From contig OX485809.1 in NCBI GenBank assembly GCA_950295325.1, positions 38,595,081 to 38,659,080 on the forward strand: a DNA stretch of 64,000 bases, in the 5' to 3' direction. Every line of letters begins with the position of its first letter. The stretch's first letter is position 1. Shown here piece after piece: positions 1 through 64,000 of this stretch. The DNA comes from Polytrichum commune. Its lineage: Eukaryota; Streptophyta; Polytrichopsida; Polytrichales; Polytrichaceae. The translations under genes and the position numbers were made by a program. The notes under the pieces are model-generated. The model had not been told where the DNA came from and searched no databases. It was given only the letters and a program-made list of their open reading frames with translations.

Positions 1-1532
1 AGCCCTTGCAGGTGGTGGCTATGGCGCCGCCCAAGGCCTCCGGAAAGCCCAAGAAAGGTGCGTGCCTCTTGGGTTTTCTCTTTTCATGTCTTTCTGAGTG
101 AATTATGGGTTTTGCAGGGGTTTCGAGGTTTTTGGAGGTTTGCGATTATCAAGGATTGGAGGTTATTCTCTTCTAGGGGTTAGGTTTGGTTTGGAGCTTT
201 TCTTGGAGCGAATTGTAGATTTCTGGAGGTTTGTGATTAGTGGAGAATTTTGTACTACATAGTGGCCATTAGGTGGACCCAGCCGCGCGTCGGGTCGAAC
301 CGATGCCATTTCCTAACATAATTCTCCACCGGGAAGAGATCATGCACATCACCAAACAGCCTTGTAAGCAATCTGTTGGATTGGTTGTGACTTGGTGGAG
401 TGGGGTGTGGAGGTTTGCAGTGATAGGAATTGTGAAACTGGCTCTGGAGGCCGGTAAGGCCACTCCTGCGCCGCCTGTGGGTCCGGCTCTGGGTTCCAAG
501 GGTGTGAACATCATGGCATTTTGCAAGGAGTACAATGCCAAGACCGCAGACAAGCCCGGTTATGTTATTCCCGTGGAGATTACAGTTTTTGATGTAAGTG
601 GCGATTGAATTGTGGTCTCTTATATTCTTCATACGAGTGGGCAATTTTGCGTAACATGTATACCCATTGTCATTCTAGTCAGTTCATTAATAGAGCACAC
701 GTTTTTGAGCTACATGCATACTATACAGAGCACTGTGCAATAATAATATTATACTCAATGTACCTGCACTAAACCCTTGTGCTGCATTAAGTTGTTTGAT
801 GAGATTTGGTTTGTGCTTGAATAGGACAAGAGTTTCACATTTATTTTGAAGACACCACCAGCCTCCATTCTCCTTTTGAAGGCTGCAGGTAAATACTCCT
901 CTATTGTCATTTTATTCAGTAGACTTTCATTTTGTTTGCTTATACACATGAAGTACGGTCTCTGTGTGATTTGATTCCAATGTGAAGGTTGCGGATACAT
1001 TCCCTCTCTTTGTGGCACAAATTACTGGATTTTCAGTTATGGCAGATATTTCTGATAAAATACCCTGACCACATACCTCACAGAGCAAATGATCATTATT
1101 CATGCTGCACAATTAGCATGATGAATGTGTCAAACCAGGGTAAACGTTGCTTATACCATTGCAATCGCAAAGAGCTATCTAATTATGTTCAGTTATCTCC
1201 CCAGTTAATGTTGTCATCTGCTGATTCTCATGGGTTTGCACTCTCCTCGTTGCATTTTCTATTTACTTCTACTATATGTATGTATATCAGGTTTTTTTAC
1301 TAATCTCAAAGATCATTGTGCAGGAGCTGTGAAGGGGTCCACAAATCCACAGAGAGAGAAGGTGGGGAAAGTCACGATTGATCAGCTTAGACAAATTGCG
1401 CAAGAAAAGATGCCCGATTTGAACTGTACAACTATTGAGTCAGCCATGAGAATTGTAGCTGGAACTGCTGCAAACATGGGCATTGATGTGGATCCACCTT
1501 TGCTAGAAAAGAAACAGAAGGTATTGTTTTAG
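1..1532 (+). CDS. PRPL11: Plastid 50S ribosomal protein L11 (uL11c), 5'-truncated, four visible exons
   Basis: Component of the GTPase-associated stalk base of the plastid 70S ribosome, binding 23S rRNA; nuclear-encoded and imported. Exons read as <1-57, 421-593, 825-888 and 1324-1532 (stop TAG 1530-1532), with GT-AG introns of 363, 231 and 435 bp. Spliced in frame from base 3 they give 166 residues. Visible motifs: [20 protein letters not shown] and GVNIMAF (N-terminal domain), [16 protein letters not shown], and the C-terminal RNA-binding domain with [20 protein letters not shown] and the L11 signature AGTAANMGI. The wording (MAPPK..., [17 protein letters not shown]) matches plastid L11 rather than mitochondrial or cytosolic forms. 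The ATG at 21 is probably internal: the frame is open upstream (PLQVVA before MAPPK), as in plastid precursors, so the transit peptide should lie left of the window. An ATG at 273 lies in intron 1 and is not the start. Confidence 0.95.
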
Positions 1533-3742
1533 GTTCTTTAGGTCACTTTTAGGTTATCCGTTCCAGAATTTTAGATATAGGATTTAATCAATCTTTCTGA
1601 ATACTGCTTCATTTTTCTTCCTATCCATCCCTGTTTGCCATGGGATTCATTGTTGTTCATTTTAAGAAATGTTGATGAAACACGAAGAGCCCTCACGATG
1701 CTGACATTGGATTAGAAGAAAGAGTAATTTGGTACTCTCTATGTTTTCATAGGACAAAGACAATTGCATTTAATACAAAACCACCTTAAGAGTAGCAATT
1801 ATTGAAATCACGCTGTGCGTTTGATTTGTATAATAGGCGAATAGGACCAGAGAGCTCTTTGCTCCCTTCACACAACAAATCATTGGCCACAACCAAAGTC
1901 TGCAACCTAATCAAACGTTGTGATAAGTATCTGTTCTGTGTATAGCAAGACCCTGTGCAAATGAGTGGCCAATAACCATCAAAGCGTTAGTATGTTATCC
2001 AGTTGTGATGATTTTGTTCGCTTGATCTCCATGTTTCCCAACAAATCCACCTTCAAGGGCTACAGAATTTTACTTTCGATTATAAAGGTTCTGTTCAAGC
2101 TTGGCCAGAGTCCTGGCAACTTTAGATGCTTTGTCCTGGTGAGTTGCAATATTGGATAAGTGTAATTTGGTCCTCCCTAACCAAGTGCACACATATTAGG
2201 GCAGAACTGATTTGTGTCCTGCCAAGTATGGCCTGACTCTACATTAGGTGAAGAAAATGGAAGCTGACAGTAGCATGATACACAACCATGGCTTGCTTCT
2301 GGTGTGTAACGTGTTGATAATGCCATGATACTCGAGGTAAAATAACTTCAAAATGGTGGATTTCGATAAGTGGAAGATGTTAATCAGATGGAAGGAAGCG
2401 ATAAGAGCATGTATGCACTAGAGCACTTCACCCTGAGGGAAAGGTTCATTCTGGACCCAACACATTCTACAAGAAGTTACAGTCCACCAACCGATGAATA
2501 TTCAGAATATCGATTCGGCTGTCCTTCTGTGGTCAAGGTCCTGTGGGTGTGATTGGTGTGCTCAGCATTACAATAGTAAATCACATGTGTACATTGTGCA
2601 TAGGAAGTTCAATATCATGGCCTACAGATTGGGCACTTATTCCAAGTGTTCTCTCTTCTTTAATTTCTAGAAACTTAGGACCTAGAGCATATACTCCTCC
2701 AGGTGTGCATTTAAGTGGGCTGGATTCCTTGACATTGTCTCTGCAGACAGGTTCAAACTTTGCAACAAATTGCAACCACACATACAGGCAGACAACTCGC
2801 ACAAGGAATCCGGTACTGATCTAGTCCCATAAATACCTTCTAGGTTGTCATCGTCACAGGTGATGAGGATGATATGGAAAAGCATCTAGAAGTGTGGAAA
2901 CTAACTTGTGCATGCAGCCAGTAAGTGCTCCACCACAACCAAGTTAGGATGCATCCAGTGACGATCAATAACTATGGGTTGTGGTTCTTCTAGGTTATGC
3001 ATCGGCTCAAATCGGTGTTGTACACACGGCCCACCACCATGGCCATTCTATGTAACTTACTTCCAGCTTAACATCCCAGGCACTGACTTAGTAATGTTCC
3101 TCTCCCTCCGAATTCACACAAGTGTTACTACTTCAAGCATCGCAGCAAAGTGTACTACTTAAGTTACTTTCCTGCACAAAACTCAGTGGGGGTCCACTCC
3201 GCTAATACACATCGTTGTTGAGGTGGTCAACTCATCATCGGCAAGCAATAAAATTCCATTCTTCATCAAATTAGGTGTAGAAAAAGTATTGGAAAAAATC
3301 ACCATGTGGGTATTGAGTTGGGAGTGGTGAAGAAAGCTGTAGCTTGTGTGGTGGCCAAAAAACTAACTGCACTAACTGCACTAACTGCACAAGGGCGGCT
3401 TGAGTATAATTCATTGAGAGCAATAAATACAAAATTAGGAAAGAAAGCATTGCGTTGAGCTTACGTATTGGAGAGTGGAAACTCGTGTGGCAATGTGCCA
3501 TGCTCGATCGCCAGAGTAGGGTATCATTCTTACTAGATTAGGTCCTCAAATTTGAAAGAAAAGGCAGAAATCCTCAGGATGGTGGATGCGACGCCGGGCC
3601 TATCCTATTCAATATGGTACATTAAAGGGGAGGCTGGTGAGGGATGAGGGGCTGGAACCGGTCAAAACTACAGTTAAGTAATTCATCGAAACTAAAAAAC
3701 TTTAGCTCGGAATATGTGGGTTGATTCATTGATTGATTCTCG
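1533..3742. other. Spacer between convergent L11 and MATE genes
   Basis: Both flanking genes end here, so it contains their 3' UTRs and terminators. No ORF in it looks like a protein I know. A 9-bp unit (CTAACTGCA) is repeated about three times at 3362-3390. No transposon end was recognised. Confidence 0.6.
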
Positions 3743-5978
3743 TCACGTGACCTGACTGCCTCTTAAGGCACTCGACTTCCCAGTCACTGCCTCGCCATCA
3801 ACAAGGAGGCGAGCTTGCTCCTCCGCAATGGACACAATGGATTCCAAGTCAAGCTTACATAATCCTCCACCTTTGGTGCTGGTGGTGGTGTTGTTGCTGC
3901 AGGCGAGCATCCCAAGCTCTTCATCCCCATCCTCGTCATCGAAGAGGATTGGCACAACCTTGTGTCCAAGCTTACTCAATTCGCTGGAACTCGGACACTT
4001 CGAGTTAGCCCTGGCACACTCCGCAGCCCAGTCAATGCGAGATGTGATGAGCAGGATGCTGCAAGCACAGCATATCTGTGCAGCCAGCAAGCCATACCAG
4101 AGCCCTTGGAACCCAATTTTGAGCCAAAAGGCTGACACCACGGCAACCGGTGTGCCAACGATGTAGAAGGAGACAAACATGATCACAGCGGTGACGGTGG
4201 GGCGGGCACTCCCTCGCAGGATACCGCAGCCTGCTGTCTGTGGGCAGTTACCAAGCTCGCAGATGCCAATTAGTGGTAGAACAGCCGCTGTTAATGCAAG
4301 CACACTTGCATCCGAGGTGTACAAAGTTCCCCACTGGTGACGAAAGACGATGGTCCACACCACGCTTACAATCCCCACCGCGAAAGCACAACCCATGGAT
4401 ACAACACTGGCGGTTCGTGCCCGCTCTGGGCGATTCGCACCGAGCTCGTTACCCACGCGAGTTGACACCGAGGAGCCTAGTGACATGGGGATGGTGTACA
4501 TCAGCGAGGTTGTCTGGATCAAAATTGCGGTGGCTGCAACTGCGACTTGGGGATTGGGGAGGTAACCAGCTAGAATGGTCATAATCTCATACCACCACCA
4601 CTCGAGGCAGATCTGCAGGCAGCTTGGGAGTGCAAGGGTTAGCACTGGCCACCACTCACACAGACATGCTAGCGAAGGGTTAACCCATGTGTTCTTGAAC
4701 CTCCCCGAACACATCACATACAGAAGCATGAACGCCACCACATTGAAGTTGGTCATGGCGGCCGCAACTGCCACTCCCGGCACTCCCAGTTTGAATCCAA
4801 AGGCTAGCAAGAGGGTTAGTGGGATGTGGAGCAAAACACCAAGAGCGGAGCACCACATCATCGGCGCTGTCAGACCTTGACACCTGAAATAGTTTCGCAG
4901 CGGTTGCAGCAAACTGTTAGCCAGGAGGTCTGGGAGCGAGTACCAGCAGTAGATGCTGGCCACTGATGTGATTTCTGCGTTTTGGCCGAGAAAGAGCATG
5001 AGGGGCTCCATGTTAGCCCACAGCAAGCTGATGGGTATGCATGCGACAAGAAGGATGAGCACCGTGCGTTGTAACGTCAGCCCCACCGTTTGCCAATTCT
5101 TCGATCCGTAAGCTTGCCCGCAGATTGGGTCCATTCCGGAGGCCAGACCATAGAGCACCGAGTAGCCGGTGATGTTTGTGAAACCGATTGATAGAGCGCC
5201 TCCCGCCAAGCTCGCGCCACCCAACCGCCCCAGGCATAGCACAGACACCATCAATCTGGAGTAGGCAATTCCGTTGGCAACCGCCAGAGGTAGCGCAATC
5301 TTCATGAGCTCCATGAGCTCTTCCACAATCTGCACATCGACAAGTTGCACTAATATGTTTAATGAAACTCCAGCATTCCCAATAACCACTAAATTCAATT
5401 ACGGTGATTCAGAGCTCTCTCTCACACACACACGTACACACACTGGCGGATCAACACAAACAGAAAATTTAAACCTGGTGTGGTTGTTCGCAGAGGATTA
5501 TTCATCGAAGTGGAGGTACCGTCAAAGACTAATGAGAATTTTTATTCTACATATTCGATGAGGGTAGACAAAACTCTGTCTCACACGCACTGGAAGATCA
5601 ATACGAATACATGTTTACGCTTGGTGTGGTTGACGCCAGGAGATTATTCATCGAACTTGAGGTACCGTTTAAGAGGTACTCATTCGTTGAGATTCGTTGA
5701 GGGTAGACCAATGGAAAACTGCAGATTGCAAAGTTGGCTGAATCCAAGTTTTAGAGGGAACCATCACTGTTGGTCGTTCTACTTTGTTTTCAAAATGATA
5801 AAAAAACTGATAGTGCTTGCTTACGCATGCTAAGGTCTCAAGTAGCCAGCGAGGAACAACGAGGCGTTACCTGACAAGGAGAAGGCCACGATTGAATTTG
5901 AGCCTCTCGGGGGTCAATGTCGGATTCATCGTCCGATGACGACGACGGGGGCACCTGCAGGGTAATGGCAATACACAT
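3743..5978 (-). CDS. MATE efflux transporter (DETOXIFICATION/DTX family), two exons
   Basis: Multi-pass membrane antiporter of the plant DTX family, expected to export organic cations, metabolites or hormones in exchange for H+. Exon 2 (3743-5329) alone gives 528 residues. Exon 1 is placed at 5871-5978: ATG at 5978, 36 codons starting MCIAITLQVPP and containing an acidic SSSSDDESD run, then CAG|GTAACG. The 541-bp intron ends TGTGCAG before IVEELMELMKIALP, and the join keeps frame, giving 564 residues. Motifs in that numbering: NITGYSVLYGLASGMDPICG near 88-107, CLEWWWYE near 277-284, STRVGNELGANRP near 325-337, ELGNCPQTAGCGILRGSARP near 394-413, followed by a hydrophilic tail. About 12 membrane segments are visible and the length is normal. 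These motifs fit the DTX48-56 group; a start beginning MC is common there. A single-exon reading starting at 5398 is possible, but its first 23 residues resemble translated intron. Substrate cannot be inferred. Confidence 0.93.
5420..5709. repeat. Imperfect tandem duplication inside the MATE intron
   Basis: Two units, about 5420-5571 and 5578-5709. Shared landmarks are CACAC..CACTGG..GATCAA, GGTGTGGTTG, GATTATTCATCGAA, GAGGTACCGT and GAGGGTAGAC. The second unit is shorter. The duplication makes up over half of the 541-bp intron. Confidence 0.75.
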
Positions 5979-6432
5979 CTTGCTCCCTCGCTAAATCTTT
6001 GGTCACAGACAATCCAACACCAGGCCTGAACTCGAATAGATTGCGATGAATGCCAGCTGGGTCCAAGGAGGACCACACGCACAACAAAACACCGTGAGGG
6101 GTTAGCTGGATAGCCTGTGGCTCGAAATTCGTGTTGCAACTTGGATCACGAGCATGAGCTTCGAGCTCAGAGATGGAAGTGGTAACACAAATACACGAGT
6201 TTAGCAATCTCAGTGAGGTGAAGATTGCACAAAACACCTCTCCTCTGATGCATAAGACATGGCAGCAAAGTGAACAACACTTTCCCACAAATTCCCCAAA
6301 AACCACACAACCCAGAACGGCTCACAAGCTGAAACCGAAAAATCTGGACTCACTGGCCACCAGGAAAACAGCAAAGAGAGATGCAGAGAGCTCGGAGGGA
6401 TAATAAGGGGAGCTTCCTATAAGAGCAGCAAA
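5979..6432 (-). promoter_or_regulatory. 5' leader and possible core promoter of the MATE gene
   Basis: Upstream of the exon 1 ATG on the - strand. A TATA-like motif (TTATAGG, plus positions 6417-6423) would place the transcript start near 6390 and leave a leader of about 400 nt. That leader would contain upstream ATGs, including an ORF of 126 codons (6306 down to 5926) overlapping the true start. Neither the TATA assignment nor the start site is proven. Confidence 0.3.
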
Positions 6433-6458
6433 GACACACACACACACACACACACACA
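6433..6458. repeat. (AC)13 microsatellite
   Basis: Uninterrupted AC repeat just upstream of the putative MATE promoter. Confidence 0.95.
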
Positions 6459-7065
6459 TAAAAAGAAAGGTTTACACAGACAGAGGCAAAGACGAAGACA
6501 GAGAGTGATAAAACAGATGATGGCGTGAAATCAAGGCTATTAAGTTAGTTGAGGTGAAAGATGGGATTTCGGAAGGACTAGAGAGGATGTGCAGAAGAAA
6601 TCCAAGCCGCCGCAATTCATGACAAACCAACACAGGGGCTTAGCCTGCGATTGGAAGCCGCCCTCATAAATGCTCCAGCTATTTCTACCCATTAACTTAA
6701 GGAATATCCTCGCGAGTCACTTCAATACACATCACAGTCCACCATCCTCCATGCACCACCTCCACTGTCTCACTCTCACTCCCCTCCTCTTGGTGCAATC
6801 CTAAAACACTTTATATTCTTAAACTCCACCCCCCACTCTAGTACTTAGTATAACTCACAACCACAAAGTCTAGTCATAGTCTATAACCACAAAGTTGCAC
6901 AAACCTATATAACTGCCTACTTTGTAGTCTAAAGTTACCAGACCTGCCTGCCAGGAGACAATGTTTCCCTCCCTCTTCAAATTCAATCTAACTTAACTGG
7001 ACGCGATCGGTTTGTGGCATCGTAAAAGATAATCCAAATCCTTGTTTTGAGATTAACCAGATCCC
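6459..7065. other. Spacer without recognised gene
   Basis: CT-rich on the + strand around 6720-6790 (CCACCATCCTCC..., CTCACTCTCACTCCCC). This would suit a plant 5' UTR for a gene reading rightward, but no convincing gene follows. Confidence 0.4.
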
Positions 7066-7146
7066 ATGACCAGCTTGTCCCTACTAGAAACGTCTGCAAC
7101 TGAGACGCGGCCTGATCTCGTGGCGATTCGCTTTGAAGATTACAGT
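7066..7146 (+). other. Possible orphan first exon
   Basis: An ATG at 7066 opens 27 codons (MTSLSLLETSATETRPDLVA..., ending EDYS) that run into a consensus donor GTAAGT at 7147. In the genomic frame it stops two codons later. Upstream DNA is pyrimidine-rich like a leader. No downstream exon or homologous family was recognised, and transposon DNA begins about 550 bp later, so it may be a decapitated gene or a chance ORF. Confidence 0.18.
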
Positions 7147-7699
7147 GTAAGTTAGTAAAATTTGTAGGGCAGAGTTGAGTTAAGTTGCTGCATATGCTCG
7201 TTTCTGTAAGCTATGTGGAGAAGATCAGATTCTGGTTGTAATTGGACTTCCCAATTGACACGGGAGTGCAAAGAGTAAATTTTTTGAGGGGTGAGGTGCT
7301 GGTGCTAGGACTGAGAGCTCGTTGCATGGAGTTCGTTTTACAGTGAAAAGTAAATTATGATGGGGAGAGTCATGCAGGGCATCTTTGGTTCAGTTTTACC
7401 TGCAGTAAGACTTGATTACGCAAGAAGCTGTGAAATAAGAGGAAAAACATTCCAAGGATGTTGAGATGAACACTGCTGGAATGTAGTATCTATTGTGATG
7501 TTGAGATCCTAATAGATACAACAACTCAATAGCTGTTAAGCTAAGAGGCTCTTAAACAAACACTTGTTCTCTCGGCACCCATTTCTCGAAGGATATAAAA
7601 GGCGCAATTAGTGCAAGACGATTAGCAAATCCAAGTAGCGCCTGTAGCCACTTTCCTCACGATTCTTGAAGTTCGTATGAGTATCCTATTCATGAATCA
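7147..7699. other. Spacer without recognised gene
   Basis: AT-rich; no protein, RNA gene or repeat family recognised on either strand. Confidence 0.4.
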
Positions 7700-8148
7700 T
7701 TGTCAAAGTGAAAGATTCTCCAAGTTATTAAATGATCATATAGGCCCCCACCAATTAAGTTGATTATTGCAACTAGAATGTTTAACAAATTTCGAGCACA
7801 TAGTCCAATCTTTTTTTAACACGTGTCTTTTTGGTGTCCGCTCTTAGATCCACGTCCAACAATTCATCATGCAAGCATTGGTGTCCGTTTACAACGAGGC
7901 ACCGAATCAAACACATCTAAGGTAGATGTGCCTACCTAATGCAGTGTCTCATCCTAAATGGACACCTATATTTGAGTGGTGTATGGTTACGTGTGAGTCC
8001 AAGCATAGTCACTGAAAAAGACACATATTGAAAAAGAGATTGGAACCCGTGCCCAAAAATTGTTAAACATTCCAGTCACAATAGTCACCATAGTTAGTGG
8101 GGACCTATATGACCATTTACCAACTCAAAAGAATCTTCACTTCGACAA
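7700..8148. mobile_element. Foldback element with long terminal inverted repeats
   Basis: The left arm (TTGTCAAAGTGAAAGATTCT, then ATCATATAGG, CCCCAC, GAATGTTTAACAA, about 7700-7850) is repeated inverted in the right arm (GTTAAACATTCCAG, GTGGGGACCTATATGA, CTTCACTTCGACAA, about 8000-8148). Total length is about 449 bp with arms over 100 bp. No coding capacity. The target duplication is unclear. A related left arm occurs at about 30000-30070. Confidence 0.7.
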
Positions 8149-8361
8149 CAAATAAAATACTCACATGAGCTCTGAAAATCATGAACAAAAATGGTTAAGT
8201 GCACAATTCAAATTTGCTAATCATCTCACAGTAATTTTTAATCTCAAGTCCTACGAGAGGTCGGTACAGAGAGAGAGAAAAGTAGTGTTCATCTAAGGCC
8301 CGACCCTTGCATTGCACCTTTACATTGTAAAGAAGAAGGGTGGTTGCCTGAATGTAACATA

Positions 8362-8582
8362 CCAGGGCTCGGGGAGAACTGACAGTTACAGATGATATAA
8401 CCTGTTGAAGTGGGAGACTTCAGGAGAATTACCGATCATTTTAGAGAAATCTATACAAGAATATACCTCAAATGCATAAAGCAAAAACCGGAAGATGTCA
8501 ACATGCACCCGGCTGGATTTAGAATCACATGGATCTTGACCGACTAACTATATATGCCCAAAAACTTCCCGGGCACTACTGT
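8362..8582 (+). repeat. Dispersed repeat R3 (about 220 bp), copy 1
   Basis: Begins CCAGGGCTCGGGGAGAAC and ends near TGCCCAAAAACTTCCCGGGC. The core contains GACTTCAGGAGAATTACCGA, CATTTTAGAGAAAT, ATATACCT, ATAAAGCAAAAACCGGAAGA and TGTCAACATG. The same ordered core recurs at 20335, 21097, 21280, 23558 (inverted) and 50225 (inverted). The outer ends are weakly inverted relative to one another, suggesting a MITE. Confidence 0.7.
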
Positions 8583-9464
8583 AACATACTTTATGCATTC
8601 TGACTTGATGTGAAGCCCATGAACTGAGATCGATGGGTGGGGACGCTTTTGTTCAGAGAATGTGCAGAAGAACATTTTAAAGTTCAGATAGCAGCAAGTT
8701 TGCATGTCCATGTCAAACTTGCAGGACGTCCCGTCCAATCCTGGCCTACTTAAATTCACGTCATGGAATCTCACTCACTCACTCACTTGCTTGCTCGTCC
8801 CGATCATCACCATCATTGTGTAACTAATTAGACTAATAATTAAGGGGATGGTAATTTAATTATAATCACTCAACCCTACACTACACTACACTGCATGGCG
8901 CTCAATCGCTCGCCCTTTCTCGATCGGTACTTATCCTAAGCTGATCGAAAAGTGAGTTAAAATATCTTCTTGTCACTGAGTCGACCCCGACCTTTTCCGG
9001 CAGTGCTTCAAGGCTTGCGAGTTTCAAGGCGTGTGGAGGCAGCCACCCATTGGTCGAGTGATCCACATTGAGTCCATGTTTGCTTGTGGAGACATCACAA
9101 ACGCAATTAATAAGGGTACGTAACTTCACGTAGAGTCAAGTTATAATCGTAGGCAATAAGTACACGAAATATATTGTAGTTGTTGTTAGTGTCACGAATC
9201 CCAAGTGTCCAAGGAACGGGGAGAACCAACCGCTACACTTTTTGCCTACCATTAGTGTGCGTTACTATTTGGAGAGTTACACGTTGCCATGTATGAACTT
9301 TGATTAAGAATATCGTTTTTTATCCCAAGTAATCTAAGTAGCTACAATGCACACTGAAGGAGATGATCGATATAACTTAGTTGGTAAAAAACGACAATAT
9401 TTGTAAACTTATTCATGTGAAACGTTTTTCAAAAAGTTACACAATGACATAAAATAACCCACAT
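8583..9464. other. Unassigned repeat-like DNA
   Basis: No gene recognised. A piece at about 9180-9245 (GTGTCACGAATCC..., GGGGAGAACC) resembles sequence near 19920-19990, so it is likely a fragment of a dispersed element. Confidence 0.35.
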
Positions 9465-9489
9465 GACACTAAATATGGTATTTAGTGTC
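9465..9489. repeat. Perfect short palindrome GACACTAAATA / TATTTAGTGTC
   Basis: Two 11-bp perfect arms around a TGG loop. Near-identical palindromes lie at 19956-19978 and 20309-20331. Confidence 0.9.
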
Positions 9490-10227
9490 TGGTCTTGAAC
9501 CCACACCTTACCGCACATCGTCAAAGAATAGGTGTTCATTTAAAATAGGTGGTGGAATTAGACCCGCTTACCTTATCATTCCCATAGTTGATCAAAGTCA
9601 TCAAAACAACCTTGTAGTCATTTGTCCATCATTCGTATTTCATGCATAGATTTTGAGCTATTCTAGAAAGGTATTTGTCTTGGTAACATAGTCGAATAGG
9701 GTGTAGGATTTGTAGCTAGCTCATTGTTTTAGAACAACCATCTTCTTTTTCAATCGATCATCTAATGCTAGGTGTTGGGATATTCGACTTTGGGATCTCC
9801 TTAAGTCAAAGAGTCGTTGCATCTCCCAAAATAATACGTGAATAGGTGCTAATTGTTTGTCAACATTAGCACAAATACCCAATCGAGACCTGGCCGAGGT
9901 TCAAGAGTGGACCTCCATTGTCCATTCATGTTCCCCAAAAGAAGGTGTTTAGGTACTCACCCGTTCATCCACAAACTTAAACTAATCGGTTAGCCACGGG
10001 ATGTAAGCTCCACCGCAATCTAGGAAAATGCAATACATCAACAATGCATGAGCCTTCAAAGCATCAAATCCACACCACTTGGGAGAGGAGGTCTAAAAAG
10101 CCCAATCCACTTTGGCTATGTTAGCATGAGAGGATGCTCAATCCTCACACCCTTCCAACACTTATTTAACCATTTCCGGTACTCGAGGCTTTACAACCCT
10201 CCTTGGATTGAGCCTCAAGTTTCTTTG
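9490..10227. other. Unassigned DNA
   Basis: No coding sequence, RNA gene or recognised repeat family. Confidence 0.35.
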
Positions 10228-10254
10228 TTTTTTTTTTTTTTTTGGGGGGGGGGG
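10228..10254. repeat. T16 followed by G11 homopolymers
   Basis: Sixteen T then eleven G, directly adjacent. Confidence 0.97.
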
Positions 10255-12278
10255 AGAGAAGCACATGCCTTATACTATATATTGGAATTTAAACCCCGAA
10301 GTTAAAGCTAGCTTGCTCTCCACCATTGTTGCGTGAAGATATCAGTTAGGACCACATGCACAAAGGAATCGGGTTCAAGGTGATGATCCAAAAACCTATG
10401 GTATGTGCAAGAATAAATGGTAGCTCTACTACCATCACATGAGTCCTAGGCAATCGTCTTACATTGGCGAAGAGACAATGCAAATCTACAACTATGAGAA
10501 ATTAATATATTTCCTAGAACATTGACGCGAGATAATTGCCTAGAACTCGTATGCTTGTAGTGAGACTCAGAGTCTCTTAAAGTCTACCTACGCAACTAGT
10601 ATCTTGAGATAACCACTCCATATGTACCATGCCTAACCTTGAGCATCGGAATTGTGGAAAGAAATGTAAAAAAAGAAAAAGAAAAAAACAACACAAAAAG
10701 TACCGGCATGAAGATGGTCTACTTGTCTTCAGGGTGGACCCAAACTAGAAAAACAAAAACTCATATTACCAAGGTTAAGGTGGGTCATGCTAACCTCAAG
10801 GCTTAGTTGTGGCTAACTAGCACAAAACAAAACAAAGCAAAACATAATCTTGTGCATATGACATCTCGTATGGTTATCAATATGGGGAGTGCACCTTCAC
10901 TAACTATATTGTAGCACATGGGTGCACATAAGGGGTGTTATTAACACTATATGTTACATGGCATACATAGGGCTTCAATATTCTATATCATGGCAATGCA
11001 TATGTATTTTGCCCCATGGAAAATGGAACATAGCTGCAAATTTACATGACTAACATACACAAACAGAAGATTGGAAGAAGTTAGGTAGGGTTTAGATAGT
11101 GAAATTTACTAACTTTTTATCATCTTTTCTCCATTATGTGGATTGGTGATCTTGTTTGGGGGGTGGACTCTTCAATGGAAACCTAAATGACGTGTGTGGG
11201 TTGCTATGAAATTAAACCCCCTATATACGAGAAGTTTATAGAGAAATACTAATGTATACATACTAATGGCATGCTAGAAAATGGACTTGTGTATTTACAC
11301 TAAGTTTTTCAATGTTTGCTCTCTAATGAGAATGTTCATCCATAGCATGTAACTCAACGATTGCATCAAACAAATAAAGACAAGAGCACGATAACTTAGC
11401 CACAATCCGAAGAACAAAACTCAAGTGAGCCCATGAGCACTCCAAGACCCTTTAGATTGTCCTATAAATGAAAAATGCGAACCCTAACAAGAATGGACAA
11501 AGGAGTCATTAAGGACTATCACCATATGACAACAATTAATGAAAAATGTGAATCAGTGTAAGTTAACACATCCACTATCAGACTTTTCTTTAAACCTTAG
11601 GACCCCAATTTTTACATCTACCTTTACTTCATGATTATTAATAGCCTTTTATATGTTTACACTAGAGAAAATTAATACCTCTCCCTTATGTATACTATGT
11701 CCACTAATGCCTCAAATAATACCCCTTCGTACACTTAAGTTAGTTCATACATGATATGAAGAGTCCAACCCCCAAGTGATCTTGTGCCAAATGTCAAGTG
11801 GTATGTTGCGGACTCATCATTCTAAAAAAACAAAACAAAACAAATTATGGCAGATTTGAAAATGATAGTTGCATTGGCTTAAATGACGACTATGGCAAGA
11901 GATGTTGTATTTGAGTAAATCTAGACATATTTGCAAAATCTAGACTTTTTGGTCGCTCCAATTCCATCATAGAATCCTATGATACTTTGATATACCTAAA
12001 TTTTATGGAAGATGTTTGTGTCCTTTGTGATTACTTGAAGTTTATGCTATTAAATACAATAAAGAAAATAATAAGATTTTTATGTGTTTTGTGGATGGAT
12101 ATATAGATAGATATATATAGATATAGCTAACTTTTCAAAACTTTTACAAAGTTTGAACTTCCTCTTTTCAGAGGCCAAATCCTTCAATTTCTTCCTCTTG
12201 GTAATACAAGGGTGGGTGGGTGGGAACATCCACAAGACTCTCTCTATATGTTTCTTGCATTTTTCCTATTTGATAGTA
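10255..12278. other. AT-rich DNA without recognised gene
   Basis: Two kilobases with stops in every frame. A few short A-rich (AAAAC) runs occur. No protein motif or element end was recognised. Confidence 0.35.
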
Positions 12279-13225
12279 TACCGTAGTTTACTAGCAGGTT
12301 CGGCAACTTGCTGCCTAATATTTAATTAAAGTTCAAAAAGTAGGTTCGGCACCTACAAATAGTATATTCATATTTTCAGCAATTTTCTCTTTTAATTTTT
12401 AAAAATTCGGCTTAAATTCAATTTTAATTTTCAATTTAAGCTTACATCTTGTACATCTCTCTTGCATTGAATGACAAGTAAGATGTGAGTGAAGAGTTGA
12501 GAATGCTCTGTGATTTATGCAAGTAGAGTGGAGTTGTGTTCAACAATGCATATGGGATATGTGAACTTTGAGGTGAAGCACCTAGTTAGACTTCATTTTT
12601 ATAACACGCATAACTTTTGCATAGAGTCTTCAAATGACATAAAATTTGTTGGAGGTGAAAGATTACTTGATTTCTAAACTTTTCTTAGACCAACAAAATT
12701 CCAAAAAAGTTGATCTTCTATGCACAAATGAGCTCCGAAAAACTGTTATGAACGCATTTTAATTTTTTGATCTTTACACGGCTGCAATGTTTTGTCCATA
12801 TCTTTTGCATAAAGACTTATTTTGACACAAAACTTGTTGGAGGTGGAAGAAGGATTGATTTCTCAACTTTTGTTAGTTGGACAAAATTCTATAAAACTTC
12901 ATCTTCTATGCTCAATTGGACTCCAAAAATTTGTGTACAACACATTTGAAAAGCCTCACCTAGAGTCTAGCTACTTCTTAACCCATATTCTTTGTGGACT
13001 AATGTAAGTGAGCTTGATTACAAAACGAGCACCTTCTCTCCTTCAAAATTCACATATGCTTCCATTGTAACTAAAACTCTAGTGAGAAGTAAAAATTTCT
13101 TACTTTTCGGCAATTTTGAAAAATCATTAATTTTTTATTCGGCAAAAAATGCCAATAATATTCCAAATTTTTAGGCATCTGTTTTTAGAATTATTTTGTG
13201 CCGAACCTGCTATTAAACTACGGTA
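12279..13225. mobile_element. 947-bp non-autonomous TIR element
   Basis: Left end TACCGTAGTTTACTAGCAGG (continuing TTCGGCA) is mirrored by a right end reading TGCCGAACCTGCTATTAAAC then TACGGTA. The outer 27 bp match with one mismatch. GTA flanks both sides (12276-12278 and 13226-13228), consistent with a 3-bp target duplication. No transposase. It contains an internal direct duplication of about 150 bp (near 12600-12750 and 12785-12935; shared cores CTTTTGCATA, TTGTTGGAGGTG, GATTTCT and ATCTTCTATGC). Confidence 0.75.
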
Positions 13226-13228
13226 GTA

Positions 13229-15330
13229 CCACATTTCATAATAGAGTCATTTGTCTAATGTCTCATAGTATGTGTTGTACTACACATATACACCTTGCAT
13301 ACCTAGTTTGCCTTGCAAGAATACATACCTTATTTGGATTTTTTGCTATCATATGGTATTCATCTCCCAATGTTTGATTTTAACTATCCCATGCTTTGGA
13401 AGCTAATTGCCAACCTTCTTGCCTCTTTATCAAGTACGTCTAACTATAACACCACGTGCATGTTGTACTTACTAAGGAGATGTACCTAGTAACCTCAACC
13501 AATATCTGTGCATAAAATGTCATCACCACAATACATCACTGCATTGACTGTGTGAAGGGCATGCCTCACCTGTGCCCATGCAACCAACCAACAAACAATT
13601 GAGGATTAGTTACGTACACGAGGTAAATAACAACAAGACCTAGTTGTTATCCATGTCGCACACACTTAGTTCATTTCAAATGCACCAAAATAATTCAACC
13701 TCCAACACTCATTGTAAAACAACATATGAGTGTTCAAACCTGTTCTTTGGCCATGATTGGGTTACTCCAAGTAGAAAACTCCTCTTGGTGATGAACCCTA
13801 GTTACTCTTACTTCAAGCACTTATCTATTACCCTAATGTGTATACACATACCTTGCCGCACCTCTCACTTGCGTGAATGATAAAAAAGAGGTCTTTTTTA
13901 GGGTTAAGGGCTTACAATGTAGTACTTACATATGGTAAGTTCTCGTAACCCTATTTTTACTTCATTCATCTATATCTCTATTACATCCATTCCATGGTAA
14001 GTATGATTTCTTTCCATGTGTGTAGATATAATATTATTTGAGTTTATATCATTTGTTTTACATAGATGACCTTTGCTAGGTCTATTCATGTAAGTGTTTA
14101 AACTTGAATTTTTATGTAACATGGCATTAATCAAGAACTAAAACAAGAGAGAGAGAGAGAGAGAGTACCAAAAATACAATAAAACAAGTGCTATAATATT
14201 ATCATTATCAAATATCACTATCATATTCTATCGGAGGACCTTATCAAACAATCCTATCATAGGATCTCATGATAGAATTCAACATGTTATAACTATTGAA
14301 CTTGGACTCAGTCCGATTTCAATAGAATATGCGTTAAAACCAACATGTACAAAGGACAACCAATGGATGAAACACGATGTTCAATTACTTCATTACACAT
14401 AACGCGTAGCTTTTTTTCCTTTTCCTACATCGGTCGGAGTCCTATTTGTCACAAATACTTATTCTTGTATCCATGAGTCATAATCTTACCTTTTTGTTGC
14501 ACATTTACTTATTGGTATTCCTTGACCACGTGTTCCGTATGTGTTTCCTTGCATCATGCACCAACAAGAACCCCCTCCCTTCTTCTCCTCGTTCCCTTTC
14601 ATGCAATTGAAGAGAACATGACGGGAACACTAAACTCATCTACTTTCATCGAGGACTAATTAAAGAAAGTAAAGGCATTTGATGAAGATTCGACACGCTT
14701 TGTCCTTGATGCGACACTCTATGATCAAGGCTTCAAGCTCATGCAAGTGGAACAAGGTTGGTAAGTGGGTGGCTCCGTATCCGAATTGTTTGGTCGATGC
14801 CACGGTTGAATGAGCAAGCACGGCATGTGCGCTTGGAATACAAGGAGGTTGCGGACAATGTGACCTTGGTTCGGTCAATGGAGGTCGAAAGCACCCCACT
14901 CACAAGCTCCCACGGTTATGATACGGACAAAGTTGAGGCTTAAGTAGGGCATTAATTATAACAAACACATTCCCTAGGCACACGATCAACGTCATAAACA
15001 AACAAACAAAATTGTTAGGAGGGTAAGTAGTTAGCCTAGGCTTAACCGAGTTCACATCCAAAATGCATGTCTCCTCGGTGATCAAATGAGTGGTTCGAAA
15101 CTCGATAACTTACATGGGGTTCATGCACACTTTGATAAGTGTGGTTCCATCTCAATCCTTGGCTAGCTCTTATTTATAAGGTGGCCTGACCCACTGCAAA
15201 CCCGGGTTAGAGGGACGGAGATGACTCCCACATTGCCATGAGCCCGTGATTCATGGTGACGTTTAATCTTTGAGTGGCTTTTGTATTTTTATTTATTTTT
15301 GGTAGTTTTGGAATCGGCGTCATGAGAACT
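13229..15330. other. Unassigned DNA with a (GA) microsatellite
   Basis: A (GA)10 run lies at about 14146-14165. A less AT-rich block at 14650-14945 has short ORFs on both strands that match nothing I recognise. No element ends identified. Confidence 0.35.
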
Positions 15331-15504
15331 AGAGGAATATCGTCTCGCGTTCAAAGGCGAAAATGGGTTTGAGCAGGTTTGGATAAGATAGCCCGCACCT
15401 ATCTCTCTTTCTCAAGAGCATGCCCCGAGGTTTTCACATGGTTGGTTGAGAATATTTGGTTTCTTCTTATACCTTGACCCTGATTGGGTGAGCGAGAGCA
15501 ACAA

Positions 15505-15600
15505 GATGCACCAAAAACCAAGTGCTAGGAAGGTCACCCATTTCTGCATTGTTTCGACGATAAGCGAACCATGGAGGTTTTGTGGGATCCGAATTGCAGC
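15505..15600 (-). mobile_element. 5S rRNA-derived segment, copy 1 (putative Cassandra-type TRIM LTR)
   Basis: Read on the - strand it follows 5S rRNA order: CGGATCCCA, then CGCTTATCG-like middle sequence, then AAATGGGTGACCTTCCTAG and GGTGCATC. The internal control region GGGTGACC is intact; the rest is too diverged to be a functional 5S gene. A second copy lies about 412 bp away in the same orientation with similar flanks, as expected for two LTRs of a Cassandra TRIM, a non-coding retrotransposon class known to carry 5S sequence in its LTRs. Confidence 0.55.
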
Positions 15601-15916
15601 CTTGGATTCAAGCCATCTTTCCGTAGATACTCATTTATATGCCTCAAGACTGCACTCTTCATTTCGATCAAGAATAACGTGTGTGTGCATGTGTGTGTCC
15701 TTCAAATCAATACCCTTGCTAGAAAGAAAGAAAGAAAGAAATATGACTATGAGGTTGTCACCGGTGTAAGTTAGGGTGTTGCTTCATCTTCGAGTTGATC
15801 TAAGTTTGTACTCCTGAAACACACATCACCAAAAAATAAAAATAAAAATTTAGAGATCTCAAAGACCACTACTTCCTTTCAAAGGTGAACACCTTAAACG
15901 GGCTTGGACAAGTTGG

Positions 15917-16012
15917 CATGCACCGGAAATCACGTGATAGGAAGGTCACCCATCCAAATATTGGTCTGACCTTAGGCAACTTCACCACAAAGTTCCCATG
16001 GGATCCATGTCA
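15917..16012 (-). mobile_element. 5S rRNA-derived segment, copy 2 (putative Cassandra-type TRIM LTR)
   Basis: Read on the - strand: GGATCCCATGGGAACT, then TTTGGATGGGTGACCTTCC, then GGTGCATG. It is closer to canonical 5S than copy 1 around the C box. Sequence on both sides also resembles copy 1 (TTGGTTTGAGCC versus TTGGATTCAAGCC; TTGTCCAAGCCCG versus TTATCCAAACCTG, the latter displaced by an insertion of about 115 bp). Copy 2 would be the 5' LTR in - strand reading. I did not find a clear primer-binding site between them. Confidence 0.55.
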
Positions 16013-16639
16013 GCACCTTTGGTTTGAGCCACCCCTTCAAAATGATTTGCAAGAACAACAAGAACATACATGCAATTGTAGAGATTACACATAACCTCAA
16101 ATATATGTACTAGTATTAAAAAAAGAAAATTGAACACTCACTCATGGCCAAAACCCTAATTTTGCATTGTCTACCCCAATGATGGGCCAATTGTATCTTT
16201 ACAAATTGAACACCACATTACCACCCAAAATATGCATATAAATTTTCAACAATGTCCAAACTATGCATACGATGTAAGGTACTTATTTAGCTAACAACCC
16301 CCTTTAGTGACCACATGGACATGTACCGCAACATAGAGGACACCCTTAGATTACATGCGAGGGTCATCAATCTACTATTGCCCTTGATTTCCATTTAAAA
16401 TTGAATAGACGAGCTATGTGTTCTAACAAATTTATGTGAATTCTAGTCCAATCTAGAATGGCAATGCCGAGTGTGGCACACAAACCATAGATAAGAGAAA
16501 GGAAAGGAATGGAACGTTATGTATCTAAGCAACCTCATGATGGACTAGGGCTCTAGGATAACCACATTCGCGATGCTCATCCATGTGTACAAAGATGTTG
16601 TTTGGTCTAAAGTAGTTTTTGTTTTTGTTCAAAGCACTT
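16013..16639. other. Unassigned DNA
   Basis: AT-rich; no gene or repeat family recognised. Confidence 0.35.
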
Positions 16640-17090
16640 ATTTTTTGTTTTTTTGTTCTTTTTTTGGATTTGCATTAGAGTTATTTGTAAAGTAAAGGAG
16701 ATGAAACCATGGGTTTAGTTTCAAACCTTGAATTGATGGAATCAACACAAATTCACTCAATTTTTTTAATGCATAAATCATCAAATACAAAGAGTGGTGT
16801 TGGGTTGTTAAAATTTAGCTTTCTAGGTTGTTCTACTAGGATGGGTGGGTAAAGCTAGCCTTGCATACGCTGATCCAAGATTTAGGACAACATGTCCCAT
16901 GTGCATACCCTACTTTAAATCCTAGTTTTTTCTCAAGGTTTGAGAACAAAAAGAGGAGGTCCCCAAAGTCTCACCCAACTTTCAAAATAGGCTCCATTGT
17001 ATGATGAGCTAACGAGCTCTTGACATAAAGTTTTCTCAAAAAAGGATCAAACCCCACAATGTCGTCCCTCTTTGAGAGACTTTACAGAGA
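16640..17090 (-). repeat. Dispersed repeat R4, copy 1
   Basis: About 400 bp; matches 20540-20945 and 40790-41150 in reverse orientation. Shared ordered landmarks include AAACCCATGGGTTT, ACACCACTCTTTGTGTAT, GGTCCC..CTCCTCTTT and TTAGCTCATTGTGTATCGGA. Non-coding. Confidence 0.7.
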
Positions 17091-17194
17091 ACTCCAATGA
17101 AATGAAATGAAATCGATTTTAGAGTCCGAGAATCCGAAAGGCTTTTGGCACTAAAAGTACATCATGATGGTGTCGAACCAACTAATTCTACAAA

Positions 17195-17660
17195 GTGGCA
17201 GAGTGCAATAGTCTCCATGAGGTAGAGGCTAAACTCAACTTGATGGTCCAAGACTTGAGACTCCCTAATACTACCCTCTCAAATAGTGGTTGAAACTTAT
17301 GTCTAATGGAGTTATATAGGGGACACTCCAACACAAAGTGTGCTCATTTTCAATTACATTTTAAGAGCAAAAGCGACATAATCTATTATCTCTAGAGATA
17401 GGGATAGTTGACCACCGTCCATTTTCAATGGCAAGTCTATGATTTGAGGTGCGGTAAGCAAGAATGGTCTTGTGTTGTGTTGGTGCTAATGATTGCTTCA
17501 AATACAATTCACATTCGTATTTGAGAAAATCCTTGAGGTGCAGGTCATCTACTTTCTTCCCCAACGTAGTATTCATGATAACGTCACGTGGCACATATAC
17601 CGTTTTCTCGAATACAAAGAAGACCGGCTTGAATTGGTCTTTTGAGGCAACTTTTGCCAA
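17195..17660 (-). pseudogene. LINE ORF2 C-terminal fragment with zinc-knuckle-like motif
   Basis: Reading down from 17660 the frame gives YECELYLKQSL, then LAYRTSNHRLAIENGRWSTI and ISRDNRLCRFCS. This resembles the region after the reverse transcriptase in non-LTR retrotransposon polyproteins, where a Cx2C...H...C motif follows. A TAA breaks the frame at 17359; NVIENEH follows. After a frameshift, FVLECPLYNSIRHKFQPLFE supplies the remaining Cys. The RT core is not visible upstream. The stop and frameshift make it a dead fragment. Confidence 0.7.
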
Positions 17661-18747
17661 CTACACAAATTTTTGCCAACTATAGTTTTTTCCAAAGTTC
17701 AATTGCACTCCACAAGACTAAAATCTAAGTTAGCCTTGAAAAAACATATGAATGTGATGTTTTCACAAATATTGTGTTTCCCAAGAGATGGAAAGAGTTT
17801 CACTCCTTAGAAGATAAGTCTTCTTGATATCATCAAATGTGATTTTTGATGTTGTGTTGTCATGAGTTTCTTCATGAGGTAGACCCCATGGTTGTTGATT
17901 TGTGCCAAGTCTTAGCCCCTTGTTCAACATGGTGTTGCGAGAGTGATGTTGCTTGATTAGCCAAGCAAGAGGAGGGTAGGTGGGCAATGCATTGTTGAAA
18001 GCTCATAGTTAGCTTAAGAGCGTATAATTCCATGGAAAGTTCTCCAAATTCAGGCAACATAATATGATAGGTTGTCGAAGAACGCACTTTGATGTGAGAT
18101 GCCATATGCATCTTCATGCCTCCTCGAAAACCTTCCAATACCTATTGGATTCCCCATGAGACCCAAATTCAACCTGGGTTTGGGGTTGTTGATATTCTCC
18201 GAATTGGCAATGAAATCCATGATTAAAAAGGGAGAAATGCCACAATATTTGAACTTGAATAATCGTATATAGATTCTTTACAAACTTTGAGCAACATTTT
18301 AAATTGAACTTCAACCGATCACCAATCTTTATATCAATATAGAATACCAAGAAAGGGACCCCTCCCATATGGGAGCGAGTTTTGCCAAATTAAGATTATA
18401 GACCATGCACACATAATATGGTGTGTGGATCTTATTTGGCCAACCTTCTTGATTGGAAAACTATACTTGAGTGGTCTACGTCAAGGCTTGTACTCAAAAA
18501 CCAACACCAAAAGACATGTGTCATGATAAGATTTGACTATGTTTTGAAACACTCACAAAACCATGGGTACAATAGGTAGCACAATTGGGAGGGCCTATGT
18601 GATTGTCATACCTTAAAGTGAGGGTGGATCTTCTTTGGTACGCAATGGAAAGAGACCCCTAGGGAATATAGTTACTACTTATAATGAAGAAAGGTGGTTA
18701 CATTTTTATTATCTTTGCTAAGCCTACTATAGTGATGATTCCTATCT
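17661..18747. other. Unassigned DNA
   Basis: Short ORFs on the - strand (17763-18368) match nothing I know and carry no motif. About 18415-18610 shows weak similarity to repeat R8 (CAAAAGACATGTGTC, CACAATTGGGAGG). Confidence 0.3.
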
Positions 18748-18903
18748 GTAATGTAACTATACCTAGTTACCATCCTACGATGACGAGGCGTCCTCAACGA
18801 CGAGGCTAATTGACAATATGATATTGTAAAGTAACTACACCTAGTTGCCATCCTACGACGACGAGGCGTCCTCAACGACAAGGCTAATTGACAATGTGAC
18901 ATT
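18748..18903. repeat. 78-bp tandem repeat, two units, hairpin-forming
   Basis: Units start at 18748 and 18826. Each contains CCTAGTT.CCATCCTACGA, the hairpin GAGGCGTCCTC and GGCTAATTGACAAT. A second small hairpin is AATATGATATT in unit 1 and AATGTGACATT in unit 2, a compensated base-pair change. Confidence 0.85.
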
Positions 18904-19041
18904 TAATGTATACCATGATGACGAGGTTGGGTGTATGGACACCTAGTCATCGACGGTAGTGTCATTGTAAGGTAAATACCAATATTGATGGATAATTGAA
19001 TATTCTAACCACATGTGCCAGTGTGTAAGCGGAGGATGATG

Positions 19042-19420
19042 GGAGCTAGACAACTCCTAGTTGAAGATGGATGGATTGGAGTTAGACAACTCCAGATTGA
19101 CAACATGTGCACTGGAGTTAGACAGCTCCGCATATAGTGCATTGGAATTAGACCATTCCATATTGAGAACATGTGCACATGAGTTAGACAACTCTCGATG
19201 AGGTGCATTGGAGTTGGACCGCTCCAGAATTGGAAAGATGAATGTTATTCATTGGAGTTAGACAACTCTTAATGAATAGATGGATCTAGTTGGAATTAGA
19301 CAATTCCAACTAGAAGAATGAATGGATGAATTTAGTTGGAATTAGACAATTCCAACTAGAAAGAAGGATGGATGAATCCAATTGGAATTAGACAATTGGA
19401 ATTAGACAATTCCAATTGGA
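19042..19420. repeat. Array of ten stem-loops with AGAC-type loops, period about 36 bp
   Basis: Successive palindromic cores: GGAGCTAGACAACTCC (19042), GGAGTTAGACAACTCC (19078), a GGAGTT/AGCTCC pair (19114), GGAATTAGACCATTCC (19144), GAGTTAGACAACTC (19181), a GGAG/CTCC pair with loop GGAC (19210), GAGTTAGACAACTC (19255), then three long stems with arms CTAGTTGGAATT (19286), TAGTTGGAATT (19333) and CAATTGGAATT (19393). Stem sequence changes between units while complementarity is kept. Some units have extended arms, for example TGCACT/AGTGCA around the third and ATTCATT/AATGAAT around the seventh. No ORF of substance. Function unknown. Confidence 0.9.
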
Positions 19421-19450
19421 AGAATGAGATTGAGATAAGAGATGGAAGAA

Positions 19451-19607
19451 GGTTCTAGAAGAACCAAAGATAGAAGATTCATAGTAGAACTAAAAGATAG
19501 AGCTATGAATATGATACTTTTACTATATGTAAAGATAGAAAGTAAAAGTAGTGCTTCGGCATAAGAAGAAGCTCGGGGGAGGAGAGAGGACCTTTGGTCT
19601 CTCTCCT
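19451..19607. repeat. Run of five further stem-loops following the AGAC array
   Basis: GGTTCT-aga-AGAACC (19451-19465); ATTCATAG...CTATGAAT (19477-19510); TACTTTTACT...AGTAAAAGTA (19515-19550); GCTTC...GAAGC (19553-19572); AGGAGAGAG.ACC-ttt-GGTCTCTCTCCT (19580-19607, one bulged G). They sit end to end with little spacer. Confidence 0.85.
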
Positions 19608-19620
19608 ATGGTCGGGTGGT

Positions 19621-19955
19621 TGAGCTTTAACCAAAACATACTTGGTCTATGATTGTTTTGGGTTGATACGTGTTAGTGTGGAAGTTGGTGATAAACCGGT
19701 GAGAGGTTCGTTACACTATCAGTGTGTGTGTTACTATTTAAAGTAACATAGTGCCATAACATTTTATTGAGGATTTCAACTTCTACTAACGAAAGTTCAA
19801 TAGGTTGTTCGGACATTACATTGTAGAACATAAATGACTTTGCTTGGTAAAATATTACATTCCCATTGAATAGTTGTAACATTGCATAACTACGAATAGT
19901 AACATGCACTAATTGGGATAATTAGTGTACCAATGAACAGGGAGAACCGAAGGCT
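19621..19955. other. Unassigned repeat-like DNA
   Basis: No gene. The segment 19920-19955 (ACCAATGAACAGGGAGAACC) resembles pieces near 9210 and 21105 and probably belongs to a dispersed element end. Confidence 0.35.
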
Positions 19956-19978
19956 ACACTAAATATGATATTTAGTGT
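19956..19978. repeat. Perfect short palindrome ACACTAAATA / TATTTAGTGT
   Basis: 10-bp arms, TGA loop; second of three such palindromes. It is followed by GTCACCAATCCTAATTGTG, which resembles sequence at 28935-28970 and inverted sequence near 49260-49310. Confidence 0.9.
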
Positions 19979-20308
19979 CACCAATCCTAATTGTGTTGCT
20001 CAGTACTAATTGTAAACCGCAGTATAGTGTCACCAACACTATATATTAAGCCAACATTCTTTGACATTCCTTGTAATTTTTTTTGGGGGGTTACAAATTT
20101 ACAGTGTTGCAATTGTTGTTACTTACCAAGTGCTTTTTCATCCAAATTGCAATCATCCATGACAATATTTCATCACAAGTTATTGTCAAGAGAAGGTAGG
20201 GTTTTGGCCAATGGATGAACTCATCCATCATCCATGACAAAATTTGTTCACTTATTCATAAAAAAATGTCATCCGAAAAGTTACCATACTGACATTAAAT
20301 ACCATATG

Positions 20309-20331
20309 ACACTAAATATCATATTTAGTGT
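20309..20331. repeat. Perfect short palindrome ACACTAAATAT / ATATTTAGTGT
   Basis: 11-bp arms around a single C; third copy of this palindrome, immediately left of repeat R3 copy 2. Confidence 0.9.
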
Positions 20332-20334
20332 AGT

Positions 20335-20525
20335 TGCATATGAACCGGTTGAGTTTGAGAAATAATCAGTTCAAGTTCACGACTTTAGGAAACTATCCGA
20401 TCATTTTAGAAAGAAGTTATGGAATATACCTTGAATCAATAAAGAAAAACCAAACAATATCATTATGTAACTAGTCAGACTTGGAAACACTAGGATCTCC
20501 ACCGATTATGTCCAAGAATCCTTTT
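20335..20525 (+). repeat. Dispersed repeat R3, copy 2
   Basis: Contains GAACCGGTTGAGTTTGAGAA, ATCATTTTAG, AATATACCTTGAAT, ATAAAGAAAAACC and CACTAGGATCTCCACCGATT in the same order as the other copies. Confidence 0.7.
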
Positions 20526-20539
20526 GGACATTAGATTTA

Positions 20540-20945
20540 TCCGTAAAGTTCTTCAAAGAGGGTCGAAACTGTGGGTTTGATCCTTCTTTGAGAATTTTTT
20601 TTTATTAAGAGTTTGTTAGCTCATTGTGTATCGGAGCCTAACCTGGAAGTTGGGTGACACTTCCGGGACCTCCTCTTTCCACCTTAGAATTGTTGAGAGA
20701 ATTTTAGGATCTAAAATTGGGTAAGGACGCATGGGACCCGCTGTCCTAAAACTCGAATCAACCTATGCATGGCTTGCTTGGCCCACTCATTTTTGTAGGG
20801 CAAGCTAGAAATCCAATTTGAACAGTTCAACACCACTCTTTGTGTATAATAATTAAAAAAAACTTGGATGACTCAAGTTTTAGGACTAAACCCATGGGTT
20901 TCATTTGATTTACTCTACAGATAACTCTTCTTGCCTACTATTGTA
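20540..20945 (+). repeat. Dispersed repeat R4, copy 2
   Basis: Reverse complement of the 16640-17090 copy and parallel to 40790-41150; landmarks TTAGCTCATTGTGTATCGGA, GGGACCTCCTCTTT, CACCACTCTTTGTGTATAAT and AAACCCATGGGTTTCAT. Confidence 0.7.
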
Positions 20946-21096
20946 GAGGGCTCTCTATCCCGACATAACATAATTATTCCCCCTCTCAAATCATGCCATG
21001 TGTAATGCTCACAATTGTCTATACCACATGTTTCCCGTGTGGACACTACATTTTGAGACATGTAAAAATGAAATAGTGAGTCCTCTATGATACACC

Positions 21097-21470
21097 AATG
21101 AATGGGGACAACCGGTCGCTAGTTATGGATGAACCGGTTGATCTAGTTTGAGAAATAACTGGTTGAAGCTCATCAAGACTTCAGGAAAACTACCCATCAT
21201 TATGGAGGAATTAATAGAATACACCTTAATTCAATAAAGAAAATCCAAAACATGTCAACATCCAAAGATCATCTGCTAGTAACTGATGAACTTGTGGATT
21301 GAGTTTGAGAAATAAGCGGTTGAAGTTCAACACTTAGCGATTAGTTTAGAGGAATTTAGAGAATATACCCCAATTTAATAAAGAAAAACCGAAAGATGTC
21401 AACATGTAACCGGTTGATATTGAAAACACTACTAGGATCTCGACCAATTATGCCCAAAAATGAAGATGGA
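21097..21470 (+). repeat. Dispersed repeat R3, copies 3 and 4 in tandem
   Basis: A truncated copy (about 21097-21262, ending at CATGTCAACATCC) is followed by a second (about 21280-21470, ending CGACCAATTATGCCCAAAAA). Both contain TTTGAGAAATAA, a GGTTGAAG(C/T)TCA segment and AATA(C/T)ACC..AAT..AATAAAGAAAA. Confidence 0.65.
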
Positions 21471-21996
21471 CACTAGAGTACACTTGTAACAAGGTTGCCT
21501 AGAAGTAACCTAGTAACTAGTACCAACAAATAGTTTAGGAGATGGTTTGTTTAAGGGTGTATTTCCATGTAGGTCACTCGTCCACTAGATTTTAGTGTGA
21601 AGAGGAAAAACCTGACCAAATGTAGGTGGAATATAATGGGGTAGGGTTCGTATGTGCCAACTACAGAGTTGCTCCTATCTTCTCGAATCCATGCCCACCT
21701 AGCTATTCCTAGTTAATCTCCTCCTCCTAGTTAACCAAGGATGGAGTGGTAGACCAACATTGATTTTCTTGAGTCTTCAACGGGTCTCAATCCTTTGGTG
21801 ACCAACACATGTAAGGTGAAGATTCTTTAGTGGGCACGTGGACATCTAGTGGCCCATGCCCGCTGCACTCCACATTCTAGCCGATCACCAGAGTGTGGTT
21901 GGATGGTGGCTTGTGCTTTGACTACATGCGAACACCTCTGACCCACTATTATCAAGACTCCAATGGGCAAGCAACCTACATGGAAACTCACCCTAA

Positions 21997-22333
21997 GGGC
22001 CACTTCACACATGAGACTGAGAGCCCGTGACCATTACACTTCAAGCACTCTCATTGGTGGAAAAGGTGTAGTTGGTCCAAGCTCGCTTAACACTACGCTT
22101 GAGGGACCAACGGAGTATGTGAATGCAAGATGGATGTAAAGTCTACAAGGATTCCTACATGGCATCGAATGGCTCATGTTTCATGGTCACTTGGAGTCAG
22201 TGTCACACTACACTTGAGGGTCCGTGACCACACTACATGATTTCGGAGGTGAGTTGGGACAACATATGGTCGCATTCTTTTAGGCTCTCACAATTTCATG
22301 GTCACAACTCTTGGCTCGTGTGTAAAGTGGCCC
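21997..22333 (-). mobile_element. MITE family R1, copy A (internally deleted)
   Basis: 337 bp, inverted relative to the other full copies, with TIRs GGGCCACTTCACACATGAG and its mirror (CTCGTGTGTAAAGTGGCCC). TAA flanks both sides (21994-21996, 22334-22336). The middle of the about 500-bp family sequence is missing. No coding capacity. The 3-bp TNA target duplication suggests a PIF/Harbinger (Tourist-like) origin. Confidence 0.85.
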
Positions 22334-22374
22334 TAACTTACGTAAAGCATTGGAAACCAGTGCAGGCCACTTCA

Positions 22375-22683
22375 CACACGAGAGTGAAGACCCATGACCA
22401 TTGCATTCTAAGATCTCTCATTGGTCGAAAAGGAGGAGACCGTCCAAGTTCACTTCACACTCGAAGGTGACAATCTAAGGACCCAAGAAAATTATCATGA
22501 AAAAAAAATCTACATGGAAAACTATAAAGAATGTGTTTACGATGTGCTAAAATTTGAGTCATACCGACGACCTCCAAGAGATAAGCTCCGCCCAAATTCC
22601 AAGAGACCATGTTAGCGACACGGCCTTTGGATGAGAATGAAGGGCCCTCACAATTACAATGGTCACGGCTCTTGGCTTGTGGG
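22375..22683 (-). mobile_element. MITE family R1, rearranged copy
   Basis: Starts GGCCACTTCACACACGAGAG and ends in the family's subterminal sequence (CAATGGTCACGGCTCTTGGC), but the middle (about 22480-22600) is foreign to the family. It lies about 40 bp from copy A. Confidence 0.6.
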
Positions 22684-22978
22684 TGTGGGGTTGACGGCTG
22701 CCTACCTTTCCGAACCGATTGGTTATTATAGGTACCACCCCCTACTAGCCACCAGCCCCCACTAGCCTCATAATTATGCCCAAATCCAAAAATAATTTAC
22801 CACCAATCAAATCGCACCCCCTCCCACCCACCCCACACACTTGGGGAGATTCTGGCGGCTCAATTCCACACGCCCTCCTTATTATTATTGCTATTTTTGT
22901 TACTAATATTATGATGAGTATTATCATCATCTCCAAGTCATCACCAAAAATCATTCATCCCATATATACACTAACTAA

Positions 22979-23478
22979 GGCCACTTCACACACGAGCCAC
23001 GAGCCGTGACCATGTAATTGTGAGAGCCCAAAAGAAAGTGTCCAAAGGCCGTCGTCCCAACTCACCTCCAAAATCATGTAGTGTGGTCACGGGCCCTCAA
23101 GTGTAGTGTGAAGTCATATGTGACCGGGCTCTCAACCAAACGCTATTTCAATGAATTTCTATTCATGCGGGTCTTCACACATGATGAAATAGAATAAATC
23201 AATGGTTGTGAGCATTCAGAGTGCCATGGTCTTCCGGTTTTGTGTTAGACCTACTTCCAAGAGGTGGTTCTTGAAAATAGTCCAAGTGACCATGAAACAT
23301 GATGCATTTGATGTCGTGTAGAAATCTATGTGGACTTTACATCCATCTTGCATTCACATACTCCTTTGGTCCCTAAGCGTAGCGTGAAGCGAGCTTGGAC
23401 CGGCTCCGCCTTTTCCACCAATGAGAGTGCTTGCAGTACTACGGTCACGGGCTCTTAGTCTTGCGTGTGAAGTGGCCC
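22979..23478 (+). mobile_element. MITE family R1, copy B (full length)
   Basis: 500 bp, flanked by TAA on both sides (22976-22978, 23479-23481). Starts GGCCACTTCACACACGAGCC and ends CGTGTGAAGTGGCCC. The imperfect TIR extends about 38 bp through GAGCCGTGACCATG. The interior contains two related motifs, CCCTCAAGTGTAGTGTGAAG and CCTAAGCGTAGCGTGAAGCG, a nested subterminal repeat. Confidence 0.9.
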
Positions 23479-23557
23479 TAAGTATCATTACGTGATCACA
23501 TTTTGGATGAAGTTTTTAGGCTCCGTATCATGAGTTATGTCCTCCAATGTTTGGGGA

Positions 23558-23760
23558 GGATTTTGGGCATAATTGGTTGAGATCATGTTAATGTTTCCAA
23601 TATCAACCGGTTACATGTTGACATCTTTCAATTTTGTCTTTGTTAATTTGGGGTATATTCTCTAAATTCCTCTAAATTGATCAGTAATTGTCTTGACGTC
23701 TTGATGCACTTCGACCAGTTGTTTCTCAAACTCAACCACTTCATTCATAACAACATTAGA
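23558..23760 (-). repeat. Dispersed repeat R3, copy 5
   Basis: Inverted copy: TTTTGGGCATAATTGGTTGA, CAACCGGTTACATGTTGACA, GGGGTATATTCTCTAAATTC, CTCAAACTCAACCACTTC. Confidence 0.7.
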
Positions 23761-24346
23761 GCGCACACTAACTTTCTTGAATGCATGGCAAATAAGCATG
23801 CATTCATGAATCTAGTATGACTGAGTTATTATTTTAGCCCTCATTAATTTTGAGACTCAACAAAATAGTAGTCTGTGTTTCAGGAATTAGTACCACATGT
23901 ATTGTTTGGAATAATCAAGGTGCTTGTAGAGTGATTACAAAAAATTACATGCAAACACATGCTTGTTGATGAATAGTGCTAGGACAAATAGTCCCGATAC
24001 TTTCAATGAATATTGTACGCTGATAGCACATTGGGCGGGAAAAAATTCAAAATAATTAAGCATGGAAATTATTGGGCTAGATGGCCTAAAGGAAAGAAAA
24101 TACAATCATCAAATTGCCTAAAATTTAGGAAATTTGATGTGTTGGAACAAACTTAATCTAAAGTCAACAACTCCAAATTGACAACACAACATGTCACACA
24201 TTAGGTACTAAACCTCTCAAATTCAAGTCACTCAAAAACTTAAGCACATTTGAAGTCTACTATAGAAATGTGTGTGTGTGTGTAAGCAAATCTAAGGTGA
24301 GAAGTTGTTGTGTGAAGGCTATAGGATATGCTATATGTTTAATTGA

Positions 24347-24388
<42 letters not shown>

Positions 24389-24884
24389 ATATCCCTATTT
24401 TTTCTTAATTTTTTTATGGACTGCCTAAGCCTTTCTTAGAGTAATAAATTATTGGGAAATTTGCCCAATCTATTATCAACCTATGGTAGTGTTGCTATGA
24501 TTGTATGTTTGGTGAATAGTGTTGAGATGGACAATGCTTCCTAGATCTTTTGGTTGCACTAATTTCTTAGCGTAAAGATCCTTCACTAATTTCATTATTA
24601 GTCCTCCTTGTACTTTTATGTACTCATGAACAACTATGGATTGGTGGTGTATACATAAACTCATTTGTTAGGAAGGTGAAAGTGCAACGAACTATTTTAT
24701 AGTTTGAAAACAACTACGTTTTGATCACTTGACTTCAGAAATGGCATCAAAGACTCTGAATTGCTCTAGTGGACTTCTGGTTGGAATGTATCGGCCCTCG
24801 ACCCTATAGGGGAATTGTTTTCTAGTTCATCCATGATGGATGAGTTTCCATAGACACAACGAACCCCAAGCCTTCATGTACTAC
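23761..24884. other. Unassigned DNA with TG microsatellite
   Basis: A (TG/GT) run of about 31 bp lies at 24352-24382 and a shorter one at 24272-24283. No gene recognised. Confidence 0.4.
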
Positions 24885-25150
24885 TTGTCTACAAAGAGAG
24901 AGAATTATCATATATAAGCGTCCGTCTCATTCATCCACATAAATAGCCTTAAAATAATATGCAATCCGGAGGATACATTTTAAAGTTGATTTGACAACTG
25001 AACTAGCTTTAAAGACCCCAAATTAGTCTACAGAAAGTCATTTGAAATTAGTCGACAACAAGCCTATAGGAAGGGGGTGAAGTTCTTTTATGTTGGATGG
25101 ATGAGAAATATACTCATGTACAATAATTCCCTCTCTTCACTATCTAATAG
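24885..25150 (+). repeat. Dispersed repeat R5, copy 1
   Basis: Shares ordered segments with 39945-40160: CTCATTCATCC, CCTTAAAATAATATGCA.TCCG, TTTAAAGAC, CAAATTAGTCTAC, TGTTGGATG.ATGAGA and ATAATTCCCTCT. Unclassified. Confidence 0.6.
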
Positions 25151-25433
25151 GTATCACTAGTAGACTTGCCTTGGATGGTGTCATACTTCATTTCCCAAGC
25201 CGTGGCTTGATATCACTTTCCGAATTCATCCCAAATATCCCTAGAGACCACATTAATGCTATAATCCCTTTAAGGCAGGTGGAGTCTTGAATGGTTACTT
25301 TTGCCGATTAGCCTACGGTCCCTAGGATATGAAACAACATGCGATTGGTATGAGATGGTTACCAAATTCAAATCGAGGTTGTAGCCACTTTAATCATATT
25401 TTTTGGTATAATTTACTTTTACTTTTTATGAAA

Positions 25434-25764
25434 AGTAATGGATGAAAGGAGAGTATGATTGTATGGAATTTGTTGATGAAAATTGATCATATATATTTTT
25501 AATCAAAAATGTAAAAAAAAGAAAAGAGAAGAAGACGTGAAGGCTTGACATGTTGTCTAGATTTTTCTTGACTGTTGTCAAAGAGTTTTCTCATGCCATA
25601 GACCATGCATAGTACAATGCGATTCCATACAAAAAAAATTATTTTATTTTTTGATGAAAAATAATTGATAAAAGGAGGGCATTTTTGCATGAAATTTGTG
25701 GATGATAAAACAATCATAAATAAAAAGTAAAAAGAGAAGAAGGTGTGAAGGCTTGTCATGTGTG
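25434..25764. repeat. Imperfect tandem duplication, unit about 230 bp
   Basis: Unit 1 (25434-25555) and unit 2 (25660-25764) share GGATGAAAGGA, GAAATTTGTGGATGA-like sequence, AAAAAGAGAAGAAG and GTGAAGGCTTGACATGTTG/GTGAAGGCTTGTCATGTGTG. A third partial GAGGCTTGACATGCGTG follows at about 25813. Confidence 0.65.
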
Positions 25765-28054
25765 GGTTTTATGTGAGGAACAATCGTCCATGATTTCCTT
25801 GTTTAGAGTTGAGGCTTGACATGCGTGGGTAAAAATCAAAGAAAACGAAAAGAAGAGCAAGACGTGGCTATCTCACATGAGTCTGGATAAATCTAGAGCT
25901 CCCATTCTCAACAACAACATTATTGTATCTTGATCATGGGGTTATAAAAGTAAGGATTCTTGTGCTCAATGAGTGGTCAGATTGGTCCACCAAATTTTGT
26001 TGAACAAAATTTAGTTCAACTATTTTCTTTGTTTTGATGCATCTATTTTCTTTGTTTTGTAAGTATTTGGAGAACACATTGGTGGACTAGAGATATGAGC
26101 ATATACACAATAGCCAAAACGTCTTTTGTAAATGTAATACTCATTAAAATGTACCTTCATGACATGGTATGCATCCATGCTCACTGCAAGGCCATATATG
26201 TTCCTTTGAATGAATACTATATGGGACTCCATTAGTTTTTGATTGTTTGGAGAGAGAGAGAGAGAGAGAGAGAGGCTCCAAACTCATATGTAAACCTCAA
26301 GACGAAGCATGGCTATGGAATAAATGATATTGCATCATGTCGGAGGTGATCCCTCCTCATTTGTTCTTTGAAACACCTATGTCCCAACTACATAATTCAC
26401 ACTACAAGAATGCGTCCCTACAAACGCATTTTTTATCCTTGAATAGGTAATGGTCACCCTGCTTCCATGAATCACTTGCAAAACTTTCAAACATCTTACT
26501 TTGAAGTTTTCATCTCCAATCTATTAGGTACTTAACCCTTTAATCATGCGAGAGTCTCATGAGCTCTCTTTTGAAAAGAGAAGCCAACATGGAGCCACAT
26601 CATGTCTTCATATGGCCCCTCCACATGGCATGGAGATCCACGTATATATCAAGAAAAGTTAGGTGGAAGTTTGTTAACTATAAATTGGTTGTTCTACTAA
26701 ATAAGAAATTAGAGGTAAAAGTAGGGCCCTTTTGAAGTGGTCCTAGGGAGTGGCCACTTCAATGATTGACAAAGATATGGATAAGAACAGTGGTTGCGCA
26801 CCTTAGGATCAGTGCTCAAGATTAAAGCCCCCATATGAGTTTCATTTTGAAGGGCTCTCAAATTTTAGCCATTCAATTGAAGGGTTGGCTCAAATTCAAC
26901 ATGTCAATTTAAAAATATAGAAATAAAATACAAAACTCGTATTAAACTTGTGCATGAATTATATGATACGTGTTTCGAGTATAATGTGTAGAATTAAGAA
27001 TCAGCCATCTAACTCCACTTCTTATAGTGACGGTGCCGTATGCTTGTTGGTTCTTGTGGTGGGCAGATTATATTGATGACTTCTAGTGATATCTTCGTTT
27101 TCAATTTGGGGTTGCGTTTTGAAGGGTTGTTTTGAGAGAAGTATATTTTGAAGGGCCAAATCGCGTTTGAAGGGCATTGAAGACTTCAATCTTGAACATT
27201 GCTTAGGATGTCCACATAGAAAGTGGTGGTTAGGATATTCTTAGGATTTCTTAGGCCACAAATCATGGTTAAGGAGTATAAAATATGTACATGGTAGAAG
27301 CTTGTTGTGAGAGTCATTGCATCACTCTAACTTGGGCTAATAGATGTAGCAGAGGGACAAACCCAACATAGACACCAAATACTAGTATTGAGGACAACAA
27401 ATCCTATTAGAGAATAGTAGAATAAAATATTCTTTAAACAAAGTCCTAGTCGAAATTTTCTTATAAGTTTTTTGAAGGAGAATAATGCTCCGAAGTTATT
27501 TTGAAACTCGTAGAAGCCCATTAAAACTTTGAGCGAGGAAGTAAGGTTTGCTTGGAACAAGTTTGTTTTGCTTGGGAACATGTAAGGTAAGTGTGCCAAT
27601 GACCGCACGATCAATCTTCAAATCCTTGTAAGTACAAATTTACAAGCTTAAATTGTTTCAAATTTTGAAGGATTGTTAATTGTGAAGTGAGGATTCTCTT
27701 ACAAAAAAATAAAAATGAAAGATATTTTGATTTGTGAAAGCTATCACAAATTGAATCCAAACATACACAGGTGGATCTCAAGAGCTTAGTGAGCCCTTCA
27801 CCGCACAGTGTGCGGTACCCGTACATTCACGTTCTCTCCGAAATTCCTTGAATGTTCCCGAAGTTCCCGTGAGAGTTCTCAGGATTGAAAACTGTGCGGT
27901 GGCTGTGCGGTCCATGGGCCGCGTTCGGTCAATGGCGCACTTACCCTAAGTTCAACTTGGAAAACACGAGAAAGCCACAAGGTTGATGGGCCTAACATAT
28001 TTATATCTAGTGACCCACCGTAGACCATATGGCTAACACCAAAGACAAGGCATG
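25765..28054. other. Unassigned DNA
   Basis: No gene or element end recognised. A 17-bp direct repeat (CTATTTTCTTTGTTTTG) lies at 26020-26060 and a (GA)12 run at about 26251-26273. Confidence 0.4.
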
Positions 28055-28460
28055 CCTCTAAGGTTGAGGCAACAATAACCGATAAAACAAGAGTTTTTTT
28101 GCATATGTTCACGTGGAGTAATAGCATGGAACTATTTTTCTTGCAAAGAGAACAAATTCTAAAGAGAATGCAATTTTTGTTTCCAAAAGAATTATGAATA
28201 TGACAATTGCTACAAGTTTTGAAGCGTAAATTGTAGGGTTACATGTAGTCGATCTATAGGTCAACCCATAGCCGTTCATCTCAACACTACTCCTTCACTG
28301 TGATAGTTTTCAAAATTCTTATGAGGGTAATCAATCACAAGCCGCCACCACATAAACCTTAAGTTCGTTTGCTTAAAAAATATATAGATCTCATATAAGT
28401 CGTCATTACATGGCCCTAGTGAGCGGTTAAATGGACTTGGTCGACTACGAATGCCTTGGC
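28055..28460 (+). repeat. Dispersed repeat R7, copy 1
   Basis: Parallel to 41663-42000; shared AAGGTTGAGGCA, TTCTTGCAAAGAGA, CTTATGAGGGTAATCAATCA, CACATAAACCTTAA and GTGAGCGGTTAAAT. Unclassified. Confidence 0.7.
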
Positions 28461-28987
28461 CTTAAACACCACCAAATGGTAGGTTGCTCCCAACCTATGA
28501 AGAGTAACTTTAATACATGCAGAAGTTGTTGATCGACTATATATCCATCCGTCCATCCGTCCATTCATCCATCCATCCATCCATCTCATGTTTCAAAACT
28601 TCTTGATTGAAAACGCGTCGATATCATTTCGAGGATAATGACAAAATATTTTATACCCGAACTCCAACCAAGAGGAATATGCAAATACTTGGGTGGTTGA
28701 AGGTATAATTAGTTAGTTGCTTGTGATTATAAAGCACATGCGGATGTTGCTTTACCAAGTCAATCAAGTGGAGTATCATATTATAAGTTAAGTAGTGACA
28801 CTTGCATCCGTTAGCCATAATTGCAATCATTGGCGGAGGTGTTGGTGATGACATGGCAATGGATTGGTGGAAAGGGGATATCATGGCCCTTGTGAAGAAT
28901 GAAGGCTATGCATAGAAATAACTAAACAAAATCTTATATTTAGTGTCACCGATTCTATTTGTCTTGCTCATACTATTAACTTATTGA
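28461..28987. other. Unassigned DNA with CATC microsatellite
   Basis: An interrupted (CATC) run lies at about 28545-28586. A half-palindrome TATTTAGTGTCACC occurs at about 28931. No gene. Confidence 0.4.
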
Positions 28988-29475
28988 GGGCCACTTCACA
29001 CACGAGCCAAGAGCCGTGACCATAAAATTGTGAGAGCCCAAAAGAAAGTGTCCAAAGGCCGTCCCAACACATCTCCACAATCATGTAAAGTGGTCACAAA
29101 CCCTCAAGTGTAGTGTGAAGTCATATGTGACCAAGCTCTCAACCAAATGCTATTTCAATGAATTTCTATTCATGCGGGTCCTCACACATGATAAAATAGA
29201 ATAAACCAACGGTTGTGACCGTTCGGAGTGCCATGGTCTCCTGGTTTTGTGTTAGGCCTACCTCCAACAGTTGGTTTTTGAAAAGAGTCCAAGTAATCAT
29301 GAAACATGATCCATTTGATGCCATGTAGGAATCCATGTAGACTTTACATCCACATACTCCGTTGGTCCCTCGAGCATAGTGTGAAGCGAACTTGGACCAG
29401 CTCCGCCTTTTCCACCAATGAGAGTGCTTGAAGTGTAATGGTCATGGGCTCTCAGTCTCGTGTGTGAAGTGACTC
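28988..29475 (+). mobile_element. MITE family R1, copy C
   Basis: 488 bp full-length copy; starts GGGCCACTTCACACACGAGC, right end degenerated to AGTGACTC. TGA lies to the left and TAA to the right. That TAA is directly followed by copy D, so the two elements abut head to tail. Confidence 0.88.
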
Positions 29476-29478
29476 TAA

Positions 29479-29877
29479 GGGCCACTTCACATACGAGCCA
29501 AGAGCCATGACCATGAAGTTGTGAGAGCTCAAAAGAAAGCGACCAAAGGCCGTCCCAACACACCTCCAAAATCATGTAGTGTGGTCACGGACCCTCAAGT
29601 ATCGTGTGAAGTCATATGTGACCGGGCTCTCAACCAAATTCTATTTCATTGAATTTCTATTCATGCGGGGTCTGCACACATGATAAATTAGAAAAAAATC
29701 AACGGTTGTGAGCGTTCATGGTCTTCCGGTTTAATGTTGGACCTACCTCCAAGAAGTGGTTTTTGAAAATAGTCCAAGTGACCATCAAACATGGTTCACT
29801 CAATGTCATGTAGGAATCCATGTAGACATTACATGCATGTTGCGTTCACATACTCCGTTGGTCCCTCAAGCGTAGTC
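29479..29877 (+). mobile_element. MITE family R1, copy D (3'-truncated)
   Basis: Starts GGGCCACTTCACATACGAGC immediately after the TAA shared with copy C. Follows the family sequence to TCCCTCAAGCGTAGT, where it breaks into CCCCCCTCCC; the right TIR is missing. Confidence 0.85.
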
Positions 29878-29989
29878 CCCCCTCCCTCTACCACCCCACA
29901 CACAAAGAGCACGGTGCCTTCATTTTGTTTATTTCAAAGACATGGGCATTGCATTGGATGAGGTATTGCTTCGTGGCTAGAAAACAATC

Positions 29990-30860
29990 TTGTTCATTGT
30001 TAAAGTGAAGATTCTCCAAGTTATCAAATGATCGTATTGGTCCCCTCCCCCCAGTATGTTGATTATTGTGCACAGGGAGGTCATTGCCAAAATTTTATTA
30101 AACCATATGAGAAGCCAAATTTGGGTAATATTCATTCAAGAGATGAAAAGATTCAAAATTTTATCGGAATCACTCTAGCTTGCATGAAAGGATCCATACA
30201 ATATAATATCTAAATAGACTATGTGAAAATTATAGGTAGGATTTCATTTTTATCAATAAAGTAAGGTTTGGTATATTTGGAGGAACGAAGAATTTATGTG
30301 AGGTTCAATGAATGCTTTTGGATTGGATGAGAAGTTGCCTCAATTGACTAAAAGTCATTAAATCCAGATGTTGGCAAGCTTGGGGTGGTCACCGAGAGTT
30401 CAAGATAGTGTTGCAACTAGGTATCATCATTTTTTATTTGCATGGACCGTTAATGTAATATATAAATTTTTGGTCGATTAACGTTATTTTATGTCAAAAT
30501 TCAACGTTTATATGAATGGCACGGTTTACAAACAAGATAGAGTCTATAATTTCATGTTGTAAATTATATTTACCTATAGGGTCTTGAAAATACCTCAAAG
30601 TATCATTTTATCTACTAATAGGGTGCCAATTATTCAAGAAATTTAAATAAATAATCCATCTTTAACAATTGCATGTGGTTTGCAAAAGTATATAGCTTGT
30701 GATCTCCCTGGGCTATTGTGATTGGAATAATTAATAAATTTGAGCACATAGTCCGAATTATTTTCAACACTTGTGTTGTTGATGCTTGTTCTTAGATCCT
30801 TACCTAACCATTCAACACTTAAATATAAGTGTTTGTTTAAGATGAGGCATTGAATTAGTC
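29990..30860. mobile_element. Split relative of the 7700-8148 foldback element
   Basis: Left part 29990-30070 (AGATTCTCCAAGTTATCAAATG, GTTGATTATTG) and right part about 30715-30860 (TTTGAGCACATAGTCCGAAT, CTTGTTCTTAGATCC, TGAGGCATTGAATTAG) are contiguous in the 7700-7920 copy but here are separated by about 650 bp of unrelated AT-rich DNA. Confidence 0.55.
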
Positions 30861-30969
30861 AATTCTACCTCACATGTCCCAACTACATAATTGATGAGAA
30901 ATAGGCACCCCTACATTGAGTAGAATTATTGAATGTATTCCAAGCTTTATGTCACATGCCATGTCCACA

Positions 30970-31029
30970 TTCTTCTTCTTCTTCTTCTTCTTCTTCTTCT
31001 TCATGATGATGATGATGATGATGATGATG
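30970..31029. repeat. Compound microsatellite (TTC)11(ATG)9
   Basis: TTC repeat to about 31002, directly followed by ATG repeat to about 31029. Confidence 0.97.
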
Positions 31030-31315
31030 TTGTTTGGTGCATGTTTATGTCATTATAAACTTGACAATTATGATCAAGAATTTCATAAAGTTCCCAAAAA
31101 TGTCATTGATGAGGCAATCTTCACATCCACAACATTGCGATTTTTGAACATGAGAATTTGTGGCCTTCTTAAGGGCACTTTCAACTACCAAAAATTTTAA
31201 AATTTGAATCAAAATGGGAATTGTCTCATCTAGTTAGTAATTGTGAACAACTGAGATTGTCATTTCATTTTTTTAATTAGAGTTGTTAGCACATGACTCG
31301 AGGATTCTAGAGATT

Positions 31316-31625
31316 GTGAGTGTCAAGTCTTTTGGCCCTGATGGCCTCTATGTGGAATTCTTCATGAAATCTTGATGATTGTTACCTCCATTTAGCATGG
31401 TCGGTGTCCAAATGATATAACCGAAAGCATAAATGTTTGATCCACAAACGTGATATTGGGGAGGAGCTCACCAATTGGCGATCAAATATCTTGTTGTATG
31501 TGGCCTATATAATCTTTGCAAAGGTATTGGAACATTATCTTCAATGCTTCTAACAAAAGTACTTGATGCAAACCAAACGGCCTTTCTCCCTTGTCTTAGT
31601 AGGAATCTTCCGCCCTTACTATTAG
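31316..31625 (+). pseudogene. LINE reverse transcriptase fragment
   Basis: From 31328: SFGPDGLYVEFFMKS then stops, matching the GPDG(L)xxEFF block at the start of non-LTR RT. From 31437: LIHKRDIGEELTNWR then NILLYVAYIIFAKVL, matching the LIxK..., NWRPISLLN and YKIFAKVLANRL blocks. After a TAA at 31551 and a frameshift: TKVLDANQTAFLPCLS, matching PNQTAFLPGRS. The blocks are in order with normal spacing. The catalytic FADD block is not present. Dead fragment. Confidence 0.8.
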
Positions 31626-33367
31626 ATCTCATCTCCTTATTTCTCATGTTGACTCTCTAGACTCTAGGGTTGGTTCTTGCCAACCCTGGCTGGTATTGGA
31701 GTTTATGTTCTAGTTAGACTAACCATTTCCTAATCACAACATTCTCATCTACTCTCTCAACAAGACTCATCATACCCTCAAGAGTCCATTGCTCTTTACA
31801 CCAATTGTGTCTTTATATCAGTAATAAGAGGTTCAAATTATACACCACCATTGCATATCTACCCTCAAAGTGGGAGGGTTCCTATCCCTCTTGCATTCTA
31901 CTATAATCCTAGCATCTACTTGAATAGACTGTCCAGGGCCTTTATTTTGCGTGCATAACAAGGGCATGCAATCTTGACATGGTCCACTTTGTCATGGTTG
32001 GTTGTGAGAACTTCCGTGGGCCTCATTATGGATAATGCAAGATTCTTGTAGAGATGTAATTCATGAGAATTATTCATTGAGGCTTCAAAGTTTGTATCAA
32101 CTACTCGACGGTGTAGGCCGTTGTCATTGTAATAATGGAGAAGTTTCTCTCAACATATTGAAGAGTATGAGTAAGGGTTGTGGTTCTCAAATGTAGCCAT
32201 TGTCTTGTGAACTATGTGTCAGACACCCTTCATACATGGACATGGTGCAATTGTTTGGTAATAGGCCCATGCAGTGAATATGAGAGTTAAAGAGGTCATA
32301 AAATCTAAAGACCAAGGGTTCCCTATTGTTTCATCTTCCTAACCTTTGGTTGAAATCAAAAGGGCCGCTTGGCAAGTCATTAGGCTCTGAAGAGTCAAGG
32401 AAGAGGGTCAGGAAAAGTGACGACTCTGTCTAGAACTCTCATAAGTACTAGATACCAATTTGATGTACGGGTGTGACTTCACTCTAATATGCTAGAGTGG
32501 TAACTTTGAATTAATCAGGACATGGTGACTAAATACACTAGTCAATAATATTGAGATATCATTAAAGGAATAAATATTTAAGTGTGTAGTGAATTGGGCG
32601 ATGAGCTTATGTATTGACTTCTCCAATTTAAATGGATAAATTAATGATTAATGCCCTGAACTATTAATCCATATATGTGGTATGCCATATGGTCACAATT
32701 GATGGACATGATGGTTACTTGGCTAAGACTAGATAAATGACCATTATCAACCAATGTAATTAGAATAAAGACTAATCAAGGAAACCTCAAAATCACATAA
32801 GGACGAGTGCATTACCGATTCAAGTTACACCAAAAGGACTACTTAATTCAAGACTATTGACCATACCAAAATGTCATTGGCTTTGGTAATGAGACAAAAA
32901 TAGAATACTTATTACAAGATTATTGACAATGCTTGTGCCTATGCTTGTGCATTGCACATGATCCAATTAAAGTGAACTCACTACCATACTATTGCCTGGG
33001 TAAATACTTTGAGTATGAGTGACAACCATAATTGCATGTATTGTTGTCGAGAGATCTTGAAGTCTTTATTATGTATATAATTTATAATATTGTTAATTCA
33101 AAGCCAAAATAGCATGAAATAAACTTGTATTATCCTAAATAACTTATTTGAGACATCTAGATATCCACAAATTGCCTTCTAAGTCCCCCCTTAGTATTAT
33201 CATGGGTGTTTTTTCTAGCCAAAAATTACAATATCCGAGTTGTTGAGCTAACATTTGATCCCACAGTGTGGGGTTGTGAACTTTTTGCTAATCTCCTATA
33301 CTATTCTAAATAGGGCCGTGAGATGTTGGAAGGTGATCAAGAACTCTTGATATCAATTTTGTCCAAA
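31626..33367. other. Unassigned DNA
   Basis: No gene, RNA or repeat family recognised in about 1.7 kb. Confidence 0.35.
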
Positions 33368-34922
33368 TTAAAGAATCAACTTCATGTCTAAATTTCTCCT
33401 ATAAAACCCCTCATTCTGTACAGAGCCAAAATTCAAGCTAGAATTATTGATGCACTTTGCAATGGTAGTGAAAACTAGCAAGGCCGCATCTCTCGTGCCA
33501 TCAAACTTCTTTATAAATGTTGGATTGTGGCTCAAGTTGAATCCTAGCTTCACTACTTGAACTACAACTCCATTTTGTTGCAAAAAGCAAGGACTTGGGC
33601 TAATAATGTCATGTGTTTCCTTGCCCATGCCCCTACTTAGCAGGTTCCTAAACCCTCATTTATCAAGATAATGATCTTCTCTTGCAACCTTTAGCCTAAA
33701 AATATTATTACGTGAAATATGTTGATAAATCATGCCATTTGAAGTCACATAATGGGATTTCACACACACTCAACCTCTTACATCTAAACAATGTGCTGAA
33801 AACAACAATCTATATGATAGACAATCCCCCCCCCCCTCCCCCAACTAAAAATGATGCATAGTGCAAGGTCCAAATCTTTGATTCTTACCATGTGTGGGGT
33901 ATGTTAGTAAACCCAAAGCCATGTATGTCCTACCACCATACATGCATGTTTTGAATATAAATCTTCAAAATAGAAGAGATAAGATAGAATCATGTTGACT
34001 TGTGGTTCTAGTTACATCGTCATTGGGGGCATCATGCAAAGTTTGGTAGACCTTAAACATGCTATGCAAGCTAGAAGACAAGGGTTTGCCCCTATGCCCA
34101 ATGTTTAAAGCCAAAGAGCCCGGTCTACCCTTGAGCACAATTTGTTCTACCATTTACGTATGCATCCCCCCTTATAGATGAGCATTGAATTTTGTAGCTA
34201 GATTTTTTTAGGAAGGCGTAACTAAAAGAAGTCCCCACAATGCTTGCACCTAACTGTCAAATAGGAACATTTAAGATTACTAGCAAGACCTATCACCAAG
34301 ACAAATGGCTCAATGACATTAACATATGCAAGGATTTGCATGCCTTCTTGGATTGCAAATTTGCGGTCTGCATAAGTGAGCACCACAAACTTTGCTAGCC
34401 TTGGCAAGCGATTGGGGGTGATTGTAGAAATCAATCCCTTTCCACCTACACTAAGAGCGAATGTTGGACATGATGTAAATTTTAGATTTTTTTTGTGGTG
34501 CCACAATTGCCAACAAAATCTTTAATACACTTGTCACAAAAGAGCTTAACAACACTCACAACGTTGTTGTCCCAAGACTTTATGTACCAAACATGATCAT
34601 CAAATGATATTTGTTTCAACTTATTTTTCAATATATCAATATGTGCAACATACTTCTTCATGATCTCTTTGGCAACAAGGTTGGAGTTTAGATGGATTCC
34701 TTCTTCAAGGTAAGGAGCATCACGAACCCTAGAGAATGCATGTGGCAACAATTGATCTATTGTATCAAGTAGTAGCAAACGCTCCTTATTTGGTTTTGCC
34801 CCAGTGATGTCAACAATATTCCCAATGAGCTCAATATCTATGCTACAATGCTTGGGATCATTCCCCTCCCCATGGTCGTGACTTACATTGATGTTGGACC
34901 CAACAATATTCAAGTGTTCCAA
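33368..34922 (-). pseudogene. Degenerate unknown protein, putative zinc-binding
   Basis: The best part is 34922 down to 34222: 146 codons (from MEHLNIVGSN, with DHVWYIKSWDN and KLFCDKCIKDFVGNC) that shift frame in an A8 tract near 34494 and continue for about 85 codons ending LTVRCKHCGDFF. Further open pieces in other frames follow at 34153-33965 (KGRPGSLALNIG) and 33628-33368. The paired CxxC motifs suggest zinc binding. I do not recognise the family; it may be a multi-copy transposon-associated protein. C11 lies at 33826-33836, between the pieces. Confidence 0.45.
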
Positions 34923-35751
34923 TCTAGCCCTTATGCATCACACGAGATTCTAAACACCAGAAGTTGGATGGCCCTCCCAACACACCCTCCTACTCAAATG
35001 ATATTTAAAACGCAACACAAGAATCATTGAAATTGCAAGTCAAGGAACCCAGCAATTTGGAGATGGAAGATTCATCTTTTAGAGCCCACAACTTTGCATG
35101 CATTGCCATACTAACAAGGACAAAATAGCAACCACAAATCAACACATAGAAGCATGCCACAAATTGAAAATGATGGGGCTTATTAGCTATTGCCACTCAT
35201 CTTCATCGCTCATTGCATGCCACCAAAATTGTCTTACTCCACAAGCAACATGAGCTTCCATGATCACGTTAGGGCAAAAGGCACCCGCGAAGAACCCCCC
35301 ACCCAAACCCTAGTTGTCCAATGGGATGTGACGAGGTCACAATCACTTGCGAGCTTAAATGCGACATGGTCACCTTGCAACCACTTATTTCTAAACATCT
35401 CCATTGTCCCACTAGATAGGCAAGTAGGACAAGCTAATTTTAGAGGCACCTATTTTATTTCAACTATATCCCTAGTACACCCTCATCCCCATAGCCCTAT
35501 GCTACTTGTAACCTTGGTCACAACATATCAAGAGCCCTATAATGTAAGTAATTTTTTTAAGAATTATGTGAAATTATTTTTATAAACCCTATATTTTCTC
35601 ACTGCATTTTAGAGTCCCCCCCCCCCCAATATCTTCTCTAGGAATTCGAGATATTTAAAGTTGATCCTAGTGTCAACTAAAATTGAATATACTCACCTAC
35701 TTTTTTATGTTGGATGAATGAGAAATGCACTCTCTAGTGGGTGCACCTTTC
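34923..35751. other. Unassigned DNA with a C12 tract
   Basis: C12 at 35616-35627. Short ORFs on both strands near 35190-35585 match nothing known. The - strand reading 35449-35264 has CPTCLSSG, but no family is assigned. Confidence 0.35.
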
Positions 35752-35970
35752 ATTACAACCAAGAATCACGTGCATTCTCAAGATACTCTACAAAAAAAAA
35801 ACCCTATATACAAGTCTCATTTTGTAAAATTAAACAATACACGTGCAATTATGATGATAAAATACAAGCGACAATATATATACATAAATAATCACATTCA
35901 TATATATCTAGTCTTTAAAATAATCATACAGATATAAATTTGAATTACAATCAACCCCTATCACATATAT
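35752..35970 (+). repeat. Dispersed repeat R6, copy 1
   Basis: Shares AACCAAGAATCACGTGCATT, TTTTGTAAAATTAA, TACATAAA and ACAATCAACCCCTA in order with 60517-60722. Unclassified. Confidence 0.6.
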
Positions 35971-38154
35971 TGTGCAAAACCCTAGCATTCATCAATAAAT
36001 TTGAAGACTTTACAATCTCCCGGATGTAACTCATAAGCATCTTAGTTTGCAATATATGTCATAGAAGCTAATAAAATGATTTTGTCTAAGTTTATCATCA
36101 AATGATTGGTACGATTATATGTCCACCAATTGTTGGTACCTTTTTTATATCAAGATAAGCCAATCTCTATATTTGATGGACACTACCATACATGTGTAAA
36201 TGTTGTATATTTTGAAAAAGTCCTCCATACATGTACATAACTACGAGTTATCTTTTGTGTAACATATGTATACATAGTACAACAAAGTTCAAAGTAATAC
36301 CCCTTTTGTGCACTCACATAGAGTCGTACGTGTTTAGTACCGTGCACCTCCCTGGGTACACACTCATATGCAACAACCGATTCCTTAGCTCTCCACTATT
36401 CATTTCCATAAGGCAAGAGGTGATGGAAACCCTCCAAGTGTCAATTCATTCTCATCAAGAGGAAAACTTAAGCTTCATGGACCCCGGGATACCCACCAAG
36501 CAAGGTACCATGCTCACACCCAAACGTCCCCATTAGGCCGACACATCCATGATCTTTTGTCATATTGGAAATGCACTTCTCCCCAAAGCCAATGGCGTGG
36601 TCAATGAACCACCCAAGTGTCCAAATGGCCCCCACGACCCTCATAAGCAACTTAACCAACTAGGGAGTTGTGCCACTAGCAACTAAACCCACTCGTTAAC
36701 ACTCTATGTGATAAGTTATGTAGGTTGCATTAACTCACATAACCACTCTACTTGGGACGTACAAACTTAAAATTGTTGAATCCACAAAGTCTGGATGTTA
36801 AAAAAAACAACAAGATGATGAACATGGAATACTTCCACTGTTTACACAAAACTGTTGGTGGAGTCTTCTAAAAGATCCTACGGTTGCATTATGTTGGAAG
36901 GGTCAGTTTAGAGCAGGAAAAACTAACAACCAAAAGCGGGAAAATAAAATAAAAAATCACAACACCCCCCCCCCCCCTTCTTCTTGGGCAGTGTTTAGGG
37001 GTTAACCCCTAACATCCTTGGAGACCACATCGTGATTGTTGCATCATCGCAAGTCGAAACTCTTCAGTACCAGATGGAGTCTTCCATTTTTTCTTTTTTT
37101 TTGAGGGAAATAGGTTAAGGGGCGATCTTTGGGGTCTACTCCATATTTAAAGATGTTTTGGGAAGTGGATTTGGAGTTATTGGTGTTATATATATATTTC
37201 TCTTTGAGTCCCTTTTGAGTTCATGACCAACCTCCCAACTCGTGAACACCTTTCTTGATATAATCAACATATTCATAAACTGAAAGGTATTCAATCCGCA
37301 AATGACATTTCCTTTCAAAGAAGAGTTTCAAAGAGGATTTTTTTTCTCTATTATGTAAACATAAAAATCATGTTTAATAAATATGTATTTTTTGTGTTTT
37401 GATTTTTGAATATATGGTTTAGTATATTCTTTATCTCATAGATGTAGTCAAAATAAGGCTTTGATGCTAGGTGGGATCTTGTACAAATTGACATGTAGAG
37501 CATGTAACGAAAGTTTGTAACCTTAAGGGTTGTAAGGATGCATGTAAATATGCCCAAAACATACACCTAAAACCGAAATGTGTAAGTTTTTCTTTGTATC
37601 ATCAAGCATGCAAATTTTTGTTGAACACTTTTGGTCCATTCATCTCCATACATGAAATACCCAAATAATTAGATCCATTATAACATGTCTATAAACCACT
37701 AATGCATAGCATGTACTCCTATGCATGTGATGCCTTGTAACATGGAGGGCCATACATGATTGAGGTTCATAGGGTCTATGTAGAGTGATTTTTTTACATG
37801 GATGATTGGGCTCTTATGATAAAGGCTTGGGCTAGTTCATCTCAGTTAGACCTCAATACACTAATTTGGCGTCTCTGATGTTATTATTGAAATCAATTTA
37901 TTCTAAATGAACATTTACAACCTAAGTGATGTAGAATAATCTTCTGCATTTTCACCTTATTAATGGATGAGTTTATGTAGACTCCAAAAAAGAAAAGAAA
38001 AGGAAAGAAAAAAAAGAGGAAAAAGAATGTCAATGGTTTTCCATTAACATGTGGTGTGCGTTCTCCACTGCTCTTCGATGTCCACTTAGACTCCAAAAAT
38101 CCTTGACTGGATCATACACTCGAGTCATAAACTATTGTTATAAGCTAGCATTAA
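35971..38154. other. Unassigned AT-rich DNA with C13 tract
   Basis: C13 at 36965-36977. No gene or element end recognised. Confidence 0.35.
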
Positions 38155-38510
38155 CATAGATGGGTCTTAAGGGACTTGTTTTCTTAATTAGCCGTCTATA
38201 TTCGATTGGTAAGTGGTTTAGTGAGGATCGAAGAGCAAACATCACAAAGACACATGTCTAAAACAAACTGGACTACGTCTTCAAATAAAAATAACTACTC
38301 TACATTCAATAGTAAACACAATTGGGATGACCTACCAATTGAATTTCTCAACCAACATGCACTTCCTACAACCATAGCTAAATAAGGGGAAGTCCAGTTT
38401 TCAATCCAATCTTTTTTGTAGATGTTTTATCGTAGATTTGCTAATCTCATCAATAGAAGTTGGTGAGCATGAAAAAAAAACCAAATAACACTCACATACC
38501 TTACACCAAA
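38155..38510 (+). repeat. Dispersed repeat R8, copy 1
   Basis: Parallel to 44773-45170: GATGGGTCTTAAG, AAAGAGCAAACATCA-like, ACTACTCT.CA, AACACAATTGGGA, CATGCACTTCC and GTTTTATCGTAGATTTGCTA. Unclassified. Confidence 0.7.
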
Positions 38511-39087
38511 TTCGGTTAATAGTGTCTCACAAACTAGTACACGTTATCACAAATAGTCGTTTCCTTCAAATTAATAAACTCTTTGCTTCCTACAAGGTCA
38601 TCTTAAGCCCATGAATGGTTTCAACCAAGCTATAGAACGGTCATGGAAAGTATACAAGTCCAAGCATATAGATGTGAGCTTAAGCAACTGAACCTCATGG
38701 GGGGACACTGGTATCCCATAATATACTAGTTCTCGCGCAAAGCCCGTGTCGACATCAAAAATGGTTAGTTGAAAGTGATTGAAGCGGTGTTGAGATTATC
38801 TCAACGTCATGTACATTGATGTTCGAAGTTTTTTTTTAAAATAAAAAATAAAATTGAATTGAATTTTTCTAATCACTTACAACCACAAAATCAATCATCA
38901 AGGAGGCTTTGATTTATTTGGGACACCAGTCTCCCGCCATAAGGTTCAACTTACAGACAAACCCCTTGAAAGGTAAGTAAAGTAACCCTCGAGAGTCGAG
39001 TCTTACTTGCGAGATGATTTTTGTGGACTCAACACAAATACACCTACCCAACCAAGGGTTAATTAGTTCCATTTATTGGACATGTAA
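38511..39087. other. Unassigned DNA
   Basis: No gene or recognised repeat. Confidence 0.35.
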
Positions 39088-39554
39088 GGGCCGCTTTAGA
39101 AACATAAACCAAGAGTCATGACCATGAAATCCTAAGGGCCCCTTCAAACTCATCCAAAGTCCGTACCACGGGACATAAAAATGCAGTTTGCAATTGGATG
39201 GGCCCTCAAGTTTAGTGTAAAGTGAAAGTGGACCATATTGAGGGACCACAACACGTGTTTGCATTTTTATTCTCATCATGACAATATAATATTCATAAGA
39301 GCCAATGACAATGTATACAACTGATTTCCACAGTCCCTAATTTTGCATTAGACCCACCTCCTTTTGATGGGCCTAAGTAATATCCAACACACTATGAAAT
39401 ATTCTCCACTTGATGTCATGTAGATTTTTCATCCATTCAAGTTTCTTTGGTCCCTTATGCTCTCTAGGTCTAGTGTAAAGTGAACTTTCTTGACCTATTG
39501 CAAAATTTATGTATCACGGGTGAAGCGCCCTCGAGCTCTAGTGTACAATGGCCA
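39088..39554 (+). mobile_element. MITE family R1, diverged copy
   Basis: Starts GGGCCGCTTTAGAAACATAA after TAA (39085-39087). Keeps CATGACCATGAAAT, GGGCCCTCAAGTTTAGTGTA, TGATGTCATGTAGA and TTTGGTCCCTTATG in family order, with an eroded right end. The oldest-looking copy. Confidence 0.65.
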
Positions 39555-39917
39555 TTAGTCATGCAACTAAGCTTGCTTTTATGAAACATTAAGTTGCCAA
39601 CATCGGGACACTAATTATGTGTTATAAAGAGAATTGTGGTTTATACTAAACTCTAGAGTACCTAGACTAGTGTGAGTTGGATATAGGACTTTTGTACTCC
39701 CAAAGTTTGCATGGTCGGCCTTTTAAAAATTTCACAACCAGGTCCGTACTAATTCCCCTTTAAAGCGCCTCAACACGCCCTGGGGTACACATTGGTACTT
39801 CCTGACTCACTTAGCTAGTACAATTAACCCCTACTTATTACAGCCATTTAACCAACTAACAAATATATCCAATTAATCGCCACTACAAAAATCCAATCAA
39901 TACATGGTGCAGGTCCA

Positions 39918-39944
<27 letters not shown>
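39555..39944. other. Unassigned DNA ending in TA/GA microsatellite
   Basis: (TA)n then (GA)n at about 39920-39950. No gene. Confidence 0.4.
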
Positions 39945-39950
<6 letters not shown>

Positions 39951-40160
39951 CATTCTCATTCATCCGATGACATAAAGGCCTTGAAATAGTATGCAGTCCG
40001 GGCGTTATTTAAAAAAAAGTTGTTTTTACACCGGAATCGATTTTAAAGACTTCAAATTAGTCTACTTGTGGTCATTCGTGATGAATCAACAACAAACCTA
40101 CAAGGGGTCATGTTTTGTGTTGGATGAAGGAGATGTATGTTTGTTTATGATAATTCCCTC
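39945..40160 (+). repeat. Dispersed repeat R5, copy 2
   Basis: Matches 24885-25150 in order (CTCATTCATCC, GAAATAGTATGCAGTCCG, TTTTAAAGACTTCAAATTAG, GTGTTGGATGAAGGAGA, GATAATTCCCTCT). Ends in a (TG)11 run at 40161-40182. Confidence 0.6.
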
Positions 40161-40491
40161 TATGTGTGTGTGTGTGTGTGTGTCCAATACAGGGAGTGTG
40201 AAACTGTGAACCAACGAACAAGGATAATTTGGAAACACGTGGTTAAGATCTTAAGGGTTATTTTTCCACCCGTGACCAAGGGATGCGAGGAAAAAGGATT
40301 TGGTGTTTATCTCGTGGTGATGGTGGTGGTTTGAAGACCATGACCAAGAGACGTCCACATCAATTTATAAAGGCCTTAATCAAGTGACATAGTGTAAAGC
40401 GAACTTAGAGCAGGACACAACCTTTTTTTTCTTGGGAAATAGAAAATGAAACCTACAGGAAATACAATTTATAGAGTTGAGGTTACTAAAA

Positions 40492-40523
<32 letters not shown>

Positions 40524-40789
40524 CATTATGATATGGTCGCCTTATTTTCTATTGAGACAATCTATTCGGGTTCTCTCACCACAAGGTCCGAATGACCACC
40601 AAACATTATCCATTTTTGTACATGTAAGATACCATGTAACTTTCTCATTTATTTTCAAAATCCCCACCCATGGTCACTTTTATTTTCGGTGGCCTTTTAT
40701 GAAACGAAGTCGAGCCGCCACTCATTTCTCAACCAATGAGAGATTTTAAAAGACATTGACCATGATCGCTGGTCACTAGCTTCATTGAA
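40161..40789. other. Unassigned DNA with two GT microsatellites
   Basis: (TG)11 at 40161-40182 and (GT)14-15 at about 40491-40520. Fragments such as GTGTAAAGCGAACTTAGAGC suggest a badly decayed R1 MITE, not firmly assigned. Confidence 0.4.
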
Positions 40790-41150
40790 AGCTCTTTAGC
40801 TTGTTGTGTATTGGAGCCTATTTTGAAAGTTGGGTGAAGTTTTTGGGGCCTTTTTTTTCACCTCATTAAAATTTGAGAAGTTTAGGATTTAAAATAGGGT
40901 ACGCACACGGAACCTTTTCTCTTAAGTCTTGGATCGGCCTCTGCAAGGCTAGCATGTGACCACCCATCCAAGTAGGCCAAGCTCAAAAAGTGATTTTTAA
41001 TAGCCTGACACTACTTTTTGTGTATGGTAATCCAAGCATTAAGAACACTTGGTGATTTTGTGTTTATTCACATAAAACTCGGTTTGAAAACAAACCCATG
41101 GTTTCATCTACTTTAGTTTATAAATAACTCTAATGTTTTCCATTACTGAG
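40790..41150 (+). repeat. Dispersed repeat R4, copy 3
   Basis: Parallel to 20540-20945 (TAGCTTGTTGTGTATTGGAG, TTTGAAAGTTGGGTGAA, ACACTACTTTTTGTGTATGG, AAACCCATGGTTTCATCTAC). Confidence 0.7.
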
Positions 41151-41662
41151 GACCAAACCTTACCTTTAATCAAATGTGTACTTGGTGTGGATAAGTGTTT
41201 GAATTTATCCAGTGCTTTAACATTTTCTTTTCTTTTTCTTTTTCCTTCTACCAAACAATTTCTTTTTCTTCAATATTCTATCTGACATGCCTTAGAATCA
41301 CATTATCGATTGAATATATAGTGCATAGTAACTTAGAACACAAAGTAACCACATTTTTTTTCCTTTTTTAGAACACAAGTGGTGCGTGGCCACCTAGCTA
41401 GTTTTTCTATCAAGTAGAGAGAAGATTTCATAGCTCGAAATCGAACTGCCAACCACTCCATTCGGATTTGGGTGCCTCTGCACTATCATATGGTAGTTTA
41501 GGGTCATCTCGGACCTAACAAAGTAACCACCTTGAAATCCACACAAAAGATCATAGGCTGAGAGTCTTTAATTCATATTCACCCATTGGTTGTATTGGTT
41601 TTTGTTTTGTAGGAGTTGTGACGTCATTCTACAATGCGACCATTGCAAAATAAATTGCACAA
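41151..41662. other. Unassigned DNA
   Basis: Pyrimidine-rich runs near 41220-41280. No gene. Confidence 0.35.
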
Positions 41663-42000
41663 TTTAAGGTTGAGGCATCTATAACCAAAAAAATAAGAGA
41701 GTTTGCAATTGTTTTGGAGGAGTACCAACGGGGAATTATTTTCCTTGCAAAGAGATACAAGAAATTACTACAAATTTTGAAGCAGTAAAGTTTACTAGGA
41801 CACACAATCAATTTATGATTAATCCATAAACGCTCATTTAAATGCTTATACTCGGCTACGACCATTGTCAAAACTCTTATGAGGGTAATCAATCACAAGC
41901 CACCACCACATAAACCTTAACTTCATTCACCCAAAAATAATAGATCTCATCGTAGTGAGCGGTTAAATAAATTTGGTTAAATGTAAACGCGTTGACCTAA
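41663..42000 (+). repeat. Dispersed repeat R7, copy 2
   Basis: Parallel to 28055-28460 (TTGAGGCATCTATAACC, TTTCCTTGCAAAGAGA, CTTATGAGGGTAATCAATCA, CACATAAACCTTAACTTC, GTGAGCGGTTAAATA). Confidence 0.7.
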
Positions 42001-42712
42001 AAGAGGGTCATAGATAAGAAAACAATTTCCTTACAATTTCACATTGGCTACTTGGTCAAACATGTTTTTATAGTGAAACTCCACTTAATTCTCCCATGGA
42101 AGGAAAACATATGAAACCCAATGCACTTGTTCTAAGTGCCAATTCAAACCCTAATTCATCACGCGCACTCTATTCCTTGCACAACCTCCCTAGTGATCCC
42201 AACAACAACAACAATGTCCCAAATATCCGAATATTGGAGGTTATGAATTTGATAAAGGAAACGTTTGTTTCATGAACGCAATCTTAAACGTACTACAAGC
42301 CAAATAAACTAAGAATCGTGGTTTTCAACTAGCAAATCGGTCGTTTATTTTGTGATCATTTTCAACTTTGAGCTTGTGAATCAACACTTTATCTTCCTCA
42401 CGATTTGAATCCGAATTGGGTTGCGTCCAATCTCCACCCCCATCAAGGTTGTCCCATAGGACGGGACAACCGTCTTTGCCGTCCATTGTCCCGTCCAATC
42501 AAATTGGACGGATGGGACAGTTGTCACGCGTGACGGGATGCGGATGGAAATTTTTCGAATTTTTTAAAACTGTTTACCGGCCGGTCGACTTGCCTATTGC
42601 CCTACCCGATTGGTCTATACTTTTCAACTTGTTTACTCAATTTTATGTTATTTTTTTTATTTCTATAGAGAAGAATTGTTGTTGGATGGTCGATTGATTG
42701 AGTTGATGTTGA
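42001..42712. other. Unassigned DNA with inverted-repeat cluster
   Basis: No gene. 42450-42540 is rich in hairpins built from GTCCCGTCC/GGACGGGAC motifs, including GTCCCGTCCAAT-caa-ATTGGACGG and the palindrome GTCACGCGTGAC. Confidence 0.5.
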
Positions 42713-43211
42713 GGGCCTCTTCACACATGAGCCAAGAGCCGTGACCATGAAATTGTGAGAGCCTAAAAGAAAGCGTCCAAAGGCCATCCCAACACACCTC
42801 CAAAATCATGTAGTGTGGTCACGGACCTTCAAGTGTAGTGTGAAGTCATATGTGACCGGGCCCTCAACCACATGCTATTTCAATGAATGTCTATTCATGA
42901 GGGTCTTCACACATGATAAAATAGAATAAACCAACGGTTGTGAGCGTTCGGAGTGCCATGATCTCTTGGTTTTGTGTTAGGCCTACCTCCAAGAGGTGGT
43001 TTGTGAAAATAATCCAAGCGACCACGAAGCATGACTCATTTGATGCCATGTGAGCATCCATATAGACTTTACATCCATTTTGCATTCACATACTCCGTTG
43101 GTCCCTCAAGCTTTGCGTGAAGTGAACTTGGACCGGCTCCGCCTTTCCCACCAACAAGAGTGCTTGAAGTGCGATGGTCACGGGCTCTCAGTCTCATGTG
43201 TGAAGTGGCCC
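42713..43211 (+). mobile_element. MITE family R1, copy E (full length)
   Basis: 499 bp, starts GGGCCTCTTCACACATGAGC, ends TCATGTGTGAAGTGGCCC. Flanked by TGA on both sides (42710-42712, 43212-43214), so the target duplication is TNA rather than strictly TAA. Confidence 0.9.
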
Positions 43212-43243
43212 TGAGTAATCTAATGCATAAATCTCACCGAAGA

Positions 43244-43390
43244 CATAACATTATTCAGATCCATACCAATGTTCAGTGGGACTAACATTATTATGTGGAA
43301 TATTCCTCACATTCAGTCTGAATATGGGGAATATACTGCAGAATTTTGTCAGTCCCACAAAACACTATTATGGATCTGAATAATGTTATG
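43244..43390. mobile_element. Short foldback MITE R2, copy 1
   Basis: 147 bp. CATAACATTATTCAGATCCA is mirrored at the right end (TGGATCTGAATAATGTTATG). Arms extend about 45 bp imperfectly through GTGGGACTRAC. Non-coding. Confidence 0.88.
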
Positions 43391-44772
43391 AAACCTGAAA
43401 ATCCTGGTGTAGACTAATTAAATTTTCCAGTCGGTCAATATATGCATATATTGGATGAATGACCGGCCAATCACCTCAACCCTTGGACCAATTGGCTCGA
43501 CTAAATTGCCGATGTCGATTGCTATGCTTGCATTCTATAATAGAAACCAAACAAAGGTCCCAATGTGAAGAATTATGAAATGAGCGCTCCGGCATAATGA
43601 GTTATGTGAGCTTTTATGTGTTCAGTCCTCTTAATCGAACAAGCAATATTAATTGAGGTATCTATAACAAGGTTTGCAAATGAAAACGGAAATAGAAAAG
43701 GCACATGTCATGTTGAGATTGAATTTGTACTATTTGAGCCACTAGCGTACACCATATACACAAGGGAGAGGTGTTAATTTTTTTTGTATGAAATTGTTTA
43801 CAATTGATGTGTTTATTTCATCCAATTCACATTCACCATTGTTGTCATATGATGATAGTCCTCAATGACTTCCTTGCCCATTCTTGTTACGGTTTGCATT
43901 TGGGTTCTAGGACAAGCTAGAGGCCCTTGGAGCGCTCATGGGCTCCCTTCAGTTTTGCTCTCCAGGTTGTGGCTAAGTTATTATGCTCCTGTCTTAGTTT
44001 GCTTGATGCAATCATTGAGTTACAAGCTATGAATGAGAAGAAAAAAATGTTGAATGCCTTTCTCATTGGAGAGTGAACATGGATTTTACATGTAATACGG
44101 GCGTATTTAATAAAAGATTTATATTTTATATATGTGGTGGAGGCAATTATCATATTAGACTAAATTTTTTTGTATAAATACATTAGTCCATTTTCTAGCA
44201 TGTTGTTACTATATATACATTTGTTTTGTCTTTGTAAACTTCTTTACATATACCAATGAAAAAGTTTATCTTGGATCCATGACCTCCCCCCCCCCCTCTT
44301 TTCCTTTATTTTTCCATTGGGAAGTGTATCCTACGAAGGGTTGTGCGATCCATTTATAAAGGATTTTAACAACGTAAAAGGAAACTTGGAACAAAATTTG
44401 GGAAGTCCAAAATGTTGGAGATTGGTATTGCGGATCCGAGAGGTCGCCTCCCATTGTTTTGGGCATTTGTCAAAAGCCTTGGGAAAAGCTTACGAACAAA
44501 ACGTGGGCGAGCCACCTCTAAAGCATGTTAGAAAAATCCAACTTATGGGTGGCCAAAATGTTGGAGAATTTAGTCTTGGTGTTGAGACAAATGTTATTTT
44601 TATTCTTTTGGACATCATGAATAGGTGTTACAAAGTAACTAGGAAACTCTACAAGGGTTATGTGTAGAAGAGTCTTTGTAACATGTTTTAAGACTTGCAA
44701 CCAAGTCTTCGGTGCTCAAGAGTCGCCAATATCTAGTTTGGCACCATGCTAGGTTGCAACTATGTAAACCTA
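43391..44772. other. Unassigned DNA with C11 tract
   Basis: C11 at 44286-44296. An ORF of 116 codons (44317-44667, +) matches nothing I recognise and has no upstream support; I do not call it a gene. Confidence 0.35.
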
Positions 44773-45170
44773 AGGTAGATGGGTCTTAAGTGGCTCGTTT
44801 TCTTAACCAAACCCTTTATATTTGACTGGTACATAGTTCCATGAGAATCAAAGAGCAAACATCATAAAAGACACACGTTAGAAAGACATTAGGCTACTTC
44901 TTCAGATATTGATAAAAAAAAACTACTCTGCACTCCATAGCGAACATAATTGGGAGGACTTGTGTGTCCAGGTAGGAAATCAACAAGCATGCACTTCCGA
45001 TAACCAACACTAAATCAGGACTAGGTCCGATTGTCAATCTGGTTTTTGCAGATGTTTCATCGTAGATTTGCTAAATGCAACACGAATTTCGTTGTGCAAA
45101 TCTAAGCGGTAGTAGTTGGAGAACGTGCAAAACAAACCCACGAACAAACACCCACATATATACCTTACCA
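44773..45170 (+). repeat. Dispersed repeat R8, copy 2
   Basis: Parallel to 38155-38510 (GTAGATGGGTCTTAAG, AAAGAGCAAACATCATAAA, ACTACTCTGCACTCC, CATGCACTTCCGAT, CATCGTAGATTTGCTAAAT). Confidence 0.7.
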
Positions 45171-45551
45171 TTGTGGCCAAATCCTATGAGGCAAACGTAG
45201 TGGGAAATTTGTAGGGGACACGTTTCGATGCGGCCATGCTTGGAAAGTGTTATGCCAGCCGGGAAGGGCAAAGGACGTGCCGGGGGAGGGGCCTATTATA
45301 AGTACGAGGCTCTGAGCCACTGGGAAATACAAAGCCTTGCCGAATCTTGAGAGCCCAGAGTTGTTAGATATTGAAGGATGTTTGGCCCGACACTTGCTCC
45401 CGACACGAATCTATTGGATCTTCCTCCCTTATCCCACCCCCCCCCCCCTTTCCCTCGGTCTCGTTTTCCAACCTCACGCACCTAATTCTCAACATAATTC
45501 CGCTCGATTCCATGGGATATTAATTAACTCTAGGGTGGGTTAAATCGACCA
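45171..45551. other. Unassigned DNA, promoter-like patch and C12 tract
   Basis: GGGGCCTATTATAAGTACGA at about 45290 looks like a TATA box in a GC-rich setting but has no gene behind it. C12 lies at 45437-45448. Confidence 0.3.
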
Positions 45552-45725
45552 CATAACACTACGCAACGGCAATGAGTTGTTTCATTCTAAAATCATTCAA
45601 CCAGTTTACCAGTTTATCATGTTAAATATGTTATTGACAAGCATCCTGGAGGTGTACTTTGTGCACTCTAAATGACATATTTCCGGTCCCGTCCAACTTG
45701 GTCACTTAGCTGGATACTGTTACGC
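45552..45725. mobile_element. Diverged R2-type element
   Basis: Starts CATAACACTACGCAAC; the interior (CAATGAG, CATTCTAAAATCATTCAACC, AGTTTACCA, GCATCCTGGAGGT, GTCACTTAG) matches 46903-47081. The right end is eroded. Confidence 0.55.
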
Positions 45726-45780
45726 AGTGTCGGTCTTGTGTACATGTGGATGCATTGTGTCGATAATCAACATCAATTAT

Positions 45781-46375
45781 GGTATCAAAGAACCTCCCCA
45801 AGGGTGTCAAGATTGCAGTATCAGTCACGTGTTGATATTTGATGGGTACGTCAAGGTGAGAGAATCTATGTATACCTGAGCTATTATTTGGGTCGATACC
45901 ATTCTAAACGATATTGATAGGAGGGGGATTTTGCCTAGGTACAAGGGTTCTTGCATGGTATATAGATCCAAATGGTATCCAAAAACAAAATACCATCAAT
46001 AATCATATCCTACTAGTATAAAAAAAATTCAAATCCTCATTATAGACACCCGATTGGTATCAAAAGAAGATGATACTTATACCAATGTTGGAGTGGTATG
46101 TAGGTGAATGCATGGGTATCAATGGTATCAAAGAACCTACATGTGGGTATCAAACTTGTAATATCAATTGACAATTGATATTTGGTGGGTATGTCAAGGT
46201 GAGAGTATCTTTATATACATGAGTAATTATTTAGGTTGATATCATTACGAACCACATTGGTTCCACCGTGATTTTACCTAGGCATGAAGGTTCTTACATG
46301 GTATATAAAATTGAATGATGATAAAACACAAATACTGTCAAATACCCATACCCTATTAGTAGGGAAAAAAAATGT
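45781..46375. repeat. Direct duplication, spacing 343 bp
   Basis: GGTATCAAAGAACCT begins at 45781 and 46124. Shared downstream: GATATTTG.TGGGTA.GTCAAGGTGAGAG, ATTTGGGT/ATTTAGGT.GATA, TTACCTAGGCATGAAGGTTC versus TTGCCTAGGTACAAGGGTTC, CATGGTATATA, then CCTA(C/T)TAGTA. Each unit is about 250 bp. Unclassified. Confidence 0.75.
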
Positions 46376-46447
46376 GATACTTGTCCAACACTAGTTCATG
46401 GAAACCAAACATGGAAAGCATCGTATGCATAAAAACCAACTCATGAC

Positions 46448-46467
46448 AAAAAAAAAAAAAAAAAAAA
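46448..46467. repeat. A20 homopolymer
   Basis: Uninterrupted run of A. Confidence 0.95.
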
Positions 46468-46902
46468 CTACGGTAGAATTAACGGATAACTCTAATAGGA
46501 CAATTTTATAGTGTTGACACCACTATTTCTCAACCTTTATGCTAGTTTTCTTGCTATGTCAAATGAATGTTGACAATTGGCTCAATAACCTAAAGGTCAA
46601 CATCCATGCGTGCAAGTGGAAAGCTATAATTTGAAAGAGTGCGATCTCTCATTGTTGAAAGGAAGTAAATTTAAATCATTTTGTTCAACTACAAAAATTC
46701 ACAATTATTTGTTGAGAGATTTTGATTGGAAAGTCCTCCATAAAAGGTGCTTCACACTTTCGTCTCATTGCATACATTTGCAAGGCAACTAGTTTTGCAA
46801 CTTAGATAATGATTGCCACTTTTGAGAAGAAGACAAGAGGCAAATATTGGTTTCAATATTATATTTGAAAACAAACGATCTTGAAATTCCTAAAGAATTT
46901 AT

Positions 46903-47081
46903 ATAACATTATTCAACTACAATGAGCTGATCCACTCTAAAATTAATCAACCAAAGCCGGAACTACTAGTTTACCAAGTTAAATCTACTGCTAAGAAGCA
47001 TCTTGGAGGTATAATTCTTGCACCATATATGATAGGTTCCCAGCTCCACTCAACATGGTCACTCAATTTGATAATGTTATG
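46903..47081. mobile_element. R2-type foldback element, second subtype
   Basis: Ends ATAACATTATTCAA and TTGATAATGTTATG share the terminal repeat of R2; the interior matches 45552-45725 instead. About 179 bp. Confidence 0.65.
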
Positions 47082-47233
47082 AAAAGCCACCACTAGACAA
47101 AAGTAGAGGTTTTGGAAAAATGGGTTTTTTGCAAGTGAGCAAGAAACCTAAGAAAAATGTCTTCAAGTCAGCTTTATTCTTTGTATAATCTTGCAATTTT
47201 ATATTCTTATGTCTAAGATTTTGAGGTTATAAA

Positions 47234-47697
47234 GGGCTACTTCACACACGAGCTGTGACCATGAAATTGTGAGCCCAAAAGAAAGTGTCGAAATGCCATC
47301 CCAAGACACCTCCAAAATCATGTTGTGTGGTCATGGATCCTCAAGTGTAGTGTGAAGCCATATGTGACCGGCCCTCAACCAAATGCTATTTCAATGAATT
47401 TTTATTAAGAATAAACCAACAATTGTCAGCATTCGGAGTGCCATGGTCTCCTGGTTCTGTGCTAGGCCTACCTCCAAGAGGTGATTTTTTCAAATTAATC
47501 CAAGTGACCACGAAGCATGATCTATTTGATTCCATGTAGGAATTCATGTAGACGTTCCATCCATCTTGCATTCACATACTCCGTTGGTCCCTCAAGCGTA
47601 GTGTGAAGAAAACTTGGACCGGCTCCGCCTTTTCCACCAACAAGAGTGCTTGAAGTGTAATGGTCACGGGCTCTCAGTCTTGTGTGTAAAGTGGCCC
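47234..47697 (+). mobile_element. MITE family R1, copy F
   Basis: 464 bp; GGGCTACTTCACACACGAGC at the left, TTGTGTGTAAAGTGGCCC at the right; TAA at 47230-47232 and 47698-47700. Small internal deletions. Confidence 0.87.
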
Positions 47698-49032
47698 TAA
47701 GATGCTTGAGATAGAAAATGTGAAATGCAACACACACGATTTTTGTCAAATTTTTCATAGGGTGAACTTCACAAACCAAATACATGATAAGTATCAAATT
47801 GGAGTATGCGGATTGGAATGCTTGAACTTGATAGTTGTATTAGGGTATCCATCACGACTACGAGTATATTCTATGAATGGAATTATGAAATATGTTTAGG
47901 GAACATGGTTGGATTCCTTTTTATTTGTGATTAAAATACTTGAAATATGTCATTCCTATTCAACTTAGCGCAACAACTACATCTAGTCCACCCACATAGT
48001 AAATGCAGCTTAGCAACATAGTGTGCTAATGTTATTCGTTGGATTATCATTTCTCCTCCGTGCTTTGACTAGCATAAAGCATGTTGGGGGGGGGGGGGGG
48101 GTGGGTAGTTCAATAGCAAGATATTCACAATTTCCTTTTTTTTGTTGTTGTGCATGTTCCATCTTAAATCTTTAAGGTGTTTGTTAGTACATCCATACAT
48201 AACATTAGTCAGCATCATGGTTCATTTCCAGCCTAAAAATATTCAAATTTTTCTTACCCTTCACATAAGTTGAGGTCAGGTTGACATTGTTTATTTTTTC
48301 ATCGTGTTGCATTCTATTCTCATCATTTTTTGCGGCAACTCTCATGGCCCACCCAGCTCCCCAACTCTGTTAGGTAATGTTATGCAAAGGAGATGCAACC
48401 AAGTTTTTGTTTCTTCTTTTCATTTGCAATGCAAAGGGAGCACATTGGTCCTAACGAGAGAAGAGGGTTGAAGTTAGATGCAAACAATAGTCATTTCATA
48501 TATTAGTACCCCATAACATTATTCAGTTTCTATCAACCATTCCATTTTAAGAGTATCAATGAGAGTGTTTCACTCGAGTTTATAAGGTTGAATTTGTTGG
48601 TAGAAGAGAATAAACATGGTATAGTCTGGAATACTATCTAACGTAGTCCCGACCCCACCGAGCGTGCAATGATCGTTGAATAATGTTGTGCCATACATTC
48701 TACAAACCTAAATTTTAGAGTTGGTGTAACCTAAGTCTATTAAAGCAAAGGTGTTTTCCAAAAGGCATTTGAAAGGGCATAGTAAATAATTTCATTTCTT
48801 GAGCCAACTTTCAATGGAATTGTCGCAAAGATGTCACTTTGAATGGGATTGAAGGTTACTTCCATTGATAAATAATGTTAGGTTTACATTTCCATTGAAT
48901 GTCATCCCAACTTACTTTAGTTCATCCACTGTTGGTATATTTTGCATCCTAACATCTCTGTATTGAAATAATGTCATGAATGATTGAAATTTGGATGAAA
49001 AAACCCTTAATAAGTGGCAACAATTGGAGCTA
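47698..49032. other. Unassigned DNA with G16 tract
   Basis: G16 at 48086-48101. A worn R2-like pair (CCATAACATTATTCAGTTTC at about 48510; GTTGAATAATGTTGTG at about 48675) brackets about 180 bp. No gene. Confidence 0.4.
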
Positions 49033-49198
49033 CATAACATTATTCAAATTCATAACAGTATTTTGTGGGACTGACAATATTCCATAGAATATTCTACTGT
49101 ATTCCCACATTCAGTCTAAATGTGGCAAATATCAAGGAATATTCCGTGAAATATTGTCAGTCCCGCAAAACACTGTTACGATTCTAAATAATGTTATG
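49033..49198. mobile_element. Short foldback MITE R2, copy 2
   Basis: 166 bp; left CATAACATTATTCAAATTCA, right ending TAAATAATGTTATG; the arms include TTTTGTGGGACTGAC and its mirror GTCAGTCCCGCAAAA. Confidence 0.87.
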
Positions 49199-49827
49199 AT
49201 TGTAAACCTTTGCTACCTAAAATTTCTTACAAGGAATGATAAATAATGGTAGGTTTACAGTTAGTGTTGGTGACACCACATCGGCAATTTACAATTATTG
49301 TTGAGCAAGGCCAATGGAATTGGTGAGACTAAAACATTATCTAGTGCAGTAAGGAGTCACCAATCTCCAAAAACGGACTTAGTTTTGAGCTTCTAGGACT
49401 CGGTTCTTTTTGGGTAGTTTATTTCCCTCCTCATTGCCATATACATGATAGTGCTCTAATCTTATGAATTTGGGTCTTACGGTTGGTAATCTCAAATTTG
49501 GATGACAGTGATTGTGATGAGAAGCCAATGACTCTAGGTGGTTATCTTGGGAGAATGCATATAATCTATGTGGTTTCTTATAACATGGATGTCAAATGTC
49601 TATTCTATATGCAAAACTTAAAAGAGATTAAAATGCATTTCACAAGATAGTATTTTACATGATGAAAGGCTAACATGAGAGTGCTCAACTTGGTCACTAA
49701 GAAATTTTTGTAGCCAGATTCTAGCTGCAATGGCTGTGTTTTTTAAAGTCCTAACCACAAGCAACTTACATTATTACCTTTTGGTGTGACCTTCAAGCAG
49801 TGGCAAGGCCTTGACATAGTTTTTCAT
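49199..49827. other. Unassigned DNA
   Basis: 49255-49320 resembles, inverted, the sequence following the 19956 palindrome. Otherwise nothing recognised. Confidence 0.35.
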
Positions 49828-50216
49828 AAGGTAGGGGTGGCAATTTCCGTCCAAATTTCAGATGTGCCTAGTTGGGATGCTGAAACTATTTTTTTAAATA
49901 AATTTTGAGCGCTCCGCAAAGCTGGTGCAAGAGCAACTGTGAAAAAATCAAAATTTTCCAGCATGTTTATGATTTCCTACAAAATTTTAAAGGAAACCTT
50001 GTAGAGTGACCAACACTCGCACATAGGGTACGTGGTATATCCACATGATGGATTTCTAAAACCAACCGCTGGCAGCCAATGAAATGCTGGCAGCGTTGTG
50101 AACGGTAAAAGCACCTTGATAGGTGTTTTTGTAAACCCAGGTAAAAGCACCTAAAAGGGTGCTTCCGACATAGGGTTCGACTTTAGGACCCGCACGGAAA
50201 TTGCCACCCCTACCTT
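49828..50216. mobile_element. hAT-like non-autonomous TIR element
   Basis: 389 bp with perfect 23-bp ends: AAGGTAGGGGTGGCAATTTC (then CGT) and the mirror, GAAATTGCCACCCCTACCTT at the right. The TAGGGGTGGCAA terminus is hAT-like. No clear 8-bp target duplication is visible. No ORF. Confidence 0.75.
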
Positions 50217-50224
50217 GTCCTCAG

Positions 50225-50453
50225 CAGTGCCTGGGAAGTTTTTGGGCATAGTCGGTTAAGATCCTAGTTATTCTAAATCCAGCCAGTTCCATATTGACAT
50301 CTTCCAGTGTTTCTTTTATTTACTTGAGGTATATTCTCCTATATATTCCTCTAACATGACCGGTGATTCTCCTGAAGTCTTGAACATCAACCGGTTATTT
50401 CTCAAACTCAACCGGTTCGTCTGGAACTAACCGCCGGTTCTCCCCAGACAGTG
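50225..50453 (-). repeat. Dispersed repeat R3, copy 6
   Basis: CAGTGCCTGGGAAGTTTTTG at one end and GGTTCTCCCCAGACAGTG at the other. The ends are imperfect inverted repeats, the best evidence that R3 is a MITE. Confidence 0.72.
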
Positions 50454-51649
50454 GTGTACCATAATTTCTAACAGTGTCAGCTCATGCCATGCATGCACAT
50501 GGTGTTTTCAACAGTTAGGTGACCAAAAGAAGAAGAAGAAGAAAAGAAAGAAGAAGCTTGCCAAGGCAATTCATGACTTTGTGAGTGTTTCAAATGTTAC
50601 ACTTCAATAATGTTTTAGAATCAAGGTAGGTGTGTATGATAAGTAGGTGATATTTTCTTTTCTTTTTTTGTTTCCTAGAGGATTTCATAACTATAGAACA
50701 AAATGAGAGTCAAATTCTATGTTTTCAGGAGGGGAACATCAAAATCCACTACTACCTTGTTCTTTATTTTTAATTTTTTCAGAATCAAAGGTTCCCACTA
50801 TGTCCCACAAGGGTGTGTGGTTAGCGTGGTTGGGGATGGACTTTGGAAGGGATTCAAGTAATTCTCCTCACGCATGCACTTGTGTAACACTACAATACCA
50901 TTTTCATAGAAGATGACTGTCATGCTCGTTCCCTGAGGGGTATCATGGGCATGTGTTGCCATGGCTAGCTATACGAGACCATCAAGAACAAGTATGGGAA
51001 ACAATGGTTGTGCGGCAAAGGCCCTATATATGAGACAACCACACTTTTCTCAATTACAAAATTAGTCCACCCCACACTAAATACCACAAGTACTTAATGT
51101 GGCATAGCGTATGGGCTTGCCAAGTTGCCCCGACACAATAGTGCTAGGTTAAGATTCGGTGGCATGAGTACACAAAGTCCCCAACACGATTTAAGGGGGC
51201 TTGACTCTTCGTATTCCATGCCAGGGTATTAAGGTTGTTGTTGAGGCCGGCTACCAGGGGACATCTCACAATAGAGTACCACATGGAAAGGGGGGGGGGT
51301 GTGATAGGCTTGGCGGACAAAGGATGTAGTGCTGCAGAAGTTAATCCACCCTTCCCCCTCCTTGGAAACTGCATTTGCAGCGACGCCCGTATCGAATAAG
51401 AGATTAGTAAATCAAATAAAATTTTATGTTGAGCCAATTTTAGGTGCCAATGGTAGACATAATTTGTCCTTGTGTAAGTGGCATATGTGTTAAAAATGGC
51501 CTAGGTTTTACATTGAAATATTGAATCGGTTGAGCCTACATCAAACCTTTGCTACAGTATAAATTATTTGGTCAAGGAAGACATATTTTGGATAGAAAAT
51601 TTAGGTTTAGGAGGAATGGGGATTAGTGCATCAAGTGTTGGTTGGACGT
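50454..51649. other. Unassigned DNA with AAG-rich and G10 tracts
   Basis: AAG-rich run at 50526-50560; G10 at 51290-51299. No gene recognised. Confidence 0.35.
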
Positions 51650-51907
51650 CTATCTGCAACCGCTAATGAGGCACCATGTCGACGTCGAACCAAGGGCACT
51701 ATTCCTTGCCACAATTGCGCACATTGGCGACCCCCTTGAGTGGTGACAAAGATGGAAAGGGGCGGAAGATTTGCTTGGGTGAGGGGGGGGGGGGTCCACA
51801 ACGCAGACATGCATGGGCTCCTTGGAGTAGTTGATTGTGGACACCGCATCATAGACTGCGTCGTAGAAGAGGCTTTGCAAGTTTGAGTCAATGATGGCTT
51901 GGACCAA
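51650..51907 (-). pseudogene. Short open frame, unknown
   Basis: 85 codons opening MVQAIIDSNLQSLFYDAVYD. It lies downstream, in the reading direction, of the FCP1-like remnant and may be its 3' part or a separate remnant. A G12 tract (51783-51794) codes PPPP within it. A (GA)23 microsatellite (51969-52014) lies between. Confidence 0.25.
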
Positions 51908-51959
51908 ATCCTCAAAGAGTTAGTGGACTAGAAAGAAACCAAAACACAATTGGAGGGGT

Positions 51960-51968
<9 letters not shown>

Positions 51969-52014
<46 letters not shown>
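51969..52014. repeat. (GA)23 microsatellite
   Basis: Longest dinucleotide run in the window. Confidence 0.96.
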
Positions 52015-52016
<2 letters not shown>

Positions 52017-52075
52017 GATATACATGCAAAGTACAATTACACACATCCAAAAATATTATCTTAAATTATATTATG

Positions 52076-52860
52076 TTATTTTTCTTGAATGTACAACTCT
52101 ATATGCATGTAGTCCTTGGGATCCATGTATCTATCCCCTATTGAATTACTCCGTACAAATTGGGGGATAGGGCGCCTACTTCCTACAAGCCCATGAAAGT
52201 ATCTCCCAACGTTGATCGAAAATTGGTCTTGGACCTTCCCGATCGTCCACGTGGGGCATATTATGTAGTTGGAGGTGGGGATCAAGATGTTCTTAAGGGG
52301 TTGTCATCCACCATGAGCATGTTGTCACGGGTGGGCCGTACATCGTAGGGACACCCTATCATGGTGAGGCATTGGTCCTAGAATCTGGGTTTCAACACCT
52401 TCAAGTATTGGTTCATGATGGGATTCACTGGCTTCCCAACAACTCTCCCCTCCGGTGTCAACAATTTCATGCACGACTTATGCCCTAGGACCATGCAAGG
52501 GAGCTTGATCCCTTTGAATATGAACTTTACAATGGCATGGGCGCTTTCCAATCTCATGGAGCTCTAGATGGTCACCCACTATTTGGATAGGGCAATCTAA
52601 AAGAAACAACGGAGTGTGATCTGAATGTAAACAAGCTTGCTCTTGATGTATGTTGGGAGCCCGCCATAGTCCATGTTCTTGGGACTAGACAAGGGGAGAG
52701 GTTGGGGCCCCGGGACATGCACACAATGGACCAAGATCCCGTTGAGGTCCAGAATTACGAATTGCCGCCTAACAACCGCGGTGGGGTGGGAAATAATTGT
52801 GGGATTGGCCATGCCATGCTCCATATATATGATGGGAAGACGAGCAAGGGGGAGCAATGA
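52076..52860 (-). pseudogene. FCP1/NLI-interacting HAD-phosphatase-like pseudogene
   Basis: FCP1-homology proteins are HAD-fold phosphatases or phosphatase-like proteins. Reading down from 52857: VVRRQFVILDLNGILVHC (the DxD/N nucleotide of HAD motif I, here DLNG as in plant FCP1-like proteins), then a frame interrupted by TAG at 52597, 52579 and 52564 with WVTI.SSMRLE, FIFKGIKLPCMVLGHKSCMK, LLTPEGRVVGKP, a further TAG, then RPTRDNMLMVDDNPLRTS (HAD motif III/IV, DD). A - strand ORF from 52285 continues TWTIGKVQDQF, GLVGS and MDPKDYMHIELYIQEK after a frameshift. At least four TAG, one TGA and one TAA make it non-functional. Confidence 0.6.
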
Positions 52861-53683
52861 CGCTATGCTCCATGCCCTATAGAGACATGCACGGGGGATG
52901 ACTACATTATGCTAAGTCCATTTCAAACATTTTTTAGGCAAGAGAGGAGCATGTGAAATACTATTGATAAGAAGAGATAAAAATGCACATTACAAACCAT
53001 TCAAGGGGACAAAAAAAATCAATAAAGATTCAGACATGGTAATGCATAGGTGAAAAAGAACGGTTTATTTTTTCAAGCATGTACGATTTGTCTAGAATAC
53101 AATTTGAAATGAGTAATTCAACAATTCATACTTCACAATCTACAAAATTGATATCATGCCACAAAGGTTGAGCCTAGTCGCACATAGGAGATCAGGCAGG
53201 GAGGAGGGGGGGGGGTGAGGGCGAGCGTAGCTAAGGAACAACCGCACACTGACCAAACATGACCCAAGAAATTTTGATCAACTGGCCCAAACTGGGAGGA
53301 CTAGATTAAATTCCAGTAAGAGTAGAGTAGGTGCCCTTACTCGCGTGGGGCAAATCTTAAAAAAAACTACAAGAGCTCACTCGTTCGCCATATTTTCATC
53401 TTTGAATCAAAAGGTGGTAAAATGCTACTGGGAATACCAACAACTTTAGGTCAAATTCATTTTTGGATTACTTTTTATGGGTGTGAGCTTGGCATTTTTT
53501 TCTATGCATTTTTAAGGTCTTTCAAGTATGCCATGGCACATTCTAGATTATCTAGATGCTTACACTGGATGGAATGCCTTATGTATAAAGTTTAAAATGG
53601 TGATTTAAAGATTCCATGGGTGTTTCATTTAAGATCGTGAGGGAGGACATAGCTTACGATCATCTGCTTTAATCATGCCACTA
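52861..53683. other. Unassigned DNA with G10 tract
   Basis: G10 at 53206-53215. Nothing else recognised. Confidence 0.35.
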
Positions 53684-53725
53684 GGCTCCTGGCGAAATTA
53701 AGATATAGACCTCAGGATCGGGATA
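53684..53725 (-). pseudogene. cox1: Possible inverted internal cox1 fragment
   Basis: The - strand codes DPEVYILISPG, close to the conserved cytochrome oxidase subunit 1 block HPEVYILILPG. It is very short. The argument for it is that the 5' end of cox1 lies 160 bp away on the opposite strand, as in a rearranged mitochondrial insertion. Confidence 0.35.
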
Positions 53726-53885
53726 GATTTTCTTATTCCCACCAAAGCCCCCCACAGAACCCAACAACCTACAAAGTATGGCTACTTTCTCTATGTGTAC
53801 CAATGTGCGCGAGTTGATGGCGTGAAACAACCCCATTGCTACAATTATACGACATTTTAATCTTTTCTCAAGAGGGGGTTCTGAA

Positions 53886-54164
53886 ATGAACAATTTTGCA
53901 CAAAGAGGATTGTTTTCTACGAACCGCAAAGATATAGGGATTCTATATTACACTTTTGGTACCATTGCCGGAGTAATGGGTACATGCTTCTCAGTACTAA
54001 TTTGCAAGAAATTAGCACAACTTGGCAATCAAATTCTTAGTGGAAATCATCAACTTCATAAAGTATTAACAACAACTCACGTTTTTTTAATGATCATCTT
54101 TATGGTTATGCCTGCAATGATTGGTGGATTTGGTAATTGGTTCGTTTTGATTCTTATAGGTGCG
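53886..54164 (+). pseudogene. cox1: Mitochondrial cox1 5' fragment in nuclear-type DNA (NUMT)
   Basis: Starts at the cox1 ATG and codes [20 protein letters not shown], then [51 protein letters not shown] and LILIGA. That is about 93 residues of the first part of cytochrome c oxidase subunit 1, still without a stop. It ends abruptly after GGTGCG, where cox1 would continue into PDMAFPR. Several substitutions at otherwise invariant positions (H to R in STNxKDIG, P to L in FVPIL) show it is not under mitochondrial constraint. The flanking DNA is nuclear-repeat-like. Confidence 0.9.
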
Positions 54165-54220
54165 GCTTGGGTTGGTATACCGTGCGTCATGCAAGGTGCC
54201 TTCATTGTTGGGTCAATGAG

Positions 54221-54457
54221 TTACCTCGTCCTAGTCATCTCTAGTAGTTGCAACAACAACCTCCATCCTCCCCCCCCCCCCCCCCTCCCCGGTGCTTGGT
54301 TTGTTGCGCCATTGTAGTCAAGAACTTGTTGTTGCACATGTTGAGTATCAAACCCTTGTCTCAAACTAGGCTCCGCATGCACATCATGCATTGGATCATC
54401 GATTGAGTTGGAAATAAAAGTATCACTAGGCCCTTGCGGACCTTCAACATCTAACAT
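54221..54457 (-). pseudogene. Unidentified coding remnant
   Basis: 78 codons opening MLDVEGPQGPSDTF with [20 protein letters not shown]. The following glycine run comes from the C16 tract at 54270-54285. It may belong with the remnants at 55-57 kb, from which the CACTA MITE separates it. Function unknown. Confidence 0.25.
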
Positions 54458-54626
54458 TTGGGCTCAGGATGCATCTTGATGTTCCTCTTGGTCACCCAAA
54501 GGCGGTGGTGGGTTTGGGGTCGGTTGATCCAAACTGCTCAACAACAGGAGGGGTATTAGGGCACCAAGAAGGACTTCACGAGTGGGGGAGATTGGGGTGC
54601 TTGACTCAAACGTGGTGGGGTCATCC

Positions 54627-54974
54627 CACTACACTAAATAGGTAGATTAGTGTTAGATGAAGATTAGTGTTAGATGCAATAGTTACCTAAAACACTAATT
54701 TTCAACTGATATTACAATTAGTGTTTGAATAGGGTTTGAACAAATTATACCTTTTACGAGGTTCTCATATTCTTCTTCCTTCAATTCTTCATTCCAAGAT
54801 TTACAAAATATCATCTAACACTAAATGCGCTCATGTAAATATTTAAAGTTACTACTTGGTACAAATAGTGTTAGAGTTGACATTTAGTGTTCTAACACTA
54901 TAGAGACAATTTACATTTAGCATTTTCATCGACTATTAGTGTTTCCAACACTAATCTACCTATTTAGTGTAGTG
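54627..54974. mobile_element. CACTA-ended MITE
   Basis: 348 bp with a perfect 28-bp TIR: CACTACACTAAATAGGTAGA (then TTAGTGTT) and its exact mirror, ending TCTACCTATTTAGTGTAGTG. CACTA...TAGTG ends fit the En/Spm superfamily. No 3-bp target duplication is seen. TTAGTGTTAGATG is directly repeated just inside the left end. Confidence 0.85.
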
Positions 54975-55009
54975 AGAGGGTAGTAATATTTTAGGGATTT
55001 GAGAGGGGA

Positions 55010-55600
55010 GGGGGACAAAAGTGTTGGGGGCCCCATGCACTCCTTGCATGCTAGGGTTGCTCATTTGTTGCACATGGGTGTATGGCAAACGACGGGGTCG
55101 CCCATGTGAAGGGTTGTTGTGGGATGTGTTGTGTTGGGAACCCCGAAGGCAAGTGAATTAATATGCTCGACGAAGCCATCACCAAACATTGCGCCCACAT
55201 GCCTTGTATCACCTGTGTGATAATATCCGTGCTCGATGGTGGTTGAGCCATGGCCCATTGCCACTCTTAGTTTAGGAGTAGAGCCCTCAACTCTATCACC
55301 TCATTTTGCACCAAAGGTTTTTTGGCCACCACTTTTTGAAGACAAACACATTGCTCTCCTCGCTAAGCCTATGCTTATTGGCCCTCCTCCATGGTGAACA
55401 CCTTGGGCTTCACCCTCACCATATTGGCGAATGTTCTAGGAAGAAGTGGCTCCGACCTCAGTCTCTTCGCAAAGCACATGTCATCCTCATCTTCACTAGA
55501 GATTGTGATGTGTCCAACACTACATACACACTGTAGTGGGTTTTCCCCCTTCAACTTCCTTTGCTCTCTAAACACAGTCATGGCATCGTCCACAAAGAAG
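55010..55600 (-). pseudogene. Unidentified coding remnant
   Basis: Open - strand pieces: 55593-55375 (DDAMTVFREQRKLKGENPLQ, then an acidic SSEDEDD and KRLRSEPLLPR, nuclear-localisation-like) and 55251-55051 (STDIITQVIQGMWAQCL). Compositionally protein-like but broken. No family recognised. Confidence 0.3.
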
Positions 55601-56126
55601 CCAGGATAACCAATTTGATTAGAGGAATTGCGGCATGCATTGTTTTTTCCCGGCTAGGGGCTTCTAATTGTTGGATGTGGCCATCAACCCAACCTCGTCC
55701 TCCCCTTCAACCCTCGTGCCATCCTCCTCTTCATTGTCTTCCTACATGTCTTTTGCCTCCTAGTCTCCGCCCTTCAAGATGGATTGTCGGGATACACTAC
55801 AATAAGAGACTCAATGTCAATGATGAGGGCCTTTGATCAATTTATGCAGGTGGATGGTGCCTCACCCTATCCAATGGGTTATGTCTCCTCTTGGTAGCTC
55901 CTGGGTAGCCAATCTAGGACATCCATCTTTACTAGTGCCATTTGGGTCTTGTAAAATTCAAAAACATTATCCTCAATATATAATTATATATTCAACCCCA
56001 ACATTTGCACTAGCAAAGGGGAACAAGTTAACAAAACAATTTGGGGCACTGGAACCAAACTAAAACCATTAGTTTGGGGCAGTCAACCTAAAATAAGCAC
56101 TATTAATTTGGGTCGACCAACCCAAA

Positions 56127-56342
56127 CTAAGCACTAAACCCTAAACCCCTAAACTTTGAATCGCTAAATGTTATACTTACCAACGCAACATACATAGGCT
56201 TTGTCCCTTCAAAAATGTTAAAGATAGTGACCCCTCTATGCATAAGGGTCCTCATCATCTTCATGTAGAAATCCATCCTCGACTCGTCTGTGGCATAATT
56301 CCTATATTCTTCCTCTTTATTGAGGGACTTTTGATTACCCAA
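56127..56342 (-). pseudogene. Unidentified coding remnant
   Basis: 71 codons: MGNQKSLNKEEEYRNYATDE, RMDFYMKMMRTLMHRGVTIF, IFEGTKPMYVALVS. It reads like a real protein segment and may continue the remnant at 56459-57081, but I cannot assign a family. Confidence 0.35.
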
Positions 56343-56458
56343 CCTTTCTAGGACCTAGAAGAATTTGCCCATTCTTGGACATTGGGTTGTCTCCGCGCTT
56401 GAAGAACTTTGTTTCGTATATGAAGTAAAGGCATATAATATTGATGACCTTGTTGTTT

Positions 56459-57081
56459 TTAGTCTTCCAAGGTCAAGTACGCTCTTTTTGCAGGGCCAAA
56501 AATATAGTCATATTTTGTTACAACATAATCCGTCTGCAAGTTCCTCACAATTTTGTAAACTTGCTCAACCCTCCTATCTTCCACTATCCACAACCACGCT
56601 TGGGGTTCCCTCAGCTTGGGACTAGCATAATCAATAAACTTGAAGACAAAAGGCTCGTAGAATGGGGTGCTAATTGTGCCCTCAAATGAACTCTCGGGAA
56701 TGTTCCTAAAGTCCATAATTCCAAAGGAGAGGTGGCATTTTGCTTTCGTCCTTATGGCCAACCTTGGATATTCAAGGGTTCCAATGTAATTTGGTTGAAA
56801 TGTGAGTCGCCCTCAAACCAAACAATCAATTTCTCTTTGATGAAGTTCAAGAAAACCCGCATTATGTAGTTGGAAAATACTCAATCTTGCCCCCCTTGAC
56901 AATCTTGGACTTCAAGTACTCTTCTTCTGCCTCCCGGATAAGAGTGACCATGGATGCATTGGTGAACTTGTACTTAGCCTTGAATGCCCTCTAGTTCTCA
57001 TGGTCGACATCCCCGTCAACAACAAAGTTCATTTGCGGCATAAGCTTGCTAAGCTCCTAGACTATCGTTGTCTTTTTCTTT
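56459..57081 (-). pseudogene. Unidentified coding remnant (about 200 residues, broken)
   Basis: Segment 57036-56875 codes MPQMNFVVDGDVDHEN, TAG, RAFKAKYKFTNASMVTLI and EYLKSKIVKGGKIEYFP. A further segment down to 56459 codes KCHLSFGIMDFRNIPESSFE, YEPFVFKFIDYASPKLREPQ, WLWIVEDRRVEQVYKIVRNL and KYDYIFGPAKRAYLTLED. Codon-like composition and length suggest a former gene or transposon protein. The TAG sits where a sense codon would be expected. Not recognised. Confidence 0.4.
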
Positions 57082-58155
57082 TCTTTATTTTTTATTTTTT
57101 TAGTTCTCAATCCTTTCCTTCATTGTATAGCAAGAGGGAACGAAGGCTTTTGGTTTAGAGAACACAATGTTGGGATGCACCCAACATCTCTTCATGGTTG
57201 GCTGTCGCAACCCTTGCTAGCCCCCCTTGACAATCTTGCCAATTTTCAATTCTAGCAAAGGTTACGAGCGCTAACCATTCGCATTCCGCCATGCTAATGA
57301 TTAGCTCCTCCTACCCCGGACCTTATAGTTCATAGGAGGGAACCAACCCTCCTACTTTGCTTTCGGGACTCACCCCTTAATTGGTAACCCATTCCTAGAT
57401 GTGGACTTCCATCCATGGAAGTCCAATCCCATGTTGATCATCGCATTGCCGGAGCAACACTACAACAACCCGAACCATACTAGGCAACTATGGCCTCACA
57501 ATGGGCCAATGCCCATGGAGGCCTTGCCGTTCGGCCTCGGGTGGGTGAGGCCACACCACCTCACCCATATAAGCCTCTAGGACTTCACGCGGGGCCCCTA
57601 CCCCACCGTCAACCAACCTCTTGTCTCTCTACCAAGAGTTGGGGCCAAGTGGACATTTTCCTTTAGCCGCTGGGCTAAGAAGCCTCTAGCAGCTTCAGAC
57701 CATCATAACTTCCTTGTATGATGTCCGATGCTAGCAACCAACCACTTCATCTTCATCTACGTTTCACGTAGATGCCGATGGACTCCTCACGTGCCCCATT
57801 TGGGCAAGTAATGAGTACGTTATGCCTCTTTGAACCTTGGCAGTCCCGGGAGTCACTCCCAGGCACTGCTGAACCAGGGCGCTGTCCCGGGACAGCGCCC
57901 CACTCAAATGGCCATAACTCCTAGCTCACACCTCCGATTGAGGTGTTCTTGAGCTTTCTAGAATCACCACGCCATGAGCTACGCATAACTCATGGCCTTA
58001 CCCTTGTGCCTCCTAATCTTCGTGGGTGGGAGGCGTTCCCAACGCCCGGGGCCCTCACCCACACTAGGATCACTTGGGCCCTCTCACCAATGGCGCCACA
58101 AGTCCCGGGTGTCACTCCGGGGTCCCCTTTGTGCCCATGGTGTTTCAGGCACTCC
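57082..58155. repeat. GC-rich inserted block with palindromes
   Basis: 57400-58200 is distinctly GC-richer than its surroundings. It holds a perfect 24-bp palindrome at 57877-57900 (arm GGGCGCTGTCCC), GGGAGTCACTCCC at 57848-57860, and repeated TCCCGGG. ORFs here are weak and not called. It probably is an inserted element, because coding-like - strand sequence resumes on its right. Confidence 0.45.
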
Positions 58156-58390
58156 TCATGGAGAGGTGCGCGACATTGGCGCTACATGGAGGATATGGGA
58201 TGTGGCCTTTATCATCTCTCTTGTGAGGCCTTGCAATGTCTTGAAGAGCTCCCTCACTAGAGGTTGCATCTGCTTGAAGTTTGAACATAGCTTTAACAAT
58301 ATATTGGTGTCTGGATCAATGAGGTCTCCGGTCTTGTATTTCTTGAACCCTAATTCCACTTTCTCCAAATGGCATCTGAGGAGGTTATTA
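58156..58390 (-). pseudogene. Unidentified coding remnant
   Basis: 70 codons: MEKVELGFKKYKTGDLIDPD, LLKLCSNFKQMQPLVRELFK, TLQGLTREMIKATSHIL. Amphipathic and protein-like; no family recognised. It lies against the GC-rich block, which may interrupt it. Confidence 0.3.
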
Positions 58391-58556
58391 AGTAGATCTT
58401 CCCCTTGAGCTCCTTGTACCTCTTCTACTTGTGGTAGACGTTATCAATAGATGAGAACTTGTTGATGATTCATATTTGAAAACATGCATGCAACACACAT
58501 GGGGATCTGGCTAGAAGCAAAAGAAAATGCCGTATGTAGAATACTTTAATTGTTTG

Positions 58557-58693
58557 GGGCGATCGCCTCAAACTATGGTTGCGCGGTTTAGGGTGACTGC
58601 TTCAAACTATGAATGCACAATTTAGGGCGACAACTTCAAACTATGAACGCACAATTTGGAGCGACTGCCCCAAACCATGAGTGCACAATCTAG
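58557..58693. repeat. 34-bp tandem repeat, four units
   Basis: Unit of the form GGGYGACTGCTTCAAACTAT then GAATGCACAATTTA; units start at about 58557, 58591, 58625 and 58659. A related TTTGGGGCAGTCAACC motif occurs at about 56040-56120. Confidence 0.85.
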
Positions 58694-59003
58694 GTTAATC
58701 ACCCAAATTGTGCACTCAAAAGCTTGACATAATGAAGTGGAGTTTGGGTCGGTCCACCAAACATTATCACTTCACATTTGGGTTTTTTGTCTTTACATTT
58801 TTTTTTCTGGAGGTCTTCTGTAAAACTTCCATGCCTTTTGAAAAATCATGATATTATGAATCCAAGTTGTTTGGTATGCCATTTTTCAATTGCCTATGTC
58901 AAAATATCTGGAAATGTCACTAAGTCTAGTCTCGTTGTCCAACCACACTACAAGAGCCTTCAAGATGTTCTTCATCTCCATCTGACCATTTGGATCCTCC
59001 CAG
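58694..59003. other. Unassigned DNA
   Basis: No gene called; may be decayed - strand coding sequence continuous with 59004-59375. Confidence 0.3.
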
Positions 59004-59375
59004 TCAATTATCAACTAGTTTTTTTTGTTGCCCCCACGCTATGTTGGTCATCAATAAGCCATAAATCTTCTTTCGCAAGTTTGGGCTACAAATCTTGTGT
59101 TGGCATCTTTTTTTGTGCTGATGCATGACGACAATGGTCTGCCTATTGTCTTTGATTTGTTCGATGACTATTTGAATGATTATTTGGTCTATGTACGCAT
59201 CCTCCTTAGCCCACCCACACTTCTCAAATTTTGGTGGTGCCAGATGCCATTGATTGATGTTCATCTCAAAATTGGAATTCTTGCCCATGAAGAAGCAGTG
59301 TAGACATTTTGTTGTGAGAGTATTTATGATCTTCTGGATTCTTAAAGCATCCACTTCTTGGCTGAATTTTGGCAT
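59004..59375 (-). pseudogene. Unidentified coding remnant
   Basis: 123-codon open frame (MPKFSQEVDALRIQKIINTL, KCLHCFFMGKN, KFEKCGWAKEDAYIDQIIIQ). Open sequence extends further right in the same strand (SSLIEFQYEEDKRDFMND, about 59400-59465). Unknown family; may be part of the same decayed gene cluster as 55-58 kb. Confidence 0.35.
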
Positions 59376-60238
59376 AGTAGATTGGGATAAACGATCTCGT
59401 CAGTCATTCATGAAGTCTCTCTTGTCCTCTTCATATTGGAACTCAATAAGACTAGAGATGAGATTGCATAAGTAATAACACATACACAAAGGCATATGAA
59501 TAATGCTTGGAGTGAGATGGTCTCTTCCACCCCTTGCCTTGCCCTTTATTGCTCATTTTCTCCTTGATTGATACAAACAATATGGAATAACTCTTCTCCC
59601 ACTATGAACCAGCCTTGTAGGCTTATTACAACCTTATTACTTCTAGTATTACATTTGTATGACTATGAGCAATCTAATGCTTCATCATCAACACTTTGAC
59701 ATGATGTTTTTTCTCACAATGTTGCTCTCAAAATGTTTTCTCAATGTTTTCCAATGCTTTTCTCAAAGGCTCACATTTATCTCTCAAAAATCCCTCACCA
59801 TTCTTTCTAAAACTTCTCTTCTCAAACCTCTCTCTCTCTCTTTCTCTCTCTCTCTCTTTCTCTCTCTACTCTCTCTTCTCAAATGCCTCCCTCTAAAACC
59901 ATCAATCTATTTCCCCCTCCCTCAAACACTCAATTTATTTCACTCTCCCTCAAACCCTCAATCTATTTCACTCTCCTCAAACCCTCAACTTTACACAACT
60001 TTCACTAATCCTAGAAGTTACTTAGGGTAAACTACCACTTCGGCTTAACATGCGAAAGGAGATTCTCATGGCCTATTTCACTTAATATATGATGAGGTAA
60101 CTATTTGTGGCCATAGATGTAGAGATTACAATCTATGGTGGATATTCGTTATGTAAAACTAACCTAACACTAAATTATTCTTACTTTGGGGATATATTAA
60201 TTTACCGATCTGGTTCCTTTAAAGTCAAGGAAAAACAA

Positions 60239-60275
<37 letters not shown>

Positions 60276-60516
60276 CCATTTTGTTGCAAGATTAGGTGCC
60301 CGTGGAAACAAACGTTCACCCCGTTGGCTTTTCTTTGACCATGTTTATTATAACCTCACCTTAGGTTAGGTAATGTTTGTGGGTGGTATTCAATTTGATT
60401 TTCATGTTCGTCAACTTCTAGCAATTCCATTTACACTAGAAAAGATTGTGTTCCTGGTTTAGCAAAAGCACGACCTTATAAATCAATATTCAAGTGCCCA
60501 AGGATGTGTCTATCAT
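59376..60516. other. Unassigned DNA with CT and GA microsatellites
   Basis: (CT)-rich run at 59826-59880, a short tandem of CTCAAACCCTCAATCTATTT-like units at 59920-59995, and (GA)16 at about 60241-60272. No gene. Confidence 0.45.
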
Positions 60517-60722
60517 TAAAACCAAGAATCACATGCGTTGCAACATACTATAGACACCCAAGCCTGTTTACAATATTTTATTGTAAAACTAAGTAATAAA
60601 TGTACAATTTCAGTTATCAAAATGTAAGTAATATGTGTATACATAAAAACCTCACAATTATATGTAGTTGTGAACATAAGTATACAAATATAGTTTTGAA
60701 CAACAACCAACCCCTACCAAAA
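60517..60722 (+). repeat. Dispersed repeat R6, copy 2
   Basis: Matches 35752-35970 (AACCAAGAATCACATGCGTT, TTATTGTAAAACTAAGTAAT, GTATACATAAA, ACAACCAACCCCTA). Confidence 0.6.
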
Positions 60723-61290
60723 TATCCTTTAGATGAGTCTCCCTACAAATTGTAGTAGGATACGATGGATGGCTTTGTGAGATTAGCATTTGGGATTATC
60801 ACGTCGTGGTTTGTCTCGCCTAATATTGAGCTAGAGACATGTGGTACCTACTCAGGAGATCCAAGTCCTAGTGTATGTTTTGATATCTTCCCAAAGCTCT
60901 TGCAAATGTTGAAAGTGCAAAGCATTTGATGTAAATGTTTGGTATCAACAAATTGGTGAATTTGTTGATTTGAAGACGCTAAAGCAATCTCCTCTAGGGA
61001 ACTAGTCGACCATGGGTGCTCAACTTAGAATTTCATCTCTTGATGCCCTTGTGAGGATAGCATTGAAACCCAACGAAATTCTTCTCAACATTCAATGTGA
61101 TGCATATTTGACATTATTGGGTCTCCACAAACAAATTCCTACTGTTGACGTTGTCACAACCAAATCTTAGTATATACTTTGCCAAGATTTAGCAACAAGA
61201 ATCATAAGCTTTCTACAAGGTTCAATGTTGGAGAATATTGTTGATGTAATGCAAGGAAATGAAGCTAATGACAAATAAAAGAACTTTGCA
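60723..61290. other. Unassigned DNA
   Basis: 61010-61170 reads partly open on the + strand (LKPNEILLNIQCDAYLTLLG) but ends in a stop. Unassigned. Confidence 0.3.
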
Positions 61291-61515
61291 ATGGAGGTAG
61301 TTGAAGTTCAGACACCACATGCACAACAAATTCTAAAGGATGTTGCCATGGAGGACGTAGAAGACATGCAAGCCCATGATTCAAATGAGTTTGACAATGA
61401 AATGAAGATTTGCAATCTTGATGATATTGAGATCGTGGAGGAGGGGGGGGGGGTCAAATACTTACAAGGCGTCAAGAGAGCTCCCGATGCCTTGAGTTGG
61501 ATCACATACCCCTAG
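61291..61515 (+). pseudogene. Small ORF, possible Ty3/gypsy remnant
   Basis: 74 codons, acidic N-terminal half, ending VKYLQGVKRAPDALSWITYP. That ending resembles the end of Ty3/gypsy RNase H (V/IKY.PG..N..ADALSR). The G11 tract (61443-61453) sits just before it, so the frame may be an accident. Tentative. Confidence 0.25.
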
Positions 61516-62636
61516 TCATTCTCCACCTCACTCGACTTACGTTGTGCCTATGAAGTTGCATTTGCACCGAGTCCTGATCTTGTATTTTCTATGCCCCACC
61601 TCCACCTCATGCACCTAATATGGTAGAACATATTCACCACTAAGAATTTGAGGAAGATGAGTTTTTGGAGGTTATTGCACCACCGCTTGAACCTCTTCAG
61701 TCTAAGCATACCCCCTCCCCCTAGACCACCTGTCCCTCAATTAATAAAGTCCCAAGTGGTTGGGGGTTCCCTTCCATAGGTAAGTTTAGCATCAAAGGGT
61801 ACAAACACAAGGACGTCATGTGGCAACATGAAGGACAATAAACAGAAGACCATTGAGTCTATTGCAACATAAACAACCACTTCTACATCACACGCCAACC
61901 AGGCGCATGTCTCCAAGAGGTGCACTTTATATTTCTTTTTGTATTTGAATTCTTAGTTATATTGGTATGTATGAGGACCAAGAGGCCTCCCAATGCTCGA
62001 ATCTTCACAATACTGCATTAAGTGGGAGAGGTTCATATATTCATTTTCTGAAATTATGTTCTATTGGCTAACTTACCTCACAAGTCCATTAGTGTACCAT
62101 TGGTAAGATATTTACTAGAGTTTGATTTAAATGGGCTTTTGTGTTCCAAACTAGTTAATAAAAAAGACAAGGTTTTATTGTGACCAAGCACCCATGAGCT
62201 TCTAAATTGGTGCCAAAATACACTTGACGTATTGTCCTGGATTTCTACTCAAAAGCCAAAATCTAGGCATATGATTGATGCGCTAATGGAAGAATGTAGA
62301 TACTTCAAGTTGAACGAAGAAGTTGGATTCTTTTATCATGATCACTGCATTGTTTCCAAGCACCGTAATAAACAAGAACAACCAATTTTGATGAACGATC
62401 TGCAACTTAGGGTTTCTAAGAAGTTAAACAATGCTACGTTGCATTAAGAAAGAAAGAGGAACGCCTGTGCTTTTACATTGATGTGTGATGTTCATTCACC
62501 ATCTCCAATCCATATCCACATGAACATGGGGACGGGGGTGGCTTAATACCTATTTTTCATAGGTGGACCATAAGTTATTTTGATAGTAGTCATGGATATC
62601 AATAGTTTTGTATTGAGTGATTGGCTGGTGGAGGGG
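61516..62636. other. Unassigned DNA
   Basis: An ORF of 71 codons at 62232-62447 matches nothing known. No element end recognised. Confidence 0.3.
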
Positions 62637-64000
62637 TTAATCAAGGAGAATCAATACATATTGTCTTTCAAGTTTAGGTTTGTTGAGTATGATATGTGCG
62701 AAGCATCATATAGACATTTTTTAGAAGGTTTCTAGAAGGCTATATATTTTGTTAAGTGGGATTTTGAGATATGTGAGTTTTAGTATGGTGGATGTATTAA
62801 TAGAGCCTTTGATGCCTACAATGTTAATTATTGTGGGGAGGACCATCCATCCTAGTTGGGTTTGGACGGTTGTTAATGTGTCATACTTTTCTAGTTTTCT
62901 TGTTGCGGCTTCCTAGGGAATTTGTCGTTGCAGTAGGTGAATTCTATGAGCTGTACTTTGAGATTTTGGTTGGAATCAATTGGTGGTTGGGTCGTGGGTG
63001 TTGTTCTCACTATGCATAATATGTCAAGGTGAAGCATGGCAAGGCTATTGCACCGTGGGAGGTAGAAGGTCCAAGGGAGTAGCCATGATGGCATGGTGTT
63101 TTATTTATTGGTTTTATCTTGTATTTATTAGTGTAAAATTATTGGTTGTTGGATGGGCATGTACTACTTTGTTATGCCTATTAGATCTAAATTATGTATG
63201 TGTTAGTTTGTGCAATATAATAGTAAGTGGAGGCATGTGTCATTTTGATGGAGAGGGCATAAGTTATACATCGGTGATATGTCTTGTTTAGGGCATTTTT
63301 TTACGGCAATTGCGAAGGTATCAGCCATATCAAAATGTTAGGATTTGTGTGGTTTGTGTGTTAGTGACCCATGGTTGTCCCGAAGTAGGTTGGTCCATTT
63401 TAGGTGGATTTCTTTGTTATCGAGCCATTTGTTACATTGGGTATGGATGTTTGTGGTGAGGGAGATTAAGGCACTTGTATGTTTTTCTTCTTCTATATAG
63501 TGTTTTAAATTATGAACCAAGCCGTCGTGTTGGGTTGATGTAGGGGGAATAGAGATCTGGTGTTTGGTGGCCTACGTGGTCGATATGGGTGAGAAGGATA
63601 TGCGGTTCTAGTGCCCCTGGTTTGGCTAGTTTATTTGCCTCATCATGACCTATGATATTTGTGTGTGCCCTAACCTTGGTGATGGAAATGTTAGGTGTGG
63701 AGTTTTTTAAGGCATATATGATGTGTGCTATTAGAAGCTTGTCCGAGTGGTTATTTTGGGAGGAGGATGTCGGATATGGTTTTGTAGGAGGTAGATATTG
63801 CTAAGGTCGTCGGTAAATATGAATGTGTCAGTGGTGAATGATTTTGTGTGTTCTATGATGAGTAGTAATGTGTATAATTCCATTCTTAGGATATTTGGGG
63901 TAGCCTAATAGTTTGACAACCATTTTCACGTGTAGAGGATTGTTGAAGACACCTAATCCAGCTAAATTGCCATTACCCTCGGTGTCCGGGAGAGTGAACG
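62637..64000 (-). pseudogene. LINE ORF2 3' part: RNase H plus C-terminal domain, partial
   Basis: Reads leftward from beyond the right edge. RNase H motifs in order: DTEGNGNLAGLGVF (first Asp), RMELYTLLLIIEH (Glu, from 63883), IFTDDLSNIYLL (second Asp), then after a frameshift KVRAHTNIIGHDEANKLAKP (His and last Asp). Then KWLDNKEIHLKWTNLL (63520-63338) and a terminal domain at 63094-62891 with HLDILCI, LKVQLIEFTYCNDKFPRKP, followed by IINIVGIKGSINTSTILKLT, LNKPKLERQY and a TAA at 62637. All four catalytic carboxylates of RNase H are still readable, but at least three frame changes make it dead. RNase H after RT is typical of some plant and algal LINE clades. Confidence 0.75.

Follow-up and report, generated by a model that had tools for sequence, protein, structure and literature searches.

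Palindromic repeats in the LTRs of plant retrotransposons

The closest described system is the palindromic repeated motif (RM) of Sirevirus LTRs, for instance CACCGGACTGTCCGGTG in OPIE-2 and PREM-2. Each 3' LTR contains 3 to 14 copies of the RM, which precede the TATA box; most of the arrays begin 200 to 400 bp into the LTR and span 300 to 500 bp (PMC2829016). Among the Ty1/copia elements compared in that study, palindrome clusters were specific to Sireviruses and absent from the classic elements included there (PMC2829016). Tandem repeats in the U3 region have also been reported for plant LTRs such as that of Tnt1, and a role in transcription was proposed for them (PMC3601003).

The window analyzed here, a stretch of 64,000 nucleotides from Polytrichum commune, harbors ten palindromic cores at positions 19042 to 19413, which share the centre AGAC or GGAC. 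Like the Sirevirus RM, this array is a multi-copy palindrome with a short centre, and it lies in an LTR upstream of a site that is TATA-like by sequence. However, Sireviruses are Ty1/copia elements, and their RM has a CGG-CCG core (except in Tnd-1) and is associated with CpG islands, whereas the array described here belongs to a Ty3/gypsy chromovirus, is AT-rich and poor in CpG (3 CpG in 395 bp, observed/expected 0.22), and combines unit-specific outer arms with an AGAC centre. Since it has neither the CGG-CCG core nor a CpG island nor a Ty1/copia host, the array is not a member of the Sirevirus RM. Tnt1, which is also a Ty1/copia element, resembles our element in carrying tandem repeats in U3, the U3 assignment being a putative one in our case; this likeness is one of description. 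The first-pass annotation knew of no plant repeat of this form, a view that has to be given up, as the general form has been described in Sirevirus LTRs (PMC2829016). An array of this kind in a chromovirus was not found in the literature searched, which included few subscription papers.

A solo LTR of a Ty3/gypsy chromovirus

The array is part of a solo LTR, whose features are as follows:

18742 to 18746, no strand: target-site duplication CTATC, left
18747 to 19715, + strand: solo LTR, 969 bp, TGTAATGTAACT...AGGTTCGTTACA, ends common to copies
18747 to 18902, + strand: 78-bp direct repeat, two copies, at the 5' end of the LTR
19042 to 19413, + strand: palindromic array of ten units, probable cis-region of the putative U3 (from sequence, folding and arm swaps)
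19042 to 19057, + strand: unit 1, GGAGCT-AGAC-AACTCC; pair 2 is C-A, broken
19078 to 19093, + strand: unit 2, GGAGTT-AGAC-AACTCC
19114 to 19129, + strand: unit 3, GGAGTT-AGAC-AGCTCC; U-G at pair 2; outer arms TGCACT/AGTGCA
19144 to 19159, + strand: unit 4, GGAATT-AGAC-CATTCC; pair 1 broken
19180 to 19195, + strand: unit 5, TGAGTT-AGAC-AACTCT; pair 6 broken
19210 to 19225, + strand: unit 6, GGAGTT-GGAC-CGCTCC; pair 1 broken, pair 2 U-G
19254 to 19269, + strand: unit 7, GGAGTT-AGAC-AACTCT; outer arms ATTCATT/AATGAAT, bulge at the join
19292 to 19307, + strand: unit 8, GGAATT-AGAC-AATTCC; perfect stem of 13 bp
19338 to 19353, + strand: unit 9, GGAATT-AGAC-AATTCC; perfect stem of 11 bp
19398 to 19413, + strand: unit 10, GGAATT-AGAC-AATTCC; outer arms CAATT/AATTG; perfect stem of 11 bp
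19379 to 19411, + strand: 14-bp tandem duplication, 2.4 copies, which creates an extra half-core at 19384
19517 to 19551, + strand: TATA-like stretch CTTTTACTATATGTAAAGATAGAAAGTAAAAGTAG, putative promoter, CTATAT at LTR position 777
19580 to 19607, + strand: strong hairpin AGGAGAGAGGACC-TTT-GGTCTCTCTCCT, located 3' of the TATA-like site and perhaps in R or U5
19716 to 19720, no strand: target-site duplication CTATC, right

Comparison of 20 copies placed the shared ends of the element at window positions 18747 and 19715. The termini read TGTAAT...TTACA, and the window copy thus combines TG...CA ends with a 5-bp target-site duplication (CTATC on both sides). Exact 5-bp duplications flank 13 of the 20 copies and two more agree at four of five bases; the copies without a matching duplication include two LTRs from full-length elements and two 5'-truncated ones. 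L023 and L026 are without the 5' part of the LTR. The array occupies LTR positions 296 to 667, i.e. it lies between the LTR start and the TATA-like site at position 777, and therefore most likely falls into U3, as judged from the sequence.

In full-length relatives, the PBS ATTGGTATCAGAGC, presumably of the common tRNA-Met type, is found 3' of the LTR (L024), and the PPT GATGGAAGGGGGAGAT lies 5' of the matching 3' LTR (L029). Open stretches of at least 90 amino acids of the full-length relative were searched separately against Pfam, and four of five gave matches: RVP_2 (1.1e-15), RVT_1 (3.8e-37), RT_RNaseH (6.5e-28), Integrase_H2C2 (3.1e-20), SH3_Tf2-1 (7e-26) and Chromo (1.8e-7); matches to Ty3_capsid and rve stayed under Pfam's cut-off. 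The integrase, as located by Integrase_H2C2, is positioned downstream of RT-RNase H, and the chromodomain is C-terminal. A second full-length copy (5' LTR in L078, 3' LTR in L018) is flanked by CCTTC at either end and carries a PBS and a PPT. PBS, PPT and the order RT-RNase H-integrase-chromodomain are as in plant Ty3/gypsy chromoviruses, and the presence of PBS, PPT and pol domains together with an integrase that follows RNase H therefore identifies the family as a Ty3/gypsy chromovirus, of which the window holds a solo LTR.

Two other assignments were considered. A DNA transposon with TGTAA termini was ruled out by the PBS, the PPT and the pol domains, and a tandem satellite by the dispersal of the element with target-site duplications.

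The window contains further features outside the LTR. A MITE-like element of 380 bp with perfect terminal inverted repeats of 27 bp (19954-20333) lies 234 bp beyond the right target-site duplication of the LTR and has relatives of 78-83% in L015, L016 and L028. A large imperfect inverted repeat at 21993-23482, whose arms of 108 and 94 nt are 85 and 89% complementary, has relatives in L012 and L017 and is perhaps another inverted-repeat element. On the - strand, an uninterrupted open stretch of 551 residues (3746-5398) matches MatE (E 4e-67) and represents a MATE transporter-like gene, and on the + strand an open stretch at 53826-54314 matches COX1 (Pfam E 4.2e-10), perhaps as a nuclear copy of mitochondrial DNA.

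Copy number, age and turnover of the units

A count over the whole genome gave 643 occurrences of the core 16-mer (322 + 321; control, 1), and the TATA-like stretch has 183 matches with at most three mismatches (81 + 102; control, 0). At least 40 places match the full 451-base query (the best 40 of 649 candidates were scored). L011 and L012 are 98.555% identical to the window LTR (955 of 969 positions), the remainder being a 14-bp gap alone. In one full-length copy (L024/L029), the two LTRs differ at 4 of 777 aligned positions, the match to the 3' LTR ending before the LTR end, and those of the second full-length copy (L078/L018) differ at 8 positions and by one 46-bp unit.

A second young family, L079 to L082, has an LTR of about 804 bp, which is 82.2% identical to the window LTR over 686 bp; the 78-bp direct repeat has no match in the LTRs of this family. 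L079 has a PBS, and its 11 AGAC units precede the TATA-like stretch that is also present in the window LTR; L080, L081 and L082 are 99.6-100% identical to L079, and L079 and L082 are the two LTRs of one element without a mismatch over 804 bp. Among the matches listed, promoter stretches of this family lie about 5.3 kb apart at at least five places, of which one pair (L079/L082) was compared on both sides. Thus, two families carry 10 and 11 units, respectively, upstream of the TATA-like site. Both are young, and the element has been active recently.

Unit number changes by whole units: L078 has nine and L018, the other LTR of the same element, has ten, and L073 has 11. Six indels were seen among 17 copies relative to L012, two of them in the last unit. 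This unit has been hit twice, by the 14-bp duplication of the window copy (19379-19411) and by a different 20-bp insertion in L010. Both the whole-unit difference within one element and the two indels in the last unit would fit a functionless palindromic motif that was captured by the LTR and multiplied by slippage or unequal exchange. We regard such a neutral passenger as rather unlikely, since two families, each with recent activity, share the array, and since the arms of a unit pair better with each other than with those of other units in both families (see below).

Layout and folding of the array

The ten palindromes with an AGAC loop, one of them with GGAC, that had been noticed at the outset are present and fold far beyond shuffled sequences. 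The core type is a 16-bp GGARTT-AGAC-AAYTCC with outer arms that are specific to the unit; nine of the ten centres are AGAC, and GGAC is confined to the unit at 19210. A spacing of about 30 to 46 bp had been given, which is right for most steps between core starts; the steps range from 30 to 60 bp, and the last one, of 60 bp, contains an eleventh, half-palindromic core (19384) that stems from the 14-bp tandem duplication. This duplication is present in the window copy and in none of 17 other aligned copies, the 5'-truncated L023 and L026 being left out. Both reported stems, GGAGTT/AACTCC and GGAATT/AATTCC, occur, but several are imperfect, and 53 of the 60 core pairs are Watson-Crick pairs. 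The quoted outer arms were found as well; they differ between units, and the two arms of a unit match each other better than in the arm-swap control. The AGAC centre is also found at other loci whose stems have a different sequence, for example TGGGTT-AGAC-AACCCA in L042.

Compared to 100 dinucleotide shuffles, the fold of 19030-19430 has a z-score of -8.0 as RNA of the + strand, -9.9 as RNA of the - strand and -10.6 as DNA, and none of the 100 shuffles was as stable in any of the three cases. Perfect 6-bp arms with a 4-base gap occur four times in the 401-bp array stretch and 41 times in the remainder of the window; in 500 dinucleotide shuffles of the array stretch, their mean number was 0.13 and the maximum was 3.

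The z-score of the + strand RNA would be in line with a 3'-LTR transcript that folds into ten hairpins, which might act in packaging, stability or the production of small RNAs and whose stems would be under compensatory selection. However, the fold stands out just as much for RNA of the opposite strand and for DNA. A value of -40 kcal/mol has been used as cut-off for miRNA-like structures, and maize Ty3 elements were described there as generally being without an obvious peak of such structures, unlike Copia (PMC10760457). None of the 57 array windows of 110 nt falls under -40 kcal/mol on either strand, which weakens the small-RNA reading. On the + strand of the LTR, the lowest 110-nt fold energy is -37.4, for a segment starting at 19512 that spans the hairpin at 19580-19607. 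Rfam models gave no match at gathering score in 18600-19900. Elsewhere in the window, 110-nt segments starting at 57461, 49061, 57811 and 29411 are under -50 kcal/mol and thus far stronger than the AGAC array.

Pairing of the arms and its origin

In the window array, the own arms of the units are paired at 77 of 120 positions over pairs 1 to 12, compared to a mean of 65.3 (sd 3.7) after swapping, a value that 7 of 5000 swaps reach; in the second family, 2 of 5000 swaps reach the observed value. When pairs 7 to 12 are considered, 24 of 60 positions are paired in the window (swapped mean 17.5, reached by 33 of 5000) and 35 of 66 in the second family (swapped mean 23.2, reached by 6 of 5000). Taken together with the folding results, pairing therefore goes beyond chance and beyond what a plain tandem repeat provides.

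Outer arms that vary by unit type and yet match would also result if quasi-palindromes were continually perfected by template switching at hairpins, either in reverse transcription or in repair. This mechanism is very improbable: in 25 young copies of at least 94% identity, 28 of 1708 paired cells showed a change in one arm and no cell showed a change in both arms, and the two families retain imperfect pairs in the same units. The one-sided changes represent 19 distinct events, of which 11 give G-U and 8 give A-C.

A first covariation run with 182 units yielded 1341 pairs versus 1160 after swapping, with a unit filter that favored paired cores. The analysis was repeated with left-only and right-only unit filters, which gave 334 and 288 distinct units from 50 loci, and compared with a null in which substitutions were redealt along the tree in 300 simulations, the trees being weak as they derive from 36 columns. 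In the left set, 289 of 334 units are matched at pair 3, and in the right set 252 of 288; the mutual information of this pair (p=0.003) ranks second and first, respectively, of 528 column pairs. However, the underlying switch from GGAGTT/AACTCC to GGAATT/AATTCC falls on one double-change branch (null mean 0.3-0.5), and column -7, a flanking position that is not a partner, is linked with both pair-3 columns (ranks 1 and 3 in the left set, 2 and 3 in the right set). Pairs 7 and 9 reach p values of 0.02-0.05 under the same null with its weak 36-column trees. Summed double changes amount to 9 versus 3.8 expected (maximum 10 in 300) and to 7 versus 3.4 (maximum 8), and paired cells exceed the tree null at pairs 3, 5, 6, 7 and 8, which would also suit selected RNA hairpins.

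The tree-aware covariation check thus leaves a modest excess of paired changes, while the headline switch shrinks to one branch, as a neutral origin would also have it. The first-pass annotation had concluded from the paired changes that either selection acts on an RNA or a cruciform, or one arm keeps being copied onto the other; the data do not establish this, as the switch maps to a single branch, a non-partner base is equally correlated and young copies have changed in one arm at a time. Although the pairing itself is real, the covariation mostly reflects inheritance of unit types, and a modest paired excess remains.

Changes were also followed slot by slot in the 34 of 68 sequences that passed a length filter. 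Nine diverged loci contained 10 Watson-Crick and 5 other double changes in 599 cells. Six of the ten pairing doubles were discarded as unit misregistration (two in L046, L030 slot 398, L031 slot 464, and two in slot 652 of d, a diverged 3' LTR in L019), and two in L031 slot 652 were ambiguous on a row-by-row check. Two clean compensations in place are left, a G-C to A-T change at pair 6 of unit 1 in d, with the same state in L079, and a T-A to C-G change at pair 2 of unit 7 in L030. Both speak for RNA hairpins, as do the states at pair 2 in L079, where 5 of 11 units have U-G and two have C-A, and the sum over core pairs of the 334 and 288 related units, where 159 changes make U-G and 118 make A-C. 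Against this, pair 3 in the 643 exact cores of the genome, a set in which many near-identical copies are counted, is matched in 595 cases and mixed in the others, with 20 G-U and 28 A-C, and the events in young copies (11 versus 8) are similarly balanced; no clear wobble preference is seen in either set. The case for a selected RNA is weak, and we consider ten functional RNA hairpins to be distinctly unlikely.

In copies of at least 94% identity, substitution rates are alike in the loop (18/955), the stem (36/2928), the spacer (54/5283) and outside (185/13350), as expected after insertion. In the nine diverged loci, the core changed less than the spacer (81/945 versus 215/1599, p=0.0002), but several of these were picked by exact core matches, which introduces a bias; the difference persists, with the same bias, when the misregistered L046, L031 and L030 are removed (38/635 versus 105/1088, p=0.008). 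In seven loci picked by similarity, core divergence was not lower than that of the spacer (35/749 versus 65/1298, p=0.83). Constraint on the core is therefore not established, and the result for the similarity-picked loci is a further point in favor of a neutral passenger and against a cis-regulatory module.

A putative cis-regulatory module and its meaning

We favor, with moderate confidence, the reading that the array is a repeated palindromic cis-regulatory module in the U3 of a chromovirus LTR, the function being proposed from its position and structure. The solo LTR would be what remained after the two LTRs of an insertion had recombined with each other. Each 16-bp imperfect palindrome may serve as a site for a host transcription factor, probably a dimeric one, and ten such sites could make the LTR promoter stronger or conditional. 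The unit types, which differ in their arms, would have arisen a few times and may have multiplied by tandem duplication (30-46 bp per unit), through slippage or unequal exchange; with few origins and tandem spread, most paired differences would have been inherited and not repeatedly compensated. The fixed asymmetric AGAC centre goes beyond the needs of a simple dimer site and counts against the factor-site reading.

For tandem arrays in general, complementarity of the arms can stem largely from a few old unit types. As CpG effects are nearly absent in the array, cis-regulatory and small-RNA readings would be separable here. That a Ty3/gypsy family shows a Sirevirus-like layout with a motif that is unrelated and poor in CpG points to convergence. 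It is tempting to speculate, though on balance doubtful, that chromoviruses of this plant lineage evolved, independently of Sireviruses, an array of sequence-specific palindromes in which selection maintains the pairing of the stems, either as DNA sites or as RNA hairpins, and that palindromic LTR arrays may thus be convergent in unrelated plant retrotransposons.
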